Source: Paramesorhizobium salinisoli (GTDB lineage: Bacteria > Pseudomonadota > Alphaproteobacteria > Rhizobiales > Rhizobiaceae). Taken from it: a stretch of DNA of 64,000 nucleotides. Shown in pieces: positions 1-64,000 of this stretch. Location: NCBI RefSeq assembly GCF_003335045.1, contig NZ_QOZG01000004.1, positions 124,001-188,000 of the forward strand. Reading direction: 5' to 3'. The notes beneath the pieces were generated by a model, which was not told the origin of the DNA, ran no database searches, and was given only the letters and a program-made list of their open reading frames with translations. The first letter of the stretch is position 1, and each line of letters begins with the position of its first letter. The translations under genes were made by a program, and so were the position numbers.

Positions 1-270
1 TTGCGCTGCGGACGCTTCATTCTGGTGTTTGGTGCGCCATTCTTCATAGGGCATGCCATAAATAAGTTCGCGCGCTTCCTCCTTGGAAAGATCGACGCCT
101 GCGGCGTCGGCTGCATCCTTGTACCAGTTGGAGAGGCAGTTGCGGCAAAAGCCCGCCAGGTTCATGAGGTCGATGTTCTGCACATCGCTCCGCTGGCGCA
201 GATGTTCCACCAATGTCCGAAAGGCCGCTGCCTCGAACTCCGTGCGTTGCTGTTGGCTAAGCTCGGTCAT
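1..270 (-). CDS. DUF1244 family protein (3' end outside window)
   Basis: About 90 residues are visible before the reading frame leaves the window at base 1 without a stop, so the last residue or residues are missing. The protein begins MTELSQQQRTEFEAAAFRTL and carries the family's hallmark segment GFCRNCLSNWYKDAA at about residues 40-54, followed by EEARELIYGMPYEEWRT. This matches the small soluble DUF1244 family, widespread in proteobacteria and of unknown biochemical function. The two cysteines in FCRNC suggest metal binding or redox chemistry, which is my inference. It lies downstream of the amidohydrolase gene on the same strand, 100 bases away, and may be co-transcribed with it. Confidence 0.85.
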   Translation of the reverse strand, partial: MTELSQQQRTEFEAAAFRTLVEHLRQRSDVQNIDLMNLAGFCRNCLSNWYKDAADAAGVDLSKEEARELIYGMPYEEWRTKHQNEASAAQ

Positions 271-370
271 GCCGCATTCTCCTTCCAGGGTGCTGCGCGT
301 CCATGGGACGCAAAGACGCTTTAACGCTTTAAGTGCTGCACAATCCCCCGAATCAATCCCGATTAAGGGG

Positions 371-1180
371 CTATGCAGCGGGGACTGGTCCCGTCCGCGA
401 ACCGAAATGCTGGACCTCATGCATATCGGGACGTGCATTCACGGCGGCAAGCATCGGTGCAAGCCTTTCCGCCCAGGCTTCGGCGCCTGAGGGGGCGGCG
501 ATCAGATCCTGTCGCACCTCGATCAGAGCATGCGCATATCCAGCGGCAACGCAATGGCGGAACATCGTGTCGTTGCGCAGTGCGCCATCATAGGGTTCAT
601 TGTCCCCAACCACCAGCGCCGGGTCGCTACGCAGGGCCTGGACAAGCGGTACGACAGCGCGCGGATCGCTATCCCAGAGGAGGGCGACGTGCCAAGGCCT
701 TTTTCTCGTCTTCCAGAACGGCGTGAAGGAATGAATCGAAATGACCAGCGGCGGCTTTCCGGTTGCCGCCATGATCTTTTCAATCGCAATCGCCACGGCC
801 TTGTCATAAGGGCGGTAGAACCGGTCCAGGCGCTTCTCGCGCTCGGCCTCGCTCAGCGGATGGTTGCCAGGAATGACGGCTCCGTCGGAAAGCCGCATGA
901 TCAAAGTCGGATCATCCTCGCCGCGGTTCGGATCGATCAACAGGCGGGAAAATCCGCCGAGAACCGCGGGAACTCCCAGACGGTGGGCAAGGCTGCGCGT
1001 CATGGTCTCGACGCCGATATCGTAGGCGATATGCCTGTCGAACTCGGCTGCCGCGAGGCCTAGGGAGCCATACTCCGGTGGAAGATCGCGACGGGCGTGG
1101 TCGGCAATCAGCAGCAGGCCTCGGCTGAAATCGCCTTCGACATGATGCACGGGGAAAAACTGCATGAATGCGGATTCCAT
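371..1180 (-). CDS. N-formylglutamate amidohydrolase family protein
   Basis: 269 residues. The family (FGase) includes zinc-dependent enzymes that release formate from N-formyl-glutamate in histidine breakdown, and related amidohydrolases. Visible motifs are LLIADHARRDLP near the N terminus, VISIHSFTPFW in the middle (the family's SxHSF zinc-site motif) and ALIEVRQDLI near the C terminus (the ExRxDL motif). I start it at MESAFMQFFPVHH because family similarity begins there. Upstream in-frame ATGs at 1202-1204 and 1229-1231 are possible, and none of the three has a good ribosome site. No other hut gene is nearby, so a histidine role is not supported by context. Confidence 0.85.
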   Translation of the reverse strand: MESAFMQFFPVHHVEGDFSRGLLLIADHARRDLPPEYGSLGLAAAEFDRHIAYDIGVETMTRSLAHRLGVPAVLGGFSRLLIDPNRGEDDPTLIMRLSDGAVIPGNHPLSEAEREKRLDRFYRPYDKAVAIAIEKIMAATGKPPLVISIHSFTPFWKTRKRPWHVALLWDSDPRAVVPLVQALRSDPALVVGDNEPYDGALRNDTMFRHCVAAGYAHALIEVRQDLIAAPSGAEAWAERLAPMLAAVNARPDMHEVQHFGSRTGPVPAA

Positions 1181-1381
1181 GGAGAGGGAATTTCGATCTC
1201 TCATGCGGGAGGGCGGATTGCAAGCCGTCATTCTTCTGCCATTAGGTGGCGTTTTCGTGAGCGATGGGGAACCATTGCCGAAATTTCTCGTCGCTGGCCG
1301 ATTCTTGCTCAACAACTAGCCCCAATACGCTTCTGGCGCGTTGACATCACATGCGAAACTGCCGAAAAGAGGGCAACAAAA

Positions 1382-1894
1382 ATGGCATTTCCAAGCGTAA
1401 CAGGCCCGCACATGTGCGCTGAAAGGTTTCGGCGGATGCGCTCTCGACACCCCACGGTTTTCTCCGGCATTTTCGCTATGGGCATGATGTTCATGGCTGT
1501 GGAAGCCCATGCCGATTTCCGCGTCTGTAACTCCACGCAAAACCTCGTTGGGGTCGCCATCGGCTATCGCGCCAAGACGGGGTGGGTTACCGAGGGTTGG
1601 TGGCACATCAAGGGATCCAGCTGCAAGACCCTGATCGAAGGGCCGCTCTCCCAGCGCTATTATTATCTCTATGCCGAAGACGCCGAGGGCGGCGGCCGCT
1701 GGGACGGCCCGGTCAACATGTGCGTCGCCGAAAAGGAATTCAAGATAGCCGGCGTCAACGATTGCTTTGCGCGCGGCTTTCAGCGCTCCGGCTTCCAGGA
1801 ATACGACACGGGTGAACAATCGAGCTGGATGGTCCAGCTGACCGATGAGGCGCCGCCCGAAAATCCGACAGTGACAGGAACAAACAATCCATGA
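1382..1894 (+). CDS. DUF1036 secreted protein
   Basis: 170 residues. A hydrophobic segment (FSGIFAMGMMFMAVEAHA) ending in AHA|DFRVCN near residue 45 looks like a signal peptide cleavage region, so the mature protein should be periplasmic. The mature part has the DUF1036 pattern: RVCNSTQNLVGVAIGYR, GWWHIKGSSCKTLI, YYYLYAEDAEGG and several cysteines that may form disulfides. Start 1382 is chosen because AAGAGGG lies nine bases upstream; a shorter start at 1436 would give a more usual signal length. The stop overlaps the pyruvate kinase start in ATGA, so the two are probably translationally coupled. Function unknown; the coupling with pyk is conserved-looking but unexplained. Confidence 0.8.
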   Translation: MAFPSVTGPHMCAERFRRMRSRHPTVFSGIFAMGMMFMAVEAHADFRVCNSTQNLVGVAIGYRAKTGWVTEGWWHIKGSSCKTLIEGPLSQRYYYLYAEDAEGGGRWDGPVNMCVAEKEFKIAGVNDCFARGFQRSGFQEYDTGEQSSWMVQLTDEAPPENPTVTGTNNP

Positions 1895-3327
1895 GACGCA
1901 GCCGTAAGGTCAAAATTCTCGCAACGCTCGGACCGGCATCCTCCGAAGAGGCGACGATCCGCAAGCTTTTCGAGGCAGGCGCCGACGTTTTCCGCATCAA
2001 TATGAGCCATGCCGACCATGATCTGATGCGTACTCTTGTCCGCCGCATCCGCAACGTGGAGCGCGAGCTTGGCCGGCCTATCGGCATTCTCGCCGATCTG
2101 CAGGGACCGAAGCTGCGCGTTGGCAAGTTTGCGGATGGCAAGGTCAGCCTCGTGGCCGGCCAGAACTTCACGCTCGACGATCAGGACGTGCCTGGCGACA
2201 ACACCCGCGTTTTCCTGCCGCATCCTGAAATTCTCCAGTCCGTCGAGCCCGGCCACCGGCTGTTAATCGACGATGGCCGGCTGGCGCTGGTTGCCGAAGC
2301 GGTTGATGGCAAGTCGATTCGCTGCCGCGTTGTATCGGGCACGGGAATTTCCGACCGCAAGGGCGTCAGCCTTCCGGATACGACACTCTCCGTCAGCGCG
2401 CTGACCGAGAAGGACCGCCGGGATCTTGATGCGGTACTGCTGGAGGAAATCGACTGGGTCGCGCTTTCCTTCATCCAGCGTCCCGAAGATCTGGCGGAAG
2501 TGCGCAAGATCACGCGGGGCCGAGTCGGGCTTCTCTCCAAGATCGAGAAGCCGCAGGCGGTCGCCCGCCTCGACGAAATCATTGAATTGTCGGATGCGTT
2601 GATGGTGGCGCGCGGCGATTTGGGTGTGGAAATGCCGCTTGAAGCGGTTCCCGGCATCCAGAAGCAGATCACGCGTGCCGCACGCCGGGCCGGAAAGCCT
2701 GTTGTCGTCGCTACGCAGATGCTGGAATCGATGATCACGGCGCCGGTGCCGACGCGAGCCGAAGTGTCCGATGTCGCCACTGCCGTATTCGAGGGCGCGG
2801 ACGCCATCATGCTTTCGGCCGAATCGGCTGCGGGCGATTATCCCGTCGAGGCGGTCGCCACCATGGCGCGCATCGCCGAGAAGGTGGAGCGGGATCCGAC
2901 CTATCCGGGCATCATCTACGCCCAGCGCTCCGAGCCAGAAGCTACCGGCGCCGACGCGATCTCGCTTGCGGCGCGCCAGATAGCGGAAACGCTCAGGCTT
3001 TCCACGATCATCACCTATACCGCTTCGGGAACGACCGGCTTGCGCGCCGCCCGCGAGCGTCCGCAGACGCCGATCATCGCGCTTTCGCCGATCGTCGAGA
3101 CTGCACGCAAGCTTTCCCTTGTCTGGGGCCTGCACTGCGTTGTCACCGAGGATGCGCGCGATCTCGACGACATGGTCGACCGCGCCTGCAACATCGCTTT
3201 CCGCGAGGAATTTGCAAAGCCTGGCGACCGCGTCATCATCACCGCCGGCGTACCGCTGCGCACCCCGGGCGCCACCAACATGCTGCGTATCGCCTATATC
3301 GGCACTGACGGGCTGACCGGCATCTGA
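1891..3327 (+). CDS. pyk: Pyruvate kinase
   Basis: 478 residues, the usual length. It converts phosphoenolpyruvate and ADP to pyruvate and ATP, the last step of lower glycolysis, in the cytoplasm. Visible family features are KVKILATLGPASS at the N terminus, DVFRINMSHAD, the domain around LADLQGPKLRVGKF, the active-site region LLSKIEKPQAVARLDEI (catalytic lysine), VARGDLGVEMP, and the magnesium and potassium-site region DAIMLSAESAAGDYP. The C-terminal domain is complete. Start overlaps the DUF1036 stop by four bases. It is separated from the rest of the glycolytic genes, which sit at 15.8-22 kb. Confidence 0.97.
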   Translation: MRRSRKVKILATLGPASSEEATIRKLFEAGADVFRINMSHADHDLMRTLVRRIRNVERELGRPIGILADLQGPKLRVGKFADGKVSLVAGQNFTLDDQDVPGDNTRVFLPHPEILQSVEPGHRLLIDDGRLALVAEAVDGKSIRCRVVSGTGISDRKGVSLPDTTLSVSALTEKDRRDLDAVLLEEIDWVALSFIQRPEDLAEVRKITRGRVGLLSKIEKPQAVARLDEIIELSDALMVARGDLGVEMPLEAVPGIQKQITRAARRAGKPVVVATQMLESMITAPVPTRAEVSDVATAVFEGADAIMLSAESAAGDYPVEAVATMARIAEKVERDPTYPGIIYAQRSEPEATGADAISLAARQIAETLRLSTIITYTASGTTGLRAARERPQTPIIALSPIVETARKLSLVWGLHCVVTEDARDLDDMVDRACNIAFREEFAKPGDRVIITAGVPLRTPGATNMLRIAYIGTDGLTGI

Positions 3328-3343
3328 TTGTGGGATACAACTT

Positions 3344-3373
3344 TCCATGGCCTCGCATAGCGGAGGCCATGGA
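3344..3373. terminator. Hairpin between convergent pyk and TPR gene
   Basis: Perfect 11-base stem TCCATGGCCTC / GAGGCCATGGA with an 8-base loop, 16 bases after the pyk stop and 15 before the stop of the convergent gene. It has no U-run on either strand, so it may be a weak bidirectional terminator or an mRNA 3' end stabiliser. Confidence 0.6.
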
Positions 3374-3388
3374 TCCAAGGGCAGGTCC

Positions 3389-4030
3389 TCAGGTTCGGGA
3401 GCCGGCCAGTTCGTCGGCGATCTCGCCGACTTCCTTTTGTGCCTCGCGCATCATCGGATAGACAGTGAGGGCGCGTTCATAAGCGCGCAGGGCCAGTTCC
3501 TTGCGACCGGTTTCCTTCAGGATAGAACCCATGCCAGCGAGCGCCGCGAATTGGCGGGGCTCCAACTGCAGCGTCTTGTTGATGTCGTACATGGCGCGGC
3601 CATAGTCGTTCATCAGGAAATAAAGTGTGGCGCGGCGATTCCAGCCTTCCGCGTAATCCGGCTTGAGGACAACGATTTCGTTGAGGAAATCGAGCGCCAC
3701 CGGATATTTCTTTTCGCGGATAGCGGTGTTCGCCCATCCCATCATCAGATCGACAGTGGCGCTGCCCGACTGGTTCCATATGCCATAGATCTGATCTGCG
3801 ATGCGTTTCGCCTTGGTTTCGTCGTGCGTCTTGCGCAATTCCAGAAACAGCCGGTCCAGTTCGGCGCTGCGCTTTTGCGCGACGGTGGCTTCGCCTTCCG
3901 GCAGATTGGCCGGGGTCTGATCGGCGGGAGAGGGCGCTGCAGGCAGTTCCTGCGCCAGGGTCGCGCCAGTCCCAGCCGTCAAAGTGGCGGGAAAAGCGAA
4001 GAGGGCAAGAAAAGCAAAAACGTTCCGCAT
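3389..4030 (-). CDS. TPR repeat protein, secreted
   Basis: 213 residues. It begins MRNVFAFLALFAFPATLTAG, a signal peptide, then a proline- and alanine-rich linker (ELPAAPSPADQTPANLPEGEA). The rest is helical with at least two recognisable tetratricopeptide units near the C terminus: PVALDFLNEIVVLKPDYAEG, WNRRATLYFLMNDYGRAMYD and KELALRAYERALTVYP. TPR proteins of this kind are scaffolds in the periplasm. An upstream in-frame start at 4120 exists, but the intervening 30 residues spoil the signal peptide. It faces pyk. Partner unknown. Confidence 0.8.
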   Translation of the reverse strand: MRNVFAFLALFAFPATLTAGTGATLAQELPAAPSPADQTPANLPEGEATVAQKRSAELDRLFLELRKTHDETKAKRIADQIYGIWNQSGSATVDLMMGWANTAIREKKYPVALDFLNEIVVLKPDYAEGWNRRATLYFLMNDYGRAMYDINKTLQLEPRQFAALAGMGSILKETGRKELALRAYERALTVYPMMREAQKEVGEIADELAGSRT

Positions 4031-4140
4031 GTGCACAAGGGTAGCCCTGCACAGCGAAACGTCAAATGCAAATTTCAGTGAAACGCTTTTTGTGAAGCGG
4101 ATAAGCATCCGCTTCAGCACAAACGGCCCAACAAACAGGA

Positions 4141-4266
4141 TTAGCCCTGGCGCGCCTTGAAGCGCGGAGCGGTCTTGTTGATGATGTAGATGCGGCCCTT
4201 GCGGCGAACCATCTGGTTGTCACGGTGGCGGCCCTTGAGCGCTTTGAGCGAGTTCTTGATTTTCAT
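4141..4266 (-). CDS. rpmJ: 50S ribosomal protein L36
   Basis: 41 residues, beginning [20 protein letters not shown] and ending APRFKARQG. It is a small, very basic component of the large ribosomal subunit. The sequence shows no cysteine, so this is the zinc-free form of L36 rather than the zinc-ribbon form. It stands alone, as is usual for this type in alphaproteobacteria, with the purK stop 142 bases to the right on the same strand. Confidence 0.95.
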
Positions 4267-4407
4267 GTCAATCACCGGTGTCTGGTTGGCCCGCTGGCGG
4301 GCGTCAATGAAGGCTCACCCGAGGCGCGCCGTAAAGGTTGCGCGAAATAGCCAAGGATTAGGCCGATTGTCAACTCCCGTCGGGCAAAAGATGCATGATA
4401 AGTGACT

Positions 4408-5481
4408 CTATTTGCTGGTTTTCAGCCGGGTGACATGTCCCATCTTGCGACCGGGCCGCGCTTCCGCCTTGCCATAGAGGTTGAGTACGGCGAAAGGTTC
4501 GCTCAGGATTTCGGGCACGCGCGATACGTCGTCGCCGATCAGATTTTCCATTACGCAATCGCTGTGGCGGCTGGTTTCGCCGAGCGGCAGGCCGGCAATA
4601 GCGCGGATATGCTGCTCGAACTGGGATACTGCGCAGGCGGCCTCCGTCCAATGGCCGGAATTGTGAACGCGCGGGGCAAATTCATTGGCGAGCAGTGTTC
4701 CATCGGGCAAAACGAAGAATTCAAGGCCCAGCACGCCGACATAATCGAGTGCGTGCAGAAGCTTACCGGCCGCTTGGCGGGCTGTGTCTGCCGTTGTGGC
4801 TGATATGGCGGAAGGAACTGTGGAACTGGCGAGAATGCCGTTGGAATGGACATTCTCCGCGATGTCGTAGCAGCGGATATTTCCCAGGCGATCGCGCGCG
4901 GCGATCACCGATACCTCACGCGTGAAGGCGACGAAGCCTTCGAGAATGGCGGGTGCGTTGCCGATCGATGCAAGCGCTCCCGCGACATCGTCGCTGCCGT
5001 CGCCGCGGAAACGCACCTGGCCCTTGCCGTCATAGCCCATTCGCCTGGTTTTCAGGATGCCGCGTCCGTCGAAAGCGGCGAGTGCCGCCGCCAGGCCTGC
5101 GGAATCGTTTACCAGTTGCCATGGCGCTGTTTCGATGCCGCAATCGTTCAGAAAAGCCTTTTCGCGGAAGCGGTCCTGCGAGACCTCCAGCGCGATGGGC
5201 GGCGGATAGACCCGCTTTTTTTCTACGAGCTTCTGTGCGGCTTCAACGGGGACGTTCTCGAATTCGTAGGTGATGACGTCGCAGGTCTGCGCAAGCTCGG
5301 CCAGCGCTTTCTCGTCATCATAGGGAGCGGTGATCTGACGGTTGGCGACCTGCGCAGCGGGGCAGCCTGCCTCCGGTTCCAGAATGACAGTGTGGAAGCC
5401 GAGCCTGGCTGCAGCCACGGCCAGCATCCTGCCGAGCTGGCCGCCGCCGATAATGCCGATCGTCGATCCCGGCTGCAGCAT
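4408..5481 (-). CDS. purK: N5-carboxyaminoimidazole ribonucleotide synthase
   Basis: 357 residues. It uses ATP and bicarbonate to carboxylate 5-aminoimidazole ribonucleotide in purine synthesis. It starts MLQPGSTIGIIGGGQLGRML, the typical PurK N-terminal nucleotide fold, then an ATP-grasp domain with GRGILKTRRMGYDGKGQ and ILEGFVAFTREVSVIAARD, and the C-terminal EFAPRVHNSGHWTEAAC stretch that is diagnostic of PurK. The start lies two bases after the purE stop, so the pair forms a tightly coupled operon. The reading frame is open upstream, but that part only overlaps purE. Confidence 0.97.
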   Translation of the reverse strand: MLQPGSTIGIIGGGQLGRMLAVAAARLGFHTVILEPEAGCPAAQVANRQITAPYDDEKALAELAQTCDVITYEFENVPVEAAQKLVEKKRVYPPPIALEVSQDRFREKAFLNDCGIETAPWQLVNDSAGLAAALAAFDGRGILKTRRMGYDGKGQVRFRGDGSDDVAGALASIGNAPAILEGFVAFTREVSVIAARDRLGNIRCYDIAENVHSNGILASSTVPSAISATTADTARQAAGKLLHALDYVGVLGLEFFVLPDGTLLANEFAPRVHNSGHWTEAACAVSQFEQHIRAIAGLPLGETSRHSDCVMENLIGDDVSRVPEILSEPFAVLNLYGKAEARPGRKMGHVTRLKTSK

Positions 5482-5483
5482 GA

Positions 5484-5981
5484 TCACGCCTCGTCCTGGG
5501 GGCGCTCGGCGACGCCGGCACTTTGTTTCTCGCGCCAGGCATCGAGCCGCTCGGCAAGAGCCGGGTCCGAAAGCGCCAGGACGGCAGCGGCTAGGAGTGC
5601 TGCATTGATCGCACCGGAACGCCCGATGGCGAGCGTGCCGACGGGAATGCCCGCCGGCATCTGGACGATGGAAAGGAGCGAATCCTGGCCGGAAAGCGCC
5701 TTCGACTGGACCGGCACGCCGAAAACCGGAAGCGGCGTCATTGAGGCGGCCATTCCCGGTAGATGGGCCGCGCCCCCCGCGCCGGCAATGATCACCTTGA
5801 AGCCTTCGGCCCTGGCGCCCTTGGCGAAGGCGACGAGGCGGTCGGGCGTGCGGTGCGCGGAAACGATGCGGGCGTCGTGAGAGATGCCCAGGGCATCGAG
5901 CGTGTCGGCGGCATGGCGCATCGTCGGCCAATCGGACTGGCTGCCCATGATGATCGCAACTTCAGCACGTGTTCCAGCCAT
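5484..5981 (-). CDS. purE: N5-carboxyaminoimidazole ribonucleotide mutase
   Basis: 165 residues. It converts N5-CAIR, the product of PurK, to 4-carboxy-AIR. It has the class I signature [12 protein letters not shown] at the N terminus, [12 protein letters not shown] with the catalytic histidine, and [13 protein letters not shown]. The start [13 protein letters not shown] is preferred over an upstream ATG at 6009-6011 because homologues begin just before the IIMGS motif. It is transcribed with purK. Confidence 0.96.
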
Positions 5982-6050
5982 CGCCAAATCCCCTATTGTC
6001 TGAAAGGGCACTTAGCCGAAAAGTGGAAAGCCCGCAAGGCAAGGGGCTAG

Positions 6051-6074
6051 CCCATGCCCATGCCCATGCCCATG
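6051..6074. repeat. (CCCATG)4 tandem hexamer
   Basis: Four perfect head-to-tail copies of CCCATG lie between the DUF465 gene stop and the purE start, on the purE leader side. Read on the minus strand, the repeat encodes a tiny open frame Met-Gly-Met-Gly repeated and then a stop. The copy number of such a simple repeat may vary between strains. Confidence 0.8.
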
Positions 6075-6084
6075 CCTCATACCC

Positions 6085-6288
6085 TCAGGCGATGATGTCG
6101 GGAATGACCTGGTCTTCCAGTTCCTGAAGCTTATCCTTGATGGCCAGCTTCTTCTTCTTCATGCGCTGGACACGCAACTGATCGCAGCCGACCTGGATCA
6201 TGGCGTTGATGGCGGCGTCGAAATCCGCGTGTTCCTGTTTCAGACGCGCGACAGCCAATCGTATCTCAGCCTGATCCTGCTCGGACAT
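6085..6288 (-). CDS. YdcH family (DUF465) small coiled-coil protein
   Basis: 67 residues, beginning MSEQDQAEIRLAVARLKQEH and continuing with ADFDAAINAMI, a lysine-rich MKKKKLAIKDKLQELEDQV and an aspartate-isoleucine-rich tail. This is the DUF465/YdcH pattern: two short helices forming a coiled coil. Function unknown. It reads towards purE and may form a transcript with purE-purK. A second DUF465 gene is encoded divergently at 6687-6866, with 398 bases between them. Confidence 0.88.
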   Translation of the reverse strand: MSEQDQAEIRLAVARLKQEHADFDAAINAMIQVGCDQLRVQRMKKKKLAIKDKLQELEDQVIPDIIA

Positions 6289-6686
6289 ACGGTTTTGTCC
6301 CGTTCTGATTATCTGCTGTGGGATAGTCCACGAAGCGCGGGGATCGCGTTCCGACTCCGGGCGGAGCCCATATCATATTTTTGGTTCAGAGAAAATGCTA
6401 CTATCCCAAATTCGACTTCCGCGCCAAGTCGTGGCAAAGTGTCATTGCTCTGTCATGAAGTCATTTGGCGGGGCTTGGCCAGGGGCTCGTAAATCTGATC
6501 GCGTAAGTTTGATCGAATGATGCCTGAAACAGCAGAAAAAAGCCTCTTTACCTCTGCAGCGTGTCATTGCAGAGCCCAATGAACTCAGGCCGTCGGCGTG
6601 ACCGTCTTTCAGTTGTCACATAGCCAGTCGGATTATGAGTTCATGGCCTGACATCTTGAGGAACATCAACCATAGGAGATGCAATC
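6289..6686. other. Divergent intergenic region between two DUF465 genes
   Basis: 398 bases with no convincing gene. It must hold the promoters of both flanking small genes. Two inverted repeats are visible: CTCTGCA (6552-6558) with TGCAGAG (6568-6574), and ATGAACTC (6579-6586) with GAGTTCAT (6637-6644), the latter about 40-110 bases before the plus-strand gene and possibly part of its leader. I see no clear sigma70 boxes. Confidence 0.5.
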
Positions 6687-6866
6687 ATGGCCATTGAGTC
6701 CCATCTTGCAACACTTGAGAAGAAGCACGGTGCCCTGGAAAAGGAGATCACCGAAGCGATGGCATGTCCGGCAATGGACAATCTTCGCATTGCGGATCTC
6801 AAACGCAAGAAACTGCTGCTCAAGGACCAGATTGAAAGATTGAGGATCCAGTTCACCCGCCACTGA
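6687..6866 (+). CDS. YdcH family (DUF465) small protein
   Basis: 59 residues, beginning MAIESHLATLEKKHGALEKE, with the DUF465 core ITEAMACPAMDNLRIADLKRKKLLLKDQ in two stretches. It is predicted to be wholly helical. A good ribosome site, TAGGAGAT, lies about seven bases before the ATG. It is a paralogue of the minus-strand gene at 6085-6288 but only loosely similar. Function unknown. Confidence 0.88.
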   Translation: MAIESHLATLEKKHGALEKEITEAMACPAMDNLRIADLKRKKLLLKDQIERLRIQFTRH

Positions 6867-6880
6867 GTTTGAAAACGCGA

Positions 6881-6924
6881 ACCCCGAAGGGTGGCTGTAG
6901 ATTCTACGCCCCTCCCTTCGGGGT
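6881..6924 (+). terminator. Nested hairpin after the DUF465 gene
   Basis: A perfect 11-base stem ACCCCGAAGGG / CCCTTCGGGGT begins 14 bases after the stop, with a smaller GTAGA/TCTAC hairpin in its loop. No U-run follows, so it is either an unusual terminator or a transcript-end stabiliser. It also lies downstream of the convergent MFS gene. Confidence 0.55.
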
Positions 6925-6965
6925 CGACCATGCGGTGCGCCGGCCGTACATATCGGCTGCGGGTG

Positions 6966-8210
6966 TCAGCCCTGCTCGCCGTCTGCGCGCGGAATAAGCT
7001 TAAGGCCTTCCGGGGTGGCAGCGCGTTCGGATGGCAGGGTCTGGAAGCTATCCTTTTCGGCCGTTGGAAGCGCTGCGCGCTGCCGTGAGCGGACGATGGC
7101 ATATGCGGTGATCGAGAGATGCGCCAGCGCAGTCACTGCAAACAATGCCGAGGGCCAGAGATATTCCATAGCGAGGGCAGCTAGAAGCGGCCCGATCATC
7201 GTGCCGAAGCCATAAAGCAGGAGCAGGCCACCCGATATTTTTACGAAGTTTTCCGAAGCCGCGAAATCGTTGGCGTGGGCGACGGCGACGGGATAGAGCG
7301 CGTAGGCGAGGCCACCATAAAGCGCTGTCATGATGAGAATGGCGGTGGCGTTGGTCGGCGCGATGAAGAAGATGGCGAGCCCGACGAGGGACGATGCGCC
7401 AGCGACGCCCGCCAGCACGAAACGCCTGTCTATCCTGTCCGAGAAGCGTCCGACAGGTATCTGCGTGAACGCGCCGGCAAGGATGGTGAAGCTGACCATC
7501 AGGGCGATCATGGTGGTATCGATACCGGAGCCGGCACCGAACACTGCACCAAGCGTGCCCCAGGCGCCATTGGCGACGCCGATCAGGATGCAGCTTACGA
7601 AAGACACCGGCGAGTTCTTGTAGAGCGCTTTCAGATCCAGTTGCACTTCGCTGAGCGGCTTCGGGCTGCTCGCGGTCGATATGGCGGTCGGGATCAGCGC
7701 CAGGCAGAGAAAAATGCCAGTCACCATGAAAAGGCTTTGTGTATGGATGTCGCCGGTGGCGACGATCATCTGGCCACTCATGACGGCACCATAGTTCACC
7801 ATCATGTAGAGGCCGAAGATCTGGCCGCGGGTTTCGTTGGTGGCGCGCTCGTTCAACCAGCTCTCGATGACCATGAATGCGCCAGCCATGGAGAAACCGG
7901 TGAAGGCGCGCAGCACAATCCAGACGGTCGAATCGATGAAGAGACCGGTAAGAAGGGCGATGACGGCGGCAGATGAGGCAAAAAAACCGAAAGCGCGGAC
8001 ATGACCGACCCGGCGCACAAGCCTCGGGGCGAGCACGCAGCCGGTGATGAAACCGCCGGCCCAGGCGGTGCCGAGAAGGCCGAGGGAACTGACGGCGAAG
8101 CCCTCGCTGCCGCCGCGCAGCGGCAGGAGAAGGCCGTGGAGGCCCGACCCAGCGAGAAGAAATGCCGTACCGCAGAGGAGCGCAAAAACCTGAACAAAAG
8201 AACTGAACAA
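6966..8210 (-). CDS. MFS transporter
   Basis: 414 residues with about twelve hydrophobic segments, starting MFSSFVQVFALLCGTAFLLA. The loop between the second and third segments has LAPRLVRRVGHVRAFG, the usual basic MFS motif A position, and ITQIPVGRFSDRIDRRFV is the repeat of it in the second half. It is an inner membrane secondary carrier; the overall type resembles the YcaD/UMF sort of putative drug or metabolite exporters. The substrate cannot be read from the sequence. It is monocistronic as far as can be seen. Confidence 0.88.
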   Translation of the reverse strand: MFSSFVQVFALLCGTAFLLAGSGLHGLLLPLRGGSEGFAVSSLGLLGTAWAGGFITGCVLAPRLVRRVGHVRAFGFFASSAAVIALLTGLFIDSTVWIVLRAFTGFSMAGAFMVIESWLNERATNETRGQIFGLYMMVNYGAVMSGQMIVATGDIHTQSLFMVTGIFLCLALIPTAISTASSPKPLSEVQLDLKALYKNSPVSFVSCILIGVANGAWGTLGAVFGAGSGIDTTMIALMVSFTILAGAFTQIPVGRFSDRIDRRFVLAGVAGASSLVGLAIFFIAPTNATAILIMTALYGGLAYALYPVAVAHANDFAASENFVKISGGLLLLYGFGTMIGPLLAALAMEYLWPSALFAVTALAHLSITAYAIVRSRQRAALPTAEKDSFQTLPSERAATPEGLKLIPRADGEQG

Positions 8211-8344
8211 AATGATCCCCGAATCGGATTCTATGGAGACAAGCGCCTAGGTCTGAACAATGGCGAAAATAGAAACTGGTCGCGTGACCGCACTATCGGC
8301 GGAAATCCTGACGAAAGCGTTTCGCCACTCATGTTTCCCGGGGT

Positions 8345-8533
8345 TCAGCGGAACAGAGCTTCGGCGGCGGCTTTGCTGACGCCCTTCTTGTCACGGTCGC
8401 CTTCAAGACGTTCGATTTCGGCGCGCAGGATGGCAATGCGCTCATCCAGTTCGGCTACCGACAACAGGGAAAGGTCCTGCCCGATTTCATGAGCGGTTTT
8501 CCTGACCGGCGGCTCGTCGTCGAAAAGTGCCAT
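8345..8533 (-). CDS. DUF1192 family protein
   Basis: 62 residues, beginning MALFDDEPPVRKTAHEIGQD and continuing LSLLSVAELDERIAILRAEIERLE, the diagnostic DUF1192 segment with a short coiled coil. A strong ribosome site GAGGAGA lies upstream of this ATG, which excludes an upstream in-frame ATG at 8573-8575. It is a small cytoplasmic protein of unknown role, common in Hyphomicrobiales. It is divergent from the quinone oxidoreductase gene, 114 bases away. Confidence 0.9.
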   Translation of the reverse strand: MALFDDEPPVRKTAHEIGQDLSLLSVAELDERIAILRAEIERLEGDRDKKGVSKAAAEALFR

Positions 8534-8647
8534 GATGTTCTCCTCGTTCCACCAAGACGGCCCATTACACCCCATTGCCAGATGCAGGGCAAAGGATACA
8601 TTCCATCGGGTCCGACATCAAATCATTCGACAAGGAGAGCGATCCTG

Positions 8648-9652
8648 ATGGCTCTGCAGATACCCTCTCAGATGACGGCAATCGAGATCAGCGAACCCGG
8701 CGGTCCGCGCGTGCTGAAACCGACGCAACGTCCGGTGCCGAGGCCAGGGCCAAACGAAATCCTGGTGCGGGTCCGGGCAGCCGGCGTCAATCGTCCCGAC
8801 ATTCTGCAAAGGCAGGGCCATTATCCCCCGCCTCCCGGCGCGCCGGATATTCCGGGGCTGGAAATCGCTGGTGACGTGGCGGCGGCGGGCGAGCGTGTGC
8901 AGCGTTTCCGGGTAGGCGACCAGGTGATGGCGCTCGTCGCGGGTGGAGGCTATGCCGAATTCGCGGTGGTGGACGAAAGCAATGCCCTGCCGCTCCCCTC
9001 CGGCTTCGGCTATGCCGAATCGGCGGCTATCCCTGAAACCTTCTTCACGGTCTGGCACAATATGTTCGAAAGAGGAGGTCTCAAGCAGGGCGAAACGGTC
9101 CTGATCCATGGCGGCTCGTCAGGCATTGGCACGGCCGCGATCCAGCTTGCCAGTGCCTTCGACGCCTATGTTATCACGACGGCCGGTTCGGCGGAGAAAT
9201 GCGAGGCTTGTCTTCGGCTTGGCGCGGACAGGGCGATCAATTATCGTGAGGAAGATTTCGTCAAGATCGTAAAGGAGGCGACCGACGGCAAAGGCGCCAA
9301 TGTCATTCTCGACATGGTGGGCGGCGATTATATCGAACGCAATTACGATGCGGCCGCGCTCGACGGGCGCATCGTTCAGATCGCCTTCCTGAACGGGCCG
9401 AAGGCGACGGTCAATTTCTCCAAGCTGATGACCAAGCGCTTGACCCACACCGGCTCGACGCTGCGCGCGCGACCAGTGGCGTTCAAAGCCGCCATCGCCC
9501 GGGAACTCGAAAGCAAGGTCTGGCCGCTTCTGGCCGAAAGGCGCATCTCGCCCGTTATGGACATGATCTTTCCGCTGCGCGATGCATGGAGGGCGCATGA
9601 GCGGATGGAAGACGGGCACCACATCGGCAAGATCGTGCTCGATGTGGCATGA
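8648..9652 (+). CDS. NAD(P)H quinone oxidoreductase, PIG3/TP53I3 type
   Basis: 334 residues. It belongs to the medium-chain dehydrogenase superfamily without structural zinc. The N-terminal GroES-like fold contains GPRVLKPTQRPVPRPGPNEILVRV in two parts and GVNRPDILQRQGHYPPP, the nucleotide-binding fold has VLIHGGSSGIGTAAIQLA, and the later part RPVAFKAAIARELE and HHIGKIVLDV fit the PIG3 subgroup. It probably reduces quinones with NADPH in the cytoplasm. AAGGAG lies 10-15 bases before the chosen ATG; upstream in-frame ATGs at 8489 and beyond lack such a site. Confidence 0.9.
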   Translation: MALQIPSQMTAIEISEPGGPRVLKPTQRPVPRPGPNEILVRVRAAGVNRPDILQRQGHYPPPPGAPDIPGLEIAGDVAAAGERVQRFRVGDQVMALVAGGGYAEFAVVDESNALPLPSGFGYAESAAIPETFFTVWHNMFERGGLKQGETVLIHGGSSGIGTAAIQLASAFDAYVITTAGSAEKCEACLRLGADRAINYREEDFVKIVKEATDGKGANVILDMVGGDYIERNYDAAALDGRIVQIAFLNGPKATVNFSKLMTKRLTHTGSTLRARPVAFKAAIARELESKVWPLLAERRISPVMDMIFPLRDAWRAHERMEDGHHIGKIVLDVA

Positions 9653-9658
9653 ACGAAA

Positions 9659-9685
9659 AGGCCGCGCATTGCGCGGCCTATTAAT
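9659..9685 (+). terminator. Rho-independent type terminator
   Basis: Nine-base stem AGGCCGCGC / GCGCGGCCT with a three-base loop, starting seven bases after the oxidoreductase stop and followed by a T-rich stretch (ATTAATCTTG). It lies between two convergent genes and may serve both. Confidence 0.75.
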
Positions 9686-9707
9686 CTTGTTCGCTCCCGG
9701 CGCTGGC

Positions 9708-11921
9708 TCAGTTTAGCGCCTGGACCTTGCCGATGGTGAAAAACAGGGTCTCGCCGGAGGAATCGTCCACACCGTCATTGTCGGTGACGGCATAGGCCTT
9801 GCCGTCGCTGTCGATGGCGAAGCCTTCCAGCTTGTCGGCAACATAACCGTTCGCCGATTTCAGATCGGGCATGAAATCATGCACGAGCGTCTTCTGGACG
9901 ACCGGCAGTTCGCCGCCGAGTTTCGCGGGCTTCAGCCCATCGAGCGCAACTCGGTAGAGTTTCTTGATCGCCGCCTTTTCGCCGACCAGATTGTCGCGCT
10001 CGACGATATAGAGCTGACCGTCATGCACGGTGATCTCGGACAGGCCGACCCAGCCGGACTCTGTCTTGTCGAGGGGGTAGCGGACCGCCGACCATTCCCC
10101 ACCCTTGGCCTTGCCCTTCGGCTTGTAGGCGAGAAGCTTTACGGTGCCCTTCGGATCATCAGCCCATTCGCGCTGCACGGCCATCCACAGGGTTGCGTCG
10201 TCGCCTTCGCCGGTGAGCGTGATGCCCTCCAGGCCAAAGCGCGTCTGGCCTGCCAGGACTTCCTCGGGCAGGGCGATCTCCTGCTTGATCTCGCCCTTTT
10301 CGTTGACCTGCAGGATGGCGTGCGGGACGAGCTTCTTGGCGTCGCCTTCATTGGCCAACCAGAAGCCACCCTTGCCGTCGGTGGTGATGCCTTCGAGATC
10401 GAGCTTCTGCGCCGGATGTCCGCCGCGCGTCACGACGAGCGCATTGGCGATCTGGGCCGGTTGCTTGTTCGCGTCGATGGTGAAGATCGTCGGTGCCGTC
10501 GAATAGAAGGAGTCGGACACGGCAAAGAGCTTGCCGGGTTCGCTGGGATCGGCGACGAGGCCCGAGAGCGCGCCCCAGCCGAGCGGCGATCCGTCTTCCT
10601 TGTCGACAGAGGCGATCAGCGGATAGACCGGCTTGCCGTCTTCAAGCTTGTAGATCATCACATGCGAGCGGGGCCCGCCATCCTCGGCCAGATCGGCTTC
10701 ATTGGCGGTGGCGAGCAGGTTGCGGCCGGGTACGGCGACGAGGCCTTCAGGCGCGATGCCGGAGGGCAGGAGCTGGACGAATTCCGGTTCGCCGCCGGTA
10801 TCCTTGTAGACGCCGATGATGGAGGACCGTTCGGTGACGACGAAGATATATTTCACGCCGTCGAAGGTTGCGACTTCGAGACCTTCCGGCTCAACGCCCT
10901 TCTTGCTCGAGCGCTTGTCGGGATAGTGGCCGATCTGGGCGATACGCCGCTCCAGCGACGGGCCTGATTCGTAGAGAACCTTCCCATCGCGGGCGAAGAT
11001 GGTGAAGCCGCGCGAGCCGCCCTTGTAATCGCCTTCATTGGCAACGACGAGGCGCTGGTCGTCGAGCCATTTCACGGCATCGGGTTCGCGCAGGGCGCCT
11101 TTCACGCTGCCGGTGAATGCAAGCGTTCCATCGGATTTGGTGTCGACGCCGTCGAGATCGACGCTGCCGGCGGAAAAGTGAGAAAGAACCTTGCCGCTCG
11201 CCGCATCGACGATGGCGATGTGATTGTTTTCCTGCAGCGTCACGGCGATCTCGTTCTTGCCGTTGAACGAGACGAATTCAGGCTCCGGGTCCTCCGGCGC
11301 GATTTCGGCAAGGCCGGTCAGCGCTACGGTCTTGATGCCGGCGCAATCGGGCGCGCCGTCCTTCAGGGACACGATCTTGAGATCGCCGCCGGGAAGCTGC
11401 GGCATTTCACCGTCGTTCAAATCCTCGTCACGTTCGTTCTCGATGGCGATGGCGAGAAACGCCTTGTCGGGCGATACGGCGACAGAATCGGGTTGGCCGC
11501 CAAGATCGCAGCTCGCTTCGACCTTGCGGGTCGCGAGATCGATGACATCGAGGCGGCCTGACGGCTTCGCCTTGCTTTCAGACGTGTTGACTGCCGCCAG
11601 CACCTTGCCGCCCACTACGATGACCGATGTGGGCTCGCCATCGACCTTGAGGATACCGCCCGGCTTGGGCTTGGTTGGATCAGTAATATCGACGAAGCCG
11701 ACGCCGCCATAAGGGCTGTCGGAATAGACGAGCGTATTGCCATCTTCGGAAGCGGCAATGATTTCCGAAGACGTCGCGGCCTTCTTGTCGGCATCCGCCG
11801 GGAGATTGCTGGCGACGGGGAAAGTGGCGATACGGTTGAAGACGGGCTCGGCAGCCGCCGGCAATGCGGTGGAGGCGGTCAGTGCGGCGAAGAGGGCGAG
11901 ATAGACGGAACGGCGTTGCAT
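9708..11921 (-). CDS. Secreted phytase-like esterase, two-domain
   Basis: 737 residues. A clear signal peptide MQRRSVYLALFAALTASTALPAAAEP is followed by an N-terminal beta-propeller-like region (residues about 30-400, with repeats such as DVIDLATRKVEASCDLGGQP, DSVAVSPDKAFLAIAI and VVGGKVLAAVNTSESK). A C-terminal region of the 'esterase-like activity of phytase' family follows, with GALSGLVADPSEPGKLFAVSD, LDLEGITTDGKGGFWLANEG and LEGITLTGEGDDATLWMAVQ. It should be periplasmic or exported, acting on phosphoesters. Activity is inferred only from the family name; residues for catalysis are not established. GGGAGAT precedes the ATG. Confidence 0.8.
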   Translation of the reverse strand: MQRRSVYLALFAALTASTALPAAAEPVFNRIATFPVASNLPADADKKAATSSEIIAASEDGNTLVYSDSPYGGVGFVDITDPTKPKPGGILKVDGEPTSVIVVGGKVLAAVNTSESKAKPSGRLDVIDLATRKVEASCDLGGQPDSVAVSPDKAFLAIAIENERDEDLNDGEMPQLPGGDLKIVSLKDGAPDCAGIKTVALTGLAEIAPEDPEPEFVSFNGKNEIAVTLQENNHIAIVDAASGKVLSHFSAGSVDLDGVDTKSDGTLAFTGSVKGALREPDAVKWLDDQRLVVANEGDYKGGSRGFTIFARDGKVLYESGPSLERRIAQIGHYPDKRSSKKGVEPEGLEVATFDGVKYIFVVTERSSIIGVYKDTGGEPEFVQLLPSGIAPEGLVAVPGRNLLATANEADLAEDGGPRSHVMIYKLEDGKPVYPLIASVDKEDGSPLGWGALSGLVADPSEPGKLFAVSDSFYSTAPTIFTIDANKQPAQIANALVVTRGGHPAQKLDLEGITTDGKGGFWLANEGDAKKLVPHAILQVNEKGEIKQEIALPEEVLAGQTRFGLEGITLTGEGDDATLWMAVQREWADDPKGTVKLLAYKPKGKAKGGEWSAVRYPLDKTESGWVGLSEITVHDGQLYIVERDNLVGEKAAIKKLYRVALDGLKPAKLGGELPVVQKTLVHDFMPDLKSANGYVADKLEGFAIDSDGKAYAVTDNDGVDDSSGETLFFTIGKVQALN

Positions 11922-12141
11922 AAATGGATCTCCCTATTTCTTGCGCCACTCCTTGTTCAACTCCATTGCAGTGCGATGACACTTTCATAACATTTCGATG
12001 AAAACGGGAATAATGAACGGCAATCCTCAGGGCTTTCTTGCCCCTCGGCAAAAATATCGCTATATAGGCGGTGATTTCCCGGAAAATTGTGGTTACCCAC
12101 GGCCCGCGCCCCCGGAGCGGACGAACGAGAGGACTTATCTA

Positions 12142-12834
12142 ATGGCCACCCAGCTTCTTATGCCGAAGGCAACGGCCGTCTGGCTTGTCGACAATACAGG
12201 GCTTTCCTTCGACCAGATTGCCAATTTTTGCAAGCTGCACCCGCTTGAAGTGAAGGCGATCGCCGATGGCGAATCCGCACAGGGTATCAAGGGCCTCGAT
12301 CCTGTCATTACCGGCCAGCTTTCGCGCGAGGAGATAGCCAAGGCGGAGAAAGATCCGAACCACAAGCTGAAGCTGCTGGAGCCGAAGGTCCGTGTGCCCG
12401 AGACCAAGCGCAAGGGACCGCGCTATACCCCGCTGTCGAAGCGCCAGGACCGCCCCAACGCTATTCTCTGGCTGGTGCGCAATCATCCTGAATTGAAGGA
12501 TGCACAGATTTCTCGCCTCATAGGGACGACGAAATCGACCATCGAGCAGATCCGCAACCGCTCGCACTGGAATTCGGCCAATCTCCAGCCGATGGACCCG
12601 GTGACGCTGGGTCTCTGCTCGCAAATCGATCTTGATCTTGAGGTCGAACGCGCCTCGCGCGGACGTCCCGTTACCCCAGAAACCGGCGACACGCTGCTTC
12701 CGGCTTCCGCGACGGAAAACATGGATTATCGCGACCGGCCGTCCGAGGACGAGCAGGAGCTCGATGCCGACAAGGTTTTCGCCAAGCTTTCGTCGCTGAA
12801 GGGGACACGCAACGAGGACGAAGACGAGGAATAA
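12142..12834 (+). CDS. trcR: Cell cycle transcriptional regulator TrcR (DUF1013)
   Basis: 230 residues, beginning MATQLLMPKATAVWLVDNTG. It matches the DUF1013 family of conserved alphaproteobacterial proteins now named TrcR after Caulobacter work. The segment LSFDQIANFCKLHPLEVKAIADGE is helix-turn-helix like, and a second copy-like region follows in QISRLIGTTKSTIEQIRNRSHW. The C terminus is acidic (DEQELDADK and a run of E/D at the end). It is a DNA-linked regulator in the cytoplasm. GAGAGGA lies ahead of the start. The location is isolated, with a strong terminator after it. Confidence 0.85.
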   Translation: MATQLLMPKATAVWLVDNTGLSFDQIANFCKLHPLEVKAIADGESAQGIKGLDPVITGQLSREEIAKAEKDPNHKLKLLEPKVRVPETKRKGPRYTPLSKRQDRPNAILWLVRNHPELKDAQISRLIGTTKSTIEQIRNRSHWNSANLQPMDPVTLGLCSQIDLDLEVERASRGRPVTPETGDTLLPASATENMDYRDRPSEDEQELDADKVFAKLSSLKGTRNEDEDEE

Positions 12835-12860
12835 GCTCGTTTCGAATTGAGTTGAAAGAA

Positions 12861-12895
12861 AATCCGGCGTGGAGAAATCCGCGCCGGATTTTTTT
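12861..12895 (+). terminator. Intrinsic terminator after trcR
   Basis: Nine-base stem AATCCGGCG / CGCCGGATT with a 12-base loop, followed by a run of Ts, 26 bases after the trcR stop. It is a typical intrinsic terminator. Confidence 0.88.
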
Positions 12896-12924
12896 AATGT
12901 GTCGGTCCGTCGTGCTTTGGAGGA

Positions 12925-13632
12925 TCAGTACTGATCCTTGTAGGCATTGAATTCGCGGGCCTCCATCAACCGATAGAAATCGGCAAGCGTCTTGCCCCGC
13001 TCAGGACGGAAGCGGCGCCCTGATTCTGCGGCAAGCGAAATGCGGTCGGTGCGGAAGGTGCGGAAGGCGGTGCGCAGTTCGCACCAGCCGATGACGGTCC
13101 AGACCTTTCCCCAGAACCATAAGCCGAGCGGGCGGATATCGCGGCCGCTTTCGCGTCCTTCAAGGTCGCGGTAGCGTATGGTCAGTACATTGCCGCCGTC
13201 GACCGCGCGCTCGACGGTATCGATGATCTGTCGCTCATGTTCGCTGATATAGGCGGTGGGCGCATGGATCTGCGTGTTGGTGATGCGGGAGCGCTCTTCT
13301 TTCGGCAGAACGGCCTCGATCTTGACCAGAGCTTCCTCCGCGCCGCGCGCCATGGATGCGCCGCCCCAGGCGCGAACCAGCCTGGCGCCGGCGACAAGGG
13401 CGACGATCTCATCTCGCGTGAACATCAGCGGCGGCAGGTCGAAGCCCTCGCGCAGGATGTAGCCCACACCTGCCTCCCCATCGATGGGAACGCCCGTTGA
13501 TTGCAGGTCGGCGATATCACGGTAAATCGTGCGCTCGGAGACCTCCAGCCTCTCGGCCAGTTGTCTTGCCGTCACCAGCCTGCCTCCGCGCAGGCGTTGC
13601 ACGATCTGGAAAAGACGGTCAGCGCGCCGCAT
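12925..13632 (-). CDS. WYL-domain transcriptional regulator (YafY type)
   Basis: 235 residues. The N-terminal winged helix-turn-helix reads MRRADRLFQIVQRLRGG then QLAERLEVSERTIYRDIADL, and the C-terminal WYL domain spans about residues 135-215 with LTIRYRDLEGRESGRDIRPL and GLWFWGKVWTVIGWCELR. WYL regulators respond to ligands, often nucleic acids or metabolites. Its stop converges on the trcR terminator. The adjacent DJ-1/PfpI gene on the same strand ends five bases before this gene begins, so the two probably form an operon. Confidence 0.9.
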   Translation of the reverse strand: MRRADRLFQIVQRLRGGRLVTARQLAERLEVSERTIYRDIADLQSTGVPIDGEAGVGYILREGFDLPPLMFTRDEIVALVAGARLVRAWGGASMARGAEEALVKIEAVLPKEERSRITNTQIHAPTAYISEHERQIIDTVERAVDGGNVLTIRYRDLEGRESGRDIRPLGLWFWGKVWTVIGWCELRTAFRTFRTDRISLAAESGRRFRPERGKTLADFYRLMEAREFNAYKDQY

Positions 13633-13637
13633 GGACG

Positions 13638-14240
13638 TCAGGCGCTCCCGTATTCACGCGCCATCAAATGGCGCATTGTATTGATATCGTCGTTCTTTGC
13701 CGGGAAAAGCGTTTCGAGAAAGGCTGCGGCGAAGGTTCCGGGCGCTGTCCCCGACGCGCTGACGACGCGCTTGTCGCTGACGGCGAAGGGTATATCGCGA
13801 TACTGGTCCGCGCCGTCGTAATCGCCAATCTTTCCCTGTATCCATCCATGGCCGTTGCTGGTGTGGCCCCGGCCCGAGAAAAGGCCCGCGCGGGCAAGCG
13901 CAAGCGTGCCGGCGCAGATGCCGCCGACCGTTCCGCCGCGGACATGGACTGCCAGAAGCAGCGGCGCGATGTCAGGAGGCGCGTCAGAAAACCAGGTTTC
14001 GGAACCGATGACTGCGACCGCATCGAGATCTGTGTTCTCGTCGTGATCGATGCCGCGTTCCGGCGACAGAACCAGCCCGCCGATGGATTTGACAGGTTTC
14101 CTTCCAGGCGCGAGCGAGACGACACGCGCATCGAAAAATTCGACGGCGGCCCCGGAAAGAAAGCCGAATTCCCAATCGGCATAACCCTCAACGAAAACGA
14201 GGCCGATCATCGTTTTTTCAGCCATTTTTGTATCCGCCAT
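13638..14240 (-). CDS. DJ-1/PfpI family protein
   Basis: 200 residues. It has the DJ-1/PfpI class I glutamine amidotransferase-like fold: MIGLVFVEGYADWEFGFLSG with the early conserved glutamate, and GTVGGICAGTLALARAGLFS, whose cysteine is the nucleophile position. AVSDKRVVSASGTAPGTFA follows at the usual site near the end. Members include glyoxalase-like and stress proteins; the exact reaction is not predictable. GGGGAA sits upstream of the ATG. It is the first gene of a two-gene unit with the WYL regulator, which suggests that regulator may control it. Confidence 0.88.
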   Translation of the reverse strand: MADTKMAEKTMIGLVFVEGYADWEFGFLSGAAVEFFDARVVSLAPGRKPVKSIGGLVLSPERGIDHDENTDLDAVAVIGSETWFSDAPPDIAPLLLAVHVRGGTVGGICAGTLALARAGLFSGRGHTSNGHGWIQGKIGDYDGADQYRDIPFAVSDKRVVSASGTAPGTFAAAFLETLFPAKNDDINTMRHLMAREYGSA

Positions 14241-14375
14241 CAGAATTCCCCCTCCATTCTACTGCACAATTTCCCAAATCGGAATCGATATGGGGTAAAA
14301 CCATGCGGCAATTCAAAACGTTAGAGCGTCTCATGCGCATGCAACCGGATGCTTGGCGCTCCAAGTTCCTGCGCG

Positions 14376-14561
14376 TCATGGAATAGACTTCCAGCGATCA
14401 GCCAGGCGTTTCGCGTGAACATCGGGCCAGCCGATATCCTTCTGAATGGAACGCGGCAGGCTGCCGATGAGGCGTTCGGTGCGGATGTGGTCGCGCCTCG
14501 CCTTGATCTTCCGGCGATAGTGCTGAAGCGCGCTCAAAATCGGAGCTATGACGATACCCAT
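14376..14561 (-). CDS. DUF1127 small arginine-rich protein
   Basis: 61 residues, beginning MGIVIAPILSALQHYRRKIK with the DUF1127 signature RLIGSLPRSIQKDIGWPD near the middle. Such proteins are abundant in Hyphomicrobiales and some have been linked to RNA and phosphate physiology in relatives; nothing here assigns a role to this copy. A strong AAGGGAGA site lies upstream. It stands between the DJ-1 and SDR genes on the same strand. Confidence 0.88.
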   Translation of the reverse strand: MGIVIAPILSALQHYRRKIKARRDHIRTERLIGSLPRSIQKDIGWPDVHAKRLADRWKSIP

Positions 14562-14649
14562 CGAGGTTTCTCCCTTGGTTTCAGGAGAGCATCATTGCAT
14601 ACCACTCCTGACAGCTATCTGTCAGGAGTGTCCGGAGAGCGTCGGGTGA

Positions 14650-15435
14650 TCAGGTCTTCACAGGAACAGTGTAGTTCAACGATAATCGCCCGCCATCGGC
14701 ATAGATGGTCTGGCCCGTCACATAGCTCGAATCGGGAGAGGCGAGGAATGCCGCTATGCCGGCGATTTCCGCGGGATCGCCGATGCGGCCCATCGGCGTG
14801 CGCGACAGAATACGCTCCGTGGCGCCGTCATAGGCATTGACGCTTGCCAGCATGTGGGTATCGATCGAACCAGGGCCGATGGCATTGACGCGGATGCCGT
14901 AGGGTGCGAGCGAAACGGCCATGACGCGCGTGAGCTGGTTCACGCCGCCCTTCGAGATCGAATAGGGTACCTGGGTCTCCAACCCGAACAGCGCGTTGAC
15001 CGACGACATGTTGATGATGGTCCCGGCGGGACCGCCAGCCGCGATTCTCGCTACCATGCGCTTGGCAACAGCTTGCGCGCAGAGGAAGGCGCCTTTCAGA
15101 TTGATGCGCAGCACGCGATCGAAATCCACCTCTTTCAAGGAGAGGAAATCGGCATGATGCGCTACACCGGCATTGTTCACGAGAATGTCGATGTCGCCGA
15201 ACGTATCCGTGGCAAATGCCACCAGGTTATGAACATCGAGCTTTTGGCCAACATCGGCCGGCGTGAAACGGATGGCGCCGAGCCGCGATAGATCCTTCTC
15301 CGTCGCCTCTCCCTTCGTTTCGTCGATATCGGCAATCACCACACTGGCGCCGTCGATCAGGTAGCGTTTGGCAATCGCATATCCGATGCCTTGAGCGCCG
15401 CCGGTCACAACAGCCACTTTGCCTTCCAGTCCCAT
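14650..15435 (-). CDS. Short-chain dehydrogenase/reductase
   Basis: 261 residues, a classical SDR. The N terminus has VAVVTGGAQGIGYAIAKRY (TGxxxGxG cofactor site), then ILVNNAGVAHH, the catalytic serine region GTIINMSSVNALFG, and PYSISKGGVNQL with the YxxxK pair. DGGRLSLNYTVPVK is the usual C-terminal end. The acidic residue after the second strand (VIADIDETKG) favours NAD over NADP. The substrate is unknown; the best general description is a 3-oxoacyl- or sugar-alcohol-type dehydrogenase. No partner genes are adjacent. Confidence 0.9.
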   Translation of the reverse strand: MGLEGKVAVVTGGAQGIGYAIAKRYLIDGASVVIADIDETKGEATEKDLSRLGAIRFTPADVGQKLDVHNLVAFATDTFGDIDILVNNAGVAHHADFLSLKEVDFDRVLRINLKGAFLCAQAVAKRMVARIAAGGPAGTIINMSSVNALFGLETQVPYSISKGGVNQLTRVMAVSLAPYGIRVNAIGPGSIDTHMLASVNAYDGATERILSRTPMGRIGDPAEIAGIAAFLASPDSSYVTGQTIYADGGRLSLNYTVPVKT

Positions 15436-15606
15436 GCCGTCTTTCCTGTCTTCAAATATTCGCTATGTCGGGCGGAGATTGGACCGGGGCCGGCGAGGGG
15501 TCAACCGCCGATGCCGCGCATCGCGCGTGCGCCCCGGCCATTCAGGCGGGAAAGACTTGGCGCTTTGGCATGCCGCGCTGTAAGAGATTTCTCAAAGGAT
15601 CGCCAC

Positions 15607-15774
15607 TTGACCAAGATTCTCCCCGTTCTCCTCCTCATCCTCATGGCACTGCATCTGGTCAAACCACTCGGGCTGCCGGGCTTGAGGCGCCGCAGCGATT
15701 TCTGGAAGATCGCGGTGGTGGCGATCGGACTGATGTTTCTTGTTGTGGCCTTGCATGCGGGGACGGTGTTTTAG
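15607..15774 (+). CDS. Small membrane protein of 55 residues, TTG start
   Basis: Starts at TTG with AAAGGA seven bases upstream and reads TKILPVLLLILMALHLVKPL, then a short basic loop GLRRRSDF and a second hydrophobic segment WKIAVVAIGLMFLVVALHAG. This gives two predicted transmembrane helices with a positive loop between them. An internal ATG at 15643 would lose the first helix, so I prefer the TTG. Function unknown. A strong bidirectional terminator follows 12 bases after the stop. Confidence 0.65.
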   Translation: MTKILPVLLLILMALHLVKPLGLPGLRRRSDFWKIAVVAIGLMFLVVALHAGTVF

Positions 15775-15786
15775 GTGTTTTAAATG

Positions 15787-15818
15787 AAAAAGCCCGGATC
15801 GTGCGATCCGGGCTTTTT
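15787..15818. terminator. Bidirectional terminator between small membrane protein gene and fba
   Basis: Perfect 14-base stem AAAAAGCCCGGATC / GATCCGGGCTTTTT with a four-base loop, with a T-run on both strands. It lies between convergent genes and should end both transcripts. Confidence 0.92.
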
Positions 15819-15834
15819 CTGAGACGGTCCTGGC

Positions 15835-16860
15835 TTAGGCGGCCTTTTCCAGATCCTGCTTCCAGCCACCCGTTGCAGCAAGGGAATTCATGCGGGCGCG
15901 GTGGGCGAAGGCGCGCTGTCCGGCGGCGACGTTTTCCGGCTTGCCGCCCCAGGCCTTCAGCGCGGCTGCCTGCAAAGCGCGACCATAGGAGAAGGTAAGC
16001 TTCCACGGCATGTCGAAGCTCGCGTTCATGGCGGAGAGATGCGCGGTTGCTTCCTCGTCGGATTGGCCGCCGGAGAGGAAGGCGATGCCCGGCACTGCGG
16101 CAGGAACCGTTGATTTCAGGCAACGCACGGTCTTTTCCGCCACTTCCTCGACAGAGGCCTTGCGAGCATTCTTGCCGTCGATGACCATGTTCGGCTTGAG
16201 GATCATGCCTTCGAGCACGATCCGGGCGTCATAAAGCTCGGCGAAAACCGTCTTCAGCACCCATTCGGTGACCTCATAGCAGCGGTCGATGGAATGGGTG
16301 CCGGGCTTGCCGTCCATCAGCACTTCAGGCTCGACGATCGGGACGATGCCGGCTTCCTGGCAAAGCGCGGCATAGCGGGCCAGCGCCTGCGCGTTCTGCT
16401 TGACCGCGCCCCAGCTCGGCAGGCCGTCGGAAATGGAAATCACGCCGCGCCATTTGGCGAAGCGCGCGCCAAGCGCATAATATTCGGCCAGGCGCTCGCG
16501 CAGACCGTCGAGCCCTTCGGTGATGGTCTCACCGGGGAAGCCCGCAAGCGGCTTGGCGCCGGCATCGACCTTGATGCCGGGAATGCTGCCGACCTGCTTG
16601 ATGATTTCGGTGAGCTTCGTGCCGTCGGCTGCGCTCTGACGAATGGTTTCATCATAGAGGATGACGCCGGAGATGCAGGTCTTCATCGCATCTTCGGAGC
16701 GGAACAGCATTTCGCGGTAGTCGCGGCGGCTTTCCTCCGTGGAGGCGAGGCCGATCGTCTCGAACCTCTTCTGGATCGTTCCCGAACTTTCATCGGCGGC
16801 GAGAAGGCCCTTGCCGTCGGCAACCATGGCAATCGCGATATCTTCGAGACGTTCACTCAT
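15835..16860 (-). CDS. fba: Fructose-bisphosphate aldolase, class I
   Basis: 341 residues. It splits or forms fructose 1,6-bisphosphate through a Schiff base and is the class I, metal-independent type. Seen are AMVADGKGLLAADESSGTIQ at the N terminus, GIKVDAGAKPLAG, the Schiff-base lysine in VLEGMILKPNMVIDGKN, and VPGIAFLSGGQSDEEATAHL near the end. It is the last gene of the minus-strand carbon block (tkt, gap, DUF1089, pgk, fba) but has its own upstream region of about 150 bases with repeated AAACG motifs, so it may be transcribed separately. Confidence 0.96.
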   Translation of the reverse strand: MSERLEDIAIAMVADGKGLLAADESSGTIQKRFETIGLASTEESRRDYREMLFRSEDAMKTCISGVILYDETIRQSAADGTKLTEIIKQVGSIPGIKVDAGAKPLAGFPGETITEGLDGLRERLAEYYALGARFAKWRGVISISDGLPSWGAVKQNAQALARYAALCQEAGIVPIVEPEVLMDGKPGTHSIDRCYEVTEWVLKTVFAELYDARIVLEGMILKPNMVIDGKNARKASVEEVAEKTVRCLKSTVPAAVPGIAFLSGGQSDEEATAHLSAMNASFDMPWKLTFSYGRALQAAALKAWGGKPENVAAGQRAFAHRARMNSLAATGGWKQDLEKAA

Positions 16861-16912
16861 AGATGGACTCCAACTTTCGTTCTTTCATCAGCGCAATAAC
16901 AAAAGAGTGCGA

Positions 16913-16995
16913 CAAACGAAACGCCAGTGCAAACCTTTGAAACGATTGAATTTATTTCAAACGATTTAGGAGCATCACTTTTTTCGGCAAACGGT
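16913..16995 (-). promoter_or_regulatory. Cluster of AAACG half-sites upstream of fba
   Basis: AAACG occurs at least four times within about 80 bases: in CAAACGAAACG, TTGAAACGATTGAA, TTCAAACGATTTAG and GCAAACGGTTAAA. The two middle copies are near-repeats (AAACGATT) roughly two helical turns apart. This looks like an operator array. The central CG resembles LacI-family operator half-sites, which is inference. Confidence 0.4.
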
Positions 16996-17013
16996 TAAAG
17001 AGGGCCGGCAGTC

Positions 17014-18207
17014 CTATGCGCGCTTCAGCACATCGACGCCGGGAAGCGGCTTGCCTTCCATCCATTCGAGGAAGGCGCCGCCCGCCGTCGAGACATAGCT
17101 GAAATCATCGGCGACGCCCGCATGGTTAAGCGCTGCGACCGTGTCGCCGCCGCCGGCGACCGAGACGAGATTGCCAGCCCTGGTGCGCGCCGCGACATGG
17201 CGCGCGGCTGCAACCGTCGCCTTGTCGAAGGGGCGAAGCTCGAAAGCGCCGAGGGGTCCATTCCAGATCAGTGTAGCGGCATCGTCTATCGCGCCCTGAA
17301 CACGCTCGATCGACTGGGGGCCGAGGTCGAGGATCATGCCGTCGGCCGGGATTGCATCCAGCCCATAGGCATGGTTGGGCGCGTCGGCCTGGAAATGCCA
17401 TGCGACGATGGCATCGACGGGCAGGATGATGGCACATTTGGCGCTTTCAGCCTTGGCCATGATCTGACGGGCCGTGTCGGCGAGGTCGTGCTCGCAAAGC
17501 GATTTGCCGACGCCGATGCCGCGCGCGGCGAGGAATGTGTTGGCCATGCCGCCGCCGATGACCAGGGCATCGACCTTCTCGATCAGGTTCATCAGGAGAT
17601 CGATCTTGGAAGAAACTTTCGCGCCGCCGACGATCGCGACCACCGGGCGTGCGGGGTTGCCAAGGCCCTTCTCGAGCGCGTCGAGTTCGGCCTGCATGGC
17701 GCGGCCGGCATAGGAGGGAAGCAGGTGGGCGAGGCCTTCCGTCGAGGCATGGGCGCGGTGGGCGGCCGAAAAGGCGTCATTTACATAGATATCGCCATTA
17801 GCAGCGAGCGCCTTGGCGAAATCGGGGGCGTTCTTTTCCTCGCCCGCGTGAAAACGGGTGTTTTCCAGAAGCAGGATATCGCCGTCCTTCATGGCGGCCA
17901 CCGCGCTCGCCGCCTTTCCGCCGATGCAGTCCTCGGCGAATCGTACGGGATGGCGAAGTTGCTTTTCCAGCGCCTTCACCACCTGATGCAGTGAAAATTC
18001 AGCGGAGGGGGCGCCCTTGGGGCGGCCGAAATGCGCCAGCAGGATGGTCTTCGCGCCCTTGTCCGAGAGTTCGGAGATGGTTTCCACCACGCGCTCGATA
18101 CGGGTCGCGTCCGTCACCTCGCCATTGGCCACGGGAACATTCAGATCGACGCGGAGAAGAACACGCTTGGATTTGACATCGGCCTCATCGAGGGTACGGA
18201 AATTCAT
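17014..18207 (-). CDS. pgk: Phosphoglycerate kinase
   Basis: 397 residues, full length. It interconverts 1,3-bisphosphoglycerate and ADP with 3-phosphoglycerate and ATP. Features: [19 protein letters not shown] at the N terminus, [56 protein letters not shown] in the middle, and [20 protein letters not shown] with the C-terminal nucleotide-binding GGGDT. The start [12 protein letters not shown] is the usual one; the frame is open 18 residues further. It follows the DUF1089 gene by 71 bases. Confidence 0.97.
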
Positions 18208-18278
18208 CGGTCTTCTCTCCGGTCGGTGTTGGCGCGTGATGCCGGGACGGGTCCCGGGCAAGCCCGAGGTCTAACAAA

Positions 18279-18845
18279 TCACGCTTTCAGCCTTTCGAAC
18301 AGGCCTGGATAATCGATAACGAGGCCGTCTTCATCGACAGGAAGATCGGCGCTGAAGCTGCGGTCCTCGGCCTGGTAGCGATAGAGCCGGCCGGCTTCCA
18401 GGCAGGTATAGTTCTGCCCGTCGCGGAACGGCTCGAAGCGATCGAACGGCACATAGAGCATGGTGAGCTTGGCCGTTTCGGATTGCGGTGTCAGGCCGAG
18501 ACGTCTGATCGGTATTGTATTGGTGAAGGGCGTTCCCGCAAGGTCGATATCGATACAGTTGTCGAATTGCGGCAAGGCATCGCCTGCTTCGTTGCGCCAA
18601 TGGCCCCTGCCATCGGAAAGAAGCGCCAGGCGCTCTCCCGCCGTCGTCTCAACGGAAAAACCGCTGATATGCCAGCGCGCATCGCAATCGATACGGTAGC
18701 GAACGCCATAGGGAATACCGCCGCGCTCGCCGATGACAACGCTGTCGGCGCGAACGCCACCGTCATGCGGTCCGATCACGAGATGTTCGAGACCCTCTCC
18801 CTCGACCGAGCGCCAGCGCACCGTTCTGCGGGAGAGGGGATTCAT
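18279..18845 (-). CDS. Putative glycolipid-binding protein (DUF1089)
   Basis: About 188 residues from MNPLSRRTVRWRSVEGEGLE. The family, named for a Pseudomonas protein structure with a glycolipid-binding-like barrel, has the pattern EHLVIGPHDGGVRADSVVIG, GIPYGVRYRIDCDARWHISGF and FDNCIDIDLAGTPFTNTIPI; these are seen here. Upstream in-frame ATGs at 18857 and 18881 are possible starts. It is inserted between gap and pgk on the same strand, which is unusual for a glycolytic cluster. The biological role is unknown. Confidence 0.8.
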   Translation of the reverse strand: MNPLSRRTVRWRSVEGEGLEHLVIGPHDGGVRADSVVIGERGGIPYGVRYRIDCDARWHISGFSVETTAGERLALLSDGRGHWRNEAGDALPQFDNCIDIDLAGTPFTNTIPIRRLGLTPQSETAKLTMLYVPFDRFEPFRDGQNYTCLEAGRLYRYQAEDRSFSADLPVDEDGLVIDYPGLFERLKA

Positions 18846-18908
18846 TTTGCACCGCATTTCTGCGACGCCAAGTGATTCCACCTGGCTGCAAATGCTCGAA
18901 ACATCAGT

Positions 18909-19922
18909 TTACATCACCTTCGCGAAAGCGACGGCCGTGTCGGCCATGCGGTTGGAGAAACCCCATTCATTGTCATACCAGGTGAGGATGCGCACGAAGT
19001 TGCCTTCCATGACCTTGGTCTGGTCGATCGCGAAGATCGAGGAATGCGGGTCATGGTTGAAGTCGCGCGAAACCAGCGGCTCCTCGGTATAGGCGAGGAC
19101 GCCCTTCAGCGGACCACTGGTCGCGGCAGCCTTGATGACGTCATTGATTTCCTGAACCGTCGTGGCGCGCTTGGCGACGAACTTGAAATCCACCACCGAG
19201 ACGTTCGGGGTCGGGACGCGGATTGATGTGCCGTCGAGCTTACCCTTGAGTTCGGGCAGGACGAGGCCTACGGCCTTGGCCGCACCCGTCGAGGTCGGGA
19301 TCATCGAGAGCGCCGCGGCGCGGGCGCGGTAGAGATCCTTGTGCATCTGGTCCAGCGAGGGCTGGTCGTTCGTGTAGGAGTGGATCGTGGTCATGAAACC
19401 GTGGTCGATGCCTACGGCGTCGTTGAGCACCTTGACGACCGGAACCAGGCAGTTCGTCGTGCAGGATGCGTTGGAGATGACCAGATCATCCTTGGTCAGC
19501 TTGTCGTGGTTTACGCCGTAGACGACGGTCAAGTCAGCCCCTTCGGCGGGGGCGGAGATGATCACGCGCTTGGCGCCGGCGGTCAGATGCGCGGCAGCCT
19601 TGTCACGCGTGGTGAAGAAGCCGGTGCACTCCAGCGCGATATCGACGCCGAGCTCCTTGTGGGGGAGCATCGCCGGATCCTTGATCGCAGTCACCTTGAT
19701 GGGCTTGCGGCCATCGATGGTAATCGTGTCACCGTCGACCTTGACCGTGGCCGGGAAGCGGCCGTGGACCGAATCGTAACGCAGCAGATGGGCATTGGTT
19801 TCGACCGGACCGAGATCATTGATCGCCACGACTTCGATGTCGGTGCGGCCGGATTCGACAATGGCGCGAAGGATATTGCGGCCGATACGGCCAAATCCGT
19901 TAATTGCGACACGAACTGCCAT
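18909..19922 (-). CDS. gap: Glyceraldehyde-3-phosphate dehydrogenase, type I
   Basis: 337 residues. It oxidises glyceraldehyde 3-phosphate with NAD and phosphate. The N terminus [19 protein letters not shown] is the NAD fold, the active-site cysteine lies in [18 protein letters not shown], and [19 protein letters not shown] and [18 protein letters not shown] are the family motifs. It is in the order tkt-gap-DUF1089-pgk-fba. There is only a 47-base gap from tkt, so gap is probably co-transcribed with it. Confidence 0.97.
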
Positions 19923-19969
19923 TTTCTATTCTCTCCCTGCTGGGTGTGGTGATGCCCTGATGAGCCCGC

Positions 19970-21964
19970 TCAGGCGGATTTCTGCAATTTGGCTTCCGCG
20001 GCCTCGACGACGGCCTCCGCGGTAATACCGAAAAATTTGTAGAGATCTTCGATGCGACCGCTGGCGCCGAAGCCCTTCATGCCGATGAAGACGCCGTCTT
20101 CGCCGATGAAGCGTTCCCAGCCGAGCGAAATCGCCGCCTCGACCGCAATCTTGACCGGCGCGTTGCCGATAAGCGCCTGCTGATAGGCCGGAGACTGCTG
20201 TTCAAAGAGTTCGAAGCAGGGGACGGAGACAACGCGGGCCGCAATGCCCTTCTTCTCAAGCGCAGCGCGAGCATTGAGCGCGATCTCTACCTCGGACCCC
20301 GTGGCGAAGATCGTCACCTTGGCGTCATCGGTGGCGGTCGCCAACTCATAGGCGCCGTAAGCGCAGAGGTTTTCCTCGATGTGGTCGGTGCGGACCGTCG
20401 GCAGGTTCTGCCGGGTGAGCGCGATAGTGGAAGGCGTCTTCGTCGATTTCAACGCCAGTTCCCAGCATTCAGCGGTTTCCACCACGTCGGCGGGACGGAA
20501 TACCAGATGGTTGGGGATCGCCCGCAGCGCGGCAAGCTGTTCGACCGGCTGGTGCGTCGGGCCATCTTCGCCGAGGCCGATGGAATCATGGGTCATCACA
20601 TAGACAACGCGGATGCCCATCAGCGACGACAGGCGCATTGCCGGACGGCAGTAATCGGAGAAGGTGAGGAACGTGCCGGAATAGGGGATGATGCCGCCAT
20701 GCAGGGTCAGGCCGTTCATCGCCGCCGCCATGCCGTGCTCACGGATGCCGTAATGAACATAGCGTTCGCCGTAATTGTCCGGCGTGATCGGCTTGGTCTG
20801 GCTGGTCTTTGTGTTGTTGGAGCCGGTGAGATCAGCGGAGCCGCCAATGGTTTCCGGCACCACGCCATTGATGATCTCGAGCGCCATTTCGGACGCCTTG
20901 CGGGTGGCGACCTTCGGCTTTTCCGCCGAAAGCTTCTTCTTGTAATCTGCGATCGCTTGCTCGAAGCCGCCGGGCAGGTCGCCACGGATGCGGCGCTCGA
21001 ATTCGGCGCGGGTATCGGCATCAGTGACAGCCAGGCGCTTTTCCCAATCCTGGCGCTTGCGGGCGGCATTCAGGCCGGCGACGCGCCAGGCATCGAGAAT
21101 GTCGGCGGGAACGACGAAAGGCGCGTCTTCCCAGCCAAGCGCCTTGCGCGTAGCGGCGATCTCTTCGGCGCCGAGCGGCGAGCCGTGAACCTTGTTGGTC
21201 CCGGCCTTGCCAGGCGCACCGAAGCCGATGGTCGTCTTGCAGGCGATCATCGTCGGCTTATCGGAGGCGCGGGCCTGCTCGATCGCCTGGGCGATGGCTT
21301 CCTGATCGTGGCCGTCGACGCTCAACGTGTTCCAGCCGGAGGCGGCGAAACGCGCCGGTTGATCGGTATTGTCGGAAAGCGAGACAGCGCCATCGATGGT
21401 GATGTTGTTGTTGTCCCAGAAGACGATGAGCTTGTTGAGCTTCAGGTGGCCGGCAAGCGCGATGGCTTCCTGGCTGAGGCCTTCCATCAGGCAGCCGTCG
21501 CCGGCGAGCACATAAGTGTAGTGGTTGACGAGGTCGTCGCCGAACTTCGCATTGAGGATGCGTTCGCCGAGCGCCATGCCGACACTGTTGCCAAGGCCCT
21601 GGCCGAGCGGGCCGGTCGTCGTCTCGATCCCCGCCGCATGGCCATATTCGGGATGTCCCGCGGTCTTCGAGCCGAGCTGGCGGAAATTCTTGATCTCCTC
21701 GATCGTGATGTCTTCGTAGCCGGAGAGATAGAGCACGGAATAGAGCAGCATCGAGCCATGGCCGGCGGACAGCACGAAACGGTCGCGGTCGGGCCAATGC
21801 GGGTTCTTCGGATCATGCTTGAGAAACCGCGTGTAGAGAACCGTGGCAATGTCGGCCGCACCCATCGGCAGGCCTGGGTGGCCCGAATTAGCCTTCTCAA
21901 CCGCATCCATCGACAGGAAACGGATCGCATTTGCCATTTTGTTGAGTTTTTCGGAATTGGTCAT
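19970..21964 (-). CDS. tkt: Transketolase
   Basis: 664 residues. It is a thiamine diphosphate enzyme that moves two-carbon units between sugar phosphates in the pentose phosphate and Entner-Doudoroff-linked metabolism. Seen: [56 protein letters not shown], the thiamine site [14 protein letters not shown] followed by [11 protein letters not shown], and [20 protein letters not shown]. The chosen ATG starts [17 protein letters not shown]; the frame remains open upstream. It is the promoter-proximal gene of the block. The leader has a palindromic AAACG element (see 22228-22275). Confidence 0.97.
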
Positions 21965-22305
21965 GATCTCGGCCGTCTTTCGAAAGGGGCTTGCGCGCGC
22001 CGGTTCCGGCGATGCTGGAAAAGCAGGCGACACATAGCAGGTGCAGAGGTGGAGTCAATAAAACCATGCCTCATGATTAGGTGATCTGGTTGGCTCCCGG
22101 CGCGTTAACCAAGCCCGGCGGGGAACTTGTGCATTGCCAGCAAATGGACATAATGGCGCCGATAACCGGTGTATGACTTTTTCATGACTGCCTTGATTTC
22201 TTGCATGCAATCAGAGCGGCTTCTAATATTCAAACGAAATACCGTTTGTTGCAATGCGATTCGTCACATTTGAATTTGCAATGAACGGTCAAGGGATAAC
22301 CAGGG
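21965..22305. other. Divergent control region between tkt and the DUF4164-zapA unit
   Basis: 341 bases without a gene. The right-hand part, from about 22170, is AT-rich and includes nested inverted repeats (annotated separately). The left-hand part near tkt is GC-rich and has no obvious sites. It should contain promoters in both directions. I see no RNA gene. Confidence 0.6.
22228..22275. promoter_or_regulatory. Nested palindromes with AAACG core
   Basis: ATTCAAA (22228-22234) pairs with TTTGAAT (22269-22275), and CAAAC (22231-22235) pairs with GTTTG (22244-22248), giving CAAACG-AAATAC-CGTTTG. The AAACG/CGTTT core resembles the repeats ahead of fba, so a shared regulator of tkt and fba is possible. 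This is a pattern match only. Confidence 0.35.
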
Positions 22306-22578
22306 ATGGCACCGGACACGACCCTCAAACAAGTCATGGACAGGCTGGAGCGAGCACTAGATGCGCTTGAGGAGGCGGTTGATCTCAGGCTTGAAAAAGA
22401 GGGCGATTTTGCTGAAGCCGAGGAGGAAGTGCAACGCATGAACACCGATCGCAGCCGATTGGCACAGGAGTTGGACATATCGGAATCCCGTGCCGAACGT
22501 CTCGAATCTGCGAACCGCGAAGTGTCGCGGCGTCTTGTCACAGCGATGGAAACGATCCGCGCAGTGCTGGACAGGTAA
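22306..22578 (+). CDS. DUF4164 coiled-coil protein
   Basis: 90 residues, almost all helical with heptad spacing: LKQVMDRLERALDALEEAVD, EEEVQRMNTDRSRLAQELDI and ERLESANREVSRRLVTAMET. This matches DUF4164, found immediately before zapA in many Hyphomicrobiales. The position suggests a link with the division-ring protein ZapA, which is also a coiled-coil protein. No enzymatic motif. It ends 16 bases before zapA, so they are likely one operon. Confidence 0.85.
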   Translation: MAPDTTLKQVMDRLERALDALEEAVDLRLEKEGDFAEAEEEVQRMNTDRSRLAQELDISESRAERLESANREVSRRLVTAMETIRAVLDR

Positions 22579-22594
22579 CCGTAAGGGAGATCAC

Positions 22595-22966
22595 ATGGCG
22601 ACGGTGACGGTTACAATCGATGGCAAAGCCTACCGCATGGCCTGCGACGAAGGGCAGGAGCAGCACCTGACCGGGCTCGCCGAACGCTTCGATCGCTACG
22701 TTACCCATCTGAAATCCTCCTTCGGCGAAATTGGCGACCAGCGTCTGACCGTCATGGCCGGCATCATGGTCATGGACGAACTGGTCGAATTGCAGAAACG
22801 CCTGAAGGGGCTGGAAAACGAGGCGGAAACCCTGCGGCGGTCGCGCGACGAAGCCTTGAGCAGGGCAGACAAGAACGATGCGGCGCTGACCGGGACGCTC
22901 TCGGACGTGGCGCAGCGCATCGAGATGCTTGCGACCAAGATAGCAGTGAAGCCCGGCGTCGCGTGA
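22595..22966 (+). CDS. zapA: Cell division protein ZapA
   Basis: 123 residues. ZapA binds FtsZ and cross-links filaments at mid-cell. The N-terminal domain shows ATVTVTIDGKAYRMACDEGQ and LAERFDRYVTHLKSSFGEIG, then TVMAGIMVMDELVELQKRLK leads into the C-terminal coiled coil. GTAAGGGAGATCAC supplies the ribosome site. The gene order zapA, 6S RNA, 5-formyltetrahydrofolate cyclo-ligase is conserved in proteobacteria and supports the call. Confidence 0.95.
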   Translation: MATVTVTIDGKAYRMACDEGQEQHLTGLAERFDRYVTHLKSSFGEIGDQRLTVMAGIMVMDELVELQKRLKGLENEAETLRRSRDEALSRADKNDAALTGTLSDVAQRIEMLATKIAVKPGVA

Positions 22967-23072
22967 CGCGTGCCAACCGCGGGCGGGCGTCGTGACCGCT
23001 CCGGTGTCGTGATTTTTACTGAAAAGCATCAACAAGCAGCTTGACCCACTGGCGCATGGGGGCATGGAGGCT

Positions 23073-23078
23073 TATATT
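23073..23078 (+). promoter_or_regulatory. Possible -10 box of 6S RNA
   Basis: TATATT lies six bases before the predicted 6S RNA 5' end. No good -35 lies at 17 bases; a TTGACC at 23041 is too far away. Tentative. Confidence 0.35.
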
Positions 23079-23083
23079 GGTCC

Positions 23084-23243
23084 TTGGCGTACTGCACTTC
23101 ACGACAGGAGTAACACTTCCCCGGGGCCTTAATTGATCTCAAGGGAGCTGTCCCTGGAAAGGCCTGTGGGCTTTTTCATACGGCGCCCACCTACTTTGTA
23201 GGTTCCCGGGATCAATCTCTCCATCGGTTGTTGTGGTCGCCAC
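23084..23243 (+). ncRNA. ssrS: 6S RNA (regulator of RNA polymerase)
   Basis: It lies between zapA and fau, the classical site of 6S RNA. I can fold a closing stem: TTGGCG at 23084-23089 with CGCCA at 23238-23242, and CACGACA (23100-23106) with TGTTGTG (23229-23235), the latter with one G-U pair. Inside are GGCCTT/AAGGCC, AGGGA/TCCCT, TTGATC/GATCAA, GTGGGC/GCCCAC and the small CCTACTTTGTAGG hairpin. 6S RNA mimics an open promoter and holds housekeeping RNA polymerase in stationary phase. Ends are estimated to within about ten bases. Confidence 0.85.
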
Positions 23244-23330
23244 CTTTCCATTGCCGCCCTCCGGTTTTGTTCTGCCTCCCAATTACCTTGACCTTGACGC
23301 CCAGTTGCGGTTGTTTCCGGTCGTGCATTT

Positions 23331-23936
23331 ATGGAGCAGCCGGTGGAACTGACCGTCCCGGATCGTAAGGAACTGAAAAAGGCGCTGCGGCGGGAAGCGC
23401 TTGCCCGGCGCGATGCGCTCGATGCCGGCTACCGCGCCGATGCTTCGTTGGAGGTCGCAAGGCATGGAAGGGGCGTTGCGTTCGAACCCGGTGCCGTTGT
23501 CTCCGGTTTCTGGCCGATCCGCTCCGAGATCGACCCACGTCCACTCCTCTCTGTACTGCGTAAGCGCGGCGCCAGGCTTTGCCTGCCGGTCGTGCAGAAT
23601 CGCGAAACCATCATTTTCCGTGAGTATCTGGACGAGACAGCGATGGTCGACACTGGTTTTGGTACGATCGGACCCAGCCCGGAGGCGCGGTTGCTCGATC
23701 CTGAATTGATGCTGGTGCCGCTCGCTGCCTTTGATGTTCGCGGTGGGCGGCTCGGTTATGGCGCGGGTCACTACGACCGTGCGCTGGCGCGCCTTGCCGA
23801 GAAGGGCCGCCATCCGCTGCTGATCGGCCTCGCCTTCGACTGCCAGGAAGTGGCTGAGGTGCCCGATGAGCCGCATGATCTGCGGCTTGCACAAATCCTC
23901 ACCGAGAGCGGCTTGCGCGGCGTCCTGCCTGCCTGA
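23331..23936 (+). CDS. fau: 5-formyltetrahydrofolate cyclo-ligase
   Basis: 201 residues. It converts 5-formyl-THF to 5,10-methenyl-THF with ATP, in the cytoplasm. The N terminus has KKALRREALARRDAL, and the C-terminal family motif RLGYGAGHYDRALARL binds ATP/phosphate. VSGFWPIRSEIDPRPLL is the substrate region. The gene follows 6S RNA closely, as in E. coli ssrS-ygfA, and may be read from the same transcript. An ATG at 23331 is used; there is no strong ribosome site. Confidence 0.93.
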   Translation: MEQPVELTVPDRKELKKALRREALARRDALDAGYRADASLEVARHGRGVAFEPGAVVSGFWPIRSEIDPRPLLSVLRKRGARLCLPVVQNRETIIFREYLDETAMVDTGFGTIGPSPEARLLDPELMLVPLAAFDVRGGRLGYGAGHYDRALARLAEKGRHPLLIGLAFDCQEVAEVPDEPHDLRLAQILTESGLRGVLPA

Positions 23937-23948
23937 TAAAGGCAGGCG

Positions 23949-24773
23949 ATGAGATTTCTTTTTCTGGGCGATATGGTGGGCCGGTCGGGGCGCACGGCAG
24001 TGTATGAAAAGCTGCCGGGGCTCATTGCCGACCTCAAGCTGGATTTTGTCGTGGTCAACGGCGAGAATGCGGCAGGCGGGTTCGGCATTACCGAGGAGAT
24101 TTTCAACCAGACGCTACGTGCCGGCGCCGATGTCGTGACCACGGGAAACCATGTGTGGGATCAGCGCGAGGCACTTGAATTCGCCCGCCGCGAGGAGCGC
24201 TTCCTGCGTCCCGCCAATTTCCCCAAAGGCACCGCCGGCAAGGGCGTCGGTGTCTATCTCGCCCGCAATGGCGCGCGCGTGCTCGTCTCCAACATCATGG
24301 GCCGCGTGTTCATGCATCCCGATCTCGACGATCCTTTCCAGGTGGCGGCGGAAATCCTCGATGCGTGCCCGCTGGGCGAGCAGGCCGATGCGGTGATTTT
24401 CGATTTTCATGCCGAGGCGACCAGCGAAAAGCAGTGTTTCGGACATTACGTCGACAGCCGCGCCAGCCTGGTCGTCGGCACGCATACCCATGTGCCGACC
24501 GCCGACTGGCAGATCCTCAATGGCGGAACCGGCTACATGTCCGATGCCGGCATGTGTGGAGACTACGATTCGTCGCTTGGGATGGACAAGGAAGAGCCGC
24601 TCAACCGGTTTTTGTCCAAGGTGCCGAAAGGGCGTTTCGAGGCGGCGGGCGGGCCCGCGACGCTTTCCGGGGTTTGCGTGGAAATATCCGACCGCACCGG
24701 ACTTGCGGAAAAGATCGCTCCCTTGCGCATTGGCCCGAGGCTCCAGGAGAGCATTCCGGATTTCTGGTCCTAA
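23949..24773 (+). CDS. YmdB-like metallophosphoesterase (TIGR00282 type)
   Basis: 274 residues. The motif series MRFLFLGDMVGRSGRTAV, VVVNGENAAGGFGI, VTTGNHVWDQREAL, IFDFHAEATSEKQCFGHYVD and VVGTHTHVPTADWQIL provides the two-metal site of the YmdB phosphodiesterases, which hydrolyse 2',3'-cyclic nucleotides (Bacillus) and affect motility and biofilm. Here the gene follows fau after 12 bases, a linkage common in alphaproteobacteria. The role in this lineage is not known. Confidence 0.9.
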   Translation: MRFLFLGDMVGRSGRTAVYEKLPGLIADLKLDFVVVNGENAAGGFGITEEIFNQTLRAGADVVTTGNHVWDQREALEFARREERFLRPANFPKGTAGKGVGVYLARNGARVLVSNIMGRVFMHPDLDDPFQVAAEILDACPLGEQADAVIFDFHAEATSEKQCFGHYVDSRASLVVGTHTHVPTADWQILNGGTGYMSDAGMCGDYDSSLGMDKEEPLNRFLSKVPKGRFEAAGGPATLSGVCVEISDRTGLAEKIAPLRIGPRLQESIPDFWS

Positions 24774-24875
24774 TCTCTGCGGCAGCGGATTGACGGCGGA
24801 GAGGGTGGTTCCTACCTAACGTGCTCGGCCACCTACGCGGTCATTGACGCATTTTTCTAGAGGGGACATCGAAAT

Positions 24876-25628
24876 ATGGATTTCATTGCGGAACATTTGG
24901 CATTTCTTTCCAGTCCTGCGGGATGGGCGGCGCTGGCTACACTCGTCGTCATGGAAATCGTGCTCGGCATCGATAATCTGATCTTCATTTCGATCCTCAC
25001 GAACAAGCTGCCGCCGGAGCAGCAGGTACGCGCTCGCCGGCTCGGCATCGGCGCTGCGCTCTTCCTGCGATTGGCGCTGCTCTTCACCATATCGATCATC
25101 GTCCAACTGACCGCGCCGATCTTCGAATTGTTCGGCCATGGCTTCTCCTGGCGCGATTTGATCCTGATTGCGGGCGGGCTGTTCCTGGTCTGGAAGGCGA
25201 CAAAGGAAATTCACCATTCGGTTGATCACGAAGATCACAAGGACAGCATGGTCGGCGGTGTGGTGCAGCTGACGATGGGTGCGGCAATCGGGCAGATCCT
25301 GCTGCTCGACCTCGTCTTCTCCATCGATTCGATCATCACGGCGGTTGGCATGACCGACGAGATCGCCATCATGGTGATCGCGGTGCTCGCCGCCGTCACC
25401 GTCATGCTGGTTGCCGCCAATCCTCTTTCGCGGTTCCTCTCCGACAATCCGACCATCGTCATGCTGGCGCTAGGCTTCCTCTTGATGATCGGCATGACGC
25501 TGATCGCAGACGGCTTCGGCTATCACGTCCCCAAGGGCTACATCTACGCGGCGATGGGCTTCTCCGCCCTGGTCGAAGGGTTGAACATGCTGGCGCGAAA
25601 GAAAAGGAAAAGCGCGCCGAAGGCGTAA
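24876..25628 (+). CDS. TerC family integral membrane protein
   Basis: 250 residues with about seven hydrophobic segments. It has the TerC core [20 protein letters not shown] and, in the second half, [20 protein letters not shown], whose paired acidic residues in transmembrane helices (GIDN and SIDS) are the conserved ion-binding candidates. TerC/YkoY-type proteins are linked to manganese export and metal loading of secreted enzymes. No tellurite operon genes are near, so tellurium resistance should not be inferred. Confidence 0.9.
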
Positions 25629-25683
25629 AGCGTTACGCAAGTCCGGGCGGAAAACCGCTTCACATTTCCTGAACTTGCTCAAA

Positions 25684-26109
25684 TCACCGGATGGCGATTT
25701 TTGCTCCTGCAAATCCGCCATCCGCCACTTGCCTGCAGAGTTCAGACCATTCGCATTCCCGGCAGGCCTGCCGGGTTTTCCCTGTTGCAAAAGCGCTGCG
25801 CATCGTAGCGAGCATTTTCTCGTCGAGCACGATCCGGCTGCCGGTGCCGAAGGTCCGGGCGAGGAGGCTTGATAGCGCCTTCGTTGCCTCGACGTCGCGT
25901 TCGATGACGCTTGGGCGATGGCAGTGGCAATCCTCGTCGCCGAGCAGTGGGGCGCAGATATCATCTGGACCCGCCACCAGCAGAATATCCTCTCCCGCGG
26001 AAAGCCGCCCCGCTATGACATCGTAATTGGCTGTGAAAGCGGGGCTGTAGCCTTTGCCGACATAGGTCAGCATGCAGAGAAGATGGTGCGCGCGCAGGCG
26101 GATCGTCAC
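25684..26109 (-). CDS. DUF1284 cysteine-rich protein next to bioY
   Basis: 141 residues, starting MTIRLRAHHLLCMLTYVGKG with the family pattern HHLLCxLTYVGKGYSPxF. It has several cysteines: C12, CAPLLGDEDCHCH, and CRECEWSELC, so an iron-sulfur or zinc site is likely (inference). It starts ten bases after the bioY stop on the same strand, so it is probably co-regulated by the BioR box. The family is conserved but undescribed biochemically. A link with biotin or iron-sulfur cluster supply is a guess from position. Confidence 0.85.
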   Translation of the reverse strand: MTIRLRAHHLLCMLTYVGKGYSPAFTANYDVIAGRLSAGEDILLVAGPDDICAPLLGDEDCHCHRPSVIERDVEATKALSSLLARTFGTGSRIVLDEKMLATMRSAFATGKTRQACRECEWSELCRQVADGGFAGAKIAIR

Positions 26110-26118
26110 GGTTGACGC

Positions 26119-26691
26119 CTACGCGCGGACCGAGGCCTTGAGGATCGCCGCGCCCAGCGCCGATTTGATCAGCGCGCCGATGAGGAATGGCGTGACGCCG
26201 AAGGCGACGGCTTTTTCGATGCCGATCAGCGAGGAAAGCCAAATGGCGCCCAGAACCAAGCATAAAGCATTGGCGAGGAGGAAAGAGGCGAAGGCGAGAA
26301 GCGCATTGCGCCCGTTCCAGCCGCGTTCGGCAAGCCAGCCGGTCAGTGCGGCGATGATGGGGAAGGAGAAGAGGTAGCCAGCGGTGGGCCCGGCGAACCA
26401 GCTGAGGCCACCGACGCCGCCAGCCAGAACCGGCAGGCCCATTGCGCCTTCGATCAGCCAAGCCAGAACGGTAAGCGCGCCGAGCCGCCAGCCATAGAGC
26501 GCGCCTATCAGCGGGACGACGAGGGTCTGCAGCGTGATCGGTACGGGGATCATCGGCACCTCGATCTGTGAGGTCAGCGCCAGAATCAGTGTGCCGCAGG
26601 CGACTGCGCCGATCTGAACTGCGGCGGAACGGCTGTCGAGGCGCAGCGGGCTGAACGAGGCTTGAAGCGTCTGGGCGGTCATATCGGACAT
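26119..26691 (-). CDS. bioY: Biotin transporter substrate-binding protein BioY
   Basis: 190 residues with six hydrophobic segments. It is the S component of ECF-type biotin uptake. Family segments seen: GAVACGTLILALTSQIEVPM, IPVPITLQTLVVPLIGALYG, and the glycine-rich GLPVLAGGVGGLSWFAGPTA followed by GYLFSF. No bioM or bioN is in the window, so it works either alone, as reported for some BioY proteins, or with ECF parts elsewhere. AAGGAGAACCTC precedes the ATG. A BioR box lies 24 bases ahead of the start. Confidence 0.95.
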   Translation of the reverse strand: MSDMTAQTLQASFSPLRLDSRSAAVQIGAVACGTLILALTSQIEVPMIPVPITLQTLVVPLIGALYGWRLGALTVLAWLIEGAMGLPVLAGGVGGLSWFAGPTAGYLFSFPIIAALTGWLAERGWNGRNALLAFASFLLANALCLVLGAIWLSSLIGIEKAVAFGVTPFLIGALIKSALGAAILKASVRA

Positions 26692-26714
26692 GAGGTTCTC
26701 CTTGGGATCGAAAA

Positions 26715-26724
26715 TTATAGATAA
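26715..26724 (-). promoter_or_regulatory. BioR box of bioY
   Basis: TTATAGATAA (reverse complement TTATCTATAA) is a perfect match to the alphaproteobacterial BioR operator. On the minus strand it overlaps TATAAT, a likely -10, so the repressor would block RNA polymerase directly. Confidence 0.88.
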
Positions 26725-26827
26725 ATTCTGATTCAATCTATTGAGGAATCCACATCCCGCGACAAAAGACAAGTGGAGCTATTCCAAGCGCCACTTTCAC
26801 CCGGTTGGAGCAGGCCTGGAAAAGATG

Positions 26828-27496
26828 TCAGCCGACGATGGCGAAACTGTCGCGCACAGCGCCAGACGCCGTCCTGACCGGCTTCTGGCCGACCCATTGC
26901 ACATGGCGGGCGAGAATGGTGGCGGCCTCGTCTATATCCCCCTGGCGCAGTGCCGCGAGAATGGCGCGATGGTCATGGTCGGTTCTCGTCTCCCATTCCG
27001 AACGCCATGTGCTGAACAGGAAGCGGGCGCTGGCGGCGTGAAGATCATCGATGGCGGCGAGCAGGCGCGGCATGGCGCATGGTGTGATGATCAGACGATG
27101 AAAGCGGCGGTTGGCCGCCTCCCAGGAGCGAACATCTCCGGACTTGTCGCCCGCCTTCGTTGCTTCCTCTGCTTGATCGAGAATGGACCTGGTGAGATGC
27201 GGCGCGGCATGGCGTAGGGCCAGAACCTCCAGTGCCGCGCGCATTTCGGCGATTTCCTTGATTTCGCCGAGATCGAAAGAGGCGACGCGCACGCCGCGGC
27301 GTGGTTCGCTGACCGCGAGCCCCTGGGCTTCGAGACGGCGGAAGGCTTCGCGCACCGGCACATGGCTGGTGGCGAACTCCTCGGCTATATGATCCTGCCG
27401 CAGCTTGGTGCCCGGATCGATTTCTCCGGATATGATCCGCTCCGCCAGAATGCGGCTGATCCGAATTGCGATGGTGTCGTCTTTTTGTTTGGCCAT
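26828..27496 (-). CDS. bioR: GntR-family biotin regulator BioR
   Basis: 222 residues. The N-terminal GntR winged helix has IAIRISRILAERIISGEIDP, RQDHIAEEFATSHVPVREAF and EAQGLAVSEPRRGVRV; the C-terminal FCD domain (EMRAALEVLALRHAAPHLTR and REF-like helices) extends to the end. It is the repressor of biotin genes in alphaproteobacteria, which bind the box TTATCTATAA. It lies next to bioY on the same strand and has its own box, which suggests autoregulation. No ribosome site is visible before ATG 27496, and the -10-like TATAAT ends only three bases away, so the mRNA may be leaderless. Confidence 0.92.
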   Translation of the reverse strand: MAKQKDDTIAIRISRILAERIISGEIDPGTKLRQDHIAEEFATSHVPVREAFRRLEAQGLAVSEPRRGVRVASFDLGEIKEIAEMRAALEVLALRHAAPHLTRSILDQAEEATKAGDKSGDVRSWEAANRRFHRLIITPCAMPRLLAAIDDLHAASARFLFSTWRSEWETRTDHDHRAILAALRQGDIDEAATILARHVQWVGQKPVRTASGAVRDSFAIVG

Positions 27497-27499
27497 TAA

Positions 27500-27509
27500 T
27501 TATAGATAA
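27500..27509 (-). promoter_or_regulatory. BioR box of bioR
   Basis: TTATAGATAA, identical to the box before bioY, located three bases before the bioR ATG. It overlaps a TATAAT -10 motif read in the bioR direction. This supports negative autoregulation. Confidence 0.88.
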
Positions 27510-27564
27510 TTTACGAGGCCCGTGATGTCGAGGCATAGCCTGGCTTGAACACAGGAAACTCGGG

Positions 27565-28461
27565 TCACGTCCCTTCCAGCACGACGACGGTTGGCCGGCG
27601 CGGCAAGGTGGACAGCGATATCTCCAGCGTATTGCCGTCGCGGTAATCGGCGGTGAAGTTCTCGCCCATCAGCGCGATGAAGCCGTCCATCGGCATGGCG
27701 AAGCGGTGCATGGGGAGAACGATGGAGGCCTGCAGCCGCTTCATCACCTCGCTCATGCGCTCCTGGCTCATCGTTAGGCCGCCATCGACCGGCACCATGA
27801 CGATATCCAGGCGCCCGATCGCGGCAAAATGCTGCGGCGTCAGCAGATGATGGAGATGGCCGAGATGTCCGATGCAGAGATTGGCCGTCTCGAAAATGAA
27901 GATGGAGTTGCCGTCCTTCTCCATGCCGGCGCCGGAGCGGATGTCGGTCGTGACGTTGCGGATATAGGCATCCCCGACGGTCAGGGCATGTCTGGCCGGG
28001 CCGCCCTCAGGGTTCCAGCCGCGCAACACATGTTTGATGGCCGGATCGGGGTGGCTCGTATTATGCGAGGAATGGGCCTTGTTCATGGTTACTACATCAG
28101 GCGCAGGGCCTTCGCCTGCCCAGCCCGCATAGTCGGTGGCGATCCTCACCCCTTCAGGCGTCTCGATCAGATAGGTGGAATGGGTGACATAGGTGATGCG
28201 AACCACGCCGGCTTGTGCCGCAGCCTTGAGGGGTCTTGCCGCAGCGACCGGAGGATCGAAACGGGCATAGACGGCGCCGGGCAGCGACTGCGCCATGGCG
28301 AGGCACTGGCTTGGCGCCCGATCGCTCTCCGTCTCAAGGGACTGGGCCTGGGCGCCTGGCGAGGTGACGAGCGCCATGGCCAATAGAGCCGGTCTCCATT
28401 TTTCCAGGAGCTGCACCAGAACGACATTCAAGGTATTCAGGGCATTCAGCATTGCGGTCAC
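27565..28461 (-). CDS. MBL-fold metallo-hydrolase, secreted
   Basis: 298 residues. There is a probable signal sequence (LLEKWRPALLAMALVTSPGAQAQ near residues 18-40), so the protein should be periplasmic. The metallo-beta-lactamase-like core has VRITYVTHSTYLIETPEGVR, then VVTMNKAHSSHNTSHPDPAI in place of the usual HxHxDH, and LCIGHLGHLHHLLTPQHFAA plus IVLPMHRFAMPMDG near the end. The pattern is UlaG-like but the metal motif is HSSHNTSH, so metal content and activity may differ. The reaction is unknown. Confidence 0.8.
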   Translation of the reverse strand: MTAMLNALNTLNVVLVQLLEKWRPALLAMALVTSPGAQAQSLETESDRAPSQCLAMAQSLPGAVYARFDPPVAAARPLKAAAQAGVVRITYVTHSTYLIETPEGVRIATDYAGWAGEGPAPDVVTMNKAHSSHNTSHPDPAIKHVLRGWNPEGGPARHALTVGDAYIRNVTTDIRSGAGMEKDGNSIFIFETANLCIGHLGHLHHLLTPQHFAAIGRLDIVMVPVDGGLTMSQERMSEVMKRLQASIVLPMHRFAMPMDGFIALMGENFTADYRDGNTLEISLSTLPRRPTVVVLEGT

Positions 28462-28723
28462 TCCATCAAGCGGGGAGCCGATATGGATGCGGCGGCATTC
28501 TGCAGCGGTGGGAGCGTAGGGTCAGGACCGGTTCCTGCGCAAGTCACAGTTGGCTGACCCGCCGTATTTTTTTCCGGCGTTCACGGAGCTGCGGATCGCT
28601 TGCTCTGGACGCGGGCGCCCGTTTTCCTTATAAGGCCGCCATTCCGCACGGTTTGCACAATGGCGCGAGACGGCGCGCCTCCCGCGCAAATCCGTGCTGC
28701 CAATCGAACCTGACAGGGGTGCC

Positions 28724-29473
28724 ATGGCTGGCCATTCACAGTTTAAAAACATCATGCACCGCAAGGGCCGGCAAGATGCCGTGCGGTCGAAAATCTTTTC
28801 CAAGCTCGGCCGAGAGATCACGGTTGCCGCCAAGCAGGGTTTGCCCGACCCGGCGATGAACCCGCGGCTGCGTCTGGCGATCCAGAACGCCAAGGCACAG
28901 TCCATGCCCAAGGACAATATCGAACGCGCCATCAAGAAGGCCGCGGGCGGCGATGCCGAGAATTATGACGAGGTGCGCTATGAGGGGCGCGGCCCCGGCG
29001 GTGTATCCGTTATTGTCGAGGCGCTGACGGACAATCGCAACCGCACCGCTTCCAACGTGCGCGCTGCCTTTACCAAGGCCGGCGGCGCGATGGGCGAGAC
29101 AGGCTCGGTTTCATTCATGTTCGATCGGGTGGGCGAGATCGTCTATCAGGCCAAAGTTGGCGATGCCGACAAGGTGATGGAAGCGGCCATCGAAGCCGGC
29201 GCCGACGATGTGCAGTCGGATGAAGACGGACATGTGATCATCTGCGCCTTCGAGAATATCGGCGAGGTATCGAAAGCGCTCGAAGCGGCGCTGGGCGAGG
29301 CTGAATCGATCAAGACGATCTGGAAACCGCAGACCAACACGGAACTGGACGAGGACAAGGCCCGCTCTCTTCTCAAGCTTCTCAATGTGCTCGAAGACGA
29401 TGACGACGTGCAGAACGTCTATACAAACTTCGAAGTCAGCGACGAAGTGATGGAAAAATTGAGCGCGGCGTAA
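28724..29473 (+). CDS. YebC/PmpR family DNA-binding regulator
   Basis: 249 residues, the standard length. It begins [20 protein letters not shown] (the YebC/TACO1 N terminus), followed by [40 protein letters not shown] and [17 protein letters not shown]. It is now thought to help ribosomes through difficult stretches, in addition to reported DNA binding. In many bacteria the gene lies next to ruvC; here ruvC is 14 kb away. Confidence 0.94.
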
Positions 29474-29497
29474 GTCGGTCAGATATCATTTCGAATG

Positions 29498-29538
29498 GAA
29501 AATCCCCGGAGCCTGCGGTTTCCGGGGATTTTCTTTTG
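29498..29538 (+). terminator. Intrinsic terminator after yebC
   Basis: Perfect 13-base stem GAAAATCCCCGGA / TCCGGGGATTTTC with a ten-base loop followed by TTTTG, 25 bases after the stop. It may also act on the convergent rpmE transcript, because the other strand has a T-run too. Confidence 0.9.
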
Positions 29539-29600
29539 TGCAATCGCAACAAAAAACCCCGCCGAAGCAGGGTTTTCGATATTCGTCGCTGAAATCCGGC

Positions 29601-29822
29601 TTAGATGCCGAGATTGCCGAAGCGGTTCTTGAACTTGGAGACGCGACCACCGCGATCAACGAGATGCTGCGAACCACCGGTCCAGGCCGGATGGGTGGTC
29701 GGGTCGATGTCGAGGTTCATCGTGTCGCCTTCTTTGCCCCAGGTCGAACGGGTCGTATACTGGGTGCCATCGGTCATCACGACGGTGATGGTGTGGTAAT
29801 CGGGATGGATATTGGCTTTCAT
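29601..29822 (-). CDS. rpmE: 50S ribosomal protein L31
   Basis: 73 residues, beginning [20 protein letters not shown] and ending [11 protein letters not shown]. It binds the large ribosomal subunit near the intersubunit bridge. There are no cysteines, so this is a zinc-free form; it has an insert typical of alphaproteobacterial L31 ([20 protein letters not shown]). It is transcribed divergently from the ABC exporter with 172 bases between. Confidence 0.96.
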
Positions 29823-29994
29823 CGGTCACATTCCTGAAGGATTCTGGCGAGAACCACGTCCGACGCGCATCGAAACTGCGGCACTTCCGCCCACTGGCAA
29901 ACATGAAGCCGCAGACCAAAGGCTACGGCTTCCAAAAGCGTTGGCGAGCCTATACATCAGCCAAACGGCAATAACAAGGGCATTCCCAGAAACG

Positions 29995-31827
<1,833 letters not shown>

Positions 31828-31870
31828 GAATGAGTGAATAGTGAAGCTTCTATCTCGCTACTCACTCGTT

Positions 31871-33529
31871 TCATGTATTCCCAGCCGCGGCGCGGCCTGC
31901 CGAGCGGCCTGAGAAGATGCAGCCGCCGAGGAATGTGCCTTCCAGCGCATTATAGCCGTGATAGCCGCCACCACCGAAGCCTGCGGCCTCACCCGCCGCA
32001 TAAAGGCCGGGCACCGGTTCGCCGGAACTGTCCAGCACCTGGGATTGCAGGTTGGTGTGCAGGCCGCCAAGGGTCTTGCGCGTCAATATATGTAAGCGGA
32101 CGGCAATCAGGGGGCCTGCCTCGGGGTCAAGGACGCGATGCGGCTTTGCCGTGCGAACCAGCCTGTCGCCGATATAGTTGCGCGTGCCGCGCAATGCGAT
32201 CACCTGCGCGTCCTTGGAGTATTTGTTGCCGATCTCGCGGTCCCGCGCTTCGATCTGTGTGCGCAGATGATCGAGGTCGATCCGCTTTTCGCCGGTCAGC
32301 GCGTTCATCCCCTCGACCAGTTCGGCCAAGGTCTTGCGCACGATGAAATCCTCGCCATGCTGCTTGAACGCCTCGACCGGGGGCGGTGCGCCCTTGGCGA
32401 GCCTGCTCCTGATGAGCAGTCTCCAGTCCTTACCCGTCAGGTCCGGGTTCTGTTCCGAGCCGGAGAGGGCGAATTCCTTTTCGATGATCTTCTGGGTCAG
32501 GACGAACCAGGAATAATCATGGCCGGTGGAAAGAATATGCTTCAAGGTGGCGAGCGTGTCGAAGCCCGGCAGGCAAGGGGCGGGCAGGCGGTTGCCGGTG
32601 GCGTCGAACCAGAGGGAAGAAGGGCCGGGCAGGATGCGGATGCCGTGATTTGTCCAGATTGGCGCCCAGTTCTTCAGACCCTCGGTATAATGCCACATGC
32701 GGTCCGTGTTGATCGTCGCGCCGCCCGCTGCCACCGTGATGCCGATCATCCGGCCATCGACATGGTCGGGAACGCCGGCGATCATATGGGCAGGCGGCTC
32801 GCCCAGCCGGTCGCGCGGCCAGTTCCTGCGTACCAGATCGAAATTGCCGCCAATGCCGCCCGAGGTGACAATCACCGCGCCTGCCGACAATTCGAACCCG
32901 CCTGCGATCTTGCGGCTCGATTTTTCTCCGCGAGCGACGGCGGAGGACTCGAGGATTTCACCCGCGACGCCGGTGACGATACCGTTCGTCTTGAGAATCG
33001 TGCTGACGCGGTGGCGGAACTTGAGGGTGACGCGGCCCTTGGCGACGGCCTCAAGCACGAGACGTTCGAAGGGTGCGAGAACGCCGGGGCCGGTGCCCCA
33101 GGTGATATGGAAGCGCGGCACGGAATTGCCGTGTCCGGTGGCGAGTCCGCCGCCGCGCTCGGCCCAGCCGACGACAGGGAACCAGCGCATGCCTAACGAA
33201 TGAAGCCATGCGCGCTTTTCGCCCGCGGCAAACTGTAGATAGGCTTCTGCCCATTGCTTCGGCCAATGGTCTTCAAGTCGGTCGAAGCCGGCGGAACCGA
33301 ACCAGTCCTGCCGGGCGAGCTGGAAACTATCCTTGATGCCGAGGCGTCGCTGCTCTGGCGTATCGATCAGGAAAAGGCCGCCGAGCGACCAGAAGGCCTG
33401 CCCGCCGATGCTGTTTTCGCCCTCCTGCTCGACGATGATGATGCGTTTGCCAGCGGCCACCAGTTCCGCTGCGGCGACGAGCCCTGTCAGGCCGGCGCCG
33501 ACGATGATGACATCCGCATCGGCTTTCAT
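31871..33529 (-). CDS. FAD-binding dehydrogenase (fumarate reductase/ketosteroid dehydrogenase superfamily)
   Basis: 552 residues. The N terminus is ADVIIVGAGLTGLVAAAELV (FAD fold GxGxxG) followed by the acid IIIVEQEGENSIGGQAFWSL. GAVIVTSGGIGGNFDLVRRN is the second FAD contact and GLYAAGEAAGFGGGGYHGYN the C-terminal flavin region. It resembles the COG3573 family of predicted oxidoreductases. Substrate not known; a ketosteroid role should not be assumed. GAGGAGGGGGA precedes the ATG. It lies 39 bases downstream of the MotB-like gene on the same strand. Confidence 0.88.
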   Translation of the reverse strand: MKADADVIIVGAGLTGLVAAAELVAAGKRIIIVEQEGENSIGGQAFWSLGGLFLIDTPEQRRLGIKDSFQLARQDWFGSAGFDRLEDHWPKQWAEAYLQFAAGEKRAWLHSLGMRWFPVVGWAERGGGLATGHGNSVPRFHITWGTGPGVLAPFERLVLEAVAKGRVTLKFRHRVSTILKTNGIVTGVAGEILESSAVARGEKSSRKIAGGFELSAGAVIVTSGGIGGNFDLVRRNWPRDRLGEPPAHMIAGVPDHVDGRMIGITVAAGGATINTDRMWHYTEGLKNWAPIWTNHGIRILPGPSSLWFDATGNRLPAPCLPGFDTLATLKHILSTGHDYSWFVLTQKIIEKEFALSGSEQNPDLTGKDWRLLIRSRLAKGAPPPVEAFKQHGEDFIVRKTLAELVEGMNALTGEKRIDLDHLRTQIEARDREIGNKYSKDAQVIALRGTRNYIGDRLVRTAKPHRVLDPEAGPLIAVRLHILTRKTLGGLHTNLQSQVLDSSGEPVPGLYAAGEAAGFGGGGYHGYNALEGTFLGGCIFSGRSAGRAAAGNT

Positions 33530-33568
33530 TCCCCCTCCTCTCCTGCTCTTCCCCAAGAGCGTTACCTT

Positions 33569-34600
33569 CTATCGCTCCGTCAGCTTCAGCTCGATACGGC
33601 GGTTGCGGCTTCTGGCTTCGGGCGTGTCGGCCGGGTCGAGGGGCTGATATTCGCCGAAGCCGGCGGCCACCAGGCGATTGGCTGGAACACCGTTGGCGAT
33701 CAGGAATTTCACCACCGCGGTGGCGCGCGCCGACGACAGTTCCCAATTGTCACGGAAGCGTCCCGTGCCGGCGAGCGGGACGTTGTCGGTATGACCATCG
33801 ACGCGCAGGACCCAGTTTATGTCATCGGGAATTTCCCTGGTCAGCTGGATGATGGCGTCGGCGAGCTTCTTCATTTCATCCTGCCCGGCAGGGTTGATAT
33901 CCGCTGATCCGGTGGGAAACAGCACCTCGGACTGGAAGACGAAGCGGTCGCCGACGATGCGGATGTTCTCGCGGTCGGAGAGGATCTCGCGCAGGCGCCC
34001 GAAGAAGTCGGAGCGATAGCGGTTGAGTTCCTGGACGCGCTGGGCGAGCGCCACGTTCAATCGCCTGCCAAGATCGGCGATCTTGGTATTGGATTCGCGG
34101 TCGCGCGTTTCGGAGGCGTTGAGTGCTTCTTCGAGCGCTCCGATCTGGCGGCGCAACGCGCTGATCTGCTGGTTGAGCAGTTCGACCTGCGACAGCGCCC
34201 GGGCGCTGACCTGTTTCTCCGCTTCAAGATTGCTCGAAAGCTCGCCGATGCGGCCAGCGGCTGCGGCTCCTGCGCCGGCTCCCGCGCTCAGAAGTGTCTG
34301 GAGGCGCGAGCGCTCGCTCTCCGCCTGCGCCAGCGAAGCCTGTAGGTCGGCGACGGAATCCTGCAGGTCCTGCTTGTTGCTACGCTCCAGGGAGAGGAGC
34401 TGTGTCAATTCGTTGATCTGGCTGTTGAGCCGGTTCAGCACCGTATCCTTGCTGGTCACCTCCTGGCTCAGGAGAAACTGCGCCAGGACGAAGACCGACA
34501 GCAGGAACATGATGGCCAGCAGCAGCGTCGACAGCGCATCGACGAAGCCCGGCCAATAGTCGATCGTGCGGTTCTGGCGACGGCTGCGGGCGAGCGCCAT
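33569..34600 (-). CDS. MotB/OmpA-like peptidoglycan-binding protein
   Basis: 343 residues. One transmembrane helix near residues 18-45 (WPGFVDALSTLLLAIMFLLS) is followed by a long coiled coil (residues about 50-190, many Q, E, R and L) and a C-terminal OmpA-like domain (about 200-340) with LRVDGHTDNVPLAGTGRF, NWELSSARATAVVKFLIANG and RNRRIELKLTER. The aspartate in the first helix (FVD) is the position expected for proton passage in MotB-type stators. It starts two bases after the MotA-like stop. See the linked finding: it lacks flagellar neighbours. Confidence 0.88.
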   Translation of the reverse strand: MALARSRRQNRTIDYWPGFVDALSTLLLAIMFLLSVFVLAQFLLSQEVTSKDTVLNRLNSQINELTQLLSLERSNKQDLQDSVADLQASLAQAESERSRLQTLLSAGAGAGAAAAGRIGELSSNLEAEKQVSARALSQVELLNQQISALRRQIGALEEALNASETRDRESNTKIADLGRRLNVALAQRVQELNRYRSDFFGRLREILSDRENIRIVGDRFVFQSEVLFPTGSADINPAGQDEMKKLADAIIQLTREIPDDINWVLRVDGHTDNVPLAGTGRFRDNWELSSARATAVVKFLIANGVPANRLVAAGFGEYQPLDPADTPEARSRNRRIELKLTER

Positions 34601-34602
34601 GC

Positions 34603-35640
34603 TTATTTCACCTCGCGATGCTGTTGCTGCTTGGCGATGGCGTTGCCGAGCTTGTCGAGCGTGGTGCGGATCGCCTTTTGCTCCTCAGCCTGCTTTTCCA
34701 CCCAGTCGCGCATCAATTGCTGTTCGTTGCGCATGTTCTTCACCAGTCCCTGGATGCCCTCGGCGAGATTAGCCAAGGCCGCGGTGGTGCGCTGGCCGGG
34801 AGCGCCGGCGTCCTGCATGGACTGCAGGCGTTCAGCAAGAATGCGGATTTCCTCCGTCGAACCGGCTGCGGCTTCCGGAGAGATCAGGTCGGAGCCTAGA
34901 TCGGTGACCGAGGAGAGCCAGTTTTCCAGCTCCGTATAGAAGCGGTTCTGGGCACGGCCCGCCTGCAGGTCAAGAAAACCGAGAATGAGTGATCCGGAAA
35001 GGCCGAAAAGCGATGAGGAAAACGCCGTGCCCATACCGTTCAACGGCGCTTGCAGCCCCGTCTTCAATGTATCGAGCATATCGTTGGCGTCTCCCCCCTT
35101 TGGATCGAGAGACTGGATGGTCTGGCTGATCGAGCCGATGGTTTCGAGGAGGCCCCAGAAGGTGCCGAGCAGGCCGAGAAAGACCAAAAGCCCGATCAGA
35201 TAGCGCGATATGTCGCGGCTTTCATCGAGGCGGGTGGCGATGGAATCGAGAATCGAGCGCATCGACGTCGTGGAGAGCGCCATGGACTGGCGCCGGCCGA
35301 TCAGCGCGCGCATGGGCGCCAGCAGGACCGGTTGCCGACTGCTTTTCTCCCCTAAGCCGCCGCGAAACGAATTGACCCAGCGTATTTCCGGAAAAAGCCG
35401 CAGCACCTGGCCGAAAGCCAGCAGAATGCCGACTGTGAGGACGCCGAGGATGAGCCCGTTCAACCCGGGATTGGTGAAGAAAAAGACCTGTACCTGGCGA
35501 AAAAGAATGGCTACGAGAAAGGCCACGATGATCAGGAAGATCACCATCGACAGGACGACGATGCGAGGGCTTGAAAGCCTGTAGGGATCGAAATCGTCGC
35601 CGATGTCCAGATCCGTCCTCGATACTTTCGATCTCGCCAT
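34603..35640 (-). CDS. MotA/ExbB-like membrane protein
   Basis: 345 residues. Hydrophobic segments are at about 27-50 (VVLSMVIFLIIVAFLVAILF), 60-80 (GLNGLILGVLTVGILLAFGQ), 148-170 (YLIGLLVFLGLLGTFWGLLE) and 200-225 (FSSSLFGLSGSLILGFLDLQ). The last two carry the MotA/TolQ/ExbB signature (LLGTFWGLLETIGSI and MGTAFSSSLFGLSGSLI). The C terminus is a charged coiled coil. With the next gene it forms a stator-like pair. A strong GGGAGTGGGAA ribosome site precedes the start. Confidence 0.88.
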   Translation of the reverse strand: MARSKVSRTDLDIGDDFDPYRLSSPRIVVLSMVIFLIIVAFLVAILFRQVQVFFFTNPGLNGLILGVLTVGILLAFGQVLRLFPEIRWVNSFRGGLGEKSSRQPVLLAPMRALIGRRQSMALSTTSMRSILDSIATRLDESRDISRYLIGLLVFLGLLGTFWGLLETIGSISQTIQSLDPKGGDANDMLDTLKTGLQAPLNGMGTAFSSSLFGLSGSLILGFLDLQAGRAQNRFYTELENWLSSVTDLGSDLISPEAAAGSTEEIRILAERLQSMQDAGAPGQRTTAALANLAEGIQGLVKNMRNEQQLMRDWVEKQAEEQKAIRTTLDKLGNAIAKQQQHREVK

Positions 35641-35808
35641 AAATTCCCACTCCCGGCTAAATCCCGCCCGCCTGTTCATCAGGCAATGCCATGGGACAAC
35701 CCCACTGGATGCGGAGCCTAACCGAAATTGCGGCGAAAATGAAAGGACGAAACGGAGGCTTTTCCCCGATCGTCTGTATATCTTCGGCTGGCGCTCTTGC
35801 GGAGCGTC

Positions 35809-36609
35809 TTATGCGGGCTTGATGGGTTTCTTCAGGATTTTTAGCAGGGCCGAATGAATGGACTCATTTCCGGCAACGATGGATTTGGTGTCGAACATCT
35901 CCTGGCCGCCGTTCTTGTCGGAGAGAAAGCCGCCCGCCTCGCGGATGAGGATGATGCCCGCGCCCATATCCCAGGGATGGAGCGCCTCTTCCCAGAAGCC
36001 GTCAAAACGTCCGGCGGCGACATAAGCCAGATCGAGCGCGGCGGCGCCGAGGCGGCGGATACCCGCCGTCTCGCCCATGACATTGCGCAGTTCGAGCAGA
36101 TAATTGCCATGGTGACCGCGGCCGAGATGCGGCACGCCAGTGCCGATGATCGCGTCCGGCAGCTTGCTGCGGGCAGCAACGCGCAGCCGACGGTCGTTTA
36201 GGAAGGCGCCGCCACCGCGTTCGGCGGTGTAAAGCTCGTCCATGGCGGGGTTGTAGATGACGCCGGCGACGATCTGGCCCTGGCGCTCCAGTGCGATGGA
36301 GACGGCAAAGATGGGAATGCCGTGCAGGAAGTTGGTCGTGCCGTCGAGCGGATCGACCAGCCAGCGGTGCTGACCGTCACGGCCTTCGATGATCCCTGCT
36401 TCCTCCATCAGGAAGCCGTAGTCGGGGCGTGCCCGGCTCAGTTCCGTATGAACAATATCTTCGGCGCGCTTGTCGGCCTGAGTGACATAATCACCGGGCC
36501 CTTTCAAGGAGACCTGAAGGTTCTGAACCTCGCCGAAATCGCGCGCGAGCGAACGCCCGGCCTTCATCGCGGCCTGGACCATGACATTGAGTATCGCCGA
36601 ACGCGCCAT
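35809..36609 (-). CDS. suhB: Inositol monophosphatase family protein
   Basis: 266 residues. It has the magnesium-dependent phosphatase motifs DPLDGTTNFLHGIPIFAVSI and HPWDMGAGIILIREAGG, with the early glutamate in GFLMEEAGIIEG. It hydrolyses inositol monophosphates and related sugars; in several bacteria SuhB also takes part in rRNA antitermination. It sits downstream of efp. Start MARSAILNVMVQAAMKAGRS is the usual N terminus. Confidence 0.92.
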   Translation of the reverse strand: MARSAILNVMVQAAMKAGRSLARDFGEVQNLQVSLKGPGDYVTQADKRAEDIVHTELSRARPDYGFLMEEAGIIEGRDGQHRWLVDPLDGTTNFLHGIPIFAVSIALERQGQIVAGVIYNPAMDELYTAERGGGAFLNDRRLRVAARSKLPDAIIGTGVPHLGRGHHGNYLLELRNVMGETAGIRRLGAAALDLAYVAAGRFDGFWEEALHPWDMGAGIILIREAGGFLSDKNGGQEMFDTKSIVAGNESIHSALLKILKKPIKPA

Positions 36610-36642
36610 TACGCTTCAGTCCTTTATATTATTTTGTTTTGC

Positions 36643-36686
36643 CGCACGATCTCATCCAAAAAGTCTGCAACTTTTCGGGGTCACGC
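36643..36686. repeat. Degenerate palindromic intergenic repeat (Hyphomicrobiales type)
   Basis: GCACGATCTCATCC ... CTTTTCGGGGTCACGC resembles the common intergenic palindrome of Brucella and relatives (GCATGATC ... TTTTCGGGATCATGC). It touches the efp stop codon and may act as the 3' end of that transcript. Recognition is from memory of the consensus. Confidence 0.5.
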
Positions 36687-37250
36687 TTAGTCGGCGCGGC
36701 GAACATAGGTCAGTTCATTCGTATCGACGATCACGCGCTCGCCCGATCCGATGAAGGGAGGAACGAGAATGCGGATGCCGTTTTCAAGGATGGCGGGCTT
36801 GTAGGAGGAAGCCGCCGTCTGGCCCTTGACGACCGGATCAGCCTCGGTGATCGTCAGCGTCACATAGTCGGGCAATGAAATACCGATGGGCTTTTCCTCG
36901 TAGAGTTCGACCGTCACGAGCATGTTGTCCTGCAGGAACGCGGCGCGGTCGCCGACGAATTCCTTCTGGAGCTCCAACTGCTCATAGGTTTCTGAATCCA
37001 TGAAGATCAGTGCTTCGCCCTGCTCGTAGAGAAAGGTGAAGTCCTTTTGCTCGAGGCGAACCTTCTCAACCGTCTCGGCAGCGCGGAAGCGTTCATTGAG
37101 CTTGGTGCCGTCGATGAGGTTCTTCAACTCGACCTGATTATACGCGCCGCCCTTGCCGGGCTTCACCGCGTTGGTCTTCACCGCGGCCCAAAGACCGCCA
37201 TTGTGCTCGATGACATTACCGGGGCGGATTTCGTTACCATTGATCTTCAT
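36687..37250 (-). CDS. efp: Translation elongation factor P
   Basis: 187 residues. It rescues ribosomes stalled at proline runs. The N terminus [20 protein letters not shown] is followed by [20 protein letters not shown], whose lysine in PGKGG is the modified tip residue, and then the two OB-fold domains ([38 protein letters not shown]). The first ATG (MKINGNE) is chosen; an open frame extends further upstream but is not conserved. It is transcribed toward suhB. Confidence 0.96.
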
Positions 37251-37494
37251 GGGGTTATTCCGGATCTGATCTGAAAAAGGGCGCGGTGGTGCCGAAGACG
37301 GCATGAGCCGCAGCAATCGGGTTCCCAAGACCATAAAACGAGGATTTACGCAAGAGATAGGGGCAAATTGACCTGATGCAACCGCAATATGGTCTCGAAG
37401 CGACGCCTGTTAGACAAGATCTGGGGGACTGCTCCAACTCTTTCTATTACACAGATATGGACGGAAAAACCGCTGTGTATGTTCTGGGCTTGCC

Positions 37495-38487
37495 CTAGCG
37501 GAGGTTATTGGCCCGGGTCATAGCCTGTTTGATCTGATCCTCGGCGAGGCCGTCCATGAAGGAATCCAGATCGTAGGCGGCAAGCCCGGCGCGCCTTGCA
37601 ATGATATACCATGCGGCCGCTTCGATGAAATCGCCTTCGGTGCCTATGCCGTCGCGGTAGAGCCTGGCAAGTCGGGCCTGAGCCGCCACATTTCCGGTCA
37701 TGGCGGCGCGGTGCATCCAGCGGAAGCCGGCCTTATAATCGCGCGGGCCACCACGCCCCTCGATATACCAGGTGGCAAGATCGAGTTGGGCCGTGTCATA
37801 GTTCTGCTTTGCCGCGCGTTCGAGGAATTCCCTTGCCTTCTTGTCGTCGCGGGGGATTTTCAGGGTACCATTGGCATAGATCTGGCTGACGGCATATTCA
37901 CCATCGGCGAGCTTTGCCTGAGCCGCTTTCAAAAACCAGGGAAACGCCTCGTCGAGTCCTGCCTCGCCGGGGTGATTGACCATCATCAACTGGCCGTAAT
38001 TAAACTGCGCCATGCGATTGCCTGCTTCTGCGGCGGCTTTCATCAGCTTTTCGGCCTTGGCCTTGTCGCGAGGCACATATTTACCCTGGAGCAGCATGGC
38101 GCCATAGCGGAATTGCGCTTCGATCACGCCCAGGTCGGCGGCGCGGCCATACCAGCGCGCGGCTTCTGTCTGGTTGATGGGCACGCCCAGTCCTCGTGCA
38201 TAGATCTCGGCGGCCAGCACCTGCGCGGCGGCATCGCCCTTCTCGGCGCGCGGCAGCGCCAGATTGAGCGCCGTCAAATAGAGCCCGCGCTGAAATGCGC
38301 CGAAGGCCTCATCCGCGGGTTTGTCGCCGAAGCGGTTGGGATCAATCGACGGCAAGGTGTCGGTCGAGGCCGGTTGGCGCAGCATGACCGGCTTGTCATC
38401 TTTATCCGTAGGCGCCGCCGCCTGTGCGAAAGCCCCCGGGATGGCGGCGGAAATCGCAAGAGCAATGGTCGGCAGTCGTCTCATCAT
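37495..38487 (-). CDS. Sel1-repeat tetratricopeptide protein, secreted
   Basis: 330 residues. A signal peptide MRRLPTIALAISAAIPGAFAQ is followed by Sel1-like repeats: GDAAAQVLAAEIYARGLGVP, NQTEAARWYGRAADLGVIEA, GNRMAQFNYGQLMMVNHPGE, ANGTLKIPRDDKKAREFLER and VAAQARLARLYRDGIGTEGD. Such solenoids often act as envelope scaffolds or in stress signalling. Its ATG directly follows the stop of the ThiE-like gene (TGA-ATGATG), so translation is coupled. Confidence 0.9.
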   Translation of the reverse strand: MMRRLPTIALAISAAIPGAFAQAAAPTDKDDKPVMLRQPASTDTLPSIDPNRFGDKPADEAFGAFQRGLYLTALNLALPRAEKGDAAAQVLAAEIYARGLGVPINQTEAARWYGRAADLGVIEAQFRYGAMLLQGKYVPRDKAKAEKLMKAAAEAGNRMAQFNYGQLMMVNHPGEAGLDEAFPWFLKAAQAKLADGEYAVSQIYANGTLKIPRDDKKAREFLERAAKQNYDTAQLDLATWYIEGRGGPRDYKAGFRWMHRAAMTGNVAAQARLARLYRDGIGTEGDFIEAAAWYIIARRAGLAAYDLDSFMDGLAEDQIKQAMTRANNLR

Positions 38488-39144
38488 TCAATTCTCGAAA
38501 CGTGGGGCGGTTTCGTCGAGCAGCCGATTTGCCTCCCGCATGGCCTCTGCCGGGTCGGCACTTTCGAAAACGGCGGCACCAAGGGCGATGAATTCCGCGC
38601 GGGTGGCCGCGGCCTGCTCAAGGCTCGCCAGCGCGTTTCCTGCTTGCACGATGCAAGGAATATCAACCATCGAGGCCCACCAATCGGCAAGATTGATGTT
38701 GCGCGAATGCGGCTCGGGCTTCTTGTCGGCGCCGACCTTACCGAACATGACGTAATCAGGCTGCAGTTCGCCGATCTCCAGCGCGCCGTGACGGTCGCGC
38801 AGATTGCCCATGCCGACCATCAGTTTGGGGGAATGGCGTTCGATGATTTCCGCGAGATCGGCGAGCTTGCCCTCGACATGTACGCCGTCGGCTCCGACGC
38901 GGCCAGCGGCGCGCGTGTCATTGAGGATCAGCGCTGCCACGCCCGCATCCTGGATGACGGGAACGGCCTTTTGTGCCGCAGCCTGGAACGTTGCTTCGTC
39001 CAGGCCGGAGGAGTCGAGGATCACGCTTGCGGCATCGCCTCCGGAGAGCGCCTTGCGCAGAAGGGCGACAAGCGCATCGCCATCGCCGAGCGGCGGAGCG
39101 ATGAGAACGATACGGCAGCGGTCGGCGTGGTTGGATGCATTCAT
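38488..39144 (-). CDS. Thiamine phosphate synthase-like protein
   Basis: 218 residues of the TenI/ThiE barrel family. Seen are RIVLIAPPLGDGDALVALLR, VPVIQDAGVAALILNDTRAA with VGADGVHVEGKLAD, YVMFGKVGADKKPEPHSRNI and RAEFIALGAAVFESADPAEA. The pyrophosphate-binding residues of true ThiE are only partly kept (GVHVEGK for the usual GVHLGQ), so it may be a TenI-like or divergent enzyme. It is translationally coupled to a Sel1 gene, with no other thiamine gene near. Confidence 0.75.
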   Translation of the reverse strand: MNASNHADRCRIVLIAPPLGDGDALVALLRKALSGGDAASVILDSSGLDEATFQAAAQKAVPVIQDAGVAALILNDTRAAGRVGADGVHVEGKLADLAEIIERHSPKLMVGMGNLRDRHGALEIGELQPDYVMFGKVGADKKPEPHSRNINLADWWASMVDIPCIVQAGNALASLEQAAATRAEFIALGAAVFESADPAEAMREANRLLDETAPRFEN

Positions 39145-39314
39145 GGGTGAAGCCTAAAACGGAAGAAAGTGATCGAATTCGGGCATAGAGCATGGTTTGC
39201 CCGTTGAACAGTCCTCTTCACACTATGTGCTTAAGAGGTGCATTGGGCGAAATCACATCTCGCCATCGGTGCGGCGGGGGGCTATGAACCGTTGTTCCCG
39301 CAGAGTCCTTCCCA

Positions 39315-40082
39315 ATGTATGACCTTCTCGCCAATCCCTGGTTCTATGCGACCGCCGTTCCGGCGGTGATTCTCGTTGGCCTTTCAAAGGGAGGGCTCGG
39401 GGGCGCCATGGGGCAGCTTGGCGTGCCGCTGATGACACTGGTGATGGCACCGGTGCAGGCGGCGGCGATCATGTTGCCGATCCTTCTGGTGATGGATGTG
39501 GCGAGCCTTTGGACCTGGCGCGGCTATCGCGATATGAAGACGCTTCGATATATGCTGCCGGGCGCGCTGATCGGCATCGCCATCGCATGGGTAATGGCGG
39601 CGGTCGTCACCGACGGCATGGTGCGGCTGATCGTCGGCGCGGTCGCGGTGCTGTTCGTGCTGCGTTATGTGCTTGCCGGCGCAGCCGGACGAGCGACGGC
39701 GCGGCCACATAATTTCGTCGCGGCGACGGGTTGGTCGATGGTGGCCGGGTTCACGAGTTTTGTCGCCCATGCGGGCGGGCCGCCCTATCAGATCTATGCC
39801 CTGCCGCTCAGGCAGGATCCGAAAATCTACAATGGCACCAGCGTCATCTTCTTTGCCATCATTAATGCCGTGAAGGTCATTCCCTATTTCGCTCTCGGCC
39901 AGTTCGATGCGACCAACCTGTCGGCCTCCGCCGCTCTCGCGCCGCTGGCTCTCGCCTCGCCCTTCGCCGGAGCATGGATCGTGCGCAGGATGAAACCGGA
40001 GGTTTTCTACCCCTTCATGTATGCCATGGTCTTCCTGACCGGGCTCAAGCTGATCTATGACGGGGTTGCCAGTTTGTTTTGA
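39315..40082 (+). CDS. TSUP family (TauE/SafE) permease
   Basis: 255 residues with about seven to eight hydrophobic segments. The pattern AVILVGLSKGGLGGAMGQLG near the N terminus and ATGWSMVAGFTSFVAHAGGP with PPYQIYALPLRQDPKIYNGT in the second half are TauE/SafE hallmarks. It probably exports a sulfur-containing anion such as sulfite or sulfonate, but the substrate is unknown. Its stop lies in an 18-base tandem duplication. Confidence 0.9.
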   Translation: MYDLLANPWFYATAVPAVILVGLSKGGLGGAMGQLGVPLMTLVMAPVQAAAIMLPILLVMDVASLWTWRGYRDMKTLRYMLPGALIGIAIAWVMAAVVTDGMVRLIVGAVAVLFVLRYVLAGAAGRATARPHNFVAATGWSMVAGFTSFVAHAGGPPYQIYALPLRQDPKIYNGTSVIFFAIINAVKVIPYFALGQFDATNLSASAALAPLALASPFAGAWIVRRMKPEVFYPFMYAMVFLTGLKLIYDGVASLF

Positions 40083-40102
40083 GGTGCCAGTTTGTTTTGA
40101 GA
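40067..40102. repeat. Tandem 18-base duplication over the TSUP stop codon
   Basis: Two copies of TGCCAGTTTGTTTTGAG plus one variable base lie head to tail. The first copy ends the permease reading frame, and the second lies just outside it and encodes the same last residues in principle. It suggests a recent slippage event. Confidence 0.8.
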
Positions 40103-40273
40103 TGGAACGAAAGTTGATCATTTCCATGCTGAATTAGGCCTGTTTTCAGGACGATATAGCTTTCAACGACTTCGCCAGATTCGGTATATGAATCTTTAAT
40201 ATGGCTGCGGGTTCAATCTGAAGTTGGCCAGAGTGGCTATGGAACCCGAGCTTCTTCCAAGACTTTTATAGAG

Positions 40274-41470
40274 ATGATCATGCAGGCTCATTATAAGCGG
40301 GACACCCGCATCGACGTATTCAGGGCGCTGGCGCTTCTGACGATCTTCGTCAACCACGTTCCTGGTACGATCTACGAGCATCTGACCCACAAGAATCTGG
40401 GCTTCTCGGATGCTGCGGAGGCTTTCGTGCTCATTTCGGGTATCGCGGTCGGGCTTGCCTATGGGACAAAGTTTCAGCCGGGCAGCCGTCTTCTCATCGC
40501 GCTGAAGATGTGGCGGCGGGCCGGGGTTCTCTATACCACCCATATCATGACCACCATGGCGACGCTGGCCATCTTCTGCGGGACGGCGATCTTCCTCAAG
40601 CGCCCTGACTTCCTTTCGCAGATCAATATCGCGCCGGTCATGGATCGTCCGGTGGAGGCGCTTTTCGGTGTTTTCACGCTCGGCCATCAGCTCGGCTATA
40701 ACAACATCCTTTCGATGTATGCGGTGCTTCTGCTGATGACGCCGGCTTTCCTGCTTCTGGCGAGGATGAGCCTTTCGCTTATGGTCGGGGTTTCCGGCAT
40801 CCTCTGGCTTCTTGCAGGCATCTACCAGATCGCCCCTCATAATTACCCCGGGAACGGCTTCTGGTTCCTCAATCCGCTGTCATGGCAGTTCCTGTTCGTT
40901 ATCGGCATTGCGGGGACGCTCCATATGCGCCGGGGAGGCTCCATTCCGGCCAATGCCTGGCTGATCGGTGCGGCATCCGCCTATCTGATGCTTGCCTTTC
41001 TCTGGGTACGCCTGCCTTTGTGGGGCATCAATGTCTCGATGGGACTGCCAGCCGTGCTGACCGGCTTCGACAAGACATTCCTCTCTACGCCCCGGTTGCT
41101 GCATGTGCTGGCGCTGAGCTATGTGATCGTGGCTATACCGGCGATCTCGAATCTGGCACGTACCTCGCCCGACCATCCGCTGGCGATCCTCGGCAAGCAT
41201 TCGCTGCCGGTTTTCATCGTGGGCACGATCCTTTCGATGGCGGCGCAGGTGATGAAGCTCGTCAACCCCGGCGGCATACCTTATGATACGCTGCTGATCG
41301 CCACGGGTATCGTCGTGCAGTTCGCGCTGGCATATTATCTCGAATGGCTGCCGCGCATCGGCTGGAGTGGCAAGAGTGCGCCGAAGCCGGCTGTACCGGT
41401 TCCGGGTGTTTCCGCGCCGGTATCCGGCAATGATTTTCCTGTGGGCAAGCCGGTTTTCCAGCCGGCCTGA
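40274..41470 (+). CDS. OpgC-like acyltransferase (glucan succinylation)
   Basis: 398 residues with ten or so hydrophobic segments. N terminus DTRIDVFRALALLTIFVNHV fits the OpgC family, which is a membrane acyltransferase that adds succinyl groups to periplasmic glucans. Seen: GFSDAAEAFVLISGIAVGLA and NNILSMYAVLLLMTPAFLLL, SWQFLFVIGIAGTLHMRRGG. The C-terminal 35 residues are proline-rich (PKPAVPVPGVSAPVSGNDF). Brucellaceae make cyclic beta-glucans, so these are a plausible substrate. No opgG or opgH is adjacent. Start could be 40280 instead of 40274. Confidence 0.85.
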   Translation: MIMQAHYKRDTRIDVFRALALLTIFVNHVPGTIYEHLTHKNLGFSDAAEAFVLISGIAVGLAYGTKFQPGSRLLIALKMWRRAGVLYTTHIMTTMATLAIFCGTAIFLKRPDFLSQINIAPVMDRPVEALFGVFTLGHQLGYNNILSMYAVLLLMTPAFLLLARMSLSLMVGVSGILWLLAGIYQIAPHNYPGNGFWFLNPLSWQFLFVIGIAGTLHMRRGGSIPANAWLIGAASAYLMLAFLWVRLPLWGINVSMGLPAVLTGFDKTFLSTPRLLHVLALSYVIVAIPAISNLARTSPDHPLAILGKHSLPVFIVGTILSMAAQVMKLVNPGGIPYDTLLIATGIVVQFALAYYLEWLPRIGWSGKSAPKPAVPVPGVSAPVSGNDFPVGKPVFQPA

Positions 41471-41554
41471 GATGAAGCCTGCGACGGCTTTTGGTTGCCG
41501 GGCTGGTTTTTCGGGCCGGAATCGATGCGGATGGTTTGGAATTCCTTAACCGCG

Positions 41555-41570
41555 TTAACCATTCATTAAT
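41555..41570. promoter_or_regulatory. CtrA-type box ahead of candidate sRNA
   Basis: TTAACCATTCATTAAT matches TTAA-N7-TTAA, the CtrA operator of alphaproteobacteria. It lies about 10-25 bases before the likely start of the sRNA, where an activator would act. Confidence 0.6.
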
Positions 41571-41579
41571 GCTAGTTGC

Positions 41580-41688
41580 GTTAAATTCTCGTCATCCAGA
41601 TCTTCTGGATACTTACCGAGTGGTTTTGCCACTCTGTTTGACGCCTCCCTGTTAAACTCCTGAGAGCCGCCTATGCGGCTCTTTTTTT
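41580..41688 (+). ncRNA. Candidate small RNA with four hairpins and an anti-Shine-Dalgarno loop
   Basis: Four consecutive hairpins: ATCCAGA/TCTGGAT (41594-41610); GAGTGG/CCACTC (41618-41634); GTTTGAC/GTTAAAC with one G-U pair (41636-41657), whose eight-base loop is GCCTCCCT; and the terminator GAGCCGC/GCGGCTC plus T7 (41664-41688). A CCUCCC sequence in a loop could pair with ribosome sites, as in known alphaproteobacterial sRNA families. The 5' end is estimated. It lies between opgC and rcdA, with no ORF inside. Confidence 0.6.
41664..41688 (+). terminator. Intrinsic terminator of the candidate sRNA
   Basis: Seven-base stem GAGCCGC / GCGGCTC, four-base loop, followed by seven Ts. It is too far from the opgC stop (about 190 bases) to be its obvious terminator. 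Confidence 0.9.
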
Positions 41689-41719
41689 GTTCACAATTTT
41701 GTGGGGTTTGCGGATTGCG

Positions 41720-41736
41720 TTAACCCTTTCTTAAAC
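41720..41736. promoter_or_regulatory. CtrA-type box ahead of rcdA
   Basis: TTAACCCTTTCTTAAAC matches TTAA-N7-TTAA. It is about 170 bases upstream of the rcdA start. Regulation of rcdA by CtrA is known in Brucella. Confidence 0.65.
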
Positions 41737-41908
41737 ATATTCTTGCGCGACGGTGTATTGCGATGCAGTTTGCGGTGGAATTCATGGCATGGCCAGTATC
41801 GTCCGCCTCCGGTTCGTGATCGAAGCCGGGCAATGGCGGCGACAGCCCATTGGGCTTGATGACCATCTGTCATGAAAATAGCGGCGACGCGGGGTTGCGA
41901 AGAATACC

Positions 41909-42433
41909 ATGATCGAACATGAATTCCGGAACGACAATACCATTCGGTTGGCGGAACGCGTCCTTTTCTCCGATTCGTTCAAGCCCCTCTATAAGGAAGG
42001 CATGAGCCTCGTCGAGGAAGCTGCCGCCTATCTCGACGGCGCCGGTCGTGACGAGGCAAAATCCCTGTCGCGGACCGCAGCGACATTCTATGCCGCCGAG
42101 TCGATGCGCCTGACGACGCGTCTCATGCAGATCGCATCCTGGCTTCTTCTGCAGCGCGCCGCGCGCAGCGGAGAACTGACCCGCCAGCAGGTGGCGATGG
42201 AAAAGTCCAAGGTTCGCCTCGATATGCTTTCGGCAGCCGATGCATTGCCCGGCTGGACCGAGATGCCGGCAAGTTTCATCGACATCATCGAGCGTTCGTT
42301 GCGGCTGCAGGATCGCGTGCGGCGCATGGATGACGAGATCTACGGCGAACCGGCCGATTCGCCTGCTGTTGCGAACAGCAATCCGGTATCGGACCAGCTC
42401 GTGCTTTTGCAGACGGCTTTCGGCGGGCGTTGA
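41909..42433 (+). CDS. rcdA: RcdA, regulator of CtrA degradation (DUF1465)
   Basis: 174 residues. It matches the DUF1465/RcdA family with LAERVLFSDSFKPLYKEGMS, LVEEAAAYLDGAGRDEAKSL, AATFYAAESMRLTTRLMQIA and ASWLLLQRAARSGELTRQQV. RcdA is a helical-bundle adaptor that works with CpdR and PopA to bring CtrA to the ClpXP protease in Caulobacter. A CtrA-type box upstream suggests a feedback loop. The C terminus SDQLVLLQTAFGGR is variable in the family. It is followed by a terminator-like hairpin and ruvC. Confidence 0.93.
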   Translation: MIEHEFRNDNTIRLAERVLFSDSFKPLYKEGMSLVEEAAAYLDGAGRDEAKSLSRTAATFYAAESMRLTTRLMQIASWLLLQRAARSGELTRQQVAMEKSKVRLDMLSAADALPGWTEMPASFIDIIERSLRLQDRVRRMDDEIYGEPADSPAVANSNPVSDQLVLLQTAFGGR

Positions 42434-42441
42434 TCGCTTCT

Positions 42442-42476
42442 GACGGCGTCCGGTCGTCGCCGTCTGTTTCTCTTTT
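42442..42476 (+). terminator. Terminator-like hairpin after rcdA
   Basis: Seven-base stem GACGGCG / CGCCGTC, nine-base loop, followed by TGTTTCTCTTTT. It begins eight bases after the rcdA stop. Confidence 0.75.
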
Positions 42477-42525
42477 GTTCACAATTCTGCTGTCAAGTGC
42501 GCCTGTCAAAAGATAAGGTCTGCAC

Positions 42526-43041
42526 ATGAAGGAAGCGATTCGGATCATCGGCATAGACCCGGGCCTGCGGCGTACCGGTTGGGGTGTGGTGGAGACGCTT
42601 GGCAATTCGCTGCGTTTCGTCGCTTCCGGCACAGTCAAGTCCGACGACAAGACCGATCTGGCTTCCAGGCTCTGCCAGTTGCATGAGGGGCTTTCGGCGG
42701 TTCTCCATCTGTTCATGCCGCATGAGGCGGCGGTGGAGCATACATTCGTCAACAAGGATGCCACCGCGACGCTGAAGCTTGGCCAGGCGCGCGGCATCGC
42801 CATGCTGGTGCCGGCCCAGGCGGGCTTGAGCGTTGCCGAATATGCGCCGAATGCAGTCAAGAAGGCCGTGATCGGTGTCGGGCACGGCGAAAAGCATCAG
42901 ATCCACATGATGGTCAAGGTGTTGATGCCGAAGGCCACTTTCGATAGCGACGATGCTGCGGATGCGCTGGCCATCGCGGTCTGCCATGCCCATAACAGAC
43001 AAAGTTATCTTGGCAGGGGGAGGCTCGCGGCAATCGCATGA
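42526..43041 (+). CDS. ruvC: Crossover junction endonuclease RuvC
   Basis: 171 residues. It cleaves Holliday junctions. Catalytic acids: aspartate in [18 protein letters not shown], glutamate in [20 protein letters not shown], and the DD pair in [22 protein letters not shown] follows a weak ribosome site. The stop overlaps the ruvA start by four bases (ATGATAG), as in many proteobacteria. Confidence 0.97.
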
Positions 43042-43655
43042 TAGGCAAGCTCAAAGGGACGATCGACGAGATCGACGAGGATCATGTGATCATCGACGTG
43101 CATGGCGTGGGTTATGTAGCCTATTGCTCGACGCGCACGCTCGGTAATCTGCCCGGTTCGGGCGAAGCGGCGACACTCTTCATCGAGACCTATGTGCGCG
43201 AGGACATGATCCGGCTCTATGGCTTCGCCTCGCGGCTCGAGCGCGAGTGGTTCCGCCTTTTGCAGAATGTGCAAGGTGTCGGCGCCAAGGTGGCGCTGGC
43301 TGTGCTTGGCACACTGACGCCTTCGGAACTCGCCAATGCCATCGCGCTGCGTGATCTCGCCATGGTAAGCCGCGCGCCTGGCGTCGGCAAGAAAGTGGCA
43401 GAGCGGATCGTCACCGAACTGAAAAACAAGGCTCCGGCCTTTGCGGGCGAGGCCGCTGGTACCATCGGCCTGAAACAGGAAATTGGCGAGGGAGTCGCTC
43501 CCGCCCCTGTCGCCGATGCTGTTTCGGCCCTGGCAAATCTCGGCTATTCGCGCGACCAGGCGGCCAACGCGGTGGCTGCGGCGCTGCGGGAGGCTGGCGA
43601 GGGGGCTGATTCGGCGAAGCTCATCCGTTTCGGCCTGAAGGAATTGTCGCGGTGA
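43038..43655 (+). CDS. ruvA: Holliday junction helicase subunit RuvA
   Basis: 205 residues. It forms the tetramer that holds the junction for RuvB. The N terminus [20 protein letters not shown] and helix-hairpin-helix motifs [19 protein letters not shown] and [19 protein letters not shown] are diagnostic. The C-terminal domain ([20 protein letters not shown]) contacts RuvB. It overlaps ruvC. Confidence 0.97.
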
Positions 43656-43722
43656 CTTCGGCAATGGGGATTACCACCTGTTCCGGATTCCCTGATCCGG
43701 TGCGTTGCGTTAGGACAAGGGC

Positions 43723-44763
43723 ATGAACGATGCCAACCGCCTGATTTCCCCCGACAAGCGGGGCGAGGATATCGACAATTCCCTGCGACCGCAGACGCTT
43801 GACGATTTTGTCGGCCAGACGGCGGCGCGGGCCAATCTGAAAGTGTTCATCGAGGCGGCGCGGACGCGCGGCGAGGCGCTCGACCATGTGCTCTTTGTCG
43901 GGCCGCCCGGGCTCGGCAAAACGACGCTGGCGCAGATCATGGCGAAGGAACTGGGCGTCAATTTTCGCTCGACCTCCGGCCCGGTGATCGCCAAGGCGGG
44001 CGATCTCGCCGCGCTGTTGACCAATCTTGAAGACCGCGATGTGCTGTTCATCGACGAGATCCATCGGCTCAACCCGGCGGTGGAGGAAATTCTCTATCCG
44101 GCCATGGAGGATTTCCAGCTCGACCTTATCATCGGCGAGGGACCTGCGGCGCGTTCTGTCAAGATTGATCTCGCGCAGTTCACCCTGGTTGCCGCGACGA
44201 CGCGCATCGGCCTTTTGACCACGCCGCTGCGTGATCGCTTCGGCATTCCGGTGCGGTTGAATTTCTATACCGTGCCGGAACTCGAACATATCGTGCGACG
44301 CGGTGCTCGCATCATGCAATTGGGCATCTCCGATGACGGGGCGCTGGAGATCGCGCGGCGGGCGCGCGGCACGCCGCGCATCGCCGGGCGACTGTTGCGC
44401 CGGGTGCGCGATTTTGCACTGGTGGCGCGCGCCGACACAGTCGACCGCAAGGTGGCCGACGAGGCGTTGTTGCGGCTGGAGGTCGACAGCATCGGCCTTG
44501 ACCAGTTGGACCGACGCTATCTCAACATGATCGCCCGGAATTTCGGTGGCGGCCCGGTAGGTATCGAGACCATCGCCGCCGGTCTTTCGGAGCCGCGTGA
44601 TGCGATCGAGGACATCATCGAGCCCTATCTGATCCAGCAGGGCTTCATCCAGCGTACGCCGCGCGGCCGGGTGTTGACCGTCAATGCCTGGAAGCATCTC
44701 GGGCTGACCGCGCCCTCCGATCTCGCGCAGATGCAGATAAGGCTGTTCGAAGACGACGATTAA
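43723..44763 (+). CDS. ruvB: Holliday junction helicase RuvB
   Basis: 346 residues. It is the AAA+ motor of branch migration. Seen: [20 protein letters not shown], Walker [21 protein letters not shown], Walker [21 protein letters not shown], and [20 protein letters not shown] (sensor 2). The stop TAA at 44761-44763 overlaps the stop of the convergent GH5 gene by two bases in a TTAA palindrome. Confidence 0.97.
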
Positions 44764-46031
44764 GGCTGCGCCCCCATCCCCAGGCCTTTCAGGATGACGG
44801 GATCCAGCGTGCTGCTCTCATCGTCCGTGGTAATGCTGAAAGCGCCGCCCAGGGACCAGACGGCCCAGGCGTAACCGTAGCGCTGCGACAATGTGGTGAC
44901 GTCGTGCAGATAGGCGGCGCGCCATTCGGCGGGCATTCTGTAGGGATTGTCATATTCCTGCCGGATCATGCCGAATTCGCCAAGGAAGATATCGTCCGGG
45001 CCGATATCATATTTCTTTGCCCAGGCCTGCACCGTCTTGAACGGCGCTTCCATGATTTCGGACCGTTTCTGCGGCGTATCGATCAGCGCATATTGCTCGT
45101 CGAGATAGGCGAGCATACTGGCGCGGCGATGTGGCGGCGCCTGGGCTTTTATGCGCATGCGTATTTCGTCGAGTATCGCCTGCTGTTGCGGTTTCGCAAT
45201 GCTGAAGGGCGGATAGGGAATGCCGGTGACGTAGCGGATGAAATCGCCCGCCCATCGCGCGCCCTGATGGGTCAGAAGAAACGGCTCATAGGAATGAAAC
45301 GTCCAGATGATGTTGTCATCGGGAATGTCTTTGGGATCGAGGCGGGCCAGAAAATCGGCGTTTGCCCAGCAGCCGCCTGAAAGCACCAGGGTCAATCGGG
45401 TGGCGGAGGAGCGCGCGGCGGCGAAAAGCTTACGCAGTTTCTCAGGCCATCGGGCAAAGAGTTCCGGTTCGCAGTCGATGACCGGCTCGTTCATAAGTTC
45501 GAACGCCACCTGTTCCGGCGCTTCGTGCGCGAGCGTGCTGCCCATGGCGCGGACGACTTCGAGATATCGCTCGAAAAGGGCGGGATTCGCCATGACTTCG
45601 GTCATTCCGGCGCTGCGATTGTCGCCGGCGGGGTAGAGGTGGAGATCGACGATCGCCTTCAGCCCTGCCTTGTTGACGAGGCGGACGGATTGCAGCACGC
45701 TTTGATAGAGGCGGTCGCGGAACGCTGCGGTCTGCTCGGAAAGGAAGGGTGAGGGATCGACGGGGATGCGGACGAAGTCGAACCCCGCCTGCTTCAGCGC
45801 GAGGAAATTCTTTTCCGTGAGCGTTTTGCGCCATTCAGGATAGGGGAGGAGCACGCTTTCGTCGTTCCAGCGGCTTTCGTTGGGCCATGTCAACCAGATA
45901 TCCAGATTGACGCCGCGTTTCATCTTGAAGGTCGCCGCGGCAGCCGGCATGCAGGAGGCGCTGGCGATCGCCAGGATGAATAGCAGCTTGAGCACCAACA
46001 GTTTCTTGATCATAACAGGCAAGAATGCCAT
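44760..46031 (-). CDS. Glycoside hydrolase family 5 protein, secreted
   Basis: 423 residues. Signal peptide region [20 protein letters not shown]. The catalytic glutamates are visible: acid/base in [20 protein letters not shown] and nucleophile in [20 protein letters not shown]. The pattern resembles endoglucanase/beta-1,3 or beta-1,4 glucanase members. I start at [12 protein letters not shown], with GAGGGGAA in front; other starts at 46013 and 46061 are possible. It is encoded between ruvB and the Tol cluster on the opposite strand. Its substrate in this cell envelope context is unclear. Confidence 0.85.
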
Positions 46032-46088
46032 CGCTTTCCCCTCGCCAATGATAGTTTGCATGAGTGCTTCCAGTAGAGGAAAAGCGGG

Positions 46089-46601
46089 ATGATCGAACGA
46101 ACAAGGCTCGCCGATGATAATGCAAAGAGCGGCGATGAAAAGGCGCTTTCGAACGCATCGGCAAGTCCATTGGCGGGCGCTCTGGTTAATGGAGGCCATC
46201 AGCTTCTTGCGCGGGTCTATTATGCCGATACGGATTTTTCCGGCGTGGTCTACCATGGCCGCTATCTCGAATTCCTCGAGCGCGGACGCACGGATTTCCT
46301 GCGGCTGACGGGTATTCACCATTCGGAGCTTGCAAATGGTGTGCATGGCGAACAACTCGTCTGGGTCGTCCGGCGCATGGAGATCGACTTTCGCGCGCCT
46401 GCGCGCATCGACGACATCCTCGCGATCGAAACGCGGGTGGAGGATGTCTCGGGCGCGCGCATCTATATGCGGCAGACAATTTCGCGCGAGGGCGTCCTGC
46501 TGATCGAGGCCGGGGTGGAAGCGGCGCTGATCAACAGCCAGGGACGGCCGCGCCGTTTTCCGAAGGAATGGAAAGAGCTGTTTCAGCTGAAGGTGTTATA
46601 G
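46089..46601 (+). CDS. ybgC: Tol-Pal system-associated acyl-CoA thioesterase YbgC
   Basis: 170 residues. A hotdog-fold thioesterase with the key motif LARVYYADTDFSGVVYHGRYLE in two parts (catalytic aspartate in ADTD), then EFLERGRTDFLRLTGIHHSE and RRMEIDFRAPARIDDILAIE. It hydrolyses short acyl-CoA and in many bacteria is the first gene of the tol-pal cluster. The first 35 residues are extra relative to E. coli YbgC. AGAGGAAAAGCGGG lies before the ATG. It is divergent from the GH5 gene by 57 bases. Confidence 0.94.
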   Translation: MIERTRLADDNAKSGDEKALSNASASPLAGALVNGGHQLLARVYYADTDFSGVVYHGRYLEFLERGRTDFLRLTGIHHSELANGVHGEQLVWVVRRMEIDFRAPARIDDILAIETRVEDVSGARIYMRQTISREGVLLIEAGVEAALINSQGRPRRFPKEWKELFQLKVL

Positions 46602-46648
46602 CGGGATGGAATATAAAATCTTTGACCCCGTTAGAATTGCCCTGAATC

Positions 46649-46665
46649 CTAACTCATCCTTAACC
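46649..46665. promoter_or_regulatory. Near-consensus CtrA-type box upstream of tolQ
   Basis: CTAA-CTCATCC-TTAACC differs from TTAA-N7-TTAA by one base and lies about 200 bases before the tolQ ATG. Tentative. Confidence 0.4.
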
Positions 46666-46862
46666 ATAACAATCCATTAGTGACGAAGGAACAGGATGAA
46701 GGGGAAGATGCCTTTTACTCAAGCGCCTTCCTTTCACCAAATTTAGCCGCAAGAAGCCGATCAAGGGTTGCTTAACCCTGGAAAAGCGGCAATTGCGACG
46801 ATGAATGCGACCCTTGCCGCCCGGTCACGCGCCGGGCGTTTGGATTCGAGGATGGTGGACTT

Positions 46863-47579
46863 ATGGAAAACATTGCGCTTGCTGCACCCAGCGCTGACGT
46901 CACTCTCTGGGGCCTGTTCATTCAGGCGAACTGGGTGGTCAAGCTGGTCATGCTCGGGCTTCTCGTGGCGTCGGTCTGGACGTGGGCGATCATCGTCGAC
47001 AAGACGCTCAGCTTCGGTCGTACACGGCGCGCGCTCGATCGCTTCGAACAGGTGTTCTGGTCCGGCCAGTCGCTGGAGGAACTCTATCGCAATCTCGGCG
47101 ATCGCCGCGCGACTGGTATGAGCGCCATCTTCATGGCGGCGATGCGGGAATGGAAGAAATCATTCGAAAAGGGCGCGCGGTCGCCGATCGCGCTGCAGAT
47201 GCGTATCGACAAGGCCATGGACGTTGCGCTTTCACGCGAAAACGACAAGCTGGAATCCCGGCTGGGCTTTCTCGCGACCATCGGTTCGTCCGCGCCTTTC
47301 ATCGGCCTTTTCGGCACCGTGGTCGGTATCATGACCTCGTTCCAGGCGATCGCCTCTTCGAAATCGACCAATCTGGCAGTGGTGGCTCCGGGTATCGCCG
47401 AAGCGTTGCTGGCGACGGCCATCGGCCTTCTCGCGGCTATTCCTGCCGTTATCGCCTATAACAAGCTTTCCGGCGACGCCGGCAAGATCAGCGCGCGCAT
47501 GGAGAGCTTTGCCGATGAGTTCTCTGCCATACTCTCGCGGCAAATCGATGAGAAGCTCGCACCGCGCAATCAACAATAA
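46863..47579 (+). CDS. tolQ: Tol-Pal system stator protein TolQ
   Basis: 238 residues. Three hydrophobic segments: LWGLFIQANWVVKLVMLGLL near the N terminus, then RLGFLATIGSSAPFIGLFGT and GTVVGIMTSFQAIA, then ALLATAIGLLAAIPAVIAYN. It forms with TolR the proton-driven motor of the Tol system that couples outer membrane constriction to cell division. A 260-base leader with an AAGGGTT/AACCCT hairpin precedes it, so it probably has its own promoter separate from ybgC. Confidence 0.96.
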   Translation: MENIALAAPSADVTLWGLFIQANWVVKLVMLGLLVASVWTWAIIVDKTLSFGRTRRALDRFEQVFWSGQSLEELYRNLGDRRATGMSAIFMAAMREWKKSFEKGARSPIALQMRIDKAMDVALSRENDKLESRLGFLATIGSSAPFIGLFGTVVGIMTSFQAIASSKSTNLAVVAPGIAEALLATAIGLLAAIPAVIAYNKLSGDAGKISARMESFADEFSAILSRQIDEKLAPRNQQ

Positions 47580-47605
47580 GAATTCCAGACGCAGGAAGCT
47601 ATGCC

Positions 47606-48055
47606 ATGGGTATGTCAGTGGGAAATCAGGGGGGGCTCCAGTCAGGACGTCGCCGCCGTCGCAAGAAGGCGCTGATGAGCGAAATCAACGTCACGCCCTT
47701 CGTGGACGTGATGCTGGTGCTGCTTATCATCTTCATGGTCGCCGCCCCGATGCTGACGGTTGGCGTACCCATTGACCTTCCGGAAACACAGGCCAAGGCA
47801 CTGAACTCGCAGACACAGCCGATTACTGTTTCGGTCAACGACAAGGGCCAGATCTATCTTCAGGAAACCGAGATCGGCATTGACGAGGTGGTGCCAAAGC
47901 TCGAAGCGATTTCCAAGACCGGCTATGAGGAACGCATTTTCGTGCGCGGCGACAAGTCGGCGGATTACGGCACGGTCATGCGGGTCATGGCGCGGATCTC
48001 GTCGGCCGGTTTCAAGAATATCGGTCTGGTGACACTCCAGGAGCAGGATAGCTGA
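47606..48055 (+). CDS. tolR: Tol-Pal system stator protein TolR
   Basis: 149 residues. One transmembrane helix carries the essential aspartate: [20 protein letters not shown]. The periplasmic domain has [20 protein letters not shown] and [20 protein letters not shown]. It works with TolQ. The ATG is 26 bases after tolQ with AGGAAG in front. The glycine and arginine-rich tail [13 protein letters not shown] is cytoplasmic. Confidence 0.95.
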
Positions 48056-48062
48056 CGCCATC

Positions 48063-49127
48063 ATGAAGGCTGGCCTGACATCCTCTGCCATATTGCATGC
48101 CGTCGTCATCGGGTGGGGATTGTTTTCCTTCTCGTCGCCGAAAGCCTTTGACGTGTCCAATGCCGAGGCACTGCCGGTGGATATCGTGCCTATCGAATCC
48201 ATTACGCAAATCCAGCAGGGCGACAAGAAGGCGCCGATCGCGGAAAAATCCGCGCCCAAGCCTAGCACCAAACCGAAGACGGTCGAAAATGCCGAGAACG
48301 CCGGTGACAATGACCTCGACCTGAAGACGCCGCCCAAGCCCGATTTGAAGCCCAAGCCAGTCGAAACGGCGGAGGCTGCCAAGCCCGAGCCGAAGCCCGT
48401 TGAAAAGCCGGAACCGAAGCCGGTCGAAAAACCGGAGCCGAAGCCGGAACCCGTGAAGGTCCCCGCGACCGAGGTCCAGCCCGAGCCGCAGCCGAAAGAG
48501 GACGTGAAGCCGGACGCGGTAGCCGAGGCGATCGAGAAGCAGACGGAAAGCCCTGACGCCGAGGCCATCAAGCTGCCGGACAAGGTGCCGGCTCCCGATG
48601 CCAAGCCGAAGCCACCGCAGGCGCAGACGGCCAAGACACCGGATCGCAAGCCGGCCGAAGAGACGGCGAAATCGACATCATCGGCGAAGAATTCCTCGCA
48701 GGAGAAGGATGCGATCGCCGATGAGGTCACAGCCCTTCTCAACCGGGAAAAGGCAGCCGGCGGCGGCGCGAAGCGTTCGACCCAGCAGGCATCGCTCGGG
48801 GGTGAGAAAAACACCGGCGGCTCGAAGCTCAGCCAGAGCGAGATGGACGCGCTGCGTGGCCAGATTTCCCGGTGCTGGAATGTGCCTGCCGGGGCGGCTG
48901 ATGCCAAGGGCTTGCGCGTTACGGTGAAGATGAAGCTCTCCGAATCCGGTGAGATCGAAGGTGCGCCGGAAGTGGTTTCCGGCGGTGGCGATTCAGGCGT
49001 CGGACGAGTTGCCGCCGAGAGCGCGCGCCGCGCCGTCATCCGCTGCGCGCCCTATAATCTGCCGCGTGACAAATATGACGCCTGGGCCGATGTGATCGTC
49101 AATTTCGACCCCAGCGAGATGTTCTGA
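48063..49127 (+). CDS. tolA: TolA-like envelope-spanning protein
   Basis: 354 residues. N-terminal transmembrane anchor [20 protein letters not shown], then a long proline-, lysine- and glutamate-rich rod (about residues 60-230, with tandem [16 protein letters not shown]), and a C-terminal TonB/TolA-like domain with [20 protein letters not shown] and [19 protein letters not shown]. It links TolQR in the inner membrane to TolB-Pal at the outer membrane. Gene position between tolR and tolB makes the call safe despite weak sequence conservation. Confidence 0.93.
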
Positions 49128-49182
49128 CAATTTCAACGGCTCTGCCAATCGAGTGCCAAGGACAAACGAGGTCCCCGACATT

Positions 49183-50496
49183 ATGAAGACAACGATCCGG
49201 ACGTTTCTTTCGGTTTTTGCCGTGTTCATGGCGGTGAGCGTCGTGGCGGTCCCACCCGCCAACGCTGTCGTCGAGATCGATATCAACAAGGGCAATGTCG
49301 AACCGCTGCCGATTGCAATCACCGATTTTTTGTCGGGGGACCAACTCGGCGCCAACATTACCTCGATCATTGCTGCAGATCTGGAGCGATCCGGGCTGTT
49401 CGCACCCATCGACAAGGGTGCTTTCATCGAGAAGATCTCCAATCCCGATGCCGCGCCGCGCTTCGAGGACTGGAAGGTTATCAATGCGCAGGCGTTGGTT
49501 ACGGGCCGCGTCACCAAGGAAGCGGACGGGCGGCTGAAGGCCGAGTTCCGCCTGTGGGACACGTTTGCCGGCCAGCAGCTTGCCGGCCAGCAATTCTATA
49601 CGTCGGCGGGCAATTGGCGCCGCATCGCGCATATCATCGCCGATGCCATCTATGAGCGCCTCACCGGCGAAAAGGGTTATTTCGATTCACGCATCGTCTT
49701 CATCGATGAATCGGGCTCCAAGGAAAAACGGGTCAAGCGCCTCGCCATCATGGATCAGGACGGCGCCAACGTCATCTATCTCTCTGACGGCCGCGATCTG
49801 GTGCTGACGCCGCGTTTCTCGCCGAGCCGCCAGGAAATCACCTACATGTCGTTCGCCGGCGGCAGGCCACGCGTCTATCTCCTGCAGCTCGATACCGGGC
49901 AGCGGGAGGTCGTCGGCAATTTTCCCGGAATGACGATTGCGCCGCGCTTTTCTCCCGACGGGCAGAAGGTGGTCATGAGCCTGCTTCAGGACGATGGCAG
50001 CGCCAATATCTACACGATGGATCTACGCAGCCGCACCACGACGCGCCTGACCAGCAGTTCGGCGATCGATACCGGCGCCTCCTATTCGCCGGATGGAACG
50101 CAGATTGTGTTCGAGTCGGACCGCGGCGGCCGTCCGCAGATCTACGTGATGGGGGCCGATGGCTCCAATCCGCGCCGTATCTCCTTTGGCGACGGCACGT
50201 ATTCGACGCCAGTCTGGTCGCCGCGCGGCGATCTGATCGCCTTCACGAAGCAGTCCGGCGGCCAGTTTTCCATCGGCGTGATGAAGACCGACGGTTCGGG
50301 CGAGCGGCTGCTGACAACCGGTTTCCACAATGAGGGGCCGACCTGGGCTCCCAATGGCCGGGTGCTGATGTTCTTCCGCCAGCCTCCCGGCGCCGGATCG
50401 CGTCTCTTCACGATCGACGTGACGGGACGCAACGAACGCCAGATCCAGACGCCGAACTTTGCGTCGGATCCGGCCTGGTCGCCACTGCTGGATTAG
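49183..50496 (+). CDS. tolB: Tol-Pal system beta-propeller protein TolB
   Basis: 437 residues. Signal peptide [20 protein letters not shown], then the N-terminal TolB domain ([40 protein letters not shown]) and about five PD40-type propeller repeats, e.g. [40 protein letters not shown] and [20 protein letters not shown]. It binds Pal in the periplasm. An in-frame GTG at 49153 is possible but the ATG gives the right signal length. Confidence 0.96.
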
Positions 50497-50698
50497 CCAA
50501 AAATCGGGCGATACAGCGGCAATTCTTGCCGCTGGTCGTCTTTCCGCCGCATTGTCTTTTAAGCTGCGGCCACAAGGACTACGGAGAACTGGACGGGCGA
50601 TCAAGAAAGCATTAACCATGTTTCTTGGGTGCCTCTTAACCTCGATATGGTTACTGGTTGTTCACCGCAACATTTCAAATTTTAGGGAGTTCCGGCCC

Positions 50699-51211
50699 AT
50701 GCGCCGTATCCAGTCAATTGCACGCAGCCCGATTGCTGTTGCCCTTTTCATGTCGCTTGCCCTTGCCGGATGCGCTTCCAAGAAAAATCTTCCCAACAAT
50801 GCCGGTGATCTTGGGCTGGGTGTTGGAGCCAACGGAGCCGTTGCCGGTTCGGCGCAGGATTTCACGGTCAATGTCGGCGACCGTATCTTCTTCGATACGG
50901 ATTCCTCGGTCATTCGCGCCGATGCGCAGCAGACGCTTTCCAAGCAGGCCCAGTGGCTTCAGCGCTACCCGAACTACGCGATCACTATCGAAGGCCATGC
51001 CGATGAACGCGGCACGCGTGAATACAATCTGGCGCTGGGCCAACGCCGCGCCGCCGCCACGCGCGACTATCTGGCCTCGCAGGGTGTTCCCGCCAGCCGC
51101 ATGCGCACGATTTCCTACGGCAAGGAGCGTCCGGTCGCCGTTTGCGACGACATCTCCTGCTGGTCCCAGAACCGTCGGGCCGTCACCGTTCTCGGTGGCG
51201 CGGGCAGCTAA
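50699..51211 (+). CDS. pal: Peptidoglycan-associated lipoprotein Pal (Omp16-like)
   Basis: 170 residues. Lipobox ALAGC in VALFMSLALAGCASKKNL gives an acylated cysteine near residue 24, and the OmpA-like domain contains RIFFDTDSSVIRADAQQTLS, ITIEGHADERGTREYNLALG and ISYGKERPVAVCDD. It is highly like Brucella Omp16. It anchors the outer membrane to peptidoglycan and binds TolB. TTTTAGGGAG precedes the ATG. A 202-base gap from tolB suggests an additional promoter. Confidence 0.97.
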   Translation: MRRIQSIARSPIAVALFMSLALAGCASKKNLPNNAGDLGLGVGANGAVAGSAQDFTVNVGDRIFFDTDSSVIRADAQQTLSKQAQWLQRYPNYAITIEGHADERGTREYNLALGQRRAAATRDYLASQGVPASRMRTISYGKERPVAVCDDISCWSQNRRAVTVLGGAGS

Positions 51212-51284
51212 TCCGGCTCTGGACGTCCCATCGGTTCGCCAGATGCGCGGGTGGGACTTGCAAAAAAGCCACATGAGGATAAAG

Positions 51285-51315
51285 AAAAGCGGCCTTTCGG
51301 CCGCTTTTCCGTTTT
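51285..51315 (+). terminator. Intrinsic terminator after pal
   Basis: Ten-base stem AAAAGCGGCC / GGCCGCTTTT with a TTTC loop, followed by CCGTTTT, 73 bases after the pal stop. It separates pal from cpoB. Confidence 0.85.
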
Positions 51316-51471
51316 GCCAGCCCATTCAACAAATTTTGGCCGAACTCGCTTGCCTTCAAATGAGGGTATGGCCTTCAATTGGGGCATGGACTCATACATG
51401 AATGAGCAAGCCGACCGATATGGCGGTGTTTCTTCTCACGGCGTAGGGGCCGAAAAAGGGGCCAATGAGGA

Positions 51472-52587
51472 ATGAACGGACCATTGAAACAACTGATGAT
51501 GTGCGTGGCTATGCTGCCGCTGCTTGCCGGAGGACCGGCAATCGCTGCCGGTGGCGATCTTAGGGGCGACCTTGGGGTCGATCGGGGAGTCGGGCAGCCG
51601 GTGCAGGCGCGGCGCGCTACGCTTGCAGACGAGCTCCTGCCCTCCTGGATCATGCGGAAAGCCGATACGAACGCTCCCGCAGCATATGATCGAGTGCAAC
51701 TCGCGCAGGCTGCCGATCCTCGCGTCAGCCAGCTCGAGGAGCAAATCCGCAACCTGACCGGCAAGATCGAGGAGCTGAATTTCCAAATCCTCCAGATGCA
51801 GGAACAGATGCGCAAAGTGCAAGAAGACAATGAATTCCGGTTCGAGGAGCTCGAAAAGAGCAAGCGCTCGGATGCGGGCGGGCGGCAGGACCGGGCGACG
51901 GCTTCCGCCGCCCATGGTGCTGCCCCTCGTGCCGGCAGGGACAGGGACAAGGTGGGGGCATCGAAAGATGCCTCTTCCACCGCCTCTGTGTCCGGGAACG
52001 CCGGCTCCGCCGATTCCACTGCCATTGAACCACAAACCGGTTCGAAGACCGAGCAGGGCGTTCCTCCCCACCCGCTCGGTACGATCCGTTTTGACGCCAA
52101 TGGCAATGTAATCGGCGAAACGATGGATGCGCCCGCGGCATCGACGGGCGCCTTGCCCATCGTACCGCAGGGCGGCAACGCGATTGCTTCCCTGCCCGAG
52201 ACCGACAATCCGCAGGAACTCTACCAGTTGGCCTATCAATACATACTGGCGGGCGATTACCGTGCGGCAGAAACGGCCTTCCGCGAACATATCAACCGGT
52301 TTCCCAATGATCCCTCCACGGCTGATGCGCGGTTCTGGCTGGGAGAATCGCTTTATGGCCAGGAGCGTTATCCGGAGGCGGCGACGGTTTTCATCGATAC
52401 GCAGCGCGACTTCCCGCAGTCGAAGCGGGGCGCAGAGAATCTCCTGAAGCTCGGAATGACGCTTGCCAGAATGAAGGATCACGACGTCGCCTGCGCGACA
52501 TTCGCGCAGGTGCCTACGCGCTATCCGAGCGCATCGCCGGCGGTTCTGGAACGGGTAACGGATGAGCGTACCAAGAACCGCTGCTGA
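51472..52587 (+). CDS. cpoB: Cell division coordinator CpoB (YbgF-like)
   Basis: 371 residues. Signal peptide LKQLMMCVAMLPLLAGGPAI, then a trimeric coiled-coil region LEEQIRNLTGKIEELNFQIL, a low-complexity linker, and a C-terminal TPR domain (LYQLAYQYILAGDYRAAETA; RFWLGESLYGQERYPEAATV; LKLGMTLARMKDHDVACATF). CpoB couples Tol to peptidoglycan synthesis in E. coli. The last 26 bases overlap the next gene. The linker between coiled coil and TPR is longer than usual. Confidence 0.92.
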   Translation: MNGPLKQLMMCVAMLPLLAGGPAIAAGGDLRGDLGVDRGVGQPVQARRATLADELLPSWIMRKADTNAPAAYDRVQLAQAADPRVSQLEEQIRNLTGKIEELNFQILQMQEQMRKVQEDNEFRFEELEKSKRSDAGGRQDRATASAAHGAAPRAGRDRDKVGASKDASSTASVSGNAGSADSTAIEPQTGSKTEQGVPPHPLGTIRFDANGNVIGETMDAPAASTGALPIVPQGGNAIASLPETDNPQELYQLAYQYILAGDYRAAETAFREHINRFPNDPSTADARFWLGESLYGQERYPEAATVFIDTQRDFPQSKRGAENLLKLGMTLARMKDHDVACATFAQVPTRYPSASPAVLERVTDERTKNRC

Positions 52588-53962
52588 CCCGTTCTCCCAG
52601 ACTCCCCCGCTCGATCCCGCCCGGATCTTTGCGCCGATCGATTTCAGTCATCAACATGCTGTCATGGCGGCGGTTTCGGGCGGTGGCGATTCGCTGGCCC
52701 TATTGTTTCTCCTCAAGGAACATCTTTGTGGCATCAGCGATGCGCCGGAACTGATCGCCGTCACTATCGATCATGGCCTCAGGCCGGACTCCGCCGATGA
52801 AGCGGAGGCAGTGGCAAGGCTTTGCCGCAGCCATGGCATTTCCCATCGCATCCTGCGCTGGGAAGGCCAAAAGCCCCAGGCCGGCATTCCGGCGGCGGCG
52901 CGCGAGGCGCGTTACCGACTGTTGGTGGAGGCCGCGCGGGAGGCGCGGGCCAGTTTCCTCTTCACCGGTCACACACTGGACGACCAGATCGAGACATTTG
53001 CGATGCGCAAGGCGCGCGGCGGCGCTCGAGGGTTGGCAGGAATGGCAGGTGCGACTTTGCTCGATATGCGCGTCTGGCTGCTGCGCCCTTTGTTGAATAC
53101 GCGGAGGAATGATCTGCGCGCCTTTCTTGCGGAACGGCAGATCGAATGGTTCGAGGATCCGACCAATGAGAACATGGCGTTCGAACGTCCGCGTGTCCGC
53201 AATCGCATTGCTGATGTGAAGCCTCCCGCCGTTCTGGAGGAGATCGCCGAGAGAGCGGCGGTGCGGCGAGCGCAAGGCAGCGCCGTCGCGGCTTTTTTTT
53301 CCGCAGGACGGGACAAGGTGCAGATGGAGCCCGGTGGCGTGGCGAGGATCGATGCCGGATGGCTGGCGGAGGCCGGACATGATGTCGCGGCTCTCGCACT
53401 TGGCGTCGTGGTTGCCTGCATAGGTGGCCGCAGCTTCCTGCCCGCGGAGGCGGAGCGCGCGCGTTTAGTTTCGCATCTTGCGGGGGAGGGCGGCGGACCG
53501 GCCAGGCTTGGCCTTGGCGGCTGCATCGTCCAGCGGGGCGCCAAACGGCACAGTATCTGGCGCGAGGCGCGTGGGCTGCCGCAGTTGCTGCTCGCTTCCG
53601 GTCAAAGCGCCGTCTGGGACGGGCGCTACCGGATCGTCAATACCATGCCCGGCGGCAAGAGCGTGCGGATCGCGCGCCCATCCCCAGCGGAGTTCGATGC
53701 ATTCTGCGTGGATCGCGGGATTGGGCGCGAAATGTTTTATCGCCCTGCCGCGCTTACCGGGCCCGCTCTTTGTCTCGATGGAGAAATGGTGGACATTCCC
53801 GCATTGACAGGCGGCTGTTTCCTGCCGGACGGACTGGCGGTGATGCGCCATCTCGCCTTGTTTGACAACGTCCTGCCCGGACACGATCTTGCGCTGGCGA
53901 ATGCGACCGCGCAGCTGTTCGGGCGGACAATCTATCCGGAATCACCGATGTTACCGAATTAG
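52562..53962 (+). CDS. tilS: tRNA(Ile)-lysidine synthase
   Basis: 466 residues. It adds lysine to C34 of tRNA-Ile2 so that it reads AUA. The PP-loop motif VMAAVSGGGDSLALLFLLKE is the ATP site, followed by LIAVTIDHGLRPDSADEAEA and SFLFTGHTLDDQIETFAMRK. The N terminus overlaps the end of cpoB by 26 bases in another frame, which ties their translation. The C-terminal half is divergent, as is common in alphaproteobacteria. Confidence 0.93.
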   Translation: MSVPRTAADPFSQTPPLDPARIFAPIDFSHQHAVMAAVSGGGDSLALLFLLKEHLCGISDAPELIAVTIDHGLRPDSADEAEAVARLCRSHGISHRILRWEGQKPQAGIPAAAREARYRLLVEAAREARASFLFTGHTLDDQIETFAMRKARGGARGLAGMAGATLLDMRVWLLRPLLNTRRNDLRAFLAERQIEWFEDPTNENMAFERPRVRNRIADVKPPAVLEEIAERAAVRRAQGSAVAAFFSAGRDKVQMEPGGVARIDAGWLAEAGHDVAALALGVVVACIGGRSFLPAEAERARLVSHLAGEGGGPARLGLGGCIVQRGAKRHSIWREARGLPQLLLASGQSAVWDGRYRIVNTMPGGKSVRIARPSPAEFDAFCVDRGIGREMFYRPAALTGPALCLDGEMVDIPALTGGCFLPDGLAVMRHLALFDNVLPGHDLALANATAQLFGRTIYPESPMLPN

Positions 53963-54096
53963 TCGTAAACCAGACATATAAGATTTGCTGGTACATGTAA
54001 CGCCTGCCTTGGCAACGCCGTGCTTCGATCCTATGTTAGTTCAAATTGCTGTTCCAGGTTTTTCTGGAATGGATGTGATGACCGATTGGACCCGTT

Positions 54097-56028
<1,932 letters not shown>

Positions 56029-56055
56029 GGCCACATCGACATCTCCAACGAACCG

Positions 56056-56085
56056 CAGCCGGGTGAAAGCCCGGCTGTTTCGTTT
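56056..56085 (+). terminator. Intrinsic terminator after ftsH
   Basis: Eight-base stem CAGCCGGG / CCCGGCTG, six-base loop TGAAAG, followed by TTTCGTTT, 27 bases after the ftsH stop. Confidence 0.8.
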
Positions 56086-56325
56086 ATGTTGCCCCAAAAA
56101 GGCTCCATGGTGCTTTCATGTATGGCTGCAACTGGTCAGAACGGATTGCGGCAAAGCAGATAGAAAGCCCTGCCCCAGTATTTCCGGGGCATACTTCGTT
56201 TGCATCTTTTTCACCCATTAGCGGTATTGTGTAGGCTGCTTACAAAAGGTGAAATTGCGCAGAGTTGCTGTTTCTGTGATAAAACAGCCAAGAATGCGGG
56301 CAGCTAGCTCAGATAAGGCACAATC

Positions 56326-57678
56326 ATGAGTCGCAAATATTTCGGAACCGACGGTATTCGCGGAAAAGCCAACAGCTTTCCTATGACACCCGATATCGCC
56401 ATGAAAGTCGGCATGGCGGTCGGACTGATCTTCAGGAAATCCGGCCAGGGCAGCCGGGTGGTGATCGGCAAAGACACCCGTCTTTCCGGCTATATGCTGG
56501 AGAATGCACTGGTGGCGGGCTTTACCGCAACCGGCATGGATGTCTTCCTGCTTGGCCCCATTCCTACTCCGGCCGTGGCGATGCTGTGCCGGTCGCTCCG
56601 CGCCGATATCGGCGTCATGATCTCGGCTTCGCACAATCCCTATTACGACAATGGCATCAAGCTCTTCGGCCCGGACGGGTTCAAGCTTTCCGACGAACTC
56701 GAAATGGAAATCGAGAAGTTGATCGAGGAGGACATGAGCGGCAGGCTGGCGAGCAATGGCGAGATCGGCCGTGCCAAGCGCGTCGATGGCGATATCTATC
56801 GCTATATCGAATTCGCCAAGCGTACTCTGCCGCGCAATTTGTCGCTTTCGGGTTTGCGCATCGTCGTCGATTGCGCACATGGCGCCGCCTACAAAGTCGC
56901 TCCTACGGCACTTTGGGAGTTGGGCGCGGAGGTGGTCACGATCAATGATGAACCGAACGGAACCAACATCAACGAGGATTGCGGCTCGACCCATCCCGTC
57001 AGCCTGATCAAGAAGGTGCACGAGGTGCGGGCCGATCTCGGCATCGCGCTCGATGGCGACGCGGATCGCGTGCTGCTGGTCGACGAGGGCGGCAATGTCA
57101 TCGACGGCGACCAGCTCATGGCCGTGATCGCGGAATCCTGGGCCAATTCGGGGCGGTTGACCGGCGGCGGCATCGTAGCCACCATCATGTCCAATCTCGG
57201 TCTCGAGCGCTTCCTCGGCGATATGGGGCTGACGCTGGCGCGCACGAAGGTCGGCGACCGATATGTCGTGGAACATATGCGGGAGCATGGCTTCAATGTG
57301 GGCGGCGAACAATCCGGTCATATCGTGCTGTCCGATTTCTCGACCACGGGTGACGGTCTCGTATCAGCGTTGCAGATTCTTGCCGTCATGCAGGAGCGGC
57401 AGCGCTCGCTTAGTGAGATTTGCCGGAAATTCGAGCCGGTGCCGCAGCTTTTGAAAAATGTGCGTACCACCGGCGGCAAGCCGCTCGAGGACAAGAGCGT
57501 CAAGAGCGCCATCGACGATGCCCGGGATCGCCTCGGCAAGGCTGGACGGCTGGTTATCCGGCCATCGGGAACCGAACCGCTCATTCGCGTGATGGCGGAA
57601 GGCGACGATCGCCATCTTGTCGAAGCCGTCGTGAACGATATCGTCAACGTGATTTCAGGCATTCGCACGGCGGCTTGA
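56326..57678 (+). CDS. glmM: Phosphoglucosamine mutase
   Basis: 450 residues. It converts glucosamine 6-phosphate to glucosamine 1-phosphate for cell wall precursor synthesis. N terminus [20 protein letters not shown], the active serine in [20 protein letters not shown], metal site [20 protein letters not shown] and phosphate loop [20 protein letters not shown]. The family has the typical four domains. The 297-base upstream region has no clear motif beyond the ftsH terminator. Confidence 0.97.
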
Positions 57679-57706
57679 AGCGGTCACACCCGCTCTCCCG
57701 AATATC

Positions 57707-57733
57707 AAAAAGGCTCCTGAACGGAGCCTTTTT
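57707..57733 (+). terminator. Intrinsic terminator after glmM
   Basis: Eleven-base stem AAAAAGGCTCC / GGAGCCTTTTT with a five-base loop and further Ts, 28 bases after the stop. Confidence 0.9.
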
Positions 57734-57793
57734 CTTTGCGTGACTACTACCCGATACCGGGCGTTCCTGAGCCGAAATGGTGAAAAAACACGG

Positions 57794-57809
57794 TTAAGCC
57801 AGACTTAAC
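57794..57809. promoter_or_regulatory. CtrA-type box ahead of first porin gene
   Basis: TTAAGCCAGACTTAAC is an exact TTAA-N7-TTAAC match, 80 bases before the start codon. In Brucella abortus, CtrA controls outer membrane protein genes including omp25. Confidence 0.7.
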
Positions 57810-57888
57810 TTTTCCCGTCTATTCCTAATGATCGAAGTTAGTGGGGTCAGGCGCGCCAAGCGCCAGCAAGTTCGATGGGAAAGCGACC

Positions 57889-58749
57889 ATGCAAAATCGA
57901 TCAAGAAATTTCATTGCTGGCGCGGTCTTTCTGGCCGCCGCTGGGGTCTCTCATTCAGCCTTTGCAGCTGATATAACGGAGCCGATGCCGGAGGCGCCAA
58001 TGATTCCGGAAGTGGCGGTTCCCGCCTCCATAGGCGGCTGGTACCTGCGCGGCGATGTCGGCTATTCCTGGGCCAAGTTCCGTGAGGCTTCCTATGCCAC
58101 CTCCGGCTGCGACGAATGCGGCGGCGGCGGCATTGGTGAAAACCAGCTCGACGGCGACCTGAAGGGCTCGTTCCTCATTGGCGGCGGCATCGGCTATCAG
58201 GTGACGGATTATTTCCGCACCGACCTGACGGTGGATTATTTGACCCGCTCCAAATTCTCGGGCGAGACGTTCGGAACCTGCACGTCAGGCGGCGTGGCGT
58301 TCGACTGCACGTCGACCGACAGCAGCAAGCTCTCGGCTCTATCAATTCTCGCCAATGCCTATGTCGATCTCGGCAATTTCAACGGCTTCACCCCCTATGT
58401 CGGCGCCGGTATCGGCGGCACGCGGGTCAAGTGGTCAGCCCTCGAAAACACAATCGGCGGCGATTTCGACCAGAGCGGTACCGAAACGCATGCTGGCGCG
58501 GCAAGCTGGCGCTTCACCTGGGCGCTCATGGCCGGCGTATCAGTCGATCTCACGCAAAATCTCAAGCTCGATGCCGGTTATCGCTATCGCCGGGTCGAAG
58601 GCGGCAACATGTTCGCCGGCAGTGAATTTGTCGGCAAGGGCTATGATGACGGCCTGTCGCTGCACGATGTCCGTGTCGGCCTGCGCTACCAGTTCGGCGG
58701 ACCGTCGACCGTGGCTTATGCGCCGGAGCCGCTGCCGGTCTACAAATAA
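57889..58749 (+). CDS. Outer membrane beta-barrel protein, Omp25/Omp31 family (copy 1)
   Basis: 286 residues. Signal peptide RNFIAGAVFLAAAGVSHSAF ending FAADITEP, then GGWYLRGDVGYSWAKF, the sequence that opens the barrel in this family. Alternating strands follow, ending with VRVGLRYQFGGPSTVAYAPE and the C-terminal EPLPVYK. It has a cysteine-rich loop (SGCDECGGGG; GTCTSGGVAFDCTS). It belongs to the outer membrane of Brucellaceae; members interact with host cells and heme. It is followed by a terminator and a paralogue. Confidence 0.9.
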   Translation: MQNRSRNFIAGAVFLAAAGVSHSAFAADITEPMPEAPMIPEVAVPASIGGWYLRGDVGYSWAKFREASYATSGCDECGGGGIGENQLDGDLKGSFLIGGGIGYQVTDYFRTDLTVDYLTRSKFSGETFGTCTSGGVAFDCTSTDSSKLSALSILANAYVDLGNFNGFTPYVGAGIGGTRVKWSALENTIGGDFDQSGTETHAGAASWRFTWALMAGVSVDLTQNLKLDAGYRYRRVEGGNMFAGSEFVGKGYDDGLSLHDVRVGLRYQFGGPSTVAYAPEPLPVYK

Positions 58750-58771
58750 ACCGACATTTCCAAACCTCCAG

Positions 58772-58798
58772 CAGCCCGACTTGTTCGGGCTGTTTTTT
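58772..58798 (+). terminator. Intrinsic terminator between the two porin genes
   Basis: Eight-base stem CAGCCCGA / TCGGGCTG with a CTTGT loop and six Ts, 22 bases after the first porin stop. So the second porin needs its own promoter. Confidence 0.9.
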
Positions 58799-58856
58799 CG
58801 TCGCGCCTCAAGACCCAGCTTGATCTGTCAGGTTGTCGGCGCAAGGCGTGCCATCC

Positions 58857-58872
58857 TTAACGGCTGCTTAAG
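58857..58872. promoter_or_regulatory. CtrA-type box ahead of second porin gene
   Basis: TTAACGGCTGCTTAAG matches TTAA-N7-TTAA, 67 bases before the start codon, a position similar to that of the first porin gene box. Confidence 0.6.
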
Positions 58873-58938
58873 ATTTTTGGTTAATGATTGGAAACGTGAC
58901 GGCAAAGCGATTGTGCCACGTTTCGGTGGGGATACGAT

Positions 58939-59835
58939 ATGACAAGCAAGAAGCAAATTCTGATAGCTGCGTTCTCCGGTCCGCTGATGGCAGGACTAGT
59001 AACAGGCGCGGCCTCTGCCGCCGACTACGCTCCGGTCTATGCCCAGCCCGAAGCTCCCGTCATCGTGGAGCAGGCCCCGATGCCTGTCGCATCAGGATGG
59101 TATCTGCGCGGCGATGTCGGCCATAGCTTCGATGCCAAGGGCGACGGAAGCTATGGCGTATGGGACGAGGGTAGCGGCACTTCCACCGAGTTCGACTACG
59201 ACGAGATCAAACTGCGCGGCAATACGGATTTCAGCGTCGGCGTCGGCTATCGCTTCAACCAGTATCTGCGGGCGGATGCGACGCTTGCCTATTGGAAGCG
59301 TGATGTCTTCGGTTCGAGCAGCGCATTCGGCGACACAGTCACATTCGATGACACATCGAAGGCAAGCGCCTGGGAAATGATGGCGAACGCCTATATCGAT
59401 CTCGTCACCTGGGGCAAGGTCACGCCTTATATCGGCGGTGGCCTGGGCTTCACGCGGGTCAAATACGGCACGATGAAGAATCGGTCCTGGTGCAATGTTG
59501 CAGGTCCCGGCTGTACAGATTATTGGGCCGACCACGGTGGGCTCACCTCAACCCGCTTTACCTGGGCGCTGATGGCCGGCATGACGGTAGACATCACCGC
59601 CAGCACCAAGTTCGATTTCGGCTATCGCTATTCCCACATCAAGGGCGGCAAGGCCTTTGGTTGGGATGCTTCCGATCTCGCCGCCGGTGCATCGGGAACG
59701 CAGGGCCGCGACGATGGCTTTGGCGTGCATCAGGTGCGCGCCGGCCTGCGCTACGAATTCGGCGGCCCACAGGCGGCCTATCAGCCGGAACCGCTGCCGG
59801 TTTATAATGAAGGCCCAGCGCCGGTTTATAAATAG
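58939..59835 (+). CDS. Outer membrane beta-barrel protein, Omp25/Omp31 family (copy 2)
   Basis: 298 residues. Signal peptide QILIAAFSGPLMAGLVTGAA (ending ASAADYAP), then ASGWYLRGDVGHSFDAKG opening the barrel, and a C-terminal VRAGLRYEFGGPQAAYQPEP ending PVYK. It is paralogous to the preceding gene in both ends of the barrel, while the loops differ greatly. Starts with ATG at 58939 after GGTGGGGAT. Confidence 0.9.
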   Translation: MTSKKQILIAAFSGPLMAGLVTGAASAADYAPVYAQPEAPVIVEQAPMPVASGWYLRGDVGHSFDAKGDGSYGVWDEGSGTSTEFDYDEIKLRGNTDFSVGVGYRFNQYLRADATLAYWKRDVFGSSSAFGDTVTFDDTSKASAWEMMANAYIDLVTWGKVTPYIGGGLGFTRVKYGTMKNRSWCNVAGPGCTDYWADHGGLTSTRFTWALMAGMTVDITASTKFDFGYRYSHIKGGKAFGWDASDLAAGASGTQGRDDGFGVHQVRAGLRYEFGGPQAAYQPEPLPVYNEGPAPVYK

Positions 59836-59900
59836 ATATCGGTGGTTTCTCGGGGCGCCCGGGCAGCCCCCAGATGGAATACAGAGTAAGATAAAAGCTG

Positions 59901-59936
59901 AACCGCCTGCACAATTGGACGTTGTGGGCGGTTTTT
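59901..59936 (+). terminator. Intrinsic terminator after second porin gene
   Basis: AACCGCC pairs with GGGCGGTT, with extra pairing ACAA/TTGT inside, followed by TTTTCTTG, about 65 bases after the stop. It lies close to the end of the convergent MFS gene. Confidence 0.8.
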
Positions 59937-59988
59937 CTTGTCTGGAAATAATTCTTGAAACATTCTTCGGGGCTCTTGCGGCAAGAGC

Positions 59989-61242
59989 CTACGCCAGACA
60001 GCCGCGGAGGTGTGTCCCCGATGAAGTGTCGGCCGACGCAGCCGCAGAAATCTGTACCGCAGCCTTCGGGGGAGGCATTCGCGTGCCGATGGCAAACAGA
60101 ATTGCACTTGCAGCCGCAAACGCCGCGTACAGCAGGAACATGCCGGGACCAACTAAAGCGCCAAGCATGATTCCGCCCAGAGTCGGGCCAACAAAATTGC
60201 CGATGGTTGAAAACGAGTGAGCACCAAAATAGCTGCCTCTGTTCCGGTTGTTCGAAATGCCATCAACCAGCATGTATTCGGAAGGCACGACCAGAATCTC
60301 GCCAATCGTGAAAACAACCATCGAAGCCGCAAGGCTCCAAAATCCGCCGGCACTGAGAAAACCAATTTCACTCAGGAGGAAGAGAATACAGCCGATTATG
60401 AGAGCGTTCAGGACGCCCGCGCGTTCGATGAACCTCCGGGCAAATGAACTGCCGATCAGGACCACCGCGCCATTGATCGAAACGAGATATGCGAAGATCT
60501 CCACGCCTCCGGCGACATGTTCAGTAAGATACGGAGCGAGCGTGGCTGACCATTGGCCATAAACTGCAATCAGCATTGTGCCGCCACCGACAAAGAAAGC
60601 CAATCGGGGATCGCGTATTGCGGCCTTGATGCTCTCAAGCAACGGCACCGATGCAGGGGCTTGATGAGCGGCGGCACTTTGATGAACCGGCACCTGGAGC
60701 AGGTGCAAGGCCAGTGCAAACATCACATAGACCACGCCTGCCATGATGAACAGTGTTGTGGACGCTGCGCCGGCCGCAATTCCTATCAGAGGCCCGACGG
60801 CCCAGCCAATATTCGACGCCGTGTATCGCCACGAGAAATATTTGAGACGCAGCGGTTCAGGGCATACGTCGCTTAGCAAAGCGCGAGAAATCGGCTCATT
60901 GATCGCGACTGCCACGGCGGCAACGATCTGAGCAAGGCAAAATGCCAGAACTGTTTCAGCAAGCCCCATCCCCACCAGGGCCAAAGCCATGGAAACAAGA
61001 GTGAGCGTCAGCACCGTCTTGCGTCCGACCCTGTCCGACAATGAGCCCGCAAAGGGAGCGGCGACGGCTCCAACCAGGGGACCGATGCCCAGCAAGGCGC
61101 CAATCATTGCAGGACCAAGCCCGAATGATTGCTGCAATTTGATAGCAAGGAACGACAGCGTCATCGCACGCGCGATGGTCACAAGACCTGAACCCGCTAT
61201 GAGGAAGAACACATAGTTCAACCGCTGCTTCTGATGTCCCAT
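59989..61242 (-). CDS. MFS transporter
   Basis: 417 residues with twelve predicted helices. Motif A-like GSLSDRVGRKTVLTLTLVSM after the second helix and LLSDVCPEPLRLKYFSWRYT in the centre. It looks like a drug or metabolite efflux carrier of the MdtH/YceL-like sort. The coding sequence seems slightly less biased to G/C at third positions than its neighbours, so acquisition by transfer is possible, but I have not measured this. It is divergent from serC. Confidence 0.87.
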   Translation of the reverse strand: MGHQKQRLNYVFFLIAGSGLVTIARAMTLSFLAIKLQQSFGLGPAMIGALLGIGPLVGAVAAPFAGSLSDRVGRKTVLTLTLVSMALALVGMGLAETVLAFCLAQIVAAVAVAINEPISRALLSDVCPEPLRLKYFSWRYTASNIGWAVGPLIGIAAGAASTTLFIMAGVVYVMFALALHLLQVPVHQSAAAHQAPASVPLLESIKAAIRDPRLAFFVGGGTMLIAVYGQWSATLAPYLTEHVAGGVEIFAYLVSINGAVVLIGSSFARRFIERAGVLNALIIGCILFLLSEIGFLSAGGFWSLAASMVVFTIGEILVVPSEYMLVDGISNNRNRGSYFGAHSFSTIGNFVGPTLGGIMLGALVGPGMFLLYAAFAAASAILFAIGTRMPPPKAAVQISAAASADTSSGTHLRGCLA

Positions 61243-61401
61243 TCCTGCCGCCCAGCTCTTATTTTCCGACAGTCGTTTACATGTTTCATCGCGAAATTCC
61301 TATCCACCGCGGAATCGGAGATGCCGCACCCTGCGTGACCGTCTGCAAGTTCGTAACGTAGAGAATTCAGAAGAAAGTGATGTCGCAGTCGCACAAATTT
61401 C

Positions 61402-61430
61402 TTGACTGCATGCGACGTTTCTCCTAATTC
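61402..61430 (+). promoter_or_regulatory. sigma70-type promoter of serC
   Basis: TTGACT (61402-61407) and TAATTC (61425-61430) are 17 bases apart. Transcription would begin near 61437, exactly where the conserved serC leader hairpins start. Confidence 0.65.
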
Positions 61431-61436
61431 CCGCAG

Positions 61437-61484
61437 TGGGCCACCTTTCCCCAACGAAAGGCGTGCTATCTGAGAGGATAGGAG
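61437..61484 (+). ncRNA. serC leader motif
   Basis: Two hairpins: CCTTTC/GAAAGG (61444-61461) and CTATC/GATAG (61466-61481), the second ending in the GGAG ribosome site. This matches the alphaproteobacterial serC motif, a predicted cis-regulatory RNA preceding serC. The ligand, if any, is not established. Folding the second hairpin would sequester the start of the ribosome site. Confidence 0.72.
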
Positions 61485-61489
61485 AAAAC

Positions 61490-62665
61490 ATGACTGATAT
61501 CACCAAGCCGGGCACGCGTCCGGCCAATCCCAATTTTTCATCTGGTCCCTGTGCTAAACGTCCCGGCTGGTCGCTCGAAGCGCTTGCCGATGCTCCTCTT
61601 GGCCGCTCGCATCGCGCGAAAATCGGCAAGACCAAGCTGAAGGATGCCATCGACCTCACCCGTGAAATTCTCCAAGTTCCCGCCGATTACCGCATCGGCA
61701 TCGTGCCGGCTTCGGATACCGGCGCCGTCGAAATGGCGCTGTGGTCGCTGCTCGGCGAGCGCGGCGTCGATATGGTCGCCTGGGAGAGCTTCGGCGCAGG
61801 CTGGGTGACGGATGTCGCCAAGCAGCTGAAGCTTGCCGATACGCGCATCTTCGAAGCCCCTTACGGCGAGATCGTCGATTTCGCCAAGGTCGATTTCGAC
61901 CGCGATGTGGTCTTCACCTGGAACGGCACGACCTCAGGTGTTCGTGTTCCCAATGCCGATTTCATTCCCTCCGACCGCAAGGGTCTGACCATCTGCGACG
62001 CCACCTCGGCGGCCTTTGCTCAACGCCTCGATTTCTCCAAGCTCGATGTCGTCACCTTCTCCTGGCAGAAGGTGCTGGGCGGGGAGGGCGCGCATGGCGT
62101 GCTGATCCTGTCGCCCCGCGCTGTCGAGCGGCTGGAGACCTACAAGCCTGCCTGGCCGCTGCCGAAGATCTTCCGCCTGACCAAGGGCGGCAAGCTGATC
62201 GAGGGCATCTTCGCCGGCGAAACGATCAATACGCCCTCCATGCTCTGCGTCGAGGACTATCTCGATGCGCTCCATTGGGCGAAGTCAATCGGCGGGCTCG
62301 ATGCGCTGATTGCCCGTGCCGACAGGAACTTCGCCGTCATCGACAGCTGGGGTAGGCGGACGCCGTGGGTGGCCAACCTCGCAGTCAAGCCGGAGACGCG
62401 CTCCAATACCTCGGTTTGCCTGACCATCGTCGATCCTGAAGTGACGGCGCTCGACGCGGACGCACAGGCAGCCTTCGCCAAGGGCATCGTCTCGGCGCTC
62501 GACAAGGAAGGCGTCGCCTATGATATCGGCGCCTATCGCGATGCGCCTTCGGGCCTGCGTATCTGGGCCGGTGCAACCATCGAGGCTTCGGATGTCGAAG
62601 CGCTGACCGGCTGGCTCGACTGGGCCTTCGCCAATCAGAAAGCCGCGCTGAAAAAAGCCGCCTGA
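61490..62665 (+). CDS. serC: Phosphoserine aminotransferase
   Basis: 391 residues. It transaminates 3-phosphohydroxypyruvate in serine synthesis and also acts in pyridoxal phosphate synthesis in some species. [20 protein letters not shown] opens the protein, and [20 protein letters not shown] carries the PLP lysine. The alphaproteobacterial long type. The start follows GGAGAAAAC. serA is 74 bases downstream and presumably cotranscribed. Confidence 0.95.
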
Positions 62666-62739
62666 TTGAGTTTTCCGAGCGGCCGCGCCTGAGCGGCCGT
62701 CTTCATCCCCGTTTGATATCAATTTTGATGGAGGCCATC

Positions 62740-64000
62740 ATGGCACCCCGCGTACTCGTTTCCGACAAGCTGTCGACGACTGCCGTGCAAATATTCAAGG
62801 ACCGCGGCGTCGAAGTCGATTACCTGCCCGATCTCGGCAAGGACAAGGAAAAGCTCCTCGAAGTCATCGACCAGTATGACGGCCTGGCGATCCGCTCGGC
62901 CACCAAGGTCACGGAGAAGCTGATCGCTGCCGCTACGAAGCTGAAAGTGATCGGCCGTGCCGGTATCGGTGTCGACAATGTCGATATCCCTGCGGCCTCG
63001 CGCCGCGGTATCATCGTCATGAATACGCCATTCGGCAATTCGATCACCACCGCAGAGCATGCCATCGCGCTGATGTTCGCCGTCGCCCGCCAGTTGCCGG
63101 AGGCGGATGTCTCGACCCGCGGCGGCAAGTGGGAGAAGAACCGGTTCATGGGCGTCGAGATCACCGGTAAGACGCTGGGTGTGATCGGCTGCGGCAATAT
63201 CGGCTCGATCGTCGCTACGCGCGGCATCGGCCTCAAGATGCATGTCGTCGCCTTCGATCCGTTCCTTTCGGAAGCGCGCGCGCAGGAGTTGGGCGTGGAA
63301 AAGGTGGAGCTCGATGAGCTTTTCGCCCGCGCCGATTTCATCACGCTGCACACACCCCTCACCGACAAGACCCGCAACATCATCAATGCGGATGCCATAG
63401 CCCGGATGAAGCAGGGTGTGCGCATCGTCAATTGCGCGCGCGGTGGGCTGATCGTTGAGAAGGACCTGATCGAAGGGCTGAAATCCGGCAAGGTCGCTGG
63501 CGCCGGCATCGACGTGTTCGAGGTGGAGCCTGCGACGGAGAACGAGCTGTTCCATCTGCCAAACGTCGTCTGCACGCCGCATCTGGGTGCATCGACCTCG
63601 GAAGCGCAGGAAAATGTCGCGCTACAGGTGGCCGAACAAATGGCGGACTACCTCATCAAGGGCGCAGTTTCCAACGCCATCAACATGCCCTCGATCACCG
63701 CTGAGGAAGCGCCGCGGCTGAAGCCTTTCGTCAAGCTGGCGGAAGTGCTGGGCGCGTTCGTGGGCCAGGTGACGGACGAGCCGATCCAGGAAGTTGAAGT
63801 GCTGTTCGACGGCGCGACCGCGGCGATGAACACGCGGGCGTTGATCAGCGCGGCGCTTGCCGGCCTGATCCGGCCCCAGGTGGCCGATGTCAACATGGTT
63901 TCCGCGCCGATCATGGTGAAGGAGCGCGGCATCATCGTTTCGGAGGTCAAGCGCGACAAGTCTGGCGTCTTCGACGGTTATATCAAGCTGACGGTGAAGA
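62740..64000 (+). CDS. serA: D-3-phosphoglycerate dehydrogenase (3' end outside window)
   Basis: 420 codons are visible without a stop. It oxidises 3-phosphoglycerate, the first step of serine synthesis. Seen are APRVLVSDKLSTTAVQIFKD, VIGRAGIGVDNVDIPAASRR, NAD-binding GKTLGVIGCGNIGSIVATRG and the catalytic histidine in NVVCTPHLGASTSEAQENVA. The C-terminal intervening domain begins but is cut by the window end. GGAGGCC precedes the ATG, which follows serC in a likely operon. Confidence 0.96.
   Translation, partial: MAPRVLVSDKLSTTAVQIFKDRGVEVDYLPDLGKDKEKLLEVIDQYDGLAIRSATKVTEKLIAAATKLKVIGRAGIGVDNVDIPAASRRGIIVMNTPFGNSITTAEHAIALMFAVARQLPEADVSTRGGKWEKNRFMGVEITGKTLGVIGCGNIGSIVATRGIGLKMHVVAFDPFLSEARAQELGVEKVELDELFARADFITLHTPLTDKTRNIINADAIARMKQGVRIVNCARGGLIVEKDLIEGLKSGKVAGAGIDVFEVEPATENELFHLPNVVCTPHLGASTSEAQENVALQVAEQMADYLIKGAVSNAINMPSITAEEAPRLKPFVKLAEVLGAFVGQVTDEPIQEVEVLFDGATAAMNTRALISAALAGLIRPQVADVNMVSAPIMVKERGIIVSEVKRDKSGVFDGYIKLTVK

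What the first reader, a model, noticed from the sequence alone, without database searches (positions are those of the whole stretch)
41555..41690. Candidate CtrA-linked small RNA with an anti-Shine-Dalgarno loop
Between opgC and rcdA there are four hairpins in a row, ending in a strong terminator with seven Ts. The third presents GCCTCCCT as an eight-base loop on a seven-base stem; CCUCCC is complementary to ribosome-binding sites, and loops of this sort are used by several known alphaproteobacterial sRNA families. A TTAA-N7-TTAA box sits just before the likely 5' end, so transcription could follow the cell cycle. No ORF covers it. I could not decide whether it is a member of a known family (for example alpha-r14) or a new one.
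Basis: partly seen in the sequence, partly recalled or inferred. Interest (0 to 1): 0.72.

Follow-up and report, generated by a model that had tools for sequence, protein, structure and literature searches.

The report
CtrA-boxed small RNA beside rcdA
A small regulatory RNA of an already catalogued but functionally unexplained family sits next to a cell-cycle gene, and its conserved promoter and neighbour suggest that the bacterial cell-cycle master switch CtrA turns it on.

Summary
Window 41594-41688 (+) folds into four hairpins ending in a terminator with seven Ts; the third shows GCCUCCCU; TTAA-N7-TTAA lies at 41555-41569.

It is neither alpha-r14 nor a new family: it is a full-length, above-threshold member of Rfam RF02356 (BjrC1505; 75.4 bits, cut-off 50), a family found in 245 of 297 sampled genomes of the order.

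The comparison adds: (1) the TTAA-N7-TTAA box is conserved (exact in 72, at most one mismatch in 133, of 138 non-redundant loci; shuffles 1.2 and 15.3), with fixed spacing and nearly fixed distance to hairpin 1. The first ~43 nt of the Rfam model thus look like a promoter with a CtrA box; its 5' helices get no covariation support. (2) rcdA, the CtrA-proteolysis adaptor gene, lies downstream on the same strand in 177 of 190 evaluable loci; opgC is seen at 9 of 198. (3) Hairpins 1, 2 and the terminator covary; hairpin 3 is conserved as sequence, not as a seven-base stem.

Best reading: a CtrA-activated, free-standing sRNA that blocks ribosome-binding sites through its C-rich loop. CtrA control is inferred from sequence; targets are only predicted.

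The parts
41555..41569 (+). CtrA box TTAACCATTCATTAA, presumed -39 to -25 of the sRNA promoter
   Evidence: exact site; conserved in 133 of 138 loci with at most one mismatch
41581..41586 (+). presumed -10 element TTAAAT
   Evidence: A/T-rich conserved columns at box +26 to +30 in 131 loci; no E. coli-type promoter match
41594..41688 (+). presumed mature sRNA, 95 nt, RF02356 family; the Rfam match itself spans 41551-41688
   Evidence: start inferred from promoter geometry
41594..41610 (+). hairpin 1
   Evidence: 6 of 6 pairs with changes on both sides among 65 members
41618..41634 (+). hairpin 2
   Evidence: 5 of 6 pairs with changes on both sides among 65 members
41636..41657 (+). hairpin 3 with loop GCCTCCCT at 41643-41650 (anti-Shine-Dalgarno-like seed)
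   Evidence: TTGACGCCTCCCTGT exact in 73 of 78 model-found loci; core pairs vary on one side only
41662..41688 (+). intrinsic terminator with seven Ts
   Evidence: 95.2% of cells paired, 5 of 8 pairs with changes on both sides
41720..41734 (+). second CtrA box, between the terminator and rcdA
   Evidence: exact site; such a box is exact in 23 of 123 loci and in 19 of 20 divergent loci
41909..42433 (+). rcdA (DUF1465, PF07323), the conserved neighbour
   Evidence: Pfam E 3.2e-54; downstream on the same strand in 177 of 190 evaluable loci

Best explanation
A free-standing trans-acting sRNA of about 95 nt, a member of RF02356. CtrA binds the box centred near -32 and activates the promoter; RNA polymerase makes hairpins 1-3 and stops at the terminator before rcdA. 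The near-invariant loop (UUGACGCCUCCCUGU) pairs with AGGGAGG-type ribosome-binding sites and lowers translation of a set of mRNAs, in this genus plausibly including a substrate-binding protein of a sugar uptake system. Shown by computation: family membership, structure, box conservation, promoter geometry, rcdA synteny. Inferred: the transcription start, activation rather than repression by CtrA, pairing with ribosome-binding sites, the targets, any need for Hfq.
For: RF02356 at 75.4 bits, cut-off 50, model 1-140 of 140. Fold z -7.43. Covariation: 18 of 27 pairs with changes on both sides, 0 of 500 shuffles as many. Box exact in 72 and within one mismatch in 133 of 138 loci, shuffles 1.2 and 15.3; other spacings 1-5 exact; in loci found by a downstream pattern alone, 35 and 74 of 78. 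Box to hairpin 1 is 38-40 nt in 73 of 80 loci with the TCCAG arm. suhB/MmgR genes found by the same model lack the box, 8 of 8 with 3-4 mismatches. RcdA downstream in 177 of 190 and in 20 of 20 further divergent loci. Anti-SD repression is proven for AbcR1/2 (PMC8844928, passages). AACAGGGAGGCAAGTCATG precedes the same 417-418 aa binding protein in 4 of 6 genus genomes.
Against: No transcript, CtrA binding or regulation was measured here. Two of 20 divergent loci have boxes with two mismatches. The target sites are not tied to one gene over 199 family genomes (77 have a site), and gcrA has none; Shine-Dalgarno sites of this type are common, so the loop may have few or many targets. The E. coli-type promoter scan finds nothing.
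Confidence: 0.68

Rival explanations
1. Cis reading: the RNA is the terminated leader of rcdA. CtrA starts transcription and regulated read-through of the terminator sets the RcdA level, so that CtrA drives its own degradation factor; the short RNA is a by-product or acts as well.
For: rcdA is downstream on the same strand in 177 of 190 evaluable loci, median distance from the terminator about 168 nt. Most loci lack a second CtrA box before rcdA: 40 of 123 have one within one mismatch.
Against: The terminator is 95-99% paired in relatives; the loop is nearly invariant, which a leader would not need; divergent family members have a second exact box of their own before rcdA in 19 of 20; in S. 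meliloti rcdA did not respond to CtrA depletion (PMC4433202, passages); 12 loci with 900 nt or more downstream show no RcdA, though 10 of them were seen for only 1.56 kb. I did not search for an antiterminator fold.
Confidence: 0.15
2. An ordinary housekeeping sRNA: the TTAA-N7-TTAA motif is only an A/T-rich -35 region and has nothing to do with CtrA.
For: The box overlaps the expected -35 region; further bases after it (GCTTT) are also conserved, so other factors may bind.
Against: Only the spacing of seven is enriched (72 exact; 1-5 for nine other spacings), the spacer bases are mostly free, and related suhB/MmgR loci lack it.
Confidence: 0.12
3. The RNA is the 3' UTR of opgC, released by processing.
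For: opgC ends 84 nt upstream of the box on the same strand; SorX, whose model weakly matches one relative, is 3' UTR-derived (PMC9438474, passages).
Against: OpgC was found at 9 of 198 loci, and the RNA keeps its own promoter-like box where opgC is absent.
Confidence: 0.02

Closest known systems
BjrC1505 (Rfam RF02356)
   Same: Full-length match above the curated cut-off; same order of hairpins, loop and terminator.
   Different: Rfam draws helices over the first ~43 nt, which here look like promoter DNA. Its first description in Bradyrhizobium is recalled; that paper is not held.
MmgR / suhB (RF00519, alpha-r8)
   Same: Shares the CUCCCU plus terminator module: 25.7 bits on the window RNA.
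   Different: Below its cut-off of 41; the genome has its own RF00519 gene elsewhere (L352, 63.3 bits); the RF00519 loci seen lack the CtrA box.
SorX (RF02784)
   Same: A sub-threshold SorX match (38.5 bits, cut-off 46.6) overlaps a BjrC1505-like RNA in L367.
   Different: 3' UTR-derived in R. sphaeroides (PMC9438474, passages); not listed for the window stretch.
CcnA (Caulobacter)
   Same: CtrA box in the promoter and a C-rich loop that binds G-rich sites (PMC8959179, passages).
   Different: 182 nt, at the replication origin, loop CCCC; sequences not compared here.
EcpR1 (S. meliloti)
   Same: Conserved rhizobial sRNA acting on cell-cycle mRNAs (PMC4414408, abstract and passages).
   Different: Loop UCCGCCGCAUCU and locus downstream of divK-pleD.
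AbcR1/2 and NfeR1
   Same: Work by anti-SD motifs in loops, on transporter mRNAs (PMC8844928, passages).
   Different: Motif CUCCUCCC and other genes; control by LsrB and RpoH1.

Membership tests
RF02356 BjrC1505 | Covariance-model score at or above the gathering cut-off over the whole model | tested here: met
   75.4 bits, cut-off 50, positions 1-140 of 140
RF02356 BjrC1505 | Rfam helices over the first ~43 nt | tested here: not met
   Family-wide, not only in the window: 41.7% of cells paired, shuffles 41.2%, 65 members. I read this as a flaw of the model's 5' end
RF02356 BjrC1505 | Expressed as a small RNA | not testable with these tools
   No RNA data for this host; expression in Bradyrhizobium is recalled
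RF00519 suhB/MmgR | Score above cut-off 41 | tested here: not met
   25.7 bits
alpha-r14 (ar14) | Any Rfam ar14 match in the stretch | tested here: not met
   Not among the 7 matches up to E 10 in 41480-41760
CcnA | Sequence homology to Caulobacter CcnA | not tested
   CcnA sequence not fetched; only passages of the paper seen
CtrA-activated promoters | TTAA-N7-TTAA at the -35 region | tested here: met
   that activated promoters carry the box there is recalled from Caulobacter work
CtrA-activated promoters | CtrA binds and expression depends on it | not testable with these tools
   needs experiment
Anti-SD sRNAs (AbcR-like action) | Loop pairs with ribosome-binding sites and represses translation | tested here: inconclusive
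   Complementary sites before ATG exist, but no action can be shown

The most novel reading that the evidence does not exclude
An ancient, CtrA-activated sRNA is wired to rcdA across the Hyphomicrobiales and further Alphaproteobacteria, so that the pulse of CtrA makes both an RNA that damps translation of chosen mRNAs and, from the neighbouring gene, the adaptor that removes CtrA. It would be an unrecognised part of the cell-cycle circuit, would explain CtrA binding at rcdA without an effect on rcdA in S. meliloti, and would require the 5' third of RF02356 to be re-annotated as promoter.
Probability: 0.55. Interest if true: 0.75.

Novelty: new member of a known kind. Interest (0 to 1): 0.55.

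Why it matters
I found no published function for RF02356: BjrC1505 occurs in one paper of the held library, in a list, and RF02356 in none. Linkage to rcdA and a widely conserved CtrA box give this orphan family a likely regulator, a likely start site and a cell-cycle context that can be tested directly. It also offers a second reading of a published puzzle: CtrA occupies the rcdA promoter of S. meliloti but rcdA does not respond (PMC4433202, passages); the responding transcript may be the sRNA. No S. meliloti locus was identified by name here, so this last link is an inference.

Tried and rejected
alpha-r14 membership: no match. EcpR1 identity: other loop and locus. MmgR membership: below cut-off. 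Prevalence by my own model R1: 123 of 289 class genomes at E up to 0.01, but 8 of 16 regions fetched around its hits carry an RF00519 gene above cut-off, so I do not use 123 as a prevalence. opgC 3' UTR: disfavoured. Compensatory changes in hairpin 3: none in its five-pair core; one each in the two outermost pairs, which fail in 29 and 31 of 65. Targets: a 17-base complement with up to 3 mismatches gave 12 places, one being the sRNA itself, against 3 + 2 for the reversed control, no clear target; AGGGAGGC-N-ATG gave 15 hits (control 5) and CAGGGAGG-N-ATG 22 (control 7), the two lists sharing sites; the proteins behind them (uptake, thiG-like, acyl-CoA dehydrogenase-like) I named by eye from translations, not by a database. 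gcrA has no GGGAGG site upstream. Plasmid collection: no match.

Counts to read with care: the 138 non-redundant loci come from 198 core loci of the 209 then held; 11 had no recognisable core within 6 substitutions and were dropped, and rows with a short upstream stretch or 80% or more identity to a kept row were left out. Some genomes occur in both collections, and the RcdA and OpgC counts were not de-duplicated. A1 holds 65 and A2 59 sequences that I chose for diversity from the 138; A2 leaves out six divergent rows of A1 (L080, L083, L087, L178, L198, L209).

Full report
What is there. Between opgC (40274-41470; PF10129) and rcdA (41909-42433; DUF1465, PF07323; the name rcdA for DUF1465 is recalled) lies a compact RNA gene. 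Window 41594-41688 folds into four consecutive hairpins at -39.3 kcal/mol, z -7.43, none of 200 shuffles as low. If the stretch from 41551 is folded instead, the upstream part pairs with the loop hairpin and breaks it up, so it matters where the RNA starts.

What it is. Rfam identifies it: RF02356, BjrC1505, positions 1-140 of 140, 75.4 bits against a cut-off of 50. It is single-copy for that family in its genome. RF02356 is found at E up to 0.001 in 245 of 297 genomes sampled from the order, 230 of 297 from the family and 30 of 289 from the class; the 14 control genomes have none. A transcript-only model, R1, finds a match in 21 of 30 family genomes that I chose for weak or absent RF02356 hits, among them several with none before; of the 9 without a match, 7 have genomes under 3 Mb. 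The host falls in the same genus as G344, whose contig has the same length and sRNA stretch as the record titled Brucella endophytica CGMCC 1.15082; it is therefore probably a Brucella-Ochrobactrum type organism.

Where the RNA starts. Among 138 non-redundant loci the upstream 70 nt contain TTAA-N7-TTAA exactly in 72 and with at most one mismatch in 133; shuffles give 1.2 and 15.3, and nine other spacings give 1-5 exact. The Rfam model includes this stretch and could bias the loci that it found, so I split the set: loci found only by a downstream core pattern still give 35 of 78 exact and 74 of 78 within one mismatch. Aligned on the box (131 loci), the spacer bases are mostly free while the half-sites are nearly fixed, an A/T-rich element follows at +26 to +30, and the best stem found by script begins at +38 or +39 in 67 of 131; the rest include loci where the script chose another stem. 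Where the arm TCCAG is present the distance is 38-40 in 73 of 80. That is the layout of a promoter that starts at the first base of hairpin 1. The Rfam helices drawn over this stretch are not supported: 41.7% of cells pair, shuffles 41.2%. I therefore read the first ~43 nt of RF02356 as DNA signal, not RNA. A simple E. coli-type promoter scan finds nothing here.

What holds the RNA together. In 65 diverse members, hairpins 1 and 2 and the terminator carry changes on both sides in 16 of 20 pairs; the whole structure has 18 such pairs of 27, and 0 of 500 shuffles reach that. Hairpin 3 behaves differently: its two outermost pairs fail in 29 and 31 of 65, and its five-pair core shows one-side changes only. 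Its sequence is what is kept: TTGACGCCTCCCTGT is exact in 73 of 78 model-found loci.

Neighbourhood. RcdA lies downstream on the same strand in 177 of 198 core loci; 8 were too short to tell, 12 showed 900 nt or more without it, and one had it on the other strand, hence 177 of 190 evaluable. OpgC was found at 9 of 198. In 20 more divergent loci of the family (L331-L350) RcdA is downstream in 20, and the sRNA box is exact in 14, has one mismatch in 4 and two in 2. A second box before rcdA is exact in 23 of 123 loci (shuffles 0.1) and in 19 of those 20. suhB/MmgR loci that R1 also picks up have 3-4 mismatches to the box in 8 of 8, an internal negative control. Outside the order the picture is patchier: 10 of 18 class-sample loci with the core show RcdA in 1.5-kb flanks.

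How it most likely works. CtrA activates the sRNA (inferred from position and conservation). The loop is complementary to AGGGAGG. In the own genome AGGGAGGC or CAGGGAGG followed by ATG occurs 15 and 22 times (controls 5 and 7). AACAGGGAGG-N-ATG occurs 12 times in 6 genus genomes, and four of these, in four genomes, precede the same 417-418 aa binding protein. In 199 family genomes the 11-base site occurs in 77 without being tied to one gene, and several hits are the antisense of the sRNA itself. Anti-SD repression is thus plausible, and proven for AbcR1/2 (PMC8844928, passages), but no target is established. gcrA shows no site.

Relation to known work. EcpR1, GspR and CcnA are cell-cycle sRNAs described elsewhere (PMC4414408 abstract and passages; PMC5928217 passages; PMC8959179 passages). 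In S. meliloti CtrA binds upstream of rcdA, yet rcdA does not change on CtrA depletion (PMC4433202, passages); a CtrA motif upstream of the rcdA start site was also reported (PMC3616915, passages). An sRNA promoter at that place would account for the silence of rcdA, if S. meliloti has this RNA, which I could not check by name. Searches for rcdA with sRNA terms, BjrC1505, RF02356 and anti-SD with CtrA listed no paper that I could see linking this RNA to CtrA or rcdA; I saw listings, and passages of some. Subscription papers, including the original BjrC1505 description (recalled), are not held.

Verdict. Observation confirmed; interpretation supported and made more precise: a known RNA family, a CtrA-type promoter and rcdA linkage not recognised in what I could search, and a mode of action that is inferred.

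Noticed in passing
57794-57808 and 58857-58871: Two further exact TTAA-N7-TTAA boxes, each upstream of an ORF that by eye looks like an outer-membrane beta-barrel protein (57841-58749 and 58939-59835). Candidate CtrA targets.
   Followed up: partly
23086-23242 and 61434-61486: 6S RNA (RF00013, 73.3 bits) and a serC leader (RF00517, 64.8 bits), both above cut-off.
   Followed up: no
41570-41575 in the window; box +15 to +20 in 131 loci: Bases just after the box are also conserved (consensus GCTTTC, with T at +18 and +19 in 82% and 88%), beyond what the CtrA consensus asks for. The window itself departs from it. Unexplained.
   Followed up: no
L002-L209, hairpin 2 loop: CTCCT, a second possible anti-SD motif, lies in or near the hairpin 2 loop in 118 of 198 loci; the window has TTTTG there.
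   Followed up: partly
L367:26-130 and 223-329 (G791:C10): Two tandem copies of the RNA in one class-level genome (47.5 and 59.1 bits with R1), a sub-threshold SorX match over each, and a weak RcdA match downstream.
   Followed up: partly
L332, L333, L335-L350: A divergent branch in the family keeps the CtrA box or most of it, CUCCCUGU and the terminator but has another hairpin 2 (ends like CAGAC...GTCTG in most); two of four tested reached RF02356 scores, of 40.6 and 40.2 bits, below the cut-off of 50.
   Followed up: partly
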